Below, one piece after another: positions 1 through 54,502 of a stretch of 54,502 nucleotides of DNA. The stretch spans positions 1-54,502 of the forward strand of contig DULU01000092.1 in assembly GCA_012840225.1 (NCBI GenBank), written 5' to 3'. Position numbers and translations under genes: made by a program. Source of the stretch: Bacillota bacterium. Lineage in GTDB: Bacteria > Bacillota > Limnochordia > DTU080. Below the pieces are notes generated by a model. That model did no database searches and had not been told where the DNA came from. It worked only from the letters and a program-made list of their open reading frames with translations. Each line of letters begins with the position of its first letter. Within the stretch, counting starts at the first letter, position 1.

Positions 1-75
1 GCGCAGGAAATAGCGATAAAGTCGTGGGAGGGGTGCGTTGAGCGGCCCCGCCTGCACCACGAGGAGGTATATGCA
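1..75 (+). other. Spacer upstream of rplA with its ribosome binding site
   Basis: No coding frame can be recognised in this short stretch; the end of an upstream rplK cannot be confirmed. GAGGAGG at 61-67 sits 8 bases before the GTG start of rplA and fixes that start. An ATG at 71 is out of frame with rplA and is ignored. A GGTGC/GCACC pair could form a small hairpin just before the binding site. Confidence 0.6.
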
Positions 76-795
76 GTGGCCAAACACAGTAAAAGATATA
101 AAGCCGTTGCCGCCAAGGTGGAGCGCGGCAAGCAATATAATCCGGCGGAAGCCATAGCGCTCGTGAAAAGCATGGGTACCGCCAAGTTTGACGAAACAGT
201 GGAAGTGGCGCTGAAGCTGGGCATAGATCCCAGACATGCCGATCAGCAGGTGAGAGGCACGGTGGTCCTGCCTCACGGTTTGGGCAAATCCGTGCGGGTG
301 GCCGTTTTTGCCAAGGGAGAGAAAGCCCGCGAGGCTGAAGCCGCCGGCGCCGATGTCGTCGGAGCCGAAGATCTGGTCGCCAAAGTGCAGGAAGGCGTGA
401 TCGATTTCGACGTGGCTATCGCCACTCCCGATGTGATGAGCCTGGTGGGCCGCCTGGGACGGATTCTCGGTCCGAGGGGCTTGATGCCCAATCCCAAGAC
501 CGGCACGGTCACCGTGGATATCGAGAGAGCGGTCAAGGAATTTAAAGCCGGTAAAGTGGAATACAGAGTGAACAGGGAAGCGGGCATTCACGTCCCTATC
601 GGTAAAGTGTCCTTCTCCGAGCAGGCGTTGAGTGAAAACTTCAAAACGCTGATGGATGCCATTGTGCGCGCCAAACCGGCGGCCGCCAAGGGGCAATACC
701 TGCGCAAGGCGGCCATTTCCTCCACCATGGGACCGGGGGTGCGTCTTAATATAGCGGAAATACTGGCCATGGTCTCGGGCAAGCAGTCTAATTAA
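76..795 (+). CDS. rplA: 50S ribosomal protein L1
   Basis: L1 binds 23S rRNA at the mobile L1 stalk, helps release E-site tRNA, and in many bacteria represses its own operon. The 239-residue product is close to the usual L1 length and opens with the typical MAKHSKRYK start. The family core is present, including the [14 protein letters not shown] segment near residues 135-148. The GTG start at 76 follows a GAGGAGG site with 8-base spacing. rplJ and rplL lie downstream, the usual L11/L10 cluster order. Nothing unusual is seen. Confidence 0.97.
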
Positions 796-859
796 GGCGT
801 TAGGCTGAAAACGAAGCCGGAGCCTAGGCGTTGCCATAGAGAACCGGGCGGTATTGGAT

Positions 860-1070
860 AAATAAAAAGTGGCCCAAAATAAGTGAAATCGCAGCTGAAG
901 ACAGCCGGTGTCCTATTGCCGGGGACTTAAAGAGCATATGCTCGCCTGCCGAGGCTGGCCGGGATGTATTGCAGGATATAACCATATCGAGGAATCTCCA
1001 GTGCCAGCGCTCAGTGTGCATGAGCCCGACCCCTTTCTGGTGGGAAAGCGACTGCGAGATTCCTTTTTTT
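860..1070 (+). ncRNA. L10 leader (rplJ-rplL autoregulatory leader)
   Basis: The roughly 300-base gap between rplA and rplJ has no credible gene. It contains GCCTGCCGAGGC around 931-943 followed by GGGATGTATTGCAGG, resembling the conserved core of Firmicutes L10 leader RNAs, where L10 (with L12) binds to control rplJ-rplL. The 3' part holds the attenuator listed separately. Assignment rests on position and remembered motif similarity; a covariance search (Rfam L10_leader) would settle the exact boundaries, which are approximate here. Confidence 0.7.
990..1070 (+). terminator. Attenuator in the rplJ leader
   Basis: AGGAATCTC at 990-998 is perfectly complementary to GAGATTCCT at 1056-1064, giving a 9-bp stem that closes a loop of about 57 bases, immediately followed by seven Ts (1064-1070). 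This is a textbook intrinsic terminator placed 27 bases before the rplJ start. The L10 core lies just upstream, so L10 binding probably decides whether the stem forms. The mechanism is inferred; the stem and T tract are seen directly. Confidence 0.75.
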
Positions 1071-1097
1071 GCGCCATGTGGGAGAGGAGGGAATGAT

Positions 1098-1625
1098 TTG
1101 CCTACGCCGGAGAAAGAAGCTGTGGTGAAGGAGATCCAGGAACGCCTGGAGCGCGGCAAGGCCATGATTGTGGCGGAATATCGCGGGCTCAACGTGCAAA
1201 AGATCACCCAATTGCGGCGTTCCGCCAGGGAAGCCGGGGTGGAGTTTAAAGTATACAAAAACACCTTGATGGCCAGAGCCGCCACCGCCTTAGGGATAAC
1301 CGGACTGCAGAAATACCTCGAAGGTCCCAATGCTTTTGCTTTTAGCTATGAGGACCCGGTAGCTGCCGCCAAAGTGTTGGCCGAATTTACCAAGAACAAC
1401 GAAGAGTTGCAACTGAAATGCGGTTTGCTGGAGGGCAAGGTGATCAGTGTCGACGAGGTGAAAAGCCTGGCCGAGTTGCCGCCTCGCGAGGTGTTGCTGG
1501 CTTCCTTGCTGCGCGGCATGCAGGCGCCGCTCAGCGGCCTGGTCAACGTCCTGCAGGGGAATATCCGCAAGCTGGTATATGTGCTCTCCGCCATCCAGGA
1601 GAAAAAGGAAGCGGCCGGAGCGTGA
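1098..1625 (+). CDS. rplJ: 50S ribosomal protein L10
   Basis: L10 anchors the L7/L12 dimers to the GTPase-associated centre of the large subunit. The start is TTG at 1098, behind GGAGAGGAGG at 1081-1090; it gives a 175-residue protein beginning MPTPEKEAVVKEIQERL, the usual length and N-terminus. The frame stays open further upstream, but that sequence belongs to the attenuator and would add a non-homologous leader. The RNA-binding N-terminal domain (YRGLNV, VYKNTLMARA) is followed by the C-terminal helix that binds L7/L12. rplL follows 53 bases later. Confidence 0.95.
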   Translation: MPTPEKEAVVKEIQERLERGKAMIVAEYRGLNVQKITQLRRSAREAGVEFKVYKNTLMARAATALGITGLQKYLEGPNAFAFSYEDPVAAAKVLAEFTKNNEELQLKCGLLEGKVISVDEVKSLAELPPREVLLASLLRGMQAPLSGLVNVLQGNIRKLVYVLSAIQEKKEAAGA

Positions 1626-1678
1626 GTTGGGATTGGCGCTTTTGTTGATGAAAAAAATATTTTGGGAGGTAAATATAG

Positions 1679-2056
1679 ATGACGAAAGAGGAATTCATTC
1701 AGGCCATAGAGAGCATGACGGTAATTGAACTGGCTGAGCTGGTAAAAGCTCTGGAGGAAAAATTCGGCGTCAGTGCCGCTGCTCCGGTCAGCGTGGTTGC
1801 CGCTCCGGCAGCGGGCGGCGCAGACGCCCCGGCCGCGGTGGAGCAGACCGAGTTCGACGTGATCCTCGCTTCCGCCGGCGAAAAGAAGATCCAGGTTATC
1901 AAAGTTGTACGTGAGCTGACCGGTCTCGGACTGCGGGAAGCCAAGGAATTGGTGGACACCGCTCCCAAGCCGGTGAAGCAGGGGGTGGATCGCGCCACTG
2001 CCGACGACATCAAGGCCAAGCTCGAAGAGGTCGGCGCTACCGTCGAGATCAAGTAA
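1679..2056 (+). CDS. rplL: 50S ribosomal protein L7/L12
   Basis: L7/L12 forms the flexible stalk that recruits and activates translational GTPases. The 125-residue product shows the N-terminal dimerisation helix (residues 1-30), an Ala/Pro/Gly-rich hinge (about 37-55) and the conserved C-terminal domain with [27 protein letters not shown] at 1664-1670 precedes the ATG at 1679. It ends the rplA-rplJ-rplL block; a hairpin with a short T run lies about 100 bases downstream. Confidence 0.97.
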
Positions 2057-2152
2057 TTCGGGATCAAGTAAACAGACCACATTGGTCTTGGCGGCCGCCG
2101 GGTCATGTGCGACCGGTAGGGCAGAGGCGGCCGCCACAGCAGGTAACGTATG

Positions 2153-2190
2153 GGGGAAGCTGCGCCGAAAAGGAGGAGGCTTCCCCTTTT
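2153..2190 (+). terminator. Intrinsic terminator after rplL
   Basis: GGGGAAGC at 2153-2160 pairs perfectly with GCTTCCCC at 2179-2186, followed by TTTT and a pyrimidine-rich run. The T tract is short, so termination may be partial, allowing some read-through into rpoB. It lies just before the promoter at 2245-2273, which separates the L10/L12 unit from rpoBC. Confidence 0.6.
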
Positions 2191-2244
2191 CACTCTTTGT
2201 GCTTGAGGCGAAAGCGCCTGAGGCGAGAGGGGCCAAATATGGGA

Positions 2245-2273
2245 TTGACAGCGGCACCCCGGAATGATATGCT
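2245..2273 (+). promoter_or_regulatory. Sigma-A type promoter for rpoB-rpoC
   Basis: TTGACA at 2245-2250, a 17-base spacer and TATGCT at 2268-2273 form a good housekeeping promoter (perfect -35, four of six at -10). Transcription would start near 2280, giving an rpoB leader of about 310 bases. Confidence 0.7.
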
Positions 2274-2589
2274 ACAAGGGTGTCAAGTCGCGGGCTCTTG
2301 GTGAAAAATCGTTGCCGGTACGAAATAATATGTATAACTTCTACTGCGCTCACAGAAGCTGTAAGATGGAGCGCTTTCGGGTAAATTTTTCCCCTGGATT
2401 TAAGGATGGGGGTTTTTGTCTCTTTTCATGATCTGTGTATCCCGCACGCCATGCCAAAGCACATGCGATCCTGTTTATGATCCCGTTTATGTACAAAGGC
2501 GTGTTGACCACCTGCCTTTATTTTATTCTGGGTTTGTGCGCTGATGCCTGCTCGCGGTCATCGCAAAATTTTGAGAGGAGTGGGTTATA
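2274..2589 (+). other. Long 5' leader of rpoB with candidate attenuator hairpins
   Basis: No gene is seen in these 316 bases. GCGCTC at 2346-2351 pairs with GAGCGC at 2369-2374, and a run of five Ts follows at 2386-2390. A second weaker GC arm pair (CCCC at 2391, GGGGG at 2408-2412) is followed directly by TTTTT at 2413-2417. Either could act as an attenuator. GAGAGGAG at 2573-2580 is the rpoB ribosome binding site. Regulation by the leader is inferred only. Confidence 0.45.
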
Positions 2590-5500
2590 TTGGCAGTGGA
2601 GATTGAAGTCGGCAAGCGCCGGAGGGTCTCATTCAGCAAGATACAAGAAGTGCTGGATATGCCCGATCTTATCGAGGTGCAGCGGAAGTCTTACCAGTGG
2701 TTTTTGAATGAAGGCTTAATGGAGATGTTCAGGGATATCTCGCCCATTCAGGACTTCACCGGCAACCTGGTATTGGAGTTCATCGACTTTAGCCTGGGCA
2801 CCCCGAAGTATTCCGTTGAGGAATGCAAAGATCGCGACATGACCTACGCTACTTCTCTCAAGGTGCGCGTCCGTTTGATCAATAAAGAGACCGGAGAGGT
2901 CAAGGAACAGGAAGTGTTCATGGGCGATTTCCCGCTCATGACGGAGAACGGCACATTTATCATCAACGGCGCCGAACGGGTCATCGTGAGCCAGCTGGTG
3001 CGCTCTCCCGGCGTCTATTTCGGCCGCTCTCCCGACACCAGCGGCAAGCTGCTCTACACCGCCGCCATCATTCCTAACCGCGGCGCCTGGCTGGAGTTTG
3101 AGTGCGATGCCAACGACTGCATTTATGTACGGGTGGACCGGACGCGCAAAATCCCGGCCACGGTGCTCCTGCGAGCTCTAGGTTACAGCAGCAACGCCCA
3201 GATCAACGAGATGTTCCGCGATGCCGAGCCCATCCGGGCCACCATCGAGCGGGACAATACGGATTCCGAGGAAGAAGCGCTGATCGAGATCTATAAGCGC
3301 CTCCGTCCCGGCGAACCGCCCACCGAGGAGAGCGCCCGCACCCTTTTTGAAACCCTTTTCTATGACCCCAAGCGTTATGACCTGGCCGGAGTGGGCCGTT
3401 ACAAAATAAACAAAAAGCTGCGCATGATGCCCCGCATCACCGGGCGGGTGGCCGTGGAGCCGATTGTGGATCCGCAGACCGGGGAGATCCTGGCCGAGCC
3501 CGGACAGCGTATCGATCGCCGCCTGGCGGAAAAGATCGAGAATGCCGCCGTGATGGAAGCCGTGGTGGAAGGCCTGGACGGCGTGCCGGTCAAAGTGCTG
3601 GGCAATGGAGCCCCCGGCCCTGAGGTGAAGACCATCCAGGCGGAAGATATCGTGGCTACCATCAACTATATCGTCGGCCTGATCTACGGCATCGGCAGCA
3701 TCGACGACATCGACCACCTGGGTAACCGGCGCCTGAAATCCGTGGGTGAGCTGCTGCAAAACCAGTTCCGCATCGGCTTGTCCCGCATGGAACGGGTGGT
3801 GCGGGAGCGCATGACCATCCAGGATGTGGATATCATCACGCCACAAGCCCTGATTAATATCAGGCCGGTGGTGGCGGCCATTAAAGAGTTCTTCGGCAGC
3901 TCGCAGCTATCGCAGTTTATGGACCAGACCAACCCGCTGATGGAGCTCACCCACAAGCGCCGCCTCTCGGCGCTCGGGCCGGGCGGTTTGTCCAGGGAAA
4001 GAGCTTCGTTTGAAGTGCGCGATGTGCATCACTCCCACTATGGGCGCATGTGCCCCATCGAGACGCCCGAAGGTCCGAACATCGGCCTCATCGGCAGCTT
4101 GTGCACCTATGCCCGCATCAATGAATACGGTTTCATCGAGACTCCCTATCGCAAGGTGGAAAACGGACGTGTCACCAACGAGATCCGCTATCTGACCGCC
4201 GATGAAGAGGATAACTATGTTATTGCGCAGGCCAATGAACCCTTCGACGAAACCGGCCGCTTCATCAATCGCCGGGTGTCCGCCCGCCACGGGGAGCCTA
4301 TCGTCGTGGTGCCGGCCGAAGAGATCGATTATATGGATGTGTCGCCGAAGCAGCTGGTCTCCATTGCCACCGCTTTAATCCCCTTCCTGGAAAACGACGA
4401 CCCCTCCCGGGCTTTGATGGGCGCCAACATGCAGCGCCAGGCCGTGCCCTTGTTGCAGACGGAGGCGCCGTTGATCGGGACGGGCATTGAATATAAAGCG
4501 GCTGTCGACTCCGGGGTGGTGATCACCGCCAAAGAGGCGGGCATCGTCACCAGGGTGACTTCGCAGGAGATTGTCCTGAAGGGTGATTCGGGCACCGAGC
4601 ATCGCTATAAGCTCACCAAGTTTGCCCGCTCCAACCAGGGGACCTGCATAAACCAGAAACCTATCTGCTATAAAGGCCAGCGGGTGGAGAAAGGTGAAGT
4701 ATTGGCCGACGGGCCGTCCACCTATCAAGGCGAGCTGGCCTTGGGCCGCAACGTGCTCTGCGCCTTCATGCCCTGGGAAGGCTACAATTACGAAGATGCC
4801 ATTCTGATCAGCGAAAAGCTGGTCAAGGAGGATATATTCACCTCCATCCACATTGAGGAGTATGAAGCGCAGGCCCGCGACACCAAGCTGGGCGCCGAAG
4901 AGATCACCCGCGACATCCCCAATGTCAGCGAAGATCTGCTGAAGGATTTGGACGAAAACGGCATCATCCGCATCGGCGCCGAAGTGCGGCCGGGCGATAT
5001 CCTGGTAGGTAAAGTGACACCGAAAGGAGAGACGGAGCTCACGGCGGAAGAGCGTCTCCTCAGGGCCATCTTCGGCGAGAAGGCCAGGGAAGTGCGGGAC
5101 ACCTCTCTGCGCGTGCCCCATGGAGAGGGCGGCGTGGTGGTGAACGTGCGCATATTCTCCAGGGAGAACCACGACGAACTGGCCCCCGGCGTCAACAAGC
5201 TCGTGCGGGTCTATATCGCCCAGAAGAGAAAGATCTCCGAAGGAGACAAGATGGCCGGCCGCCATGGCAACAAGGGAGTTATCGCCCGCATTTTGCCTGA
5301 GGAAGACATGCCGTTCATGCCCGACGGCACACCGATTGAGATCGTGCTGAACCCCCTCGGTGTGCCCTCCAGGATGAACCTGGGCCAGGTGTTTGAGACC
5401 CATCTGGGCTGGGCGAGCAAGGTGCTGGGCATTCATGTGGCCACGCCGGTGTTCGACGGGGCGACGGAAGATGAAGTGTTTGAATACCTGAAAAAAGCCG

Positions 5501-6573
5501 GCCTGCCGCCCGACGGGAAGACAGTCCTCTATGACGGGCGCACCGGCGAGCCGTTCGACCGGCCCATCTGTGTCGGCTATACTTACATGCTGAAGCTGTT
5601 GCACCTGGTGGACGACAAGATCCACGCCAGGTCCACCGGCCCTTATTCTCTCGTCACCCAACAGCCCTTGGGCGGCAAAGCCCAGTTCGGCGGGCAACGC
5701 TTCGGCGAGATGGAAGTGTGGGCTCTGGAGGCTTACGGTGCGGCCTACACCTTGCAGGAGTTGCTCACGGTGAAATCCGACGACGTGGTCGGTCGGGTGA
5801 AGACCTACGAAGCCATTGTCAAGGGTGAAAATGTGCCTGAGCCCGGCGTGCCGGAATCCTTCAAGGTGTTGATCAAGGAATTGCAGAGCCTCGGCCTGGA
5901 TGTGCGCGTCCTCTCCGAGGAGTCGGAAGAGATCGAGATCCGCGAAGAAGAAGAGGACATCAGCGAGATGGCCAGAGAGCTCGGTATCGATATCCACGGC
6001 CATGAGGAGGACGAAGCGCGGGAGAAACCGAGACGGCCGGCCGTGGCCGAGAGCGACAGCGCCGTCGACGCCCTGCTTTTGGATGAGGAAGACGAAGACG
6101 AGGAAGCCGGGGAAAATCGGGTTGCCCGCTTCTCCGCCGTGGATCTGGAGAGCCATCTGGACGGCGGACGGATCGCCGATGAGGATGAAGAGGAGGACAG
6201 CGACAATGGCCTGCTCGATGTCGATCAGGAGGATGAAGGCGATCTGGATGTAGACCTGGACGTGGATCTTGATGAGGATCTGGACGCCGATTTGGACAAC
6301 GATCTCGATGAGGATCTGGACGCCGATCTTGACGAAGACCTCGACGAGGACCTGGATGAAGATCTGGATGCCGATCTGGAAGAGCTCGACGAGGTCCTGG
6401 ATGAAGAGCTTGACGACGAGCTCACCGATTTTGATGAAGATCTGGGCGCCGACCTGAATGAGCATCTCGATCTGGATGAAGACATCGATTTTGCCGACGA
6501 AGACAAGGGTGGGTCTCACAAGCGCAAGGCTGAGCGAAAGAAGCCCAAAAACCTCGAGGATGACGATATGTAA
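2590..6573 (+). CDS. rpoB: DNA-directed RNA polymerase subunit beta
   Basis: Beta subunit of RNA polymerase, 1327 residues from a TTG start behind GAGAGGAG. The catalytic core runs to about residue 1107. The rifampicin pocket reads [10 protein letters not shown] from residue 437, with H455 and S460 matching the sensitive form. The GRHGNKG motif lies at 890-896. After the core comes a roughly 220-residue extension rich in Asp and Glu. It includes about eleven tandem DLDx tetrapeptides (residues 1218-1261, DNA 6241-6372) and ends in a short basic patch ([11 protein letters not shown]) and an acidic end. Many Firmicutes beta subunits have short acidic tails; this one is far longer. rpoC follows 69 bases later, cotranscribed. 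Confidence 0.97.
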
Positions 6574-6642
6574 CCGGTAAATCTGAGGTGCCGTGCAGGC
6601 GTTGAACCATAAATTGCATCAGCCTGTAGGAGGGTGACACAT

Positions 6643-10203
<3,561 letters not shown>

Positions 10204-10229
10204 GAAGCCGGAAAAGCCGGATTTATGCG

Positions 10230-10258
10230 TTGACAGCATAAAGGGTGGGTGCTAAAAT
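10230..10258 (+). promoter_or_regulatory. Near-consensus promoter for the ybxF-rpsL-rpsG-fusA-tuf operon
   Basis: TTGACA (10230-10235), exactly 17 bases, then TAAAAT (10253-10258). This is a strong sigma-A type promoter placed in the short gap after rpoC, so the str genes need not rely on read-through. The same hexamers and spacing recur before rplM at 42156-42184. Confidence 0.8.
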
Positions 10259-10291
10259 AACCAAGTGTGCGTCTGCAGTGGGGTGACGAAA

Positions 10292-10543
10292 GTGCCTGAA
10301 CGAATCAGAGCGACCCGTCGCCGGGCTGCCGGGCAGAGGGAGACCTTGCGGGCCATCCGCGAAGGTCGGGCTCGTGTGGTTTATGTTGCTTTGGACGCCG
10401 ATGATTTTATAATTGAACCTGTGATCAACTTGACCGCTCGCTCCGGTTGCGAGTTGGTAAAGATAGAGTCGATGGGGCAATTGGGCAGGCTGTGCGGCAT
10501 ACCTGTCGGGGCAGCCTGCGCAGCTCTCCTCAACGAAGCATAA
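10292..10543 (+). CDS. ybxF: L7Ae-family RNA-binding protein (YbxF-like)
   Basis: Small L7Ae/L30e-type protein of 83 residues, the usual size for the Firmicutes YbxF group that binds kink-turn RNA and sits before rpsL. GTG at 10292 is chosen because [11 protein letters not shown] aligns with family N-termini and GGGGTGA lies a few bases upstream; GTGs at 10265 and 10283 are alternatives. The family signature is visible as [16 protein letters not shown] and the C-terminal [17 protein letters not shown]. Its exact cellular role is not established; association with the ribosome is known for the B. subtilis relative. Confidence 0.85.
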
Positions 10544-10571
10544 AATCACCGGACGGAAAGGGGGGGCAGTG

Positions 10572-10985
10572 ATGCCGACTATCAGCCAGCTAGTAAGAGA
10601 AGGGCGAAAGAAGCAGGAGAAAAAGAGCAAAGCTCCGGCACTGCTAGTCAATTTTAACAGCAAGAGGAATCGGACTTGGGAGGGCGAGGGTTCGCCGCAA
10701 AAGCGCGGTGTGTGCACCAGGGTATCGACCACCACGCCCAAGAAGCCTAATTCGGCATTGCGTAAAATTGCCCGCGTGCGCCTTTCAAATGGAATTGAGG
10801 TTACCTCCTACATTCCAGGAGAAGGACACAACCTGCAGGAACACTCTGTGGTGTTGATCCGCGGGGGCAGGGTGAAGGATCTGCCGGGTGTGCGCTATCA
10901 CATCGTCCGCGGCACTCTGGACGCCGCCGGGGTCGCCAACCGCAAGCAAGGACGTTCCAAGTATGGAGCTAAAAAACCGAAGTAA
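10572..10985 (+). CDS. rpsL: 30S ribosomal protein S12
   Basis: S12 lies at the decoding centre and monitors codon-anticodon pairing. The ATG at 10572 gives a 137-residue protein starting [12 protein letters not shown]; a GTG one codon earlier is ignored. The binding site is a run of Gs at 10560-10566. Conserved segments include [12 protein letters not shown] and [16 protein letters not shown], with the lysines that determine streptomycin sensitivity in wild-type form. It is followed by rpsG after 13 bases. Confidence 0.97.
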
Positions 10986-10998
10986 GGGGAGGTAGGGT

Positions 10999-11469
10999 AT
11001 GCCTCGGAGGGGCTATATCGCAAAACGAGAGATTCCGCCGGATCCAATTTATGGCAGCAAGCTGGCCACCCAGTTCATCAACAAGATTATGCTGCAAGGC
11101 AAAAAGAGCATTGCCGAGCGCATCTTCTACGATGCCCTGGAAATCGTCAAGGAGAAATCCGGGCGGGATCCGATCGATGTTTTGGAACAGGCCATGAAAA
11201 ATGTGATGCCGGTCATCGAGGTGAAATCCCGGCGCGTCGGCGGCTCCAACTACCAGGTGCCGGTGGAAGTTCGTCCCGAGCGCCGCACCGCTCTGGGCTT
11301 GCGCTGGATCGTCCAGTATGCCAGGGAGCGCGGCGAGAAGACCATGGTGGAAAAGCTCGCTGCCGAACTTTTGGATGCGGCCAACAATCAGGGCAATGCC
11401 GTGAAGAAGAAGGAAGACACGCATCGCATGGCCGAGGCCAACAAGGCCTTCGCTCATTATCGCTGGTAA
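10999..11469 (+). CDS. rpsG: 30S ribosomal protein S7
   Basis: S7 nucleates assembly of the 30S head and contacts E-site tRNA. The product is 156 residues, the standard length, starting [24 protein letters not shown] at 10986-10997 is its binding site. The conserved [16 protein letters not shown] segment and C-terminal AFAHYRW are intact. Standard position between rpsL and fusA. Confidence 0.97.
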
Positions 11470-11504
11470 GTTAAGCTGATAAGCTAACAGGGGGATTAAA
11501 CAGC

Positions 11505-13574
11505 ATGCCCAGAGCCGTGCCTCTGGAAAAAACACGCAACATAGGCATTATGGCGCACATAGACGCCGGCAAGACCACCACCACCGAGCGCATTCTCTTC
11601 TATACAGGCCGGTTGCACCGGATGGGTGAGGTGCATGAGGGTGCCGCCACCATGGACTGGATGGTCCAGGAGAAGGAGCGGGGCATCACCATCACCTCGG
11701 CGGCTACAACGTGTTATTGGCGCCAGCATCGTATTAATATTATCGACACACCCGGGCACGTGGACTTTACCGTCGAGGTGGAGCGGTCGCTGCGGGTGCT
11801 GGACGGCGCCGTAGCCGTATTCTGTTCCGTGGGTGGTGTGGAGCCGCAGTCGGAGGCCGTGTGGCGGCAGGCGGATAAGTATCATGTCCCCAGACTGGCT
11901 TATGTCAACAAAATGGATCGGGTGGGAGCCGACTTTCAGCGCGTGGTGACTATGATGCGGGAGCGTCTCGGAGCCAACGCCGTACCCATCCAGCTGCCCA
12001 TCGGCAGCGAAGATTCATTTAGAGGCATGGTCGATCTCATCAGCGAGAAAGCCGTCATCTACCTCGACGATCTCGGCACCAAATCCGACGTCACCGCCAT
12101 TCCGGAAGATATGGCGGAGGCGGTGGCCGAGCAGCGGCGCCTGTTGATCGAGGCCGTGGCGGAGCTCGATGAGGAAATCATGGAAAAATATCTGGAGAAT
12201 GAGCCGGTGTCGGCCGACGATTTGCGCCGGGCCATAAGACAGGCTTGCGTGAATGCCAAGTTGACCCCCGTCCTCTGCGGATCCTCATTTAGAAACAAGG
12301 GTGTACAGCTTCTGCTGGACGCCGTGGTCGATTTCCTGCCCTCGCCGGTGGACATCGGCATGGTGAAGGCCCAGGATGAGGAGGGCCGGGAAGTTCATCT
12401 GAAACTGGATGACGATCAACCCTTCTCTGCCTTGGCTTTTAAGATCATGACCGATCCTTTCGTCGGCAAGCTCACCTTCATCCGGGTTTATACCGGTGTT
12501 TTGTCTGCCGGCTCCTATGTCTACAACAGCACCAGGGGCAAAAAGGAGAGGATCGGCCGGCTGCTTATGATGCATGCCAATCACCGCCAGGAGATAGACT
12601 CCGCATACTCCGGAGACATCGTCGCCGTGGTCGGTTTGCGTTCCACCACCACCGGGGACACGCTGTGCCTGGAAAATAACAAGGTGGTCCTGGAGAAGCT
12701 GGTCTTCCCCGAGCCGGTGATCGACCAGGCCGTGGAGCCCAACACCAAGAGCGACCAGGACAAATTGTCGCTGGCGCTGATGAAGCTGTCGGAAGAGGAT
12801 CCCACCTTCCGGGTGCATACCGATGAGGAGACCGGGCAGACCATCATCTCCGGCATGGGTGAGCTGCATCTGGAGATCATCGTGGATCGCCTTAAGCGGG
12901 AGTTCAAAGTGGAAGGCACCGTGGGCAAACCGCAAGTGGCCTACAGGGAGACCATCAGGAAGGCCGTAAAGTCCAACGGGCGGTTTATTCGCCAGTCCGG
13001 CGGCCGGGGACAATATGGCGATGTATGGTTGGAAATTGAACCGAATGAGCCGGGGGGCGGGTATGTTTTTGAAAACCGCATAGTCGGCGGTGTCGTGCCC
13101 AAGGAGTATATACCGGCTATCGAAGCAGGTATAAAGGAAGCCATGCAAAACGGGGTGCTGGCCGGCTTCCCGGTAGTCGACGTGAAGATCGCTTTGGTGG
13201 ACGGTTCCTACCACGAAGTGGACTCCTCCGAGGTGGCATTCAAGATTGCCGCCTCGCAAGGCTTCCGGGAAGGAGCGGCCAAAGCCGACCCTGTGCTGCT
13301 TGAACCGGTGATGCGGGTGGAAGTGGTCACCCCCGAGGAATTCCTGGGCGACGTGATAGGCGACCTGAATTCCAGGCGCGGGCGCATCGAAGGGATGGAG
13401 GCCCGCGGCAACACCCAGGTGATCAAAGCGCTGGTCCCCTTGGCGCAGATGTTTGGTTATGCCACGGACCTGCGTTCCGCCACCCAGGGCCGAGCATCGT
13501 ATACCATGCATTTTGGGCATTATGAGGAAGTACCTCCATCGATAGCAGAAAAAATCATCAGCAGGGAGTTATAA
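11505..13574 (+). CDS. fusA: Translation elongation factor G
   Basis: EF-G catalyses ribosomal translocation and, with RRF, ribosome recycling. The 689-residue protein has the G1 loop [14 protein letters not shown] (about 17-30), switch sequence [20 protein letters not shown] and the NKMDRVGAD motif of G4, followed by domains II-V. Length is normal. ATG at 11505 follows AGGGGGAT. No paralogue is visible, and the gene is in its classic place before tuf. Confidence 0.97.
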
Positions 13575-13642
13575 TCACCTGGCTGCCGCCGAATAGGGAC
13601 GCCGGTGGAGTTCCTTATAGACTTATAGAAAGGAAGAGAATT

Positions 13643-14845
13643 ATGGCCAAGCAGAAGTTTGAGCGCAGAAAACCCCATGTCAACATCGGAACGATCGGTC
13701 ACGTAGACCACGGGAAGACTACCCTGACCGCGGCTATCACTCACTATCTGGCCCTGAAGAATCCCACCATCAAGGCTTTGAATTATGAGGAAATCGACAA
13801 CGCTCCGGAAGAGAAAGCCAGAGGTATCACCATCAACACCTCTCACGTGGAATATGAGACCGATAAACGGCACTATGCTCACGTGGACTGCCCCGGGCAC
13901 GCCGACTACATTAAAAACATGATTACCGGTGCGGCGCAGATGGACGGAGCCATCCTGGTAGTCTCCGCAGCCGACGGTCCCATGCCCCAGACCAGAGAGC
14001 ATATCCTCCTGGCCAGGCAGGTAGGCGTACCGGCTATCGTGGTGTTCCTCAACAAAGCCGACATGGTCGACGATCCCGAACTCCTTGAGCTGGTAGAGAT
14101 GGAAGTCAGGGACCTCCTGAACAAGTATGAGTTCCCCGGCGACGAGATCCCGGTGATTGCCGGTTCCGCCTTATTGGCCAGCGAAGAGCTGCAGAAGGGT
14201 GCCCCGGGTGAGCAGTGCGCCGTTTTGCAGAAGCTCCTGGATGCGGTGGATGAATACATTCCCACCCCGACCCGCGACATCGACAAGCCGTTCCTCATGC
14301 CGGTGGAAGACGTCTTCACCATCACCGGCCGCGGCACCGTGGCTACCGGCCGTGTGGAGCGCGGTGCGGTTAAAGTCGGCGACGAGCTGGAGATTGTGGG
14401 CATCAAGGAGACCCGCAAGACCGTGGCCACCGGTGTGGAGATGTTCCGCAAGATCCTCGATCGCGGCGAGGCCGGCGACAACATCGGCGTCCTCCTGCGC
14501 GGCGTGGATCGCGACGAGATCGAGCGCGGTCAGGTTTTGGCCAAGCCGGGCAGCATCACGCCTCACACCGTCTTTGAGGCTTCCGTCTACGTGTTGACCC
14601 AGGCTGAAGGCGGGCGCCATACCCCGTTCTTCAACGGTTACCGTCCGCAGTTCTATTTCCGCACCACCGACGTGACCGGTGTGATCACCTTGCCCGAAGG
14701 TACGGAAATGGTCATGCCCGGCGACAATGTGACCCTGAAAGTGGAGCTGATCACCCCCATCGCCATGGAGGAAGGCTTGCGCTTTGCTATCCGTGAAGGC
14801 GGTCGAACCGTGGCTTCCGGGGTTATCTCCAAGATCTTTGCCTAA
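13643..14845 (+). CDS. tuf: Translation elongation factor Tu
   Basis: EF-Tu delivers aminoacyl-tRNA to the ribosome as a GTP complex. The 400-residue protein carries GHVDHGKTT (residues 19-27), [21 protein letters not shown] and NKADMVDD, then the beta-barrel domains II and III with the [14 protein letters not shown] segment. GAAAGGAAGAG precedes the ATG. It closes the str block; 146 bases separate it from rpsJ. Confidence 0.98.
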
Positions 14846-14958
14846 GACGGCATGAACCGGGCGCTTCATGTCCGGCCGGGTGGGTATAGAGAAGGAAGCG
14901 ATGAAGCGGGAGGTTGCTGCCGGGCATTGATGATGCGCTGCAGGTAATTTCCGTGGAG

Positions 14959-14979
14959 CATGTTCGTTGATCGAACGTG
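14959..14979 (+). promoter_or_regulatory. Hairpin abutting the rpsJ ribosome binding site
   Basis: CATGTTCG (14959-14966), loop TTGAT, CGAACGTG (14972-14979) form an 8-bp stem with one G-U pair. The 3' arm ends directly before AGGAGG, the rpsJ binding site, so folding could modulate initiation of the S10 operon. Function is inferred. The rest of the tuf-rpsJ gap shows no clear promoter. Confidence 0.45.
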
Positions 14980-14991
14980 AGGAGGATTAAT

Positions 14992-15300
14992 TTGGCCAGA
15001 CAAAGGATTCGTATCCGGCTGAAGGCATTTGATCACCATATATTGGAGAATTCAGCCGAGAAGATAGTGGAAACAGCCAAACGCACCGGCGCCATGGTCT
15101 CCGGACCGGTGCCGCTGCCTACGGAACGCAATGTTTTCACCGTGCTGCGCTCGCCGCATATCCACAAGGATTCGCGTGAGCAGTTTGAGATGCGTACGCA
15201 TAAGCGGCTGATCGATATTCTGGAGCCGACGGCCAAGACTGTGGATGCGCTGATGCGACTGGATTTACCGGCCGGCGTCGATATTGAGATCAAGCTGTAA
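14992..15300 (+). CDS. rpsJ: 30S ribosomal protein S10
   Basis: S10 is a head protein of the 30S subunit and, with NusB, part of transcription antitermination complexes. The TTG at 14992, after GTGAGGAGGA at 14977-14986, gives 102 residues beginning [19 protein letters not shown], matching the family; an in-frame GTG at 14977 overlaps the binding site and is rejected. It opens the S10-spc-alpha block. Confidence 0.96.
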
Positions 15301-15320
15301 GTGATAGAGAGGGGAAAACA

Positions 15321-15962
15321 ATGCCTAAGGGAATTTTAGGGAAAAAATTGGGCATGACCCAGCTCTTTGCCGCCAACGGCGATGTCGTGCCGGTCACTGT
15401 GATCCAGACCGGTCCTTGCCGGGTGGTGCAAAAGAAAACCCCGGAAAAGGACGGCTATGCGGCGTTGCAGATCGGTTTTGGCGACAAGCTGCGCAAGGTG
15501 AATAAACCGCAGCGTGGCCATTATGCCAAAGCGCAGACGGTGCCGGCGCTGAAACTGGTGGAGATCCGTACCGACGACGACAAGACACTAAACGAACTGG
15601 AGCCGGGCGCTGAGCTGCGGGTCGAGTCTTTGTTCAAGGAAGGCGACCTGGTGGATGTGACCGGTACTTCCAAAGGCAAGGGCTTTTCCGGCATGATGAA
15701 AAAGCACAATGCCAACCGGGGTCCCATGAGTCACGGTTCGATGTATCACCGGCGGGTGGGCGCCCTTGCGGCTACCGACGCCGCCAGAGTGTTCAAGAAT
15801 CGTCCAATGCCCGGTCGCCTGGGCGGCGAGCGTCGGACGGTGCAGGGACTCACGGTGATCAGGGTGGATGCCGAGCGCCATCTGCTTTTGCTCAAAGGCT
15901 CGGTACCCGGCAACAATGGGAGTTTTGTCCTGGTAAAAGAGTCGGTTAAGAAACGTGGTTAA
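15321..15962 (+). CDS. rplC: 50S ribosomal protein L3
   Basis: L3 is an early assembly protein whose long loop reaches the peptidyl transferase centre. The 213-residue product starts [16 protein letters not shown]. The central extension is present as [20 protein letters not shown] followed by [20 protein letters not shown]; the [10 protein letters not shown] part differs somewhat from the more usual PGSxG pattern but the RVFK..MPG..G.E..T signature is intact. The binding site is GAGAGGGG. rplD follows after 43 bases. Confidence 0.96.
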
Positions 15963-16005
15963 CCAGCTGCCGCAAGGCAGCCTCGAGTTTGAAGGAGGCC
16001 CGACA

Positions 16006-16626
16006 GTGCCAAAAGTGGCCGTTTATGATATGGAAGGCCGGGTGGTCGGCGAAATTGATCTGGACGACCGGGTTTTCGGCGTCGAAGTCAATCAAGCCTT
16101 GCTACATCAGGCCGTTGTAATGTACCAAGCTAATCAGCGTCAGGGCACGGCGGCAACCAAAAACAGAGCTTTGGTGTCGGGAGGCGGGCGTAAACCATGG
16201 CGGCAGAAAGGTACCGGGCGCGCCCGCCAGGGAACCATCCGCGCTCCTCAATGGCGGGGCGGTGGGACGGTCTTTGGACCCACGCCGCGGGATTACCGGC
16301 AGGCCATGCCCCGGAAAGCCCGGCAGGCAGCGCTGCGCTCCGCTTTGTCGGCCAAGGCTCAGGCGGGAGAGATCGTGGTGTTGGACGAGTTGAGCCTGGC
16401 CGAGCCCAAAACCAAGCTGATGGCCAAGCTGATGGCTGCGCTGGAGGCAGGAAAAGCGCTGGTGGTTACGCCTGAGGCTGATGAAAACCTGATCCGTTCG
16501 GCCCGGAATTTACCTTATGTAGGTTTATCACCGGTTACCGATCTTAATGCTTATATAGTTTTGCTTTATGATAAGCTGGTTCTTACCCGTGACGCGGTAG
16601 GACGGTTAGAGGAGGCGCTGGCGTAA
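16006..16626 (+). CDS. rplD: 50S ribosomal protein L4
   Basis: L4 lines the nascent-peptide tunnel and in some bacteria represses the S10 operon. GTG at 16006 follows GAAGGAGG (15991-15998) and gives 206 residues beginning MPKVAVYDMEG. The open frame extends upstream into the end of rplC but lacks a binding site there. The tunnel loop is recognisable as GGGRKPWRQKGTGRARQG and APQWRGGGTVFGP. The stop is followed directly by the rplW start. Confidence 0.95.
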   Translation: MPKVAVYDMEGRVVGEIDLDDRVFGVEVNQALLHQAVVMYQANQRQGTAATKNRALVSGGGRKPWRQKGTGRARQGTIRAPQWRGGGTVFGPTPRDYRQAMPRKARQAALRSALSAKAQAGEIVVLDELSLAEPKTKLMAKLMAALEAGKALVVTPEADENLIRSARNLPYVGLSPVTDLNAYIVLLYDKLVLTRDAVGRLEEALA

Positions 16627-16911
16627 ATGGAAGCACGTGATATACTCATACGTCCGGTAGTGACGGAAAAAAGCAACAGCGCCATGGCCGAGAACGCCTA
16701 CACCTTCGAAGTGCATAAAGATGCCGATAAGCTGCAGATCAAAAGGGCAGTGGAAGAGCTGTTCAAAGTGACCGTCCTCTCGGTGAACACAGTGCGCACC
16801 ATCGGCAAGGTGAAACGGATGGGGCGGTTCAGCGGCCGGCGTCCGGAGCGGAAAAAGGCGATTGTAAAGTTAAAACAGGGTGACCGGATTGAAATCTTCG
16901 AGGGTCTATAG
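16627..16911 (+). CDS. rplW: 50S ribosomal protein L23
   Basis: L23 sits at the tunnel exit and is the docking site for trigger factor and SRP. The 94-residue product starts [16 protein letters not shown], with the family PVVTEKS motif and the exit-loop [26 protein letters not shown] at 16627 follows the rplD TAA with no gap, so translation is probably coupled. Confidence 0.96.
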
Positions 16912-16922
16912 GAGGAATATAC

Positions 16923-17753
16923 ATGCCGGTTAAACAGTATAAGCCTACATCGCCCGGGCGCCGCGGCATGTCGGTGAGCACGTATGAGGAGATAACCAAA
17001 ACCAGGCCGGAGAAGTCTCTTCTTGCCCCGTTGAAATCCACGGGCGGCAGGAACAGCTACGGCCGGACGACGGTGCGCTTTCGCGGCGGCGGTCACAAGC
17101 GGCAATATAGGATCATCGATTTCAAACGCGACAAAGACGGCGTGCCAGCCAAAGTGGCGGCCATCGAATACGATCCGAACCGTTCCGCCCGCATCGCTCT
17201 GTTGCATTATGCCGACGGAGAGAAGCGCTATATCCTGGCGCCGTTAGGGGTCCGGCCCGGCGATGTGGTGATCTCGGGACCCGAGGCCGACATCAAGCCC
17301 GGAAACGCCCTGCCGCTGGCTAATATACCTGTTGGTTCGGTGATTCACAATATCGAGCTTTATCCCGGTCACGGGGCCCAGCTCGTCAGGTCGGCCGGGG
17401 CGGCCGCCCAACTCATGGCCAAAGAAGGCCGTTATGCCACCGTGCGCTTGCCTTCCGGGGAATTCCGCATGGTGATGCTGGAGTGCAAGGCGACCATCGG
17501 CCAGGTGGGCAACGTCGAGCACGAAAACATCGTCCTCGGCAAAGCGGGCAAATCCCGTTATCTCGGGCGGCGTCCGCATACCCGCGGTTCGGTCATGAAC
17601 CCGGTGGACCATCCGCACGGCGGCGGCGAAGGCAAAGCTCCTGTGGGTCGTCCCGGTCCGCTCAGCCCGTGGGGCAAGCCGACTTTGGGCGCCCGCACCA
17701 GGAAGAAAGAGAAGAAGTCGGATAAGTTAATCGTCAGAAGACGTAAGAGATAA
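16923..17753 (+). CDS. rplB: 50S ribosomal protein L2
   Basis: L2 is needed for subunit association and peptidyl transferase centre formation. The 276-residue product starts [14 protein letters not shown], has the RNA-binding core [17 protein letters not shown] and the [13 protein letters not shown] segment containing the conserved histidine. TAGGAGGA precedes the ATG. Length and domain order are standard. Confidence 0.97.
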
Positions 17754-17780
17754 GCTTTGCATTATGAAAGGGGAAACAAG

Positions 17781-18065
17781 ATGGGTCGCTCGTTGAAGAA
17801 AGGACCGTACGCCCATCCGAGTCTGCTGGCAAAGATAGAGAAGATGAACGAGTCCGGAGAGAAGCGCGTCATAAAGACGTGGTCGCGAGCTTCAACCATA
17901 TTCCCGCAGATGGTGGGGCACACCATAGCTGTGCACGACGGTCGCAAACATGTGCCCATCTATATCACTGAGGAGATGGTAGGACATAAGCTCGGTGAGT
18001 TTGCGCCCACCCGCACCTTCCGCGGTCATGGAGCTCACACTGAACGTTCTACGGCTCTCAAGTAG
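17781..18065 (+). CDS. rpsS: 30S ribosomal protein S19
   Basis: S19 in the 30S head contacts the A-site region and S13. ATG at 17781 follows GAAAGGGG and gives 94 residues beginning [16 protein letters not shown], the family start; an upstream in-frame TTG at 17757 is rejected. The C-terminal [18 protein letters not shown] is conserved. Confidence 0.96.
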
Positions 18066-18086
18066 CAGCAAGGGGGAAGAGTCCAG

Positions 18087-18422
18087 ATGGAAGCCAGAGC
18101 AATGGCGCGCTATGTCCGCATCTCACCCCGGAAGGCTCGAGTGGTGGTGGATCTGATCCGGGGCAAATCATACCCGGAGGCGTTGACCATATTACGGTTC
18201 ACGCCGCGCAAGGCTGCAGGAATTGTCGAAAAGGTGGTGCGTTCGGCCGCAGCCAACGCCGAAAACAACTATAGCCTTAATCCGCAGGAGATGCTCGTAG
18301 CTGAGGTTTATGTCGATCAGGGTCCGACGATGAAGAGAATAATGCCCAGGGCTCGCGGGATGGCCGACAGGATACGCAAGAGAACCAGCCACATCACCGT
18401 GGTGCTGCGGGAAAAGGAATAA
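18087..18422 (+). CDS. rplV: 50S ribosomal protein L22
   Basis: L22 contributes a beta hairpin to the exit tunnel, where macrolides bind nearby. The 111-residue protein has the N-terminal [21 protein letters not shown] and a complete hairpin with [34 protein letters not shown] precedes the ATG. No insertion is seen in the hairpin. Confidence 0.96.
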
Positions 18423-18448
18423 ACGGATCCAGAAAGGGGAAGCGAAGC

Positions 18449-19117
18449 GTGGGTCAAAAAGTTCACCCGTATGGGTTGCGGCTGGGTATCATCAAGGACT
18501 GGGAAGGCAAATGGTATGCCAACCGCAGAGAGTATCACCGGCTTCTGCATGAGGACCTGGCACTTCGCCGCATCATCAAAAACCGCTTCTTTTCGGCGGG
18601 TGTGCCGCGAGTTGATATTGAGCGGGCAGCGAACCGGGTGCGCATCACCATTCATACCGCCCGGCCGGGAATGGTGATCGGCAAAGGCGGGGCTGAAGTG
18701 GACCGTCTTCGCCAGGATCTGGAGAAGATGACGGGCAAGCAGGTACAGATCAATATTTTGGAAATAAAGCATGCTGATCTGGACGCCCAACTGGTGGCGG
18801 AAAACATCGCCATGCAGTTGGAGAAGCGCATCTCTTTTCGCCGGGCCATGCGTCAGGCTATGCAGCGCACCATGCGCATGGGAGCCAAAGGCATGAAAGT
18901 GCGCATCTCCGGCCGGCTGGGCGGTGCGGAAATCGCCCGTTCGGAATGGACCAGCGAGGGTTCGGTTCCTCTCCATACTCTCAGAGGAGACGTGGATTAC
19001 GGGTTTGCCGAAGCGCGCACCACGTATGGGCGGATCGGCGTCAAAGTGTGGATATATAAAGGCGAAATACTGCCTCAGAAAAAGAGTGTGGCTGGTATTG
19101 CTGAGGGAGGAGAGTAA
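18449..19117 (+). CDS. rpsC: 30S ribosomal protein S3
   Basis: S3 lies at the mRNA entry tunnel and has helicase-related basic residues. GTG at 18449 after AGAAAGGGGAAG gives 222 residues beginning [14 protein letters not shown]. The KH domain motif is visible as [24 protein letters not shown] (split by the usual GXXG, GKGG). The C-terminal [13 protein letters not shown] is conserved. Its end contains the rplP binding site, and rplP starts 2 bases after the stop. Confidence 0.96.
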
Positions 19118-19119
19118 AC

Positions 19120-19566
19120 ATGCTCGTTCCCAAGCGGGTTAAGCACCGCAAGGTGCAACGCGGCACGATACGCGGCAAAGCCTATCGCGGCTCAGAGGTG
19201 ATGTTGGGAGAATACGGGCTGCAGGCTTTGGAAGCCGGGTGGATCACCAATACGCAGATAGAGGCCGCCCGTGTGGCTATGAATCGCCATATGAAACGCG
19301 GCGGTAAAGTGTGGATCAAGATATTTCCAGACAAACCGGTGACGGCCAAGCCGGCGGAGACCAGAATGGGCAGCGGCAAAGGGGCTCCGGAATATTGGGT
19401 GGCCGTGGTAAAACCAGGACGGGTGCTGTTTGAAGTCGGTGGCGTAGATGAAGAACTGGCCAGGGAAGCCATACGTTTGGCTGCCCACAAGCTGCCGATC
19501 AAAACCAAATTCATAAAGCGTGATGAAGCCCCGGCCGAGAATGCATCAGGTGGTGACGCAGATTGA
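19120..19566 (+). CDS. rplP: 50S ribosomal protein L16
   Basis: L16 organises the A site of the large subunit. The 148-residue product starts [15 protein letters not shown] and has the [21 protein letters not shown] and [19 protein letters not shown] motifs. Its GAGGGAGGAGAG binding site lies inside the end of rpsC. The TGA stop overlaps the TTG start of rpmC. Confidence 0.96.
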
Positions 19567-19766
19567 AGGCGAGCGAACTGCGGGATTATACCGTCGATGA
19601 ACTACAGCAGCGTCTCCATGGCTTGAAGGAAGAACTCTTTAATCTGAGATTTCAGGCCGCCACCGGACAGCTGGATAATCCCATGAGGGTCCGGGCGGTG
19701 CGCAAAGATATTGCCAGGATCAAGACATTGATTCGCGAGCGCGAACTAGGAATCAAACGGGCGTAG
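19563..19766 (+). CDS. rpmC: 50S ribosomal protein L29
   Basis: L29 lies next to L23 at the tunnel exit. The 67-residue product reads [18 protein letters not shown], then [17 protein letters not shown], both family signatures. The TTG start overlaps the rplP stop in the sequence TTGA, pointing to translational coupling; GGTGGTGA upstream can serve as binding site. Confidence 0.94.
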
Positions 19767-19779
19767 GGGAGGGTCAGAC

Positions 19780-20049
19780 ATGACACAGGACAGCACCAGC
19801 CGCAAGGTGCGCAACACCCGCGTCGGCGTGGTGGTCTCAGACAAGATGGACAAGACGCGGGTCATAGAGGTGGAGCGCCTGATCCGGCACCCGCTCTATC
19901 ACCGGATTATACGGAGAACGGTTAAACTGAAGGCGCACGATAAAGACAACAGCACGCATGTGGGTGATCGCGTCAAGGTAATTGAAACTAGACCTCTTTC
20001 CAAAGAGAAGCGTTGGTGTATAATAGAGGTTCTGGAGAAAGCCCGCTAG
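19780..20049 (+). CDS. rpsQ: 30S ribosomal protein S17
   Basis: S17 is a primary 16S rRNA binder of the 30S body. The 89-residue product contains [27 protein letters not shown] and [11 protein letters not shown], both typical. GGGGAGGGT precedes the ATG. A small GC hairpin (CCCGC/GCGGG around 20042-20055) covers its stop codon, with CTTTTT some 15 bases later; it may be a weak pause or terminator. Confidence 0.96.
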
Positions 20050-20099
20050 GGCGGGTGATGGTTTGCGCCTTTTTACCGTAGGAAAGGGGAAAGGTCCCA

Positions 20100-20468
20100 G
20101 TGATACAGCAGGAATCAGTGTTAAATGTGGCTGATAACACAGGCGCCAAAAAACTGCTCTGCATCAGGGTGTTGGGCGGTTCGAAACGGCGTTATGCCGG
20201 CATCGGCGACGTGATCATCGCTTCCGTTAAAGAGGCAACACCCGGAGGCGTGGTAAAAAAAGGCGATGTGGTCATGGCGGTGGTGGTTCGCACCAAGACG
20301 CGCACCCCGAGGCCCGACGGCTCCTACATCGCCTTCGACGAGAATGCCGCAGTGATCATCAACGATCAGAAGGCGCCGAGAGGTACACGTATCTTCGGAC
20401 CTGTCGCCAGAGAGCTGCGCGCAAAAGATTTCATGCGTATAATCAGTCTGGCTCCGGAGGTGTTGTAA
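20100..20468 (+). CDS. rplN: 50S ribosomal protein L14
   Basis: L14 forms an intersubunit bridge and binds the silencing factor RsfS in bacteria. GTG at 20100, after AGGAAAGGGGAAAGG, gives the standard 122 residues: [33 protein letters not shown] and the C-terminal [20 protein letters not shown]. No departures from the family are visible. Confidence 0.97.
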
Positions 20469-20469
20469 A

Positions 20470-20814
20470 GTGGCCAAAACGGCACCTGTGCAGAAGAGGA
20501 TGAAGATGCACGTCAGAAAAGGCGATACGGTTATGGTTATAGCCGGTGACGACGCCGGCAAGGAAGGCAAAGTGCTCACGGTGTTGCCCATGAAGCAACA
20601 GGTGATCATCGACGGCGTCAACATCGTGAAAAAGCAGACCAGACCAACCCGCACCAACCCGCAGGGCGGTACTGTGGAGCGCCCCGGTCCGATTAATGTA
20701 TCCAACGTCATGTTGGTCTGTCCCAACTGCAACAAAAACACGCGCCTGGAGAAGGACACGGCCAAGGACGACAAGGTCCGGGTGTGCAAAAAGTGCGGAA
20801 AGGCCGTCGATTGA
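20470..20814 (+). CDS. rplX: 50S ribosomal protein L24
   Basis: L24 initiates large-subunit assembly. The 114-residue product has an N-terminal KOW motif ([23 protein letters not shown]) and a C-terminal zinc-ribbon pattern with C84, C87, C106 and C109. Such cysteines occur in a subset of bacterial L24 proteins. GTG at 20470 lies 1 base after the rplN stop; GGAGG at the end of rplN serves as binding site. Confidence 0.95.
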
Positions 20815-20836
20815 CGGCAGCGAGAGGAGAGTAAGC

Positions 20837-21385
20837 ATGGCAGTGCCGCGTTTGAAGGAAAAGCATTTAAAAGAAGTGGCACCGGCGCTAATCCAGCGAT
20901 TCAACTATAAAAATCCTATGCAGGCGCCCAGGGTGGAGAAAATTGTGGTCAATATGGGCGTCGGTGATGCCGTAGCAGACAGCAAAGCTCTTGATGCCGC
21001 CATGGCCGATCTGGCTGCCATCACCGGGCAGAAGCCGGCGGTGACCAGGGCGAAAAAATCGGTGTCGGCCTTCCGGATCCGCACCGGCATGGCTATCGGG
21101 GCCAAGGTGACCCTGCGCGGCGACCGCATGTGGGAGTTTCTCGACAAGCTGATCAATGTGGTGCTCCCCCGCATCCGGGACTTCCAGGGCTTATCGCCTA
21201 AGGGGTGCGACGGGCGCGGCAACTACTCACTCGGATTGCGCGAGCAGCTGATTTTTCCCGAGATCAATTACGACAAGGTCGACAAGATCAGGGGTATGAA
21301 CATTACCATCGTCACCACGGCCAAAACGGATGAAGAAGCCATCGAACTGTTGCGGGCTTTGGGCATGCCGTTTAGGGCGGCTTAG
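20837..21385 (+). CDS. rplE: 50S ribosomal protein L5
   Basis: L5 binds 5S rRNA and forms part of the central protuberance. ATG at 20837 after CGAGAGGAGAG gives 182 residues starting [18 protein letters not shown]. Motifs: [32 protein letters not shown] and [20 protein letters not shown]. The frame is open upstream inside rplX but without a binding site. Confidence 0.96.
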
Positions 21386-21411
21386 ACGATTGTTGCCGAA
21401 GGAGGCATGAC

Positions 21412-21597
21412 GTGGCCAAGAAATCTATGATCGCCAAAGCGAAAAGGACACCGAAATTTGCGGTGCGCCGGGTGAACAGATGCCGGATTTGTGGTCGTCC
21501 TCGCGCTTATATGCGGCAGTTCCAGATTTGCAGGATCTGTTTTCGCGAGTTGGCACACAAGGGTCAGATTCCCGGTGTCACTAAGGCTAGTTGGTAA
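21412..21597 (+). CDS. rpsZ: 30S ribosomal protein S14, zinc-binding type
   Basis: Short zinc-type S14 (61 residues), typical of Firmicutes, in the 30S head. The zinc ligands are C24, C27, C40 and C43 (CRIC...CRIC). GTG at 21412 follows GGAGGCAT. The zinc-independent long form is not seen in this window. Confidence 0.96.
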
Positions 21598-21621
21598 GAG
21601 TGCGAAGGGGGTTTTATTGGA

Positions 21622-22020
21622 ATGGTGATGACAGACCCGATTGCCGACATGCTGACACGCGTCCGCAATGCCAGCCATGCCAACCACGATCAGGTTGAGA
21701 TCCCGGCATCGCGCCTGAAACTGGAGTTGGCCAGGATATTCAAGGAGGAAGGCTACATTCGCGATTACAAAGTGATCGAGGACGGCAATAAGAGCGTTCT
21801 CCGCTTGTTTTTGAAATACGGTCCGAACAAGGGGAAGGTCATTAGTGGAATCAAACGGATCAGCAAACCGGGGCTGCGCGTCTATGTGCAGAAAGAAGAG
21901 GTGCCGAAAGTGCTTGGAGGACTGGGACTGGCCGTGTTGTCCACCTCTCAGGGGGTCATGACCGACAAGCAAGCCCGCAAGATCGGCATCGGCGGTGAAG
22001 TGATCTGTTACGTCTGGTAG
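21622..22020 (+). CDS. rpsH: 30S ribosomal protein S8
   Basis: S8 is a central-domain 16S rRNA binder and in many species represses the spc operon. The 132-residue product begins [17 protein letters not shown] and ends with the conserved [34 protein letters not shown] upstream; an alternative ATG lies two codons in. Confidence 0.96.
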
Positions 22021-22048
22021 CAACTCGGCCGGATGAAGGAGGATAATT

Positions 22049-22594
22049 GTGTCCAGAATCGGCAAAAAGCCCATACCGGTACCGGCCGGAGTCGAAATCT
22101 CCATTGCCGGCCGGCAGGTTGAGGTAAAAGGACCAAAAGGGAAGCTCATGCGGGAGATACATCCGGAGATGCAGGTAGAGCTGACCGACGGCCACCTTGA
22201 GGTGAAGCGGCCCTCGGAGGAGAAAAAGCACAAAGCCCTGCATGGATTGACGCGCACCCTTTTGGCCAATATGGTGGATGGAGTAACCAAAGGTTTCGAA
22301 AAGCAGTTGGTGATCAACGGCGTGGGTTACAGGGCGAGCAAACAGGGCGCCAAACTCGTGCTGCAAGTCGGTTACTCCCATCCGGTGGAAATTGATCCAC
22401 CGAGCGGCATCGAAATCGATGTGGCGGGTAACAACCGCATTATTGTCAAAGGCATTGATAAAGAGCTTGTGGGTGCCGTGGCCGCCAACATCAGGGCGGT
22501 AAGGCCTCCCGAGCCCTATCTGGGAAAAGGTATCATTTATGATGGCGAAAGAATCAGGCGCAAAGCCGGTAAAGCCGGAAAAGTGGCTAAATAA
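22049..22594 (+). CDS. rplF: 50S ribosomal protein L6
   Basis: L6 lies near the sarcin-ricin loop and factor-binding site. GTG at 22049 after GAAGGAGGAT gives 181 residues: [17 protein letters not shown] at the start and the C-terminal signature [25 protein letters not shown]. Length and two-domain form are normal. Confidence 0.97.
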
Positions 22595-22629
22595 CACGCT
22601 GGGTAGCCGGCGGGGGTGAAATAGTCAAG

Positions 22630-22995
22630 ATGGGTAGAGTTGATCGTAAAGCTGAACGGGTAAGAAGACATGCCCGCATCAGAAAGCATCTGAAGGGCAC
22701 TGCGGAGCGGCCCAGATTGTCCGTGTTTCGCAGTCTGCATCACATATATGCCCAGATAATCGATGATGAGCAAGGCGTGACATTGGTGGCGGCCGCCACG
22801 AACGAACCGGAGCTGAAAGGCCGGTTGGAAAGCACCAAAGACGCTGAGGCGGCGCGCTGCGTAGGTAAGACTCTCGCCGAGCGGGCGCTGGCCAAAGGCA
22901 TCAAGCAGGTCAGGTTCGACAGGGGCGGGCACCTGTATCACGGACGAGTGGCGGCTTTGGCCGATGCCGCCCGCGAAAGCGGTTTGGAATTCTAG
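22630..22995 (+). CDS. rplR: 50S ribosomal protein L18
   Basis: L18 binds 5S rRNA with L5 and L25. The 121-residue product shows [18 protein letters not shown] and the C-terminal [26 protein letters not shown], the family hallmark. ATG at 22630 has a weaker binding site (GGGGGTGA about 15 bases upstream) than its neighbours, so coupling to rplF is possible. Confidence 0.96.
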
Positions 22996-23015
22996 GCGAA
23001 AAGGGAGCGTGTGAA

Positions 23016-23531
23016 GTGGCAGCTAATTTGCGGCGCATCGAAGCCGACTCTTTAGGAGAGCTGGAAGAGAAAGTCGTTAGCATCAATCCCGTGTCGAAAA
23101 CCGTCAAAGGCGGGCGGACCCGCAGTTTTGCCGCCGTGGTGGTGGTCGGTGACGGGCGTGGGCACGTCGGTGCCGGCAAAGGTAAAGCCAAGGAAGTTGC
23201 CGACGCCATCCGCAAAGGGGTGGAAGACGCCAAAAAGAACATTATCGAGATTCCCCTGGTAGACAACACCATCCCGCATGCCGTGGAAACCCGCTATTGC
23301 GGTGCCAGGGTCCTTTTACGGCCGGCCTCGCCCGGTACCGGCGTCATTGCCGGCGGACCGGTGCGTGCCGTATTGGAAGCCGCCGGGGTGCGTGACATCC
23401 TCACCAAGTCTCTGGGGAGCAACAACCCCCTGAATGTGGTGGAGGCGACCATGAAAGCTTTGAGGGAATTGCGCACCGCCGAGGAAGTAGCCAAAGTTCG
23501 GGAAATTCCGGTGGAACGAATCCTGGCCTGA
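23016..23531 (+). CDS. rpsE: 30S ribosomal protein S5
   Basis: S5 is needed for decoding accuracy and forms the mRNA entry channel with S3 and S4. GTG at 23016 after AAAGGGAG gives 171 residues. The double-stranded RNA-binding fold ([16 protein letters not shown]-like region, then [17 protein letters not shown]) and the C-terminal [20 protein letters not shown] are present. Confidence 0.96.
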
Positions 23532-23559
23532 TCAAGACAATGGGAAGGACGTTGTTCAC

Positions 23560-23745
23560 ATGGCTGGCAAGCTGAAAATACGCTGGGTGAGAAGCGCAAT
23601 CCGCAGCCCGCAGGATCAGAAGGACACCTTGAGGGCCCTTGGCTTGCGCAAGTTGAACCAGATTGTGGAAAAAGAAGACACCGCCGGGGTGCGCGGCATG
23701 ATCCGCAAGGTGCACCATCTGGTGGAAGTGGAAGAGATTCGGTAA
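23560..23745 (+). CDS. rpmD: 50S ribosomal protein L30
   Basis: Small large-subunit protein of 61 residues: [21 protein letters not shown]-like start and [32 protein letters not shown], typical of bacterial L30. GGGAAGGA upstream of the ATG. Normal position between rpsE and rplO. Confidence 0.94.
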
Positions 23746-23780
23746 GGCAGATACTGTTTTAGGGCCGGGAGGTGTTTTTC

Positions 23781-24224
23781 TTGAGATTGCATGAATTGGC
23801 GCCCAATCCAGGCAGCAGGACCATCCGCCGCCGCGTGGGCCGGGGCATCGGCTCCGGGCTGGGCAAGACGTCCGGTCGCGGCCAGAAGGGGCAGAGTTCC
23901 CGCTCGGGCGGGACCAAAGGGGCGGCTTTCGAAGGCGGTCAGACCCCCCTGCAGCGCCGCTTGCCCAAGGGTGGCTTTAAAAATTATCCATTCAAAAAAG
24001 AGTATGCCGTGGTCAATCTGGAGAAGCTGGCCGCGCTGGCACCCGGAACGGTGGTCACCGAGGAGAGTTTGCAGGCGGCAGGCTTAGTTAAAGACATCAA
24101 GGATGGAGTGAAAATCCTGGGTCGCGGGGAGCTTGACAAAGCCCTGACGGTGAAAGTGACGGCCGTCAGCAAAGCGGCTGCAGAGAAAATAACCGCCGCA
24201 GGCGGCACGATTGAGGTGGTATAA
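23781..24224 (+). CDS. rplO: 50S ribosomal protein L15
   Basis: L15 assembles late into the large subunit. TTG at 23781 after GGGAGGT (23767-23773) gives 147 residues beginning [14 protein letters not shown]; a GTG at 23772 overlaps the binding site and is rejected. The Gly-rich [19 protein letters not shown] and [15 protein letters not shown] segments are intact. Stop lies 1 base before secY. Confidence 0.95.
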
Positions 24225-24225
24225 G

Positions 24226-25494
24226 GTGCTGGACGCCCTGCGAAACGCCTTGCGCATCGGTGATTTGCGAAGCAAAATACTGTATACCGCCTTGCTGCTT
24301 GTGGTGTACCGTATTGGCTGTCATGTGCCGGTTCCCGGGGTGGATGCCAAGCAGTTGGCGGAATTGCTGGGCACCGGTGAAGGCAACATATTCGGCTTTC
24401 TGGACCTGTTTTCCGGCGGCGCGCTGGGCAGGTTCACCATATTTGCCATGGGCGTGAACCCGTATATTACGGCTTCCATTATCATCCAGCTGTTGACCAT
24501 CGTCATTCCGTACCTGGAAGAGCTGCAGAAAGAGGGTGTGGAAGGGCGCAAGAAGATCCAGCAATATGTGCGCTACGGCACGGTGGTGCTCGGGGTGGTG
24601 CAGGCTTTCAGCATCACCATCGTGGCCCGCAACTGGGGTGTGGTCAGCAATCCGAATTTCTTCACCTTGACGTTGATCATCGTCACTTTGACCGCCGGCA
24701 CCAGTTTTCTGATGTGGCTGGGTGAAAAGATAAGCGAACACGGCATCGGCAACGGCATCTCGCTGATCATCTTCACCGGTATCATCGCCCGCCTGCCTTT
24801 GGGCATCATCCAGGCTTTCCAGGGCGTGGGCCAGGGCGGCATCAGCATCTTCAGCCTGCTGCTTTTCGCCGTGCTGGCGGTAGTGGTCATAGCCGGTATC
24901 GTCTTTGTGCAGGAAGGGCAGCGGCGCATTCCGGTGCAATATGCCAAGCGCATGATCGGTCGGCGCATGTATGGCGGACAATCCACCCACATTCCGCTGC
25001 GGGTGAATATGGCCGGCGTCATCCCGGTGATCTTCGCTTCTTCCCTTTTGACTTTGCCGTTGACGATCGCACAGTTTATCCCGGCATTAAGCGGCATTGC
25101 CAACGTCATCAACTACGGTACGGTTGGTTACAACCTGCTATATGCCGGTTTGGTGATATTCTTCACCTACTTCTACACCGCGGTGACCTTCAACCCGGTG
25201 GAAGTGGCCAACAACATGAAAAAGAACGGAGGGTTCATACCAGGTCTGCGACCTGGGAGACCCACGTCGGAGTATTTGGAGCGCGTGCTGAATCGCATCA
25301 CGCTGTTCGGTGCCGTTTTCCTGGCGTTTATAGCTGTATTACCATATATTATGGCCGGCGTGACCAGGATGCCGACGCAGTTTCTCTACTTTGGCGGCAC
25401 AGGTCTCTTGATCGTGGTCGGTGTGGCGCTCGATACCATGAAGCAGATAGAAGCCCATTTGCTGTTGCGGCATTATGAAGGCTTCATGAGATAG
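24226..25494 (+). CDS. secY: Protein translocase subunit SecY
   Basis: SecY is the pore of the Sec translocon in the cytoplasmic membrane. GTG at 24226 gives 422 residues starting MLDALRNALRIGDLR, with GAGGTGG inside rplO as binding site. About ten hydrophobic segments are visible. Signatures include the helix-2 region FLDLFSGGALGRFTIFAMGVNPYITASI (plug and lateral gate) and FVQEGQRRIPVQYAKR in a cytoplasmic loop. The C-terminal FNPVEVANNMKKNGGFIPGLRPG loop contacts ribosome and SecA. Confidence 0.96.
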   Translation: MLDALRNALRIGDLRSKILYTALLLVVYRIGCHVPVPGVDAKQLAELLGTGEGNIFGFLDLFSGGALGRFTIFAMGVNPYITASIIIQLLTIVIPYLEELQKEGVEGRKKIQQYVRYGTVVLGVVQAFSITIVARNWGVVSNPNFFTLTLIIVTLTAGTSFLMWLGEKISEHGIGNGISLIIFTGIIARLPLGIIQAFQGVGQGGISIFSLLLFAVLAVVVIAGIVFVQEGQRRIPVQYAKRMIGRRMYGGQSTHIPLRVNMAGVIPVIFASSLLTLPLTIAQFIPALSGIANVINYGTVGYNLLYAGLVIFFTYFYTAVTFNPVEVANNMKKNGGFIPGLRPGRPTSEYLERVLNRITLFGAVFLAFIAVLPYIMAGVTRMPTQFLYFGGTGLLIVVGVALDTMKQIEAHLLLRHYEGFMR

Positions 25495-25507
25495 GCGGGG
25501 CACAATA

Positions 25508-26206
25508 ATGCGATTGGTGATGCTGGGGCTGCCGGCAGCCGGGAAAGGTACGCAAGGCAGATTGCTTTCGGAGCGTTATGGCATTCCGCATGTGTCCACG
25601 GGCAGCATGTTCCGTGACGCCATGCGCGCCCAGACCGATCTGGGACGGCGCACCCGGGCTTTTATTGAGACCGGTGAGCTGGTGCCCGACGGTCTGGCCG
25701 TGGAGATTGTGGAAGAGAGGCTCAAGAAAGACGATTGCCGCCGGGGATTTTTGCTGGACGGCTTTCCGCGCACGGTCGAGCAGGCGGAGAGCTTGGAGGT
25801 AACCTTGGCTAAGATGAATATCAGCCTGGATGCGGCAGTTAATATACAGATTTCCGAAGCGGAAGCGATCCGCCGCATAGCCAACCGCCGGGTATGCGCC
25901 CAATGCAGCTCCACCACACAGGTGACGCCGGGCGGTGCCGAGGTGTGCGACGAATGCGGCGGGCCGCTGGTACAGAGGCCCGATGATAACGAGGAGACAG
26001 CCCGCAACCGGCTGCTCGTTTACCTGGCGCAAACCCAGCCGGTGGTAGATTTTTACCGCAAGCGCGGTTTGCTGGTGCCGGTGAACGGCCTGCAGCCGGT
26101 GGAAAAGGTCTTTGCCCAGATCATTCAGCGGCTGAGCCGGCTGGATCTGCCGAAGCGGGCCAACGGCAATGGGAGAGCGACCGGAATTACTGGGGTTATG
26201 TCATGA
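25508..26206 (+). CDS. adk: Adenylate kinase
   Basis: Interconverts AMP + ATP and 2 ADP. The 232-residue protein starts MRLVMLGLPAAGKGTQGRLL (P-loop GLPAAGKGT) and carries DGFPRTVEQAE. The LID domain has a zinc-type Cys4 set, C130, C133, C147 and C150, common in Gram-positive and thermophilic enzymes. The C-terminus is slightly long (about 15 extra residues, Gly/Arg/Asn-rich). The stop overlaps the map start (ATGA), indicating coupling. Confidence 0.95.
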   Translation: MRLVMLGLPAAGKGTQGRLLSERYGIPHVSTGSMFRDAMRAQTDLGRRTRAFIETGELVPDGLAVEIVEERLKKDDCRRGFLLDGFPRTVEQAESLEVTLAKMNISLDAAVNIQISEAEAIRRIANRRVCAQCSSTTQVTPGGAEVCDECGGPLVQRPDDNEETARNRLLVYLAQTQPVVDFYRKRGLLVPVNGLQPVEKVFAQIIQRLSRLDLPKRANGNGRATGITGVMS

Positions 26207-26952
26207 TTATTATCAAGTCGCCTAAGGAACTGGAACTCATGAGACGGGCCGGGCGCTTGGTGGCCGGAGCCCTGGAGATGCTGGAACCTCACATCAGGCC
26301 CGGGATGACCACCGGCGAGCTGGACAGGTTGGTGGAAGAGTATATCGTCAAGAACGGCGGCCTGCCGGCTTTCAAAGGGTATAGGGGTTTTCCGGCCAGC
26401 ATCTGCGCCTCGGTGAACGAAGTGGTGGTGCATGGCATACCTGACGGCCGGATGCTGGTCGAAGGCGACATCATCGGGGTGGATATCGGCGTGTTTCTCG
26501 ATGGTTATTATGGTGACGCTACGCGCACCTTTCCGGTGGGGACCATCAGCGCCGAGGCCGAGCGCCTGCTGCGGGTGACGGAAGAGGCTCTTCACCGGGG
26601 CATAGCCAAAGCGGTGGCCGGAGGCCGGCTGGGCGATATCTCCCAGGCCATTCAGGAACATGTGGAAGCGGCAGGTTTTTCGGTGGTAAGGGAGTTTGTC
26701 GGGCACGGCATCGGCCGGCAGATGCACGAGAAGCCGGAGGTGCCCAACTTCGGCCGCGCCGGTCAGGGCGTGCGCCTGCGAGCCGGGATGACTTTGGCGA
26801 TCGAACCGATGGTGAATGCCGGAGGACCGGAAGTGATGGTGTTGGACGACAACTGGACGGTGGTGACTCGGGATGCCTCTCGTTCAGCTCATTTCGAACA
26901 CACCGTGGCGATTACCGCCGATGGTCCTGAAATCCTGACCAAGCTTGATTAG
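26203..26952 (+). CDS. map: Methionine aminopeptidase, type I
   Basis: Removes the N-terminal methionine from nascent proteins. The 249-residue enzyme starts [20 protein letters not shown]. Metal ligands are visible in order: the aspartates of [18 protein letters not shown], the histidine of [12 protein letters not shown], the glutamate of LAIEPMVN and that of FEHTVAIT. The ATG overlaps adk by 4 bases. No zinc-finger extension is present. Confidence 0.96.
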
Positions 26953-26966
26953 GAGGTAGGTGGATT

Positions 26967-27188
26967 TTGCCAAAGCAGGATGTTATCGAAATTGAAGGAA
27001 CGGTGATTGAGGCTTTGCCCAACGCCATGTTTCAGGTTAAACTGGATAACGGGCATGAAGTCTTGGCTCATATCTCCGGCAAAATGCGCATGAATTATAT
27101 CCGCATCCTGCCGGGCGACAAGGTAACCGTGGAACTTTCCCCCTACGATCTGAGCCGGGGAAGGATCACATACCGCAAAAAAACCTGA
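26967..27188 (+). CDS. infA: Translation initiation factor IF-1
   Basis: IF-1 occupies the A site of the 30S subunit during initiation. The TTG at 26967 after AGGAGGTAGG gives 73 residues: [24 protein letters not shown] and [19 protein letters not shown], the S1-type OB fold. A KOW-domain gene found between map and infA in some clostridia is absent here. Confidence 0.96.
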
Positions 27189-27248
27189 GGCTCTCCCGCT
27201 TCCCCAGGGCGGCTCCGGGCGACTATGGATTAGAGGAGGCATTCTGTA

Positions 27249-27362
27249 GTGAAAGTCCGTCCTTCTGTGAAGGCCATATGTGACAAGTGTAAAATAATTC
27301 GCCGTCAGGGCAAAGTTATGGTAATATGTGAGAATCCGAAGCACAAACAGAAGCAAGGCTAG
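27249..27362 (+). CDS. rpmJ: 50S ribosomal protein L36, zinc-binding type
   Basis: A 37-residue gene starting at GTG 27249 after AGAGGAGG. It reads [20 protein letters not shown] and ends NPKHKQKQG. The zinc ligands C11, C14, C27 and H32 are all present. It fills the gap between infA and rpsM, its usual place in Firmicutes. Confidence 0.95.
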
Positions 27363-27379
27363 TAAGGGGGTGGAGGTTT

Positions 27380-27754
27380 ATGGCACGTATTGCAGGAGTT
27401 GATATTCCCCGGGATAAAAGGCTCGAAGTCGCCCTGACTTACATTTACGGTATCGGTTTGAGCCGCTCGCAAGAGATTCTCAAGAAGACCGGCATCAACC
27501 CGGACACCAGAGTTCGGGATCTGACCGAAGATGAAGTCGCCCGGCTGCGGGAAGTGGTGGAGCATGAATATGTAGTGGAAGGCGACCTGCGGCGCCAGGT
27601 GCAGATGAGCATCAAGCGCCTGATCGACATCGGCACCTATCGTGGTCTGCGCCATCGCCGGGGCTTGCCCGTCAGGGGACAGCGCACACATACCAACGCC
27701 CGCACCCGCAAAGGAGGCCCCTCTCGTCCGGTAGGCGTGAAGCGCAAGGCTTAA
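27380..27754 (+). CDS. rpsM: 30S ribosomal protein S13
   Basis: S13 forms bridges between the 30S head and the large subunit and contacts P-site tRNA. The 124-residue product starts [22 protein letters not shown]-like, has [16 protein letters not shown], and the basic tail [32 protein letters not shown] precedes the ATG. Confidence 0.96.
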
Positions 27755-27825
27755 GCGGGTGTATCTGGGCAGTGAATGAGTAAAAAGCGGCAAATCTGTA
27801 TAAAATTATAAGGAGGCGGTTATTC

Positions 27826-28221
27826 TTGCCAAGACCACAGAGAGGAGCCAGGCCAAAACGAAGGGAACGCAAGAACATCCCGTCGGGCATAGCTCACATC
27901 AAATCGACTTTTAACAACACGCTGGTGACCATCACCGACAGGCAGGGCAACGTGATTTCATGGGCCAGTGCCGGAGTGCAAGGATATAAAGGTTCCCGCA
28001 AAGGTACGCCTTTCGTAGCCGGAATGGCGGCAGAGAGCGCCGCACGGGCCGCCATGGAGCACGGCATGCGCGAGGTAGAAGTTTACGTGAAGGGGCCCGG
28101 CTCAGGTCGAGAGACAGCCATCCGCTCTTTGCAGGCGGCAGGATTGGAAGTCAGCCTGATCAAGGATGTGACACCCATTCCCCACAACGGTTGCCGGCCG
28201 CCCAAGCGCCGCCGGGTATGA
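27826..28221 (+). CDS. rpsK: 30S ribosomal protein S11
   Basis: S11 shapes the platform near the Shine-Dalgarno duplex. TTG at 27826 after AAGGAGGCGG gives 131 residues: basic N-terminus [18 protein letters not shown], then [18 protein letters not shown] and the C-terminal [15 protein letters not shown]. The TTG start is supported by the binding site and family alignment. Confidence 0.96.
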
Positions 28222-28272
28222 TGTGGGTCGGTGTGCGAGTGTCGGGTCAATTTGGAGGTGCATTTTAAATAA

Positions 28273-28902
28273 ATGGCCAGATATATAGGTCCAGTTTGCC
28301 GGCAGTGCAGGCGTGAAGGTGAAAAGCTCTTCTTAAAGGGCGAAAAGTGCTATATGGATAAGTGTCCTGTCGACAGGCGCAACTATCCCCCCGGACAGCA
28401 TGGACAGGACAGGAGGCGCAATGCTTCCGAATATGGTATTCAGTTGCGGGAGAAACAGAAGCTGCGCCGCATCTACGGCGTGTTGGAGCGTCAGCTCCGG
28501 CGGTATTATAGAGCAGCTTCCAGAAAGAAAGGCGTCACAGGTGCCAACCTCTTGCAACTTTTGGAAATGCGCCTGGACAATCTGGTGTACCGCATGGGCT
28601 TTGCTCCTTCCCGGACTGCCGCCAGGCAGCTGGTGATGCATGGGCATGTGACCGTCAACGGTCGCAAGGTGGATATTCCATCATTTTTGGCTCGGGCCGG
28701 CGATGTCGTCGCTATCGCCGAAGGCAGCCGCCAGATTCCGCTGATCAAGGAGAGCCTGGAAGCCGCCGCCTCCAGAGGGGTGCCGGAGTGGCTGGAAGTC
28801 AATTTTGAGCAGCAGACCGGGCGCATCTTGGCTGTTCCCGAGCGCGAGCAAATCGATACACGGATTCAGGAACACCTCATTGTCGAGCACTACTCTCGTT
28901 AA
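28273..28902 (+). CDS. rpsD: 30S ribosomal protein S4, zinc-binding type
   Basis: S4 starts 30S assembly and can repress the alpha operon. The 209-residue protein has zinc-type cysteines C9, C12, C26 and C31, then the S4 domain around residues 97-160 ([28 protein letters not shown], reported here as key residues only). TTTGGAGGTG upstream of the ATG. No separate S4 leader is recognisable in the 51-base gap. Confidence 0.95.
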
Positions 28903-28968
28903 TCTCCATGCAGGAAAGGGAGATGGCATCGATATAGGCGGAGCGATGAGCTGTGGGAGGGTCTCTAT

Positions 28969-29910
28969 ATGCTTGAGATCGAAAAGCCGAGAATTGAGAC
29001 GGTGGAGCTGGACGGAAATCATGGAAAGTTTGTTGTGGAGCCGCTGGAGCGCGGGTACGGCACTACTTTGGGTAACTCCCTCCGCCGGATTCTGCTGTCG
29101 TCCTTGCCGGGGGCGGCGGTAACATCGATAAAGATAGATGGGGTGCTCCATGAGTTTTCCACCATACCGGGAGTGGTGGAGGATACCACGGATATAGTTC
29201 TAAATCTGAAGAAGCTGTTGGTGAAGCTTCATGTAGACGAGCCGGTGACGGTGCGCATCGACGCCGGTCATGAAGGCGAAGTGACGGCCGGGGACATTCA
29301 GGCGCCCAGCACCGTCGAGATCCTGAACCCGGATTTGCACCTGGCCACCCTGGAGCGCAATGCCCGGCTGGTTATGGATATTACTCTGGAGAAGGGGCGC
29401 GGCTATGTGCCGGCCGAGCGCAACAAGCGAGCGGATCATGCCATCGGCATCATCCCCATCGATTCCATATTCAGTCCGGTGCAAAAGGTCAATTTCACCG
29501 TGGAGGATACCCGCGTCGGGCAGCGCACCGACTATGATCGCCTGGTGTTGGATGTCTGGACCAACGGCAGCATTGCGCCCAATGAAGCGGTGAGCCTGGC
29601 CGCCAAGATTTTGATCGAGCACCTGCGCCTGTTTATGCATCTCACCGAGAATGCCGATGAGATGGAGATTATGGTGGAAAAAGAAGAGGAGCAGAAGGAT
29701 CGCCTGATGGAGATGACCATCGAGGAACTCGATCTTTCCGTGCGCTCTTACAACTGCTTGAAACGTGCCGGCATCAACACGGTGGAGGAATTGGTGCGGC
29801 GGACGGAAGAAGATATGATGAAGGTCCGCAATCTCGGCAAAAAATCCCTGCAGGAAGTGAAAGAAAAGCTAGCCGCCTTGAACCTTTCGCTCAGGGAGTC
29901 CGATGAGTAG
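28969..29910 (+). CDS. rpoA: DNA-directed RNA polymerase subunit alpha
   Basis: Alpha dimer scaffold of RNA polymerase. The 313-residue protein has the N-terminal dimerisation domain ([22 protein letters not shown] around residues 25-46) and an intact C-terminal domain (from about residue 245: [20 protein letters not shown], then [13 protein letters not shown]) that binds UP elements and activators. GGGAGG precedes the ATG. Normal length. Confidence 0.97.
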
Positions 29911-29937
29911 GACCTGTTAGTTTTAGGAGGAAGAGCG

Positions 29938-30276
29938 ATGAGATATCGTAAGCTGGGCCGGTCGCAGGGGCACCGGCGCGCTTTGTTGCGCAGCCTGGTG
30001 ACGGCTGTGGTTATGCAGGGGAAAATACACACCACCGAAGCCAAAGCCAAGAGCATCAAGCCGCTGGTGGATCACATGATCACCTTGGGTAAAAAAGGCG
30101 ATCTGCACTCCAGACGCCAGGCGGCCGCATTCCTGACCAAGCCCGAAGCGGTGCAGAAGCTGTTCAGCGAAGTCGCCCCCAAATATGCCGACCGGGTGGG
30201 AGGTTACTCCAGGATTTTGAAGATGGACGTGCGCCGGGGCGATGCAGCACCGATGGCCATTTTGGAATTGGTATAA
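29938..30276 (+). CDS. rplQ: 50S ribosomal protein L17
   Basis: L17 lies near the tunnel exit. The 112-residue protein starts [18 protein letters not shown] and ends [12 protein letters not shown], with the typical [14 protein letters not shown] segment. TTTTAGGAGGAAG precedes the ATG. It ends the S10-spc-alpha run; a hairpin follows. Confidence 0.96.
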
Positions 30277-30306
30277 GGAAAACAACAGCCGGTTTCCAAG
30301 AGGGGA

Positions 30307-30350
30307 CGTGGGGGACATGAGGCTGATTCTCCCACGCCTTATTTTATAAT
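30307..30350 (+). terminator. Hairpin after rplQ with an overlapping -10 element
   Basis: CGTGGGGGA (30307-30315) pairs with TCTCCCACG (30328-30336) in a 9-bp stem with one G-U, followed by the T-rich CCTTATTTTA. TATAAT at 30345-30350 is a perfect -10, but the matching -35 is poor. The site probably attenuates ribosomal transcription and may start an ecf transcript. Confidence 0.5.
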
Positions 30351-30382
30351 AGGGATACCGGGGATACGGGATGGAGGATGAT

Positions 30383-31087
30383 ATGACCGGCCGGCCGGTG
30401 GTATTGGCGCTGAAAGAGATCTGGTTTACCTATCCGGGCCGCTCCCTGCCGGTGCTGCAGGATATCTCCCTCACTCTGCCGGAGGGAACCTGGCTCTCGG
30501 TCGTGGGCGGCAACGGTTCGGGTAAGAGCACCCTGGGCAAGCTCTGTGCCGGGCTCCTCGTGCCGCAGCGCGGCGCGGTCAGGCTGCCTCTGCGGACAGA
30601 GTGGCTTTCCTCCAATCCGCTCGATACCATGGTGGGAGCCACAGTGGAGGAAGAGGTGGCTTTCAACCTGTTGCACACCGGTTGCAGAATGGCGGAAAGA
30701 GCGTTGCAAGCGCGGGTAACGGAAAGCCTGCGGGAGGTCGGCCTCTCCGGGGATTTCCTTAAAAAAGACCTCCTGAAGCTTTCGGGAGGAGAAAGGCAGC
30801 TCGTGGCTTTAGCCTCCGCCCTGGTTACCCGGCCGCAACTTTTGATCCTGGACGAGCCGGTTTCCATGCTGGATGAAGGAAGTCGCGCCACCGTTCTCTC
30901 GGTCATCACCCGCCTGGTGAAGGAGCTGAAGGTGGGGCTATTGCATCTGACGCATGATATCGCCGAGGCGGCGGGTGCCGATATGGCGGTCGTGGTGCAT
31001 AAAGGGCGTCTGTTAGCCTGCGGCCCGCCTGGTACGGTTTTCGCCGCCAGCCACGTCTTGCAGGCGGCGGGGTTGGAACCATTATGA
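30383..31087 (+). CDS. ecfA1: ECF transporter ATPase EcfA1
   Basis: One of two ATPases energising energy-coupling-factor vitamin and metal uptake. ATG at 30383 (GGAGG with 5-base spacing) gives 234 residues; an ATG at 30371 overlaps the binding site. Motifs: Walker A GGNGSGKST, signature LSGGERQ, Walker B LLILDEP, H-loop LTHD. The usual Q-loop FQNP is WLSSNP here, so the Q-loop glutamine appears to be serine. The stop overlaps the next start (ATGA). Position after rplQ is typical of EcfA1 in Firmicutes. Confidence 0.9.
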   Translation: MTGRPVVLALKEIWFTYPGRSLPVLQDISLTLPEGTWLSVVGGNGSGKSTLGKLCAGLLVPQRGAVRLPLRTEWLSSNPLDTMVGATVEEEVAFNLLHTGCRMAERALQARVTESLREVGLSGDFLKKDLLKLSGGERQLVALASALVTRPQLLILDEPVSMLDEGSRATVLSVITRLVKELKVGLLHLTHDIAEAAGADMAVVVHKGRLLACGPPGTVFAASHVLQAAGLEPL

Positions 31088-32643
31088 AAGATAGTTTGAT
31101 TACCGTCGAGCAGCTGACCGTGGGGTACAAGGCGGCGGAAGGAACAGCCCTCATCTTGCGGGATGTGTCTTTCCAGGTGGCGGCGGGCACCCGCTTGGCT
31201 GTCGTAGGTGCCGTCGGTAGCGGCAAGACCACCTTGCTGAAAGTCATGGGCGGCCTCTTGCGCCCGCTCGCCGGGCGGGTGATCTATGACGGGCGGGATG
31301 CCTTTGCGGCGGAGCACCGGCGCTGGCTGCGGGAGCGGGTCGGTATCTCCTGGCAGCAACCCGAACAGCAGCTTTTTGCCGAAACCGTTTTGACCGACGT
31401 CATGTTTGCTCCCCTGAATCTCGGCTATAGCCCGGAAGCAGCCAAGGAAGCGGCGGAGGAAGCGCTGCGGTCCGTGGGGTTGCCTGAAGAACTCTGGGCT
31501 GTCTCTCCTTTCCATTTGAGCGGAGGTGAGCGCCGCTTGGCTGCCATGGCGGGGACTCTGGCCACTCGCCCGCAGATCCTGCTCCTCGATGAGCCTACCG
31601 CCGGCCTGGATCCGGCCGCCGGCCGCCGCCTGTTGACCCTGTTGGGCAAGAAGGTGGCCGCTGAAGGTCTCACCTGTCTTCTCGCCACCCATGACAGGAA
31701 GATTGCCTCCCTGTGGTGTGATGAGATAGTGGTGTTACATAGCGGCAGGCTGGTTTTCCATGGGCGGAGCGCAGGCTGGAGCGGGTTTGTTGCTTCTATT
31801 GGGCCTAGCCAGGGTGAAGAGCTTACGGAAGCCGGGCCGAACGACAATAGCGGGGAGCGAAGAGAAGATCCGGCTGGTCCGGCCGGTGATCCGGCCATTA
31901 AGATAGCGGCGGCCGGCCTGTTGGCGGCGGCGACGGCGATAAGCGGCAATTGGCTTGATCTGCTCATCAAGATGGTGGTGGCGACGGCGATTTATGCCCT
32001 GCATAAGATCCCGCTCCGCTCCGTCGGCAAACTGCTCCGCCCCTTCTGGCCGCTCGTGGTGGCAGCTATCATCTTCGGTCGGGGTGGGGAAAGCGGGACG
32101 ACCCTTTCCGGCACTGCTCTCTTCAGCACCGTTCTTTTCAGCGCCGGCGGTTGGACCTACACCACAGGAGACCTGGTAGCCGGCCTCTGGGTCGGCACCA
32201 AGTTCATGGCCGTCATTTTGGCAGTGGGGTGGCTCGGTCTCACCACCACTCCCACCCGCTTGACCAGGGCGCTCTCCTGGTGGTTATCCCTCGGGGGCCT
32301 CTGCCGCCGGCTGGGCGCCAATTTGGCCATGGCTGTCTTCGTGGCCATGCGCTTCTATCCGGTGTTTGTCAGTGAAGCCGAGCGCATCAGGCTGGCTCAG
32401 GAAAGCCGGGGCATCTCTCTGGTGCGTGGTTTAGCCGGCATCGGCCGACGGATCACCAGCTTGGTCATTCCTCTCTCCGCTGCCCTGATACGCCGCACCG
32501 AAACGCTGGCCACCGCCCTCGTGCTGCGCGGCTACAGGCCCGGTCAGGCAGGGTTCACCACGGCCGTTCCTCAGATAGGTCGCTTTGAGCTCCTGCTTAT
32601 GATGATCTGCGGGCTCGCTGTCCTCCTCCCGCTTTTGGTGTGA
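31084..32643 (+). CDS. Fused ECF ATPase and transmembrane subunit (EcfA2-EcfT)
   Basis: A continuous 519-residue frame joins two proteins normally encoded separately. Residues 1-240 are an ABC ATPase with Walker A GAVGSGKTT, Q-loop WQQPEQQ, signature LSGGERR, Walker B LLLLDEP and H-loop ATHD. A polar linker (about 241-275) leads to an EcfT domain that begins with DPAIKI, equivalent to the family DPRTKL motif. It has several membrane helices and both coupling-helix motifs, AQESRG and ALVLRG. No stop or frameshift separates the halves. It likely pairs with EcfA1 and a substrate-binding S subunit encoded elsewhere. Confidence 0.9.
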   Translation: MKDSLITVEQLTVGYKAAEGTALILRDVSFQVAAGTRLAVVGAVGSGKTTLLKVMGGLLRPLAGRVIYDGRDAFAAEHRRWLRERVGISWQQPEQQLFAETVLTDVMFAPLNLGYSPEAAKEAAEEALRSVGLPEELWAVSPFHLSGGERRLAAMAGTLATRPQILLLDEPTAGLDPAAGRRLLTLLGKKVAAEGLTCLLATHDRKIASLWCDEIVVLHSGRLVFHGRSAGWSGFVASIGPSQGEELTEAGPNDNSGERREDPAGPAGDPAIKIAAAGLLAAATAISGNWLDLLIKMVVATAIYALHKIPLRSVGKLLRPFWPLVVAAIIFGRGGESGTTLSGTALFSTVLFSAGGWTYTTGDLVAGLWVGTKFMAVILAVGWLGLTTTPTRLTRALSWWLSLGGLCRRLGANLAMAVFVAMRFYPVFVSEAERIRLAQESRGISLVRGLAGIGRRITSLVIPLSAALIRRTETLATALVLRGYRPGQAGFTTAVPQIGRFELLLMMICGLAVLLPLLV

Positions 32644-32674
32644 TTGATTAACGGATGGCAGGTGCCGGTGGAAT

Positions 32675-33460
32675 ATGAGAAATATCCAACTGATTCTGGG
32701 CTATGACGGCACGTCTTATCAAGGTTTCCAGGACCAGGGGAAGGGGACCAAGGCGCGCACCATCCAGGCTGAACTGGAGAAGGCCATCACCACCCTCACG
32801 GGAGAAAAGCGGCGCATCATCGGCGCCGGGCGCACCGACGCCGGAGTGCATGCCGTGGGGCAGTCGGTCAACTTCTACATCCAGGCGGCCATTCCCTTGG
32901 AGCGCTGGCCGTATGCCATGAACGCCGTACTGCCGCCGGATATAGTGGTCTATGAAGCCCGTGAGAGAGATCCGGATTTTCATGCCAGGTATATGGCTAT
33001 AGAAAAGACTTACTGCTATTATGTGGACAACGCTTCCTTCCCGTCCATTTTATGGCAGAGATATGCCTATCACCTGCCTTACCCCCTGGATGTGGCTCTG
33101 ATGCAGCAGGCAGCCGAGATCCTCACCGGAGATCACGACTTCACCTCCTTTATGGGGGCCGGAAGCAGCATCAAAAACCCCATACGGCGCATCACCTCCT
33201 TCACAGTAGAAAGGGAACTGGTCCCCGGCGGAGAGGCAGAGGGTCTCGTGACTGGCGGCTTGGTGAAATTCACCGTCAAGGCTAACGGCTTTTTGCGCCA
33301 CATGGTGCGCAACATGGTGGGTACCTTGCTGGAAGTGGGTCGCCACAGGCAGCCCGTCGCCTGGGTGGCGGAAGTGTTGGCGACCAAGGACCGCCGGGTG
33401 GCCGGCATTACTGCTCCGGCCAGGGGCTTGTGGCTTTATGCAGTGAGGTATGATCGGTAA
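32675..33460 (+). CDS. truA: tRNA pseudouridine(38-40) synthase
   Basis: Makes pseudouridine at positions 38-40 of tRNA anticodon arms. The 261-residue enzyme has the catalytic segment GAGRTDAGVHA, whose aspartate is the nucleophile, plus NPIRRITSF and FLRHMVRNMVGTLLEVGRHR. In Firmicutes it normally precedes rplM-rpsI directly; here these lie about 8.8 kb further on. GCAGGTGCCGGTGG lies upstream of the ATG. Confidence 0.96.
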   Translation: MRNIQLILGYDGTSYQGFQDQGKGTKARTIQAELEKAITTLTGEKRRIIGAGRTDAGVHAVGQSVNFYIQAAIPLERWPYAMNAVLPPDIVVYEARERDPDFHARYMAIEKTYCYYVDNASFPSILWQRYAYHLPYPLDVALMQQAAEILTGDHDFTSFMGAGSSIKNPIRRITSFTVERELVPGGEAEGLVTGGLVKFTVKANGFLRHMVRNMVGTLLEVGRHRQPVAWVAEVLATKDRRVAGITAPARGLWLYAVRYDR

Positions 33461-33497
33461 GACCGCGTATGAGCCGATATGGAATGTGGAGGGCAGA

Positions 33498-34187
33498 GTG
33501 AAGACAATGAAGCAAAAAGAAGCGGCACAGGAGTTGGTCGGGAGCCTGAACCGGCTGGGCCTGCCGGCGCATTTGGGAGAAGCTGTGGGTGAATATGGCT
33601 GGTCTGTTTGTATTGAGGGGCAGCCGGGGCGGGTAGTGGTATATTTCGGTAAAAACGGCCGCAAGATGGTGTCCGAGCTGAAAAAAGCGACGCCCGCTCT
33701 GCAGGAGCAGTTGCGGCAGGCCTGGGAGGAAGCGGGCTCTCTTCCGGCCGGGAGCGAAAAAGGGGTGCAGATCTGGGTGGACGGCTCCTGCGTGTTGGCC
33801 GGCGGGCAGAGCCGGCTGGGGTGGGGTTTGCTCATTTTCCGGGACGGCCGGGAAATCTGCCGGGAGAGCGGCTCCGATATCCCGCCTGAAGCCGGTTCCA
33901 TGCGCAATGTGGCCGGCGAGATTTTCGCCGTGCTGCGCGCCCTCCGCTGGTGCCGGGAAAAAGACATCAAGAGCGTCACTATTCATTATGATTATGAAGG
34001 GCTGGAAAAATGGGCGCTCGGGCAGTGGCAGGCCAATAACCCCTTCACCCGCCGGTATGCTGAAGCCGTGCGGACCTCAGGGATCATCATCACCTGGAAA
34101 AAGGTGAGAGCCCACTCAGGCGACAGGTTCAATACCGAAGTCGACCGCCTGGCGCAGGAGGCGGCCCGGGCAGCTTTTTCGATATAA
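33498..34187 (+). CDS. RNase H-family protein with an extra N-terminal domain
   Basis: The C-terminal half is an RNase HI fold with catalytic carboxylates D95 (WVDGS), E141 (GEIFAV), D165 (HYDYEG) and D216 (NTEVDRLA), plus the histidine of RAHSGD, so hydrolysis of RNA in RNA-DNA hybrids is likely. The first 85 or so residues form a separate small domain (with VVVYFGKNGRKMVSELKKA) that is not the classical caulimovirus-type hybrid-binding domain as far as can be seen. GTG at 33498 is chosen for GGAGGG at 33488-33493; an ATG at 33450 overlaps truA. Confidence 0.75.
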   Translation: MKTMKQKEAAQELVGSLNRLGLPAHLGEAVGEYGWSVCIEGQPGRVVVYFGKNGRKMVSELKKATPALQEQLRQAWEEAGSLPAGSEKGVQIWVDGSCVLAGGQSRLGWGLLIFRDGREICRESGSDIPPEAGSMRNVAGEIFAVLRALRWCREKDIKSVTIHYDYEGLEKWALGQWQANNPFTRRYAEAVRTSGIIITWKKVRAHSGDRFNTEVDRLAQEAARAAFSI

Positions 34188-34235
34188 GCTCCGGACGCAT
34201 CGTGAACCTCCACCTCCAAGCCCCCCTTTGGGCAA

Positions 34236-35291
34236 CTAGACATTAAAGCGGAAGTGTATGATATCGCCGTCCTGCACCAGGTAATCCCGCCCCTCCAGGC
34301 GGGGGCCGCCGTTCGCTCTGCCGTGAAAGCCGTTATGTGCCACGAAGGAGGCATATGGCACCACTTCGGCGCGAATAAATCCCCTGGCGATATCGGAATG
34401 AATCTTACCTGCCGCTTCTTTGGCAGTGCTCCCTTGCCGCACGGTCCACGCTTTCACTTCATCCTCGCCTACGGTGAAAAAGGAGATTAAGCCCAAAAGT
34501 TGATAAGCAGCTTTTGCCAGCTTTTCCAACCCGGTTTCTTTGATGCCGGCATCGGCCAGGAAAAGTTGCCGGTCTTCGGCGCTCAGCTCACCGATCTCCA
34601 TCTCCAGCTGACCGTACACCTCAATCACCGCCAGGCCTTCCTTCTCCGCCCAGGCATGTAGCTGCTCCTTTCCCGGATAGCTCGCGGTGCGGAATTGCTC
34701 TTCATCGATGTTGACGGCAACGATGGCCGGTTTGGCGCTGAGAAAGGTCAATCCCTGCAGGGCCAATTGCTCTTCTTTGGTCAATGGTATGTTTCTGACG
34801 GGTATGCCTTCCGCCAAAGCGGCGCTTAGGCGGCTGAACAACGCCGGATCGGCAGCAGTGCGGGGATTGGCCTTCGCTTCTTTTTGCAGGCGGGTAAGAC
34901 GGGTTTCAGCCAAAGTCCAGTCGGCCAGCACCATCTCTTCCTGAATGGCCCGCACCTGAGCCAGAGGATCGCTCAGGGCATTATCAATAAACGGTACATG
35001 AGGGGCCCGGAAACACCTCACCACCATCACCAGGGCATCCACGCTGCGCAGTCCTTTCAGGAACTCCTGGTTGCGCCCGGGTTCCATGCCTGGTACCACC
35101 GTGGCTTCTATCTGAGCGTAGCTGATTTTGCGCGGTTTATAATAAGCGACTAAATTGTCCATTCTCGGGTCCGGCACTTTGGCCACCCCGACCATGGTCT
35201 GATCTTTGCCCCGGTTTTCCTGGATGTTGGTGAGCAGACGGAAGAGAGTATGTTTACCCACTTGGGGCAGACCGATGATGCCGATTTGCAC
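34236..35291 (-). CDS. YchF-like P-loop NTPase with TGS/DUF933 C-terminus
   Basis: A 351-residue member of the Obg/YchF group. The N-terminal G domain starts MQIGIIGLPQVGKHTLF; the Walker A is GLPQVGKHT, where the residue after the lysine is His rather than the Ser/Thr that binds magnesium. The specificity motif reads VNIDE, as in ATP-preferring YchF rather than NKxD. The C-terminus (LEGRDYLVQDGDIIHFRFNV) is the standard YchF TGS-type end. GTG start behind AAAGGAG. Probably ribosome-linked by family; the altered motif makes its nucleotide activity uncertain. Confidence 0.8.
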   Translation of the reverse strand: MQIGIIGLPQVGKHTLFRLLTNIQENRGKDQTMVGVAKVPDPRMDNLVAYYKPRKISYAQIEATVVPGMEPGRNQEFLKGLRSVDALVMVVRCFRAPHVPFIDNALSDPLAQVRAIQEEMVLADWTLAETRLTRLQKEAKANPRTAADPALFSRLSAALAEGIPVRNIPLTKEEQLALQGLTFLSAKPAIVAVNIDEEQFRTASYPGKEQLHAWAEKEGLAVIEVYGQLEMEIGELSAEDRQLFLADAGIKETGLEKLAKAAYQLLGLISFFTVGEDEVKAWTVRQGSTAKEAAGKIHSDIARGFIRAEVVPYASFVAHNGFHGRANGGPRLEGRDYLVQDGDIIHFRFNV

Positions 35292-35320
35292 AGTGACAGA
35301 TCTCCTTTCAACAAATTGCT

Positions 35321-35349
35321 ATGTTACCAGGTATTCAAGGTTTGTACAA
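35321..35349 (-). promoter_or_regulatory. Candidate promoter for the YchF-like gene
   Basis: On the minus strand, TTGTAC (35349-35344), a 17-base spacer and TAACAT (35326-35321) form a moderate sigma-A type promoter 30 bases before the GTG start. Confidence 0.45.
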
Positions 35350-35520
35350 GAGGTAAGGCGGCTACAGCAGTTACAACATAGCGGTTATCCGGGGCGGGAT
35401 GTGCAACAGTTGAATAGACGGAGCAGAACAGATTAAAAAAGATAGCACAACAAATTATATAAGTTGCAGGAAAAGGACAGACGATGTGGTAGTGTTATAG
35501 CGACGCGCCCTATAAAGAAG

Positions 35521-35552
35521 GGTGAGCGTTTTTTGGGGTGAGCGTTTCTTGA
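35521..35552 (+). repeat. Tandem 16-base direct repeat at the regulator start
   Basis: GGTGAGCGTTTTTTGG (35521-35536) is followed at once by GGTGAGCGTTTCTTGA (35537-35552), two differences in 16. The second copy contains the TTG start of the LacI-type gene and its GGGGTGA binding site. It may be a duplicated initiation region or paired operator half-sites; function is unknown. The rest of the 35292-35520 gap is AT-richer than its surroundings and holds no gene. Confidence 0.6.
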
Positions 35553-36601
35553 GCGGTAGACCAGTGACCCAGACCGACATTGCCAAGATGTTAGGCTTTT
35601 CCAAGTCGACCGTTTCGCGGGCCCTGAATGGGGATCCCCGCATTTCTCCTGAGACCCGGCGGAAAATAGAAGAGGAAGCCCTGAAACTGAATTATAAGCT
35701 GGTGAAGAGCCCGGCAGGGAGCGGTGAGCAGCCTGAGGCGGCCGGTAAGGCTCTTCCCGGCATCAAGACCATCACCGCCTTGGTACGCAACCCTGCTCTG
35801 CGCAGTTTCTACAGCGAAGCCTTTCTGGTCATCTCCGAATATGGCCGCGAAGCTTCATACAAATTCGACATCGATCAGGCACCTGAAGGGGAGACCATCC
35901 CGTCCGGGGTGCGCCGCTGCCTGCAAAACGGGGCAGACGCGGTCTTCCTTTTCACCCGGGAGGAAATCGGCGAAGAGGATGCTTGTCGCCTGCAGGAGCT
36001 GAAGGCGCCGGTGATCCTGATCGGGCGCCATGTGGAAGGCAAAAGCGCCGCCGTCACCTTCGACGATTATGCCGTCGGCGTGCTGGCCGCCCGCTACCTC
36101 TATAGATTGGGCCACCGGCGCATCGCTTATATTGCCGGACCGCTGCATTCCACCTCCCAGCGGGAGCGCCTGGCCGGCTTTCGCATGGGGCTTGAACGGT
36201 TGGGCTGCTATAACAGCATCTATTTTTCCCCGCCGGTGGGAGACGACGTGGTAGGGGACGTGCGCATCAGGGTGCAGCAGCTCCTCTCCCTCTCTAGGCC
36301 GCCGACCGCCATCTGGGCGCTGAACGACTTCGCCGCCGGCATCGCCATCGCCACCATCCAGATGGCCGGTTTATCGGTGCCTGGCGATATCTCGGTGATG
36401 GGCTTCGACCGCAATCATCTGGCTGCCTCGGTGAGCATCACCACCTTTGATTTTCGCTGTTCGGAATTAGGCCGGCAAGCGCTGTACCTCCTGGAAGGGC
36501 TGGTGAGGGGTGTGGTGAAGAGCCCGGTGCGCTTGTGCGTGGTGCCCATATTGATAGAAGGCCATTCCACCGGACCGCCGCCCGCGGCCGGTGCGGAATA
36601 G
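35549..36601 (+). CDS. LacI-family transcriptional regulator
   Basis: A 350-residue sugar-responsive repressor. Residues 5-50 are the LacI helix-turn-helix (TQTDIAKMLGFSKSTVSRAL, then NGDPRISPETRRKI), followed by a hinge and a periplasmic-binding-like effector domain (GHRRIAYIAGP, RLAGFRMGLE, FAAGIAIATIQMAG, DISVMGFD). TTG at 35549 with GGGGTGA is preferred over GTG at 35522. It lies 139 bases before a sugar-binding protein gene and likely controls it and the nearby oxidoreductase, whose promoter holds an operator-like palindrome. Confidence 0.9.
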   Translation: MSGRPVTQTDIAKMLGFSKSTVSRALNGDPRISPETRRKIEEEALKLNYKLVKSPAGSGEQPEAAGKALPGIKTITALVRNPALRSFYSEAFLVISEYGREASYKFDIDQAPEGETIPSGVRRCLQNGADAVFLFTREEIGEEDACRLQELKAPVILIGRHVEGKSAAVTFDDYAVGVLAARYLYRLGHRRIAYIAGPLHSTSQRERLAGFRMGLERLGCYNSIYFSPPVGDDVVGDVRIRVQQLLSLSRPPTAIWALNDFAAGIAIATIQMAGLSVPGDISVMGFDRNHLAASVSITTFDFRCSELGRQALYLLEGLVRGVVKSPVRLCVVPILIEGHSTGPPPAAGAE

Positions 36602-36646
36602 TAAAGGCAGAGATAAGAAGTGGCAAGAGAGTCAATCCGGGAGAAT

Positions 36647-36675
36647 TTGAGGGGGTGATGCCGGCGCAATAAAAC
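36647..36675 (+). promoter_or_regulatory. Candidate promoter for the sugar-binding protein gene
   Basis: TTGAGG (36647-36652), 17 bases, TAAAAC (36670-36675): four of six matches in each hexamer. Transcription would begin about 60 bases before the ATG at 36741. Confidence 0.35.
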
Positions 36676-36740
36676 CAGTTGGGGGAGCTAAGCGAACATA
36701 TTGGGTTGATGTCAAATTTATCACGACAGGAGGTAACCTG

Positions 36741-38027
36741 ATGAAGCGCCGTTATGTTTTGGCCATGGTGATGATGGGCCTCTTGATGCTGGCCATTTCA
36801 GGTGTGACGCCGGCAGCCCAAAAGACGCTCACCGTAATGCTGGTGCAGGATTATGACAAGGTATTGTGGACCCCCGATGCCGAGCAGTTCATGAAAGATC
36901 ATCCCGACGTCAAAGTGGAGATCGTATTGCAGCCGTCGGGGTATACGGAAAAGATATTGACCATGATTGCCACCGGCATGGCTCCCGACGTCATTCTTGA
37001 GTCGTGCGGCGGTAACATGCTGGAATGGCTCGTGGACGATGTGCTGTTGGACGTGGCGCCATATATCGCAAGGGATGCCGCTTTCTTCAAGGACTGGATT
37101 CCGGAATATATGATGCGTTCCTATTACAAAGGCAAATCCTTCGGTGTGGTCCAGCCCAGAGCCGGACTATATCCCATCTGGTTCAACAGGCGCCTATACG
37201 ACGCCGCCGGCCTGCCATATCCCGATGGGAACTGGGACTTCGATACCTTCCGCGCTCACATGCGCAAATTGACGGTGGATAGGGACTCCGACGGCGTTCC
37301 GGATCAATATGGCTGGCATCATTCCTGGAAGACCTGGGTGCCTTTCCTTTATAACTTCGGCGGCGGCATTCAGGATCCCAATGACCCCAGCATCATCCTG
37401 CTCGACCATCCGAAAACCGTGGAAGCTATGACCTTCATGCAGAATCTGGAATTTGTGGACCGGGTGGCCACGCCGGATCACCGCTTCAACAGCAGCCGCA
37501 CCCTGGAGGCCTTCGCTTCCGGCAAGGCGGCGGTCACCTTGCGTTCGGCTACCTGGTACGGCAGCCTTCCCGAATCTATGAAAGACGGAGAGACGCTCGG
37601 CATCGCCCTCTTGCCCAGCAATCTGAGCACGCCCTATGCTATGACCACCATCAGCGCCTTTGCCATCCCGAAAGATTCCAAAAACCATGATTTAGCCTTT
37701 GAGCTGATCAAATACTTCGTCGATGAGGAGACGCAGCGGCGGTGCAAGGTGGAGAACATGGGTGTGGTGGTGAACCACAAGATCAACAGGGAGTTCTTCC
37801 CGAGCGGCCTGCCGGTCTGGAATCATGATAAGGTGATCACTCAGTCGGTGATGTGCCCTATGTTCTCCGTCGATTACATGATGCCCGACTCGGCGACCGA
37901 TATCATGAGCGCCATGATAAATGCCGTGGTGAGAGATAACGAATTGCCGGCAAAGATCGCCGTCGATCAATATGTACCCCAGATAAGGGAGATCATGAAA
38001 GACTTCCTGGCCAAACTGGCTAAATAA
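36741..38027 (+). CDS. Extracellular solute-binding protein, family 1 (sugar ABC uptake)
   Basis: A 428-residue substrate-binding protein. Residues 1-25 are a signal peptide (MKRR, hydrophobic core, TPAA) with no lipobox cysteine, so the mature protein should be free, not lipid-anchored. The mature part has the family pattern YTEKILTMIATGMAPDVI near the start. A DRDSDGVPDQYGW segment resembles a calcium-binding loop, and FASGKAAVTLR is typical of family 1. ACAGGAGG precedes the ATG. No permease or ATPase is nearby. A strong terminator follows. Confidence 0.9.
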   Translation: MKRRYVLAMVMMGLLMLAISGVTPAAQKTLTVMLVQDYDKVLWTPDAEQFMKDHPDVKVEIVLQPSGYTEKILTMIATGMAPDVILESCGGNMLEWLVDDVLLDVAPYIARDAAFFKDWIPEYMMRSYYKGKSFGVVQPRAGLYPIWFNRRLYDAAGLPYPDGNWDFDTFRAHMRKLTVDRDSDGVPDQYGWHHSWKTWVPFLYNFGGGIQDPNDPSIILLDHPKTVEAMTFMQNLEFVDRVATPDHRFNSSRTLEAFASGKAAVTLRSATWYGSLPESMKDGETLGIALLPSNLSTPYAMTTISAFAIPKDSKNHDLAFELIKYFVDEETQRRCKVENMGVVVNHKINREFFPSGLPVWNHDKVITQSVMCPMFSVDYMMPDSATDIMSAMINAVVRDNELPAKIAVDQYVPQIREIMKDFLAKLAK

Positions 38028-38077
38028 AAGAACCGTTGCCGGTGCGCCGATGCGCCGTTCATCGGTCCACTCAAGTT

Positions 38078-38130
38078 CCGAGCCTGTTCCGCCAAATGAA
38101 GTTCCGGCAGAACAGGCTCGGCTTTTTCTT
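38078..38130 (+). terminator. Strong intrinsic terminator after the sugar-binding protein gene
   Basis: CCGAGCCTGTTC (38078-38089) and GAACAGGCTCGG (38110-38121) form a perfect 12-bp stem, followed by CTTTTTCTT. It ends the plus-strand transcript and lies between two convergent genes. Confidence 0.85.
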
Positions 38131-38180
38131 AAACGTCAGGCGGTCGGTTGTTATCAGACGGCTCGGCGGTCATTTGTCGG

Positions 38181-39221
38181 TCACTTAACGCCGGACCACT
38201 TCTCTTTCAGCATAGCCGAAATCTGTTCATGGGCTTCTGCCAGACCGATGCCCACCGGCTTCTGGCCGGAGACAATGGCATTGATGTATTGTTGCAAGGT
38301 ATCGCGGATCTCCACGCTATACACCGGCCTGAGGTAGGAGTCCTGCCGCTGCAGCAATTCCGGCCAAACCCGATCCCAGGGTGAAGCATTGGCCACCGTT
38401 TCCTGGTATTTTTGGGCGGCCGCTATCAAAGCCGGCAGAGCGCTGGTCATGCGCATGTTGTCGACAACCGTCTCGACAGTGAGGTATTTGATCCAGCGCC
38501 AGGCTTCATTGACATGTTTGGTAGTCGCTCCTATGGAGCGGCCGAAGATGGACAACTCGCTTCCGCCATTTACCAGCGCCGGGTTTGGTCCGAAAGAATA
38601 TTCCCAGGTATTGCCCATGGAGATATGTAATGCTGTATGTGACGGTCCCACCGCTAAACCGATGGGCGCTTTGCCGGAGCGGAAATCGGCGACGCTGCCG
38701 CTATGGGCGAATCTGTCTTTCTGAAATATGTCCTGTAAAAACTGCAACGCTTGAGTGACGGGCGCGGTGTTCAGCCTGCTTTCCCTGGGATTGATCAAGC
38801 GGTCGAAATACCAGCCTCCGGCATTATGCACCCAGACCGGCCAGCGCGACCAGGTGGTGACCACCTGAGCCGCATATTGCTCCACCCGGCCGTCGGCACC
38901 GATGCGCACCAGTTTGCGCCCGAGATCCACCAGGTCGTTCCAGGTCCATTGCCGGTTCCACATGCTGGGCGGCACCAGCCCGGCAGCGCTAAATTTGTCG
39001 TGATTGAAGCCCGCACCTATCACTTGGAAGGAATCGGGGAGGATCCAGCGCATCCCGCCGTTCGGTTCATCAAAGGGAATAGCGGCGCCTTCCACCGACA
39101 CCGGAATGAAATAGGACCAGGAGACAGTGGGATCGACAGAAACCAGCGGGTCAAGATCCAAGAAAAACCCCTGTACGGCCAGGGTATACATCTGTTCCGG
39201 ATAGGCACCGGCTGGGCAGCC
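38181..39221 (-). pseudogene. N-terminally truncated sugar-binding protein
   Basis: The open frame encodes the C-terminal three quarters of a family 1 solute-binding protein (SFQVIGAGFNHDKFSAAGL, NRQWTWNDLVDLGRKLV, FRSGKAPIGLAVGPS, VNEAWRWIKYL). There is no signal peptide. The frame is open only back to 39221, where a TGA (39222-39224) stops it, and none of the three frames upstream restores the missing 80-100 residues. The first ATG is at 39191, without a good binding site. It is most simply a decayed gene; an intact cytoplasmic product is unlikely. Confidence 0.75.
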
Positions 39222-39320
39222 TCAGATGCAAGAGCTCCCACTGATGGCCAGCTTGCAGCTCAGCACAGGCACCGCCGTCGCCGGGCGCCGAGGTAAGCTG
39301 ATATGCTGAAGGGATAGATA

Positions 39321-39389
39321 GAGGGAACTGTGCCGCATGAGATGCTTCTGCCGGGGGCAGGCTGTTCGACAGCGGCGGCCAGTTCCCTC
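39321..39389. repeat. Long inverted repeat downstream of the oxidoreductase gene
   Basis: GAGGGAACTG (39321-39330) and CAGTTCCCTC (39380-39389) are perfect complements around a 49-base loop that has inner GCCGC/GCGGC arms. It lies 28 bases beyond the oxidoreductase stop on the minus strand. There is no good T tract in either direction, so it may protect mRNA ends or be a remnant junction rather than a terminator. Confidence 0.55.
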
Positions 39390-39416
39390 GTTTCTATTCA
39401 TTATCTCAATTATCGA

Positions 39417-40490
39417 TTATGAGAGCCGCGAAAGCGGATTTTGCCGGTGACACTCTTCCATAACGGCGATTTGCTGCCTGACCTGCTCTGGGGTGACCTC
39501 CAGCGGGGCCCCGGCGGTCATGGTTTTGTAGAGCATGGTGTAATAAGACTTGGAAGTGTGGCTGAAGAGCTCCTGGTCTTCCGGCAGATGCCATTCTTCC
39601 TCATACCAGGTGAGATTATCCTTGCAATAGGCCGGATACCCTTTCTCATCCACCAGCGGGATGCGGATCAGCTCTCTCGGCGGTGCCTCCGAGGGTTTGA
39701 AATATCTCCACTGGATATGGTTCATCGAACCTTTCAGGCCGCCGCAGGTGCCCTGTACATTATAGGTGAAGGAAGGATATGCGCAGCAGGAAGAGACCTC
39801 CAGATCGATCACCGGGCGGCCGGGGGCAGAAAGGAGCACTTTGACATAGTCCTCGGCGTCGCCGAAGGTATTGGCCCGATCCATATAGCAGGTTACTTTG
39901 GGCATCACGTCGGTGCCCAGAAGCTGGAGGGCTTGATCCATGGGATGGGGGCCGGTATTCAGCAGGTTGCCGCCGTTATATTCCTGCAAGGTCTGCCAGT
40001 CCCATCTTCTGGCGAACCCGTTGAAGGCGATGCTGATCTGCACGATGCGGCCGAGCACCCCTGAGTCGATCACTTTTCTCACTTGCTGGAAATAGGGGGC
40101 ATACCTGGAATTCTGGTAGACGGCCAAAAGTTTGCCCGACTTTTTGGCCGCAGCGATCAGCTGATCCACTTCGTCGGCCCGGCGGGCCAGGGGCTTCTCG
40201 CAGAGGACATTGAAGCCGTGTGCCAATAGATCCAAAGTGATCGGCACGTGCAGGTGACTGGGAGTAGCGTTTACCACCAGGTCCAGATCTTTCCTGCCGA
40301 AGATGTCGCGATAGTCGCTGTAGACGTCGCAGTTATATTCCGCTGCGGCTCTCTGGCGCCGCTCCTCAAGGGGATCCACCACGGCCACCACTTTATACAT
40401 GCCATCATTATGTTTGCTGGTGAAAAACCGGCCGTGGATGTTGCGGCCGCTGCGGCCCTGACCAAGGATACAAACGCTCAGTTGCTTCAT
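39417..40490 (-). CDS. Gfo/Idh/MocA-family oxidoreductase
   Basis: A 357-residue NAD(P)-dependent dehydrogenase, likely acting on a sugar or inositol-type substrate. The N-terminal Rossmann domain has LGQGRSGRNIHGRF and NATPSHLHVPITLD; the family EKP motif is in LCEKPLARRADE. The C-terminal domain contains NGGNLLNTGPHPMDQAL, with the histidine common at the active site. ATG at 40490 is used; a TTG three bases earlier fits GAGGAG spacing equally well. Its own promoter with an embedded palindrome lies just upstream. Confidence 0.88.
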   Translation of the reverse strand: MKQLSVCILGQGRSGRNIHGRFFTSKHNDGMYKVVAVVDPLEERRQRAAAEYNCDVYSDYRDIFGRKDLDLVVNATPSHLHVPITLDLLAHGFNVLCEKPLARRADEVDQLIAAAKKSGKLLAVYQNSRYAPYFQQVRKVIDSGVLGRIVQISIAFNGFARRWDWQTLQEYNGGNLLNTGPHPMDQALQLLGTDVMPKVTCYMDRANTFGDAEDYVKVLLSAPGRPVIDLEVSSCCAYPSFTYNVQGTCGGLKGSMNHIQWRYFKPSEAPPRELIRIPLVDEKGYPAYCKDNLTWYEEEWHLPEDQELFSHTSKSYYTMLYKTMTAGAPLEVTPEQVRQQIAVMEECHRQNPLSRLS

Positions 40491-40537
40491 CAAAAGCCAA
40501 CTCCTCTATAAGAAAATCCTGGAAGTACAATACTATA

Positions 40538-40566
40538 ATTATAACCCTAACACGTGCTAATGTGAA
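40538..40566 (-). promoter_or_regulatory. Promoter of the oxidoreductase gene with an embedded operator-like palindrome
   Basis: On the minus strand, TTCACA (40566-40561), a 17-base spacer and TATAAT (40543-40538) make a strong promoter. The spacer contains TTAGCACGTGTTAG (40560-40547), an imperfect palindrome centred on CACGTG. That position would block polymerase when bound. The LacI-type protein at 35549 is the obvious candidate binder; this is inference. Confidence 0.65.
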
Positions 40567-40593
40567 TGAACTTGTGCCTTAACTGCCTCAACA

Positions 40594-42045
40594 TTAACCT
40601 TTACTTGATTCCACGGCCACTCCGTCCGCCGGCATCACATTGGCCCCGTCCAGGCCGGTCAACCGGATGGGGGCACTGAGCAGCCATTGCTCTTCAGGTG
40701 GGAGATAAGCATAATCCACACCGGTAATATAGGCCAGATCCCTGTCCAAGGCCACCAGGTCGCTCGGGGCGAGCTCGGATACGGCGGTTTTGCCCAGAGC
40801 CATCACCACATGTTTCATGTCCAGAACGACGGTTTTCAGATAATTGACCAGGCTTTCCGTGCCGGTCTCGATATCGAAACGCTCCTTTAACCGGCCGGAA
40901 TAGAACACCAACTCCGTGGGGGGCTCGAATGGTACGGTTTTGTCCGTCTGGCCGGCGGCTAGGGCCAATATGGCCGCTGTACCGATAGCCACGGCGTCTG
41001 CCCCGAGCGCGATGGCTTTCAGCATCTGTCCCGGCGTGCGCAGCCCGCCGGAGGCGATGAGGCTGATGTGTTTGTCCGCCCCGCTGCGCTTTAGGTAGCG
41101 TGCCGCCCGGGCCACAGCCACCAGCGTCGGCAGTCCCATATCATCCTGGATCGTGCTTGAGCCACCGTGCGTTCCGCCCTCATGCCCATCGATGGCGAGG
41201 AAATCCACTCCCGCCTTGACGGCGATCTCCAGTTCCCGCTCCAGGTGATGGGTGGCGCATAGCTTCAGGCCGACAGGTATACCCTGCGCCTCTTTCTTAA
41301 GCTGAGGGATCAAGGCCAGGAAGTCCTCGGCGGCATTTATCCCCGGCAGGCGGCTGTGAATGACGGCATCTTCGCCTTCGGCCAAGCCAAATACCCGGCG
41401 GAAATCCGGGCCGATGTCTTTAGCCAGCGTACGCTGGGGAACGGCCGCCTGGGCGCCCTGACCCAACTGCACTTCCACGGCATCCAGCTGCCGCAGTTTG
41501 TCGGGGGAGTTCAGCCAGCCGCCGCGGTTATACTGGCCGATGAGATATTTGGCGGCCTTCCGCTCGGAGGGGAGCAGTCCGGCCTCACCTGTGTTGGTGG
41601 CTGTCCCCAGGCGGCCGGTCGCTCTGGCCAGAGCTATCTTAACCTGCTCACTCAAGGCGCTGCCGAACGACATGCCGGCGATCAGAATGGGGATCTGCAG
41701 CCGGAGCGGTTTCTCGGCGGCGGGACCGATCACTACCGAAGTGTCGATAGCCGTGTTTTCCGGAGTGGGCAGCCGCCAGAGATGCACCGGGTTGAATAGC
41801 AGCTTATCCCAAGGTGACAAGGCCACCACGCTCCCGAAGGGGCGGGCGGGGGGTTTGCCCTGTACGGCGCGGAAGTCGGTTTCCACCAGATTGATCAAGC
41901 CGAATTTCCGGGTGGTGGTGAACAGTTCAAAGAGGTTTTCCGTGTAGGTGTCCCTGGCTACGGTCTTGATGATATTGTCGACGGCATGATCGGCGATGCG
42001 GCGCCCGATCCAGGAGAAGATCATGGCTTTGTTTCGCTCCTTCAT
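40594..42045 (-). CDS. FMN-binding glutamate-synthase-like protein
   Basis: A 483-residue protein matching the FMN/synthase domain of glutamate synthase (IPILIAGMSFGSALSEQVK, ATNTGEAGLLPSERK, GQYNRGGW, DFLAIDGHEGGTHGGS, SGGLRTPGQMLKAIALGADAVAIGTAAI). It has no glutaminase domain, and only one cysteine is visible (LKLCATHH), so the 3Fe-4S cluster ligands of true glutamate synthases are missing. An N-terminal stretch of about 40 residues may be membrane-associated. ATG at 42045 is used; ATG at 42024 behind AAGGAG is possible. Its substrate is unknown. Confidence 0.8.
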   Translation of the reverse strand: MKERNKAMIFSWIGRRIADHAVDNIIKTVARDTYTENLFELFTTTRKFGLINLVETDFRAVQGKPPARPFGSVVALSPWDKLLFNPVHLWRLPTPENTAIDTSVVIGPAAEKPLRLQIPILIAGMSFGSALSEQVKIALARATGRLGTATNTGEAGLLPSERKAAKYLIGQYNRGGWLNSPDKLRQLDAVEVQLGQGAQAAVPQRTLAKDIGPDFRRVFGLAEGEDAVIHSRLPGINAAEDFLALIPQLKKEAQGIPVGLKLCATHHLERELEIAVKAGVDFLAIDGHEGGTHGGSSTIQDDMGLPTLVAVARAARYLKRSGADKHISLIASGGLRTPGQMLKAIALGADAVAIGTAAILALAAGQTDKTVPFEPPTELVFYSGRLKERFDIETGTESLVNYLKTVVLDMKHVVMALGKTAVSELAPSDLVALDRDLAYITGVDYAYLPPEEQWLLSAPIRLTGLDGANVMPADGVAVESSKG

Positions 42046-42155
42046 CTTTTCATTATCTATTTACCATAGCTTTTCCTGACGGCGGCCGCACTATAAAGGG
42101 AGGTTGATTTGAGGTATAATATGGCTGATATGTCATCGTCGGTACAGATCATGTC

Positions 42156-42184
42156 TTGACATCCCATGGGTGCTACACTAAAAT
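42156..42184 (+). promoter_or_regulatory. Near-consensus promoter for rplM-rpsI
   Basis: TTGACA (42156-42161), 17 bases, TAAAAT (42179-42184). Hexamers and spacing are identical to the ybxF-rpsL promoter at 10230-10258. It makes rplM-rpsI transcriptionally independent of the main cluster. Confidence 0.8.
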
Positions 42185-42189
42185 GGAGT

Positions 42190-42255
42190 TTGGTCTTTCA
42201 TCTGATAATCAAGTGTAGCCCGGCATGCGGGTAAATGGTAATAGGGGGATTAAAG
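42190..42255 (+). ncRNA. Candidate L13 leader
   Basis: The rplM 5' untranslated region is about 65 bases. It contains a small CCCG/CGGG hairpin (42219-42231) before the AGGGGG binding site. L13 leaders are known upstream of rplM in Firmicutes; the match here is positional and not confirmed. A covariance search would decide. Confidence 0.3.
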
Positions 42256-42705
42256 ATGCACCAGCGCACCTTCATGGCGAAGGATGGAGAGCTGGACAAG
42301 AAGTGGTATGTGGTTGATGCGGAGGGGCAGACACTCGGGCGCCTGGCCACTAAAGTTGCTACCTTGCTCCGGGGTAAGCATAAACCGGCATATACACCTC
42401 ATGTCGACAGCGGCGATTACGTCATCGTGGTAAATGCCGAAAAAGTTCAGCTCACAGGCAAAAAACTGACGGACAAGATCTATTACCGTCACAGCCAGTA
42501 TCCCGGAGGTTTGAAGTCTATAACGGCTGGGGATTTTATAGCCAAGAACCCCAGGAAAGTGATCGAGCTGGCAGTGTGGGGCATGTTGCCGAAGAATCAT
42601 ATCGGCAGGAAGCAGATCCGCAAGCTGAAGGTCTATGCCGGACCGGACCACCCGCACGAAGCCCAAAAGCCGATAGCTTTAAACGTTGAGGGGAGGTCGC
42701 AGTGA
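42256..42705 (+). CDS. rplM: 50S ribosomal protein L13
   Basis: L13 is an early large-subunit assembly protein. ATG at 42256 after AGGGGG gives 149 residues beginning [20 protein letters not shown]; the frame is open further upstream but without support. Motifs: [38 protein letters not shown] and WGMLPKN. The TGA stop overlaps the rpsI ATG by one base. The pair lies far from truA, unlike the usual order. Confidence 0.95.
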
Positions 42706-43106
42706 TGGCAGTAGAGAAAAGCGAATTTGCTTATGGTACGGGGCGGCGTAAGAACGCTGTGGCCCGTGTGCGCCTGATTCCCGGCACGGGAAAAATCACC
42801 GTCAACGGGCAGGATGTCGACGCCTATTTCCGCCGGCCCACTTTGGTGCAGATCGTGCGCGCTCCCCTGGAGTTGACCGAATCGGCGGCGAAGTATGATG
42901 TTTTGGCCAGCGCCAAGGGTGGCGGTTTGGCGGGACAAGCCGGAGCGGTGCGTCACGGTATCGCCCGGGCGCTGCTTTTGGTCAGCGATGAACTGCGCAA
43001 GCCACTAAAGCTCGCCGGGTATCTGACCCGCGATCCCCGCATGAAGGAAAGGCGTAAATACGGCCTGAAAAAAGCGAGAAGAGCACCGCAGTTCTCCAAG
43101 CGTTAA
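42705..43106 (+). CDS. rpsI: 30S ribosomal protein S9
   Basis: S9 reaches the P site with its C-terminal tail. ATG at 42705 (GGGGAGG upstream, inside rplM) gives 133 residues: [20 protein letters not shown] at the start, [13 protein letters not shown], and the RRAPQFSKR tail that touches tRNA. Overlap TGATG with rplM indicates coupling. Convergent with selD 35 bases later; no clear terminator hairpin lies between. Confidence 0.96.
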
Positions 43107-43141
43107 CTCTTCCCTCATCCTTTCCCATCCTTTTAGATTGT

Positions 43142-44212
43142 CTATCTTATCATCAGGCGGCCGGGTGGACCAGCGACCATCCGGCCGATTGCTGTTGCCT
43201 TCATTCCTGCCTCCGCGGCGTCGGCCGCCAAGTCCGCCAATAGGCCCGGCACTTCTGCCTCGGGAAGGGTGATAAGCAACCCGCCTGAGGTGATGGCGTC
43301 GGCCAGCACAAACTGAAGCTCATCAGGGATGTGCTCCGCAAAGTCGGTGAAATTTTCGGCAAAGACCTTGTTGGCCCGGCTGCCGCCGCAGATGAAACCT
43401 TGACGGGCTAAATCCAGGGTGCCGTCGATTATGGGTATGCGGGCGGAATCCACCTCGACGGCGAGGCGGGAGGCGCTGGCCAGCTCATGCAGATGGCCCA
43501 GGAAGCCGAAACCGGTGACATCGGTACAGGCGGTGGCCCGATGGGCTAAAGCCGCCTCGGCAGCGCGGCGGTTCAGGTGCGTCATCACCGAGATAGCCCG
43601 CGACACAATCTCCTCAGGCAGCGTGGTGCGCTTCATAGCCGTGGTGATGATGCCTATTCCCAGCGGTTTGGTCAACACCACGATATCACCCGCATTAGCG
43701 CCGGCATTGGTGAGGAAGCGTCCGGGATGAGCGATGCCGGTGACGGCCAGGCCGTATTTCGGTTCCTCATCGTCGATGGTGTGGCCGCCGACGATCACCG
43801 CCCCGGCTTCCGCGACGGCATCCAGGCCTCCTCTTAAGATGTTGGCCAAAATCTCGAGGGGCAGTCGGTCCACGGGAAAAGCGGCAATGTTTAAACAGGT
43901 GAGCGGGCGGGCGCCCATGGCATAGATGTCGCTCAGGGCATTGGCGGCGGCGATGCGGCCGAAATAATAAGGATCGTCGACCACAGGAGCAAAGAAATCG
44001 ACCGTCTGCACCAGGGCGGTGTTATCGTCCAGGCGATATACCCCCGCATCGTCGAAAGTATTATTGCCGACCAGCAAATTCTTATCAGCAGTGGTTGAGG
44101 GCAGATGGCGCAGGACCTGCGCCAGGTCCGACGGACTCATCTTGCCCGCTCAGCCGGCTTTGTCGGTGAGCGATGTCAAGCGGATTATATCCCGTGACGA
44201 TGCCTCTGCCAT
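43142..44212 (-). CDS. selD: Selenophosphate synthase, selenocysteine-containing
   Basis: SelD makes selenophosphate from selenide and ATP, the selenium donor for Sec-tRNA and tRNA selenation. Read conventionally the frame starts at 44140 (MSPSDLAQVLRHLP) and lacks the catalytic loop. Reading through the TGA at 44152-44150 restores the family N-terminus: MAEASSRDIIRLTSLTDKAG, then Sec, AGKMSPSDLAQVL. The Sec (residue 21) aligns with catalytic Cys17 of E. coli SelD and K24 with Lys20. ATG at 44212 has GAAAGGGG upstream. The body (NTFDDAGVYRL, VGGHTIDDEEPKYGLAVTG, TDVTGFGFLGHL) is normal. Full product: 356 residues. Confidence 0.88.
44113..44152 (-). promoter_or_regulatory. SECIS-like hairpin after the selD UGA
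   Basis: Twenty bases after the UGA, GGACCT (44129-44124), loop GGCGC and AGGTCC (44118-44113) make a perfect 6-bp stem. The apical loop begins with G and starts 26 bases after the UGA, within the range known for bacterial SECIS elements that bind SelB. Confidence 0.7.
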
Positions 44213-44295
44213 CTTGCCAGCCCCTTTCCATATAACCGGATGCCTGTGTGAGAAGAACGCCGGGAAAACCACAATACAAAAACATTCCGCCGCCA

Positions 44296-46455
44296 CTAGG
44301 GCAAATCCTCCCCGGCGGGCGGCGGATTTCCCTCCTCCGGCAAAATGTAGGGGATGTTGGGGATAACGTCGGGCAAGCCGGCCGGAAGCGGCAGGGTGGT
44401 ATGGAGGCTCTCGGCGGTGTCCGAAACCCCGATATTCTCGGCAGTAAAGGCTGCTTCGGTCGTTCCGGCGGCGCCGGCCACCGGCTGGACATTAGAAGAT
44501 TGTTCAGAGGCGTCGGATGGCAAACCGGCCTCCTGGGACAGCCGATAGGGCTGCGGTTGGGCGGCGCCGAAGAAGCAGGGAGCGGCCTGAGTGGGGGCAC
44601 TGCCGATGATGAAGGCATCAAGTTCCCGCACTGCACAAAATTCGTTGGCCAATAGCCCGGTAAAGGTGTCGACGGGTATGTTGGTCTGGATGTTTTGCGG
44701 CACATGGAAACCTTCCGCCGGCACATCCTGCAGGGCGACCCGGGCAAAGCGGCCCCAGATGGGAGCGGCGAGCGAGCCGCCGCCACCGGTTAATGGTTTG
44801 TTGTCGTCATGGCCTACATAGACCACGGCCACCAATTGCGGCGTATAGCCGATGAACCAGGCATTGCGGGCGTCGTTGGTGGTCCCGGTTTTGCCGGCTA
44901 CGGGGCGACCGATGGCCGCCGCCGTGCCCGTACCGTTTTCCACCACCGCTTGCAGCATGTTAGTCATCAGGTAGGCGGTTTCATCGCTCAGCACCTTGCG
45001 CGGCGCCGGCCGGTGGCGGAAGAGGGTGCGGCCCCAGCGGTCGACCACTTCTTCAATGGCATATGGTTCATAACGCACTCCCCGATTGGCGAAAGGCGCA
45101 TAGGCAGCGGCGAGCTCCAGGGGGGTGACGCCTTTGGTCAGTCCGCCCAGCGCCAAGGCCAGATTGCGGTCGTCGGGGAGCTGCAGGTTTTTAATACCCA
45201 GGCGGGTGGCCATGTCGATCGCTTTCTGTACGCCGATCTGGCTCAGGAGCCATACGGAGGCATTGTTCAGCGAGCGGGTCAAAGCCTGTTTCATGGTCAC
45301 CTGACCCCAATACTCGCCGTTGAAGTTCTGCGGCTTATATCCGCTGTAATTTTGGGGATGATCCAAAAGCAGGGCGTTCATCGGCCAACCCAGCTCAATG
45401 GCGGCGGCATAAATGAAGGGTTTGAAGGCGGATCCCGGTTGCCGCAGTGCTTGAGTGGCCCGGTTGAACTGGCTTTCCATGTAATCGCGCCCTCCCACCA
45501 TGGCTTTGATGGCTCCGCTGCGGGGATCGAGGGCCACCACCGCCCCTTGCGTGTTGCCCAGCGCCTCCTGGGCGGCGGCTTGCATATCCAGGTCGAGGGT
45601 GGTATAGATGCGCAGCCCGCCGCTGCGCACCAGGCCGGGGCCGAACCTGTTGGTGATCTCAGAGAGCACATAATCGGCGAAATAGGGTGCCGGACCACCC
45701 CGGCGGCGAGCGAGCTCTAGCGGGGCCGCAGCGGCCTCTTCGGCCTCTTCTTCGCTCAGGTGGCCGAGAGTGACCATGCGCTGCAAAACCACCTGGCGCC
45801 GCTCCAGAGCCTTTTCAGGATTGTTGTAGGGGTTGAGCACCGACGGAGCTTTCGGCAAGCCGGCCAGCAAGGCGGCTTCCGGAAGGGTCAGGAGGTGGGC
45901 TTGCTTGCCGAAATAGGTGAGAGCGGCTTCCTCGATGCCATAAGCCCCTTCGCCGAAATAGATTGTGTTGAGATAGATCTCCAGCAACTCTTCTTTGGAG
46001 AAGCGCAGCTCGAGGAGGATGGCGTATAAGGCGTCCTGGATTTTGCGGGTGATGGTCTGCTCCGGGGTGAGAAAATGCAATTTGGCCAGCTGCTGGGTGA
46101 TGGTGCTGGCCCCCTGGATCACCCCCCGGCCTTTGATGTCCACCCACAGCGCTCTGGCGATGCCGCGCAGGTCGATGCCGCGATGCGTCCAGAAGCGGGA
46201 GTCTTCGATATCGATCACGGCGGTCTTCAGATAGGCGGGCAATTCCTCCAGAGAGATGAAGGGCTGTCTTCTGAGCCCGACGGTGGTGATCAGCCGGCCG
46301 CGCGTGTCGAAAAGCCGGGCGGCATCGGGGGGAGCTTCGGGCGCAAAATGCCAAACCCTCCAGGCGGCCAGGCCCAGCCAGATGCCGGACGGGATCATTC
46401 CCACCAGCACCAGCGCCAGTATATATTTCCATATGCGGCGGCGCGGACGAAGCAT
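44296..46455 (-). CDS. Class A penicillin-binding protein (PBP1a-like)
   Basis: Bifunctional peptidoglycan glycosyltransferase and transpeptidase, 719 residues from ATG 46455. An N-terminal membrane anchor (about 7-32) is followed by the GT51 domain with catalytic E84 in EDSRFWTHRG and QGASTITQQLAK. The transpeptidase domain has S342 and K345 (GSAFK), SLNN and K522 in KTGTT. A Pro/Ala/Thr-rich tail of about 100 residues follows. A TATACT at 46504-46499 would place the transcript start below the upstream ATG at 46497, favouring 46455. Confidence 0.92.
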   Translation of the reverse strand: MLRPRRRIWKYILALVLVGMIPSGIWLGLAAWRVWHFAPEAPPDAARLFDTRGRLITTVGLRRQPFISLEELPAYLKTAVIDIEDSRFWTHRGIDLRGIARALWVDIKGRGVIQGASTITQQLAKLHFLTPEQTITRKIQDALYAILLELRFSKEELLEIYLNTIYFGEGAYGIEEAALTYFGKQAHLLTLPEAALLAGLPKAPSVLNPYNNPEKALERRQVVLQRMVTLGHLSEEEAEEAAAAPLELARRRGGPAPYFADYVLSEITNRFGPGLVRSGGLRIYTTLDLDMQAAAQEALGNTQGAVVALDPRSGAIKAMVGGRDYMESQFNRATQALRQPGSAFKPFIYAAAIELGWPMNALLLDHPQNYSGYKPQNFNGEYWGQVTMKQALTRSLNNASVWLLSQIGVQKAIDMATRLGIKNLQLPDDRNLALALGGLTKGVTPLELAAAYAPFANRGVRYEPYAIEEVVDRWGRTLFRHRPAPRKVLSDETAYLMTNMLQAVVENGTGTAAAIGRPVAGKTGTTNDARNAWFIGYTPQLVAVVYVGHDDNKPLTGGGGSLAAPIWGRFARVALQDVPAEGFHVPQNIQTNIPVDTFTGLLANEFCAVRELDAFIIGSAPTQAAPCFFGAAQPQPYRLSQEAGLPSDASEQSSNVQPVAGAAGTTEAAFTAENIGVSDTAESLHTTLPLPAGLPDVIPNIPYILPEEGNPPPAGEDLP

Positions 46456-46631
46456 CAGGCAAGCACCCCGGTCTATTATGGCGTAGCTCAGCATCAATAG
46501 TATAAGCTTTATCCTCGACCCTAAATTCAGGCCGGATGAAATGTGCCGGGAACTACAAGGGTTTAGCTTGCCTCATGAAGAAGAGATGGCGGGTTTATAC
46601 ACTGTTATGTATTGAGCTGGGGGTGGTGAAG

Positions 46632-48020
46632 GTGAAAGACCAAGCTTTGGCCAAGCGGATGATCGACTGGGGGTATAGTACCGGTTGTTTCGGTACCTCC
46701 ATGGTATCCCAGGTGGTGTTGACCTGGATTATCTTTTTTTATTCGCCTCCGGATCCCGAGGCCGCTTTTGCTCCGGCGATGTATGCCGGTGCCGCCTTGG
46801 CCGCCGGGCGGGTGGTCGGCGCTTTGGCCGACCCGCTGGTGGCGGTGTGGAGCGACAATCGCCGGGGTGGAGCCTGGGGGCGGCGCCTGCCGTTTATGGC
46901 CGGCGGCGGTTTGCCGACGGTTTTGGCTTTTACCCTCCTCTGGCGGCCGCCGGTGGCCGGATCGGCGCTCATCAACGCAATTTATCTGGGACTCATACTG
47001 AGCCTGTTCTTCTTTTTCTATACGGTTTACACCGGCCCGTATCTGGCCATCCTCCCGGAGTTGGCCGATACGCCCGAGCGGCGGTTAAGCCTGGTGGAGA
47101 AGCAAGCTCTGTTCTATATCGGCGGCGTGGCCGGCGCCGCCGTCATTTCGGGGTTGTTGATCGACACTTATGGCTTTGGCGTGATGTCCTTGGTCATTGG
47201 GGCCATGGCTTTGCTCAGTTTTTACGTGCCGGTCTTTCAGCTGCGCCATGTCAAGTGGCAGCCGGGAGACGAGCGCCGCTCTTTCGGCAGCGCCCTGCAG
47301 TGCATCTGGCAAAACCGGATCTTTCGCCTCTATGTCACGGCGCAGGTGCTTTTCTGGTTCGGGCTGAACATGATGGTGATAGCCGTGCCTTATGTGGTGA
47401 CCGTCCTCATGTTCCGCGATGAGGGGATGGTGGCCATGTTGATGGGCTTGGCGCTATGCTCGGCTTTGGTGGGCATCGGTCCCATCACCAGGGCAGCCAA
47501 AAAGCGGGGCACCAAAGCGGTTTATTCCTTCATCATGAGTTGGCTGGGCGTGAACCTTTTGCTGATCGCCTTCATCGGCTTAGGTCCGGTGCCGGCTTGG
47601 TTGATGGGTACGATCATCGTGGCTTTGGCCGGGATTCCCATGGCCGGTATGTTCACCCTGCCCAACAGTCTGATGGCCGAGCTGGCGAGGGAGGGGGCGG
47701 CTACCACAGGGCAGCGACAGGAAGCGGCCTATTTCGGCGTCCAGGGCTTTATGACCAAGGTCTCTTTGGTGCTCTCTTCCACGGCGGCTTCGGCGATATT
47801 GACCGCCGGCGGCTATCAGTCCGGAAAGGATCTGGGGGTGCGTTTGCTGGGGCTGGTGGCGGCCCTCTGCGTCGGTTTGGGCGTCGTCGCTTTCCGGAAG
47901 TTCCCGCTGGGCGCACCGGCTCCGTCGTCTCAGCCACCGGCCCCGCCGGTACCGCCACCGGCCCCGCCGGTACCGCCACCGTCCTCGCCTACCCCGCCGT
48001 CTCTCACCAGGTGCGGCTAA
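46632..48020 (+). CDS. MFS transporter, GPH cation-symporter (sugar) type
   Basis: A membrane transporter of 462 residues with about twelve hydrophobic segments. It resembles the glycoside-pentoside-hexuronide symporter group: DWGYSTGCFGTSMVSQVV at the start, GALADPLVAVWSDNRRGGAWGRRLPFM (the DP..G..SD..R...GRRRP motif), and PYLAILPELADTPERR. GTG at 46632 with GGGGGTGG is preferred; an upstream ATG at 46575 lacks a binding site. The C-terminal 30 residues are Pro-rich from a 21-base tandem repeat. The last 17 bases overlap the convergent receiver gene. Substrate unknown. Confidence 0.8.
   Translation: MKDQALAKRMIDWGYSTGCFGTSMVSQVVLTWIIFFYSPPDPEAAFAPAMYAGAALAAGRVVGALADPLVAVWSDNRRGGAWGRRLPFMAGGGLPTVLAFTLLWRPPVAGSALINAIYLGLILSLFFFFYTVYTGPYLAILPELADTPERRLSLVEKQALFYIGGVAGAAVISGLLIDTYGFGVMSLVIGAMALLSFYVPVFQLRHVKWQPGDERRSFGSALQCIWQNRIFRLYVTAQVLFWFGLNMMVIAVPYVVTVLMFRDEGMVAMLMGLALCSALVGIGPITRAAKKRGTKAVYSFIMSWLGVNLLLIAFIGLGPVPAWLMGTIIVALAGIPMAGMFTLPNSLMAELAREGAATTGQRQEAAYFGVQGFMTKVSLVLSSTAASAILTAGGYQSGKDLGVRLLGLVAALCVGLGVVAFRKFPLGAPAPSSQPPAPPVPPPAPPVPPPSSPTPPSLTRCG
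47935..47996 (+). repeat. Pro-rich tandem repeat at the end of the MFS gene
   Basis: GCCACCGGCCCCGCCGGTACC occurs twice in tandem with a partial third copy, encoding PPAPPVP repeats. It looks like replication-slippage expansion near the gene's 3' end. Confidence 0.7.
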
Positions 48021-48408
48021 AGGAGTTCCGCCTGGGCGGCGGCTGGGGGAGAAAATAGGCTACCTTCTCCAGGATGTCGGCGATGTCGAACGGCTTGCCG
48101 ATGATCCCCTGATAGCTCCCGAAAGGCGGGAAATCGTGGGCGCTGGGCACGGCGCCGGTGACCAAGAGGATGGGCACGGTGGCCAGGCTCTCCCGGCTGC
48201 GCATATAGGTCACGATTTCCTTACCGTTGACCCGCGGCATAAAAAGATCGACCAGCACCAAATCAGGCAGCGACTTCTCCTGCTGCAACCAATCCAAAGC
48301 TTCTTGGCCGTCGGCCAGCGCCACGACGTCATAGCCTTCGTCGCTTAACACTTCCTCCAGGACCTGCGCAATATTCGCTTCATCCTCCACGATCAAAATG
48401 CGACCCAT
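48004..48408 (-). CDS. Stand-alone CheY-like response regulator receiver
   Basis: A 134-residue single receiver domain: acidic pair E8-D9-E10, phospho-acceptor D54 (LVLVDLFMPR), T84 and K105 (GKPF). There is no output domain. ATG at 48408 has GGAAGGAGG 5 bases upstream. It lies 20 bases after the RND gene, as the last gene of a minus-strand operon; no histidine kinase is nearby. Its C-terminal 17 bases overlap the convergent MFS gene. Confidence 0.9.
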   Translation of the reverse strand: MGRILIVEDEANIAQVLEEVLSDEGYDVVALADGQEALDWLQQEKSLPDLVLVDLFMPRVNGKEIVTYMRSRESLATVPILLVTGAVPSAHDFPPFGSYQGIIGKPFDIADILEKVAYFLPQPPPRRNSFSRTW

Positions 48409-48428
48409 AAAAGCCTCCTTCCAGGATC

Positions 48429-51400
48429 TTAGGGCAGGTTGCTTTGGATCTGCTGCGGCGGGACCGGGCGCCCGCTGTCCGGAGCGGCGTTCCGCCATCC
48501 GATAAGCGAGAGGTAACGATAAGTCACCGGAATGATATACAAAGTGAGCAGGGCCGAGGTGATCATGCCGCCCATGAAGCCGATGGCCAGAGGAGCCTGG
48601 AGCTCACTACCCTCACCGCTGCTCAAGGCCAGGGGCAAGAGACCGATGATGGTGGTGGCCGAAGTCATAAGCACAGGGCGGAGCCTGTAGCTGCTGCCGC
48701 TGTTGATCGCTTCATCCAGGCTCAGGCCTGAGGATCTGAGCCTGTTGATCATGTCGATCATGACGATGCCGTTGTTTACCGAGACGCCGATCAGTATCAC
48801 CAGACCCATGATGGCGCTGACGCTTAAGTTTTGCCGGCACAGCCAGAGGAGGAGTACACCTCCGGCCAAAGCTGAGGGCACGGTGATCATAACGATGAAC
48901 GGATAGCGCCATGATTCGAATTGGGCGGCCATGACCATAAACACCAGAGCCAAAGCCAATAGCAGGACCATAAAGAGTTCGCTTTTCGCCTCGTCGATGG
49001 TGTCGTATACCCCGGCCAGTTCCGCTTTGTAGCCGGGAGGGATGGTGATGCCGGAAAGCACCGCGCGTACCCGGCGTTCGGCTTCTTTCAGATCAATGCC
49101 GTCTAAGCCGGCTTTGACCACCAAGGTTCTCTGCCGGTCGAAGTGACGAATGGTCAGCGGTACCTCGGAGGTTTCCCAGCCGGCTATCCGGTTCAGCTTG
49201 ACCGGCGGTGGGGTGCTTTGCCCGGCTGTCGCCATCCCCTGGACGGGGAAATTCATCAGAGGTTCGATACCGGCGATGTCTTCCGGGCGCGGCCGCATGA
49301 TTACGGGGATCTCCTCGCCCTCTCGGGAGATGCGGGTGGTCTCCAGGCCGGTGAGACCATAGCGCACGGTGAGGGCGGCAATGCCGGCGGTGATCTGCCC
49401 CATCAGAGCCCTGGTGCGGTCGATGGTAATCACCAGTTCAGGCTGGCGCTCCTCGGCGGCATTGACGACGTTGATAAAGCCGCTGGTCCGCCTCAACCCA
49501 TCGGCGACCGCCACCGCCAGCTCTTCCAGGGTGGCATATTCTTCGCCCTGCAGGTGAATCTGCACTCCGGATTGGAAGGCTTCGCCCATGGCGTCGGCGA
49601 TCAGGTCGGCGCTTACTCTGACCTGCCCGCCTTCCAGGTCCAGTGCGGCGAATTTATTGCGGAATTCGGCGGCGATGGTTTCTGAGCGGCGGGTGCGTTC
49701 CGCCAGGGGCACCAGTTCGGCCTGTAGATTGGCTACATTGGTGCCTTCGGAATAGAGAATGTTGATGATATCGTCGCCCTGCAGCCCGCACTGAGCCCAC
49801 ACGGTATGCACTTCTTCGGTCTGCATCATGATCTCTTCCAGCTGCCGGGAGATGCGGTCGGTGACCGTGAGAGGCGTGCCTGGAGGCATGGTGAGGGTGA
49901 CGTTGATCCGGCCACCGTCGGCTGCCGGGAGCAGTTCAATGGGGAGTATCCCCAAAGATGCCGCACCACCGCCAACCACGACTGCCAGAAGGAGATAGGG
50001 CAGCCAGGGGCGAGCGGTCACACCGCGCAAGGTGCGCAGGTAAAAGGTCTGCAGCCGCAGGATCCAGCCGATCTCCGTCTCGCCGGCGTCGGCGGCGGCG
50101 GAGCGGCGCACCAATAGCCTGGCCGCCATGGTCGGGATAACGAGAACGGCTACCAAAAGGGAGGCGCAGAGAGCGAAGGTGACGGTCAATGCCATCTCCC
50201 GGAACCACTGCCCGGCCGTGGATTCCAGAAAGGCCAGGGGCAGGAAGACGGCAATGGTGGTCAACGTGGAGGCGCTGATGGCCAGACCTACTTCGGAGGT
50301 GCCGTCCACCGCCGAGGCGATGAGGCCTTTGCCATACGTGCGGCGGTGGCGGATGATGTTCTCCAACACCACAATGGCGTTGTCCACCAGCATCCCGACG
50401 CCCAAAGCCAGGCCGCCGAGGCTCATCACGTTGAGCGACAGGCCGGCGGCATACATGAGAATGAGGGCGATGATAAGGGAGAGAGGGATGGCGAAGGCAA
50501 TCACCAGGATGCTCCGCCAGGAACGCAAAAAGAAAAATAAGACCGCAATCACCAAAATAGAGCTGATGGCTATGGTGCCGCTTAGGTTGTCAATGGAGCT
50601 GGTGACATATTGTGACTGATCGGTGAGAAGCTTGATTTCCAGCGGCAACTCTGCACCGGCATTCAGCCGCTCGACGGCTTTCCGCACCTGGCTGGAGACG
50701 CGCACGGTGTTGGCCCCGGAATCCTTGAAAATATATAACCCCACGGCCGGCTTGCCGTCGGTGCGGGCAAATCCTTCCATTGGGCTGGTGCCTTCCACCA
50801 CATCAGCCACATTTCTGAGATAAACCGGCTGAGGCAGGGGAGGGAGGGGTGGTTCGAGGATTTTCTGGCCGATGACCAGATTTTTCAAGTCCTCCGCGCC
50901 GGTGAGGGCATTCCCTATGCGTATATGGTAGCGGGTGCCGTTGTCCTCGATGTTACCGGCCGGCACCATGGCGTTCTGGGTGGCGATGAGCTCGCTCAAA
51001 GTGAGCGCGGTGAGGTTGTTGGCCTTCAGGGCTTCCATATCCAGAAAGACACTGATCTCCGGATGCGCTCCACCGATGACGGACACTTTGCCCACTCCGT
51101 CGACCCGCTCCAGCTCAGGCTTCAACTTGGTTTCCACCAGGCGGGTGAGTTCCACTTGAGACAACTCACCTTTTCCGGTGACGCCGATGGTCATGATGGG
51201 AAACATGCGCGGGTCCACATTGGCCACCGCCGGCGTCATGGCATCTGAAGGCAGAGTGAGAGCCAGGGCGGCGAGATTGGTGTTTACATCATGCATGATC
51301 TCATATTCTTTGACATCGGCGGTAAAGGTGGCGATGACGACGGAGAGATTCTCCATGCTGTAGCTTTCCAGAGACTTCAGGCCGGAGAGGGTGGAGAGCG

Positions 51401-51608
51401 CCGACTCGACCTGATTGGTAACCTGCAGCTCAATGGTTTCGGGATCAGCTCCAGGATATACGGTGACCACAGCCACTACCGGCAGCGTCAGGCCGGGCAT
51501 CCAGTCCACCGCCAAGCGGCTCAGGGACATAAAACCAAACAAAAGAACGGCCGCCACACAACAGGTAACGGCCACCGGGCGGCGGGTGGCAAGGCTGATG
51601 ATGTTCAC
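48429..51608 (-). CDS. RND-family efflux permease (HAE1/AcrB-like)
   Basis: Inner-membrane proton-driven exporter of 1059 residues. The classic plan is visible: first helix, periplasmic loop (VYPGADPETIELQVTNQVE), helices 2-6 with the proton-relay segment GLALGVGMLVDNAIVVLEN, second periplasmic loop, helices 8-12 with VNNGIVMIDMIN and RLRPVLMTSATTIIGLLPLA. GTG at 51608 fits AGGAGG spacing of 8 bases; TTG at 51611 is possible. No adaptor (MFP) or TolC gene adjoins it; a LolA-like lipoprotein gene does, 36 bases upstream. Substrate unknown. Confidence 0.92.
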   Translation of the reverse strand: MNIISLATRRPVAVTCCVAAVLLFGFMSLSRLAVDWMPGLTLPVVAVVTVYPGADPETIELQVTNQVESALSTLSGLKSLESYSMENLSVVIATFTADVKEYEIMHDVNTNLAALALTLPSDAMTPAVANVDPRMFPIMTIGVTGKGELSQVELTRLVETKLKPELERVDGVGKVSVIGGAHPEISVFLDMEALKANNLTALTLSELIATQNAMVPAGNIEDNGTRYHIRIGNALTGAEDLKNLVIGQKILEPPLPPLPQPVYLRNVADVVEGTSPMEGFARTDGKPAVGLYIFKDSGANTVRVSSQVRKAVERLNAGAELPLEIKLLTDQSQYVTSSIDNLSGTIAISSILVIAVLFFFLRSWRSILVIAFAIPLSLIIALILMYAAGLSLNVMSLGGLALGVGMLVDNAIVVLENIIRHRRTYGKGLIASAVDGTSEVGLAISASTLTTIAVFLPLAFLESTAGQWFREMALTVTFALCASLLVAVLVIPTMAARLLVRRSAAADAGETEIGWILRLQTFYLRTLRGVTARPWLPYLLLAVVVGGGAASLGILPIELLPAADGGRINVTLTMPPGTPLTVTDRISRQLEEIMMQTEEVHTVWAQCGLQGDDIINILYSEGTNVANLQAELVPLAERTRRSETIAAEFRNKFAALDLEGGQVRVSADLIADAMGEAFQSGVQIHLQGEEYATLEELAVAVADGLRRTSGFINVVNAAEERQPELVITIDRTRALMGQITAGIAALTVRYGLTGLETTRISREGEEIPVIMRPRPEDIAGIEPLMNFPVQGMATAGQSTPPPVKLNRIAGWETSEVPLTIRHFDRQRTLVVKAGLDGIDLKEAERRVRAVLSGITIPPGYKAELAGVYDTIDEAKSELFMVLLLALALVFMVMAAQFESWRYPFIVMITVPSALAGGVLLLWLCRQNLSVSAIMGLVILIGVSVNNGIVMIDMINRLRSSGLSLDEAINSGSSYRLRPVLMTSATTIIGLLPLALSSGEGSELQAPLAIGFMGGMITSALLTLYIIPVTYRYLSLIGWRNAAPDSGRPVPPQQIQSNLP

Positions 51609-51644
51609 CAAATTATCCTCCTGGAGCAATATTGTCTTGCCCTG

Positions 51645-52472
51645 TTATGTCCAGTCATTTATTTCCGTGCGCGGCGGCAGACGTCTGAGATTACTTTCCT
51701 TCAGGTTCCCGTTCCGGCGGATGGAGTTGTAGGAGATGGTGTATATAGTGCCGCCGTTTTGATCGTAGACGCAGATGCGTGTGGTGAGCCACTCCCGCGT
51801 GTCGACCCAGAAATGGTAAAGCAGGTTGTCGGCGTTGTTTTTGCTGTCGGCGTTGTTGACTTTGCTGTTGTTGTTTGTGCTATTGTTGACGCCCTTGGCA
51901 GCGACGATCACATAGCGGCCGCTATCGTCCTTGCCGTTGACGGAAAGGTCATACTCGGCGGCAGAGGGCAGGGAAAACAGACCGCCGATATTGTCGGGAA
52001 TGGGAATGCCCTTGGCCACCTGATCGATATATTGCACTACGGCTATCCCCGTGATGGGTGAATACTGGGTGACCTTGTTGGAAGGTTTGTCGAATATATA
52101 GATGACGTCGGCAAACTCCGGCGGCTCAAGAAAAGTCATCCGCAGTACCCCGGACATGGTGGCTTGCACCTCAATAAAGGTGCGGGCGGTGCTGCCGTCG
52201 GGTTTTGGTTGGTTAAATTCCACCTGGCAGCTGATATCGGTGATTTTCTGCAGTGCGCCTTCGATATTCCTGATTATGTCTTCCACGGAAAGTCCGGCGG
52301 GAACAGCTGTGGTAGAAGATGCGGCTGCCGCAGGCTCACCAGCTACCAGGCAGCCCGATAGGCAAAGAAAGGCCAGGGTCAGTAGTAGAATAAGAAAAAG
52401 GGAATAATTTTGGCGGCGGCCTATGGCGCCGGAGCTTTGGTGCATGATGTGGGGACAATGAGCAGCGAGCAT
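51645..52472 (-). CDS. LolA-like lipoprotein
   Basis: A 275-residue lipoprotein with a long basic N-terminus, a hydrophobic stretch and a lipobox LSGC (about residues 38-41). The mature part follows the LolA/outer-membrane-lipoprotein-sorting fold: IIRNIEGALQKITDISCQVEF, LRMTFLEPPEFADVIYIFDK, NKVTQYSP, FWVDTREWLTTRICVYD. An Asn-rich insertion (NNSTNNNSKVNNADSKNN) interrupts it. ATG at 52472 has AGGAGG 11 bases upstream; ATG at 52445 is an alternative. First gene of the operon with the RND permease, so it may hand lipid-like cargo to or from it. Confidence 0.75.
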   Translation of the reverse strand: MLAAHCPHIMHQSSGAIGRRQNYSLFLILLLTLAFLCLSGCLVAGEPAAAASSTTAVPAGLSVEDIIRNIEGALQKITDISCQVEFNQPKPDGSTARTFIEVQATMSGVLRMTFLEPPEFADVIYIFDKPSNKVTQYSPITGIAVVQYIDQVAKGIPIPDNIGGLFSLPSAAEYDLSVNGKDDSGRYVIVAAKGVNNSTNNNSKVNNADSKNNADNLLYHFWVDTREWLTTRICVYDQNGGTIYTISYNSIRRNGNLKESNLRRLPPRTEINDWT

Positions 52473-52536
52473 CTAAAAAGCATCCTCCTAGTTGGCATCA
52501 ATCCTTACGGTTTTTCGGGATGATAAAACGGATTCC

Positions 52537-52545
52537 TGCTATAAT
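52537..52545 (+). promoter_or_regulatory. Extended -10 promoter before the isomerase-like gene
   Basis: TGCTATAAT is a perfect extended -10 (TGnTATAAT). The matching -35 is poor, as is usual for this class. It would give a leader of about 90 bases before TTG 52643. Confidence 0.55.
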
Positions 52546-52642
52546 GCCACGACAAAGAGTACAAATAGACGGAAAAAGGGGAGGAAAGCTTTATTTTTCG
52601 CCGAACATCTCCACGCAGATCTATCGAAACGGAGGAATTCTG

Positions 52643-53449
52643 TTGCGGCGGTTGATTGCAGTCTTTACCAATACCTATGGAAGATGGGGTGCCCGGCAAA
52701 CCGTGCTAGGAGTGGCTGAATTGGGATTGAAGCATATTGAAATCGGTCTCCAGCCGGAGCCCTCCAAGGATGATCCTCTGGTACGGCTCAGCGATAAATC
52801 CAGCCCGGAAAGTTTGCAACAGTTTAAGGCGCTTCTGGAGGAAAAAGATGTGCGGGTCTCGGCGGCGTTCGGGCATGCGGACATCCGCACCAGAGAAGGC
52901 CTGAACAAGCTGATCAAGCAGATGGAGATCGCCCACTCCCTGGGAGCGAGGGTGTTTAACGTTTCGGCCCCCGAGCGCACCAAGACGGTATACGATCACT
53001 TGCTGGAATTGGGCGAGGCGGCGCTTTTCCGCGGCGTGCTGGTCTGCCTGGAGACGCATCCTCCGCTCTTTTCTTCCGCCGACAGCGGTCTGCAGACCAT
53101 GCGCGATCTCAAGCACAGCAACATCAGGATCAACTTCGATACGGCCAATCTTTACTATTATAACGAGACCATCGACGCCCTGGCGGAACTGGAGCGGATG
53201 CTCGAATATGTGCGGCATGTGCACCTGAAAGACAGCCGCAAGAAATTTGAGGACTGGTATTTCCCGGCCATTGGGAAAGGGGCCATCGATTTCCCCAGGC
53301 TTTTCCGCATTCTCGATCAGGTCGGCTTCTATGGGCCCTTCAGCCTGGAACTGGAAGGCATCAAAGGCGAGGAAGATTCGCTGGCCCTCCGGCATCAAAG
53401 GGTGGCCGATTCGCTGGCCTATCTGAGGGATATAGGCGTGGTCTTCTGA
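52643..53449 (+). CDS. Sugar phosphate isomerase/epimerase-like TIM barrel
   Basis: A 268-residue AP-endonuclease-2/xylose-isomerase-like barrel. TTG at 52643 behind GGAGG gives MRRLIAVFTNTYGRWG; the open frame extends 5' but into the promoter. Likely metal ligands are the Glu of CLETHPP, the Asp of INFDTANLYYYN, the His of HVHLKDS and the Glu of SLELEG. Substrate unknown; relatives act on keto-sugars and inositol compounds, which would suit the Gfo/Idh/MocA enzyme and sugar-binding protein elsewhere in the window. Its TGA abuts the convergent next gene's stop. Confidence 0.82.
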   Translation: MRRLIAVFTNTYGRWGARQTVLGVAELGLKHIEIGLQPEPSKDDPLVRLSDKSSPESLQQFKALLEEKDVRVSAAFGHADIRTREGLNKLIKQMEIAHSLGARVFNVSAPERTKTVYDHLLELGEAALFRGVLVCLETHPPLFSSADSGLQTMRDLKHSNIRINFDTANLYYYNETIDALAELERMLEYVRHVHLKDSRKKFEDWYFPAIGKGAIDFPRLFRILDQVGFYGPFSLELEGIKGEEDSLALRHQRVADSLAYLRDIGVVF

Positions 53450-53701
53450 TCAGTCCAACACCCGATAGAGATACCAGGCCTTCTCGGCCAGGTCGTGATA
53501 GATTTCGTAGAGGCCTTCACCGCATTGCAGGCGGTAGAAGGCCTTTTCTCCTTCTCCGTCCCACCAGCTGCCCGCCTCCAGCCAGTCTTCCACCAGGGCT
53601 TCCACTTTATATTGCCGACGCCGCCAGGTGAAGCACTGCGGCCGGCCGGCCCCGTCCGGCATCACGGTGATCGGTTGCCTGATTATCTTGCTCATAATCA
53701 T
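53450..53701 (-). CDS. DUF6504-like small protein
   Basis: An 83-residue protein of unknown function: MIMSKIIRQPITVMPDGAGR, then PQCFTWRRRQYKVEALVEDW and a C-terminal GLYEIYHDLAEKAWYLYRVLD. The pattern (basic PITV, RP..F.WRRR.Y.V....DW, W.....) resembles DUF6504, found beside Y-family polymerases. Its ATG overlaps the polymerase stop (ATGA), so the two are translationally coupled. Part in mutagenic repair is inferred from context only. Confidence 0.7.
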   Translation of the reverse strand: MIMSKIIRQPITVMPDGAGRPQCFTWRRRQYKVEALVEDWLEAGSWWDGEGEKAFYRLQCGEGLYEIYHDLAEKAWYLYRVLD

Positions 53702-54502
53702 AAGCACTCCCTTTCCCACATTTCCCTGACCCGCTCGCGCCGGGTGAGCGGCAACTCGGCGGCCGTGCGGAGGACACTCGGGCCGAAGCGGGCCCGGAGC
53801 GGGTATAAGGCCGCCTCCAGTCCCGGGGCGGCGGCCGGCTGTGAGGGAATGGGCCGGTAAAGGTCGAGCTGGGTCGCCTTTCTCGGCGCCAGGTCCCAGC
53901 CCTGAAGGACGATCTCCAGGACCTCTTCCTGCGGTTTGAGCCGCTGCCATAGTCGGCGGCAGGCGGCCGTCAGGACCATGCGCTCGGAGACAGGATGGGG
54001 CAGGACCAGAGATTCCTGCCGGGAGCAGTGGCGGAAGACCAGATTCAGGCTCAGCCGGCGGAGGCCGAGGCCGCGGTCGGCCAGGATGCCGGCCAGGGAG
54101 GTGCACAGTCCGGCCAGCACCTCCTCCATCTCTGCGCTGCCGGTGTATCCGGGCTGTGCGGGGTCCGGGCGGTGCAGCAGGCTGATGCGGTCGGGTGGGT
54201 AAAGGGGCTTCACGGGAGTGGGGTCCCATCCCCGGGCCAACTCATGGAGGCGGGTTCCGGCGGCGGCGCCGAACCAGGCGAGGAGAGCGTCTTTCGGGAC
54301 GGCGGTGAGCTCGCCGAGGTGGCGGATGCCCATGGCGGCGAGCCGGCCGCCGATGCCGAGCGGATCGTAGAGGCCGCTTTCGGCCAGAAAATGAAGGGGA
54401 AGCGATGCCGCAAAGGCCGTCTCCTGCCCCGGGGGCACCACTTCCAGAGAAGACGGGCCGGCAGGGATGAAGCCGATAGCGGAAGCCGCTACCCGGCGGG
54501 CC
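53698..54502 (-). CDS. Y-family DNA polymerase, ImuB-like (partial, N-terminus off the window)
   Basis: The C-terminal 267 codons of a DNA polymerase IV/ImuB-like protein continue to the window edge. Visible parts are a thumb/helix-hairpin-helix region (LAAMGIRHLGELTAVPKDALLAWFG, GTRLHELARGWDPTPVKPLYPP) and the little-finger domain (LRRLSLNLVFRH). The catalytic palm lies outside the window, so activity cannot be judged; ImuB proteins often lack it. Coupled to the DUF6504-like gene. Confidence 0.78.
   Translation of the reverse strand, partial: ARRVAASAIGFIPAGPSSLEVVPPGQETAFAASLPLHFLAESGLYDPLGIGGRLAAMGIRHLGELTAVPKDALLAWFGAAAGTRLHELARGWDPTPVKPLYPPDRISLLHRPDPAQPGYTGSAEMEEVLAGLCTSLAGILADRGLGLRRLSLNLVFRHCSRQESLVLPHPVSERMVLTAACRRLWQRLKPQEEVLEIVLQGWDLAPRKATQLDLYRPIPSQPAAAPGLEAALYPLRARFGPSVLRTAAELPLTRRERVREMWERECL

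Follow-up and report, generated by a model that had tools for sequence, protein, structure and literature searches.

The question raised by this locus is whether the selD gene (selenide, water dikinase) of a Bacillota draft genome, located in the stretch of 54,502 nucleotides analysed here (the window), encodes a selenoprotein whose catalytic end is hidden by an in-frame UGA codon. If UGA is taken as a stop, the longest ORF begins at an internal ATG at position 44140 and comprises 332 amino acids, and conventional annotation would truncate the gene accordingly, as anticipated in the original prediction. When UGA is read through, the frame on the minus strand (43142..44212) starts from ATG 44212, reads MAEASSRDIIRLTSLTDKAG-UGA-AGKMSPSDLAQVLRHLP and continues up to the stop ending at 43142, giving a predicted product of 356 amino acids with selenocysteine (Sec) at residue 21. 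This frame includes an N-terminal extension of 24 codons 5' of the internal ATG (44141..44212, minus strand), which passes through the TGA at 44152-44150, codon 21 of the gene, with a Lys residue three positions downstream. The read-through protein matches the SelD family model TIGR00476 with 381.5 bits over model positions 1-309 of 311 (curated cut-off 125 bits), contains both AIRS and AIRS_C domains, and matches SelD of E. coli (PDB 3u0o, E = 9.7e-78), with homology on both sides of the UGA, as well as that of Aquifex aeolicus (2yye, E = 1.9e-69). Since the translation of the extension, RDIIRLTSLTDKAG-U-AGK, aligns with the N-terminus of E. coli SelD, SENSIRLTQYSHGAG-C-GCK, the open extension goes beyond chance, and the earlier proposal that it restores the family N-terminus holds with its coordinates exact. 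E. coli SelD requires Cys17 but can do without Cys19. The UGA (44150..44152, minus strand), the predicted Sec codon, lies at the position of this Cys17, aligning with the N-terminal Cys of GAGCGCK in E. coli and of SGCAAK in Aquifex, and the Lys is kept in both, so that the N-terminal loop with the catalytic Cys or Sec and Lys at +3 reads UAGK here, CGCK in 3u0o and CAAK in 2yye.

Conservation of this codon was examined among relatives. A SelD-profile match above the cut-off is present in 32 of the 73 genomes of the class, mostly with exactly one in-frame TGA. Taking class loci together with relatives from named genomes, and including the gene under study, 67 SelD with a readable catalytic codon could be compared: 62 carry TGA and five carry TGT or TGC, with no TAA, TAG or any other codon. 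Besides the gene under study, TGA occupies the site in 26 SelD from the class and, among 36 readable ones from the genome collection, in 35, in line with the use of Sec at this position in relatives. All 67 have the N-terminal extension, and no relative among those examined starts normally at the internal ATG without it. The original prediction also regarded the Cys-to-Gly change two residues past the Sec as a further variation; this is in fact ordinary, as a second Cys at that position is found in only 15 of the 67 and is missing in 52, as here. Some relatives have other arrangements at this end of the protein. SelD of family f13 have a different N-terminus, mostly FCxGGG-U-TAK (L097, L098, L100, L101, L103-L107, L109, L111-L114, L122), and many of them another SECIS candidate, whose loop lies about +18 from the UGA, while a few relatives (L102, L110, L119, L123) have Cys at the catalytic site.

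Two overlapping hairpins on the minus strand come into question as the SECIS element. The original prediction pointed to GGACCT/AGGTCC, that is GGACCU-GGCGC-AGGUCC (44113..44129), with arms 44129-44124 and 44118-44113 starting 20 bases past the UGA. This pairing does exist at that place; as the working SECIS, however, the hairpin UGGCGCAG-GUC-CUGCGCCA (44106..44124), with 8 bp and an apical G-GUC-C at +33 to +37 from the UGA, is most likely, judging from its energy, shuffling controls and covariation. The two share bases and are mutually exclusive, and the predicted energy of the 44124-44106 hairpin is -12.9 kcal/mol as compared to -10.0 kcal/mol for GGACCU-GGCGC-AGGUCC. According to the bacterial SECIS model applied, the apical loop has 3-9 nt and the upper stem 4-16 bp, a G lies within the first two loop positions, mostly as N1-G-[G/U]-N-N2, the spacing from UGA to the apical loop is 16-37 nt and the MFE is <= -7.5 kcal/mol (PMC13188914, Fig. 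2). The 44124-44106 hairpin conforms to all four constraints by its 3-nt loop on 8 bp, its G-GU-C-C, its energy and its spacing of 32 to 33 nt, the exact value varying with the assignment of the closing G-C to loop or stem. The local hairpin energy observed was reached by only 5 of 600 codon-synonymous shuffles encoding the same peptide.

The two were also compared by covariation in 21 distinct SelD sequences, which were picked by a protein motif (QV in register) and not by pairing. In this set 88.7% of the cells of the 44124-44106 helix are paired, 15 cells are changed on both sides as compared to 4.9 in shuffles, and the covariation score is 0.348 versus 0.169, neither value being equalled in any of 500 shuffles, although the helix was first picked in this very sequence, which biases the control counts towards it, and the sequences are related to one another. 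Compensatory changes are exemplified by Salibacterium (UGACGCAG/CUGCGUCA), a Neomarinimicrobiota MAG (UGGCCCAG/CUGGGUCA) and genome G055 (UGUCUCAA/UUGGGACA). In some relatives, namely Moorella, family f13 and G005, the helix is broken; their SelD genes have other hairpins and must use one elsewhere, given the loss of this one. That the gene is of the Sec type but is served by GGACCU-GGCGC-AGGUCC is improbable: this hairpin also fits the model, with a loop beginning GG and a spacing of 26 nt, and G019 has, in the corresponding position, similar arms that are fully paired about a GGUCC loop, but no pair of its helix is changed on both sides in the covariation set, 71.4% of its cells are paired versus 70.8% in shuffles, and it is disrupted in G012, G072 and G031, all of them close relatives. 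With no covariation, pairing at the shuffle level and lower stability, it was rejected as the main SECIS.

The original prediction had named absence of selA, selB and selC as an argument against a selenoprotein; all three were found in the genome, a draft of 3.55 Mb in 154 contigs with 96.6% completeness and 4.28% estimated contamination. tRNA-Sec with a UCA anticodon (76 bits) lies on contig G000:C56 and selB adjoins selA on G000:C91, so that selD, tRNA-Sec and selAB are on three different contigs of a draft with this estimated contamination. SelB of this genome (L162:9479-11719, minus strand, P0001) carries in its C-terminal half five tandem TVRAEA copies as well as a Ser/Pro-rich linker. 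In genome G019, tRNA-Sec, selB and Sec-type selD each occur in two copies (L052, L053, L094, L163), one set being clustered as selD-selC-selB at C1:368719-374604, and G005 has two tRNA-Sec genes. Family f8 includes two genomes, 100% and 97% complete (L175, G030:C124; L176, G027:C15), that contain selA, selB and tRNA-Sec but in which no SelD exceeds the cut-off; what matches the SelD profile best in them scores higher as ThiL. The window also holds an S10-Clostridia ribosomal protein leader (14893-14978, plus strand; RF03136, 41.3 bits).

Taken together, the proposal of a hidden selenoprotein is supported by the Sec genes present and by the TGA and extension common to relatives, and the gene almost certainly encodes a selenocysteine-type selenophosphate synthetase that would be made by UGA readthrough. 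Translation would begin at ATG 44212, SelB with Sec-tRNA-Sec would bind the hairpin 44124-44106, and Sec would be inserted at UGA 44152-44150, the catalytic position. The full-length SelD is then predicted to convert selenide and ATP to selenophosphate, which is used by SelA for Sec-tRNA; therefore, synthesis of SelD would need its own product.

A true stop at the UGA, with translation starting at ATG 44140 as automatic annotation predicts, is very improbable. The internal ATG and an open frame of 332 amino acids do exist, and UGA would act as a stop without SelB, but the catalytic loop would be missing from such a product, together with its catalytic residue and the Lys. Moreover, SelD genes throughout the class conserve the extension with its TGA, and the genome encodes the complete Sec machinery; conservation of the extension and TGA led to rejection of this explanation. 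Even less credible, and rejected on codon conservation, is that a Cys-type selD has acquired its TGA by nonsense mutation (pseudogene) or shows it through a sequencing error. TGC and TGT are indeed each one base away from TGA, and Cys is found at the site in a few relatives, but the same TGA recurs in the SelD of the class and of the genome collection, the remaining frame is intact and a covarying SECIS candidate is present.

The selenoproteome of the genome was searched by chosen families. A peroxiredoxin gene at G000:C120:65586-65987 (L166, L173) has an AhpC-TSA profile match that runs through one TGA, placing UGA at the peroxidatic Cys in FTFV-U-PTEL, where a second peroxiredoxin of the genome has FTFICPTEL, and this is likely a second selenoprotein of the genome. 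Its hairpin (loop AGUU, +18, -9.9 kcal/mol) fits the SECIS model and is not distinguished from chance by the codon-shuffle test (115 of 600 shuffles). No molybdopterin oxidoreductase, and hence no FdhA, was found in the genome; nor was a 2-selenouridine synthase found, and thioredoxin matches contain no stops inside. Searches for GrdA and GrdB gave no match, but their controls gave no signal either, so that this does not count as absence. The selenoproteome of this organism is apparently small. A broader reading, put forward tentatively as somewhat less probable than its opposite, is that one SelD SECIS, UGGCGCAG-GUN-CUGCGCCA in a constant position 26-44 nt past the UGA, may be an old shared element whose helix has been kept by compensatory change in Sec-type SelD genes across several phyla, and that the selenoproteome here may be very small, comprising SelD and the peroxiredoxin but neither formate dehydrogenase nor tRNA 2-selenouridine synthase.

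Among bacterial selenoprotein families, Sec-type SelD ranks second in how widely it occurs. In a reference set of 223 genomes, Sec-containing SelD account for 19% of SelD genes and Sec is always at the same position (PMC4561486). The gene described here resembles the Sec-type SelD (TIGR00476) of many Bacillota and other bacteria in sequence, Sec position, Lys at +3 and the Sec machinery in the genome, and nothing essential differs, except that Ala-Gly follows the Sec here instead of Gly-Cys, as is also the case in a Moorella sp. MAG (L126) and in G069 (L117). With Cys-type SelD of E. coli (3u0o) and Aquifex aeolicus (2yye, 2zod) it shares the sequence family, the N-terminal motif and conserved segments downstream, and the Aquifex protein likewise lacks the second Cys (GCAAK); these enzymes, however, have Cys where this gene has the predicted Sec, and need no SECIS. 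The SECIS of E. coli fdhF carries GCA at the upper end of its stem, and SelB reads the G and U of its apical loop, GGUC. The 44124-44106 hairpin has the same GCA and GGUC at these places, but its loop lies farther from the UGA. The correction of the gene model matters, as standard annotation would cut off the catalytic residue, and it documents predicted Sec use in the lineage of this draft genome. This selD is a plain member of the well-known Sec-type SelD; apart from the apparently small selenoproteome, what stands out from the known pattern is the corrected SECIS, whose covariation extends across phyla, a concrete and testable element common to SelD genes of several phyla.
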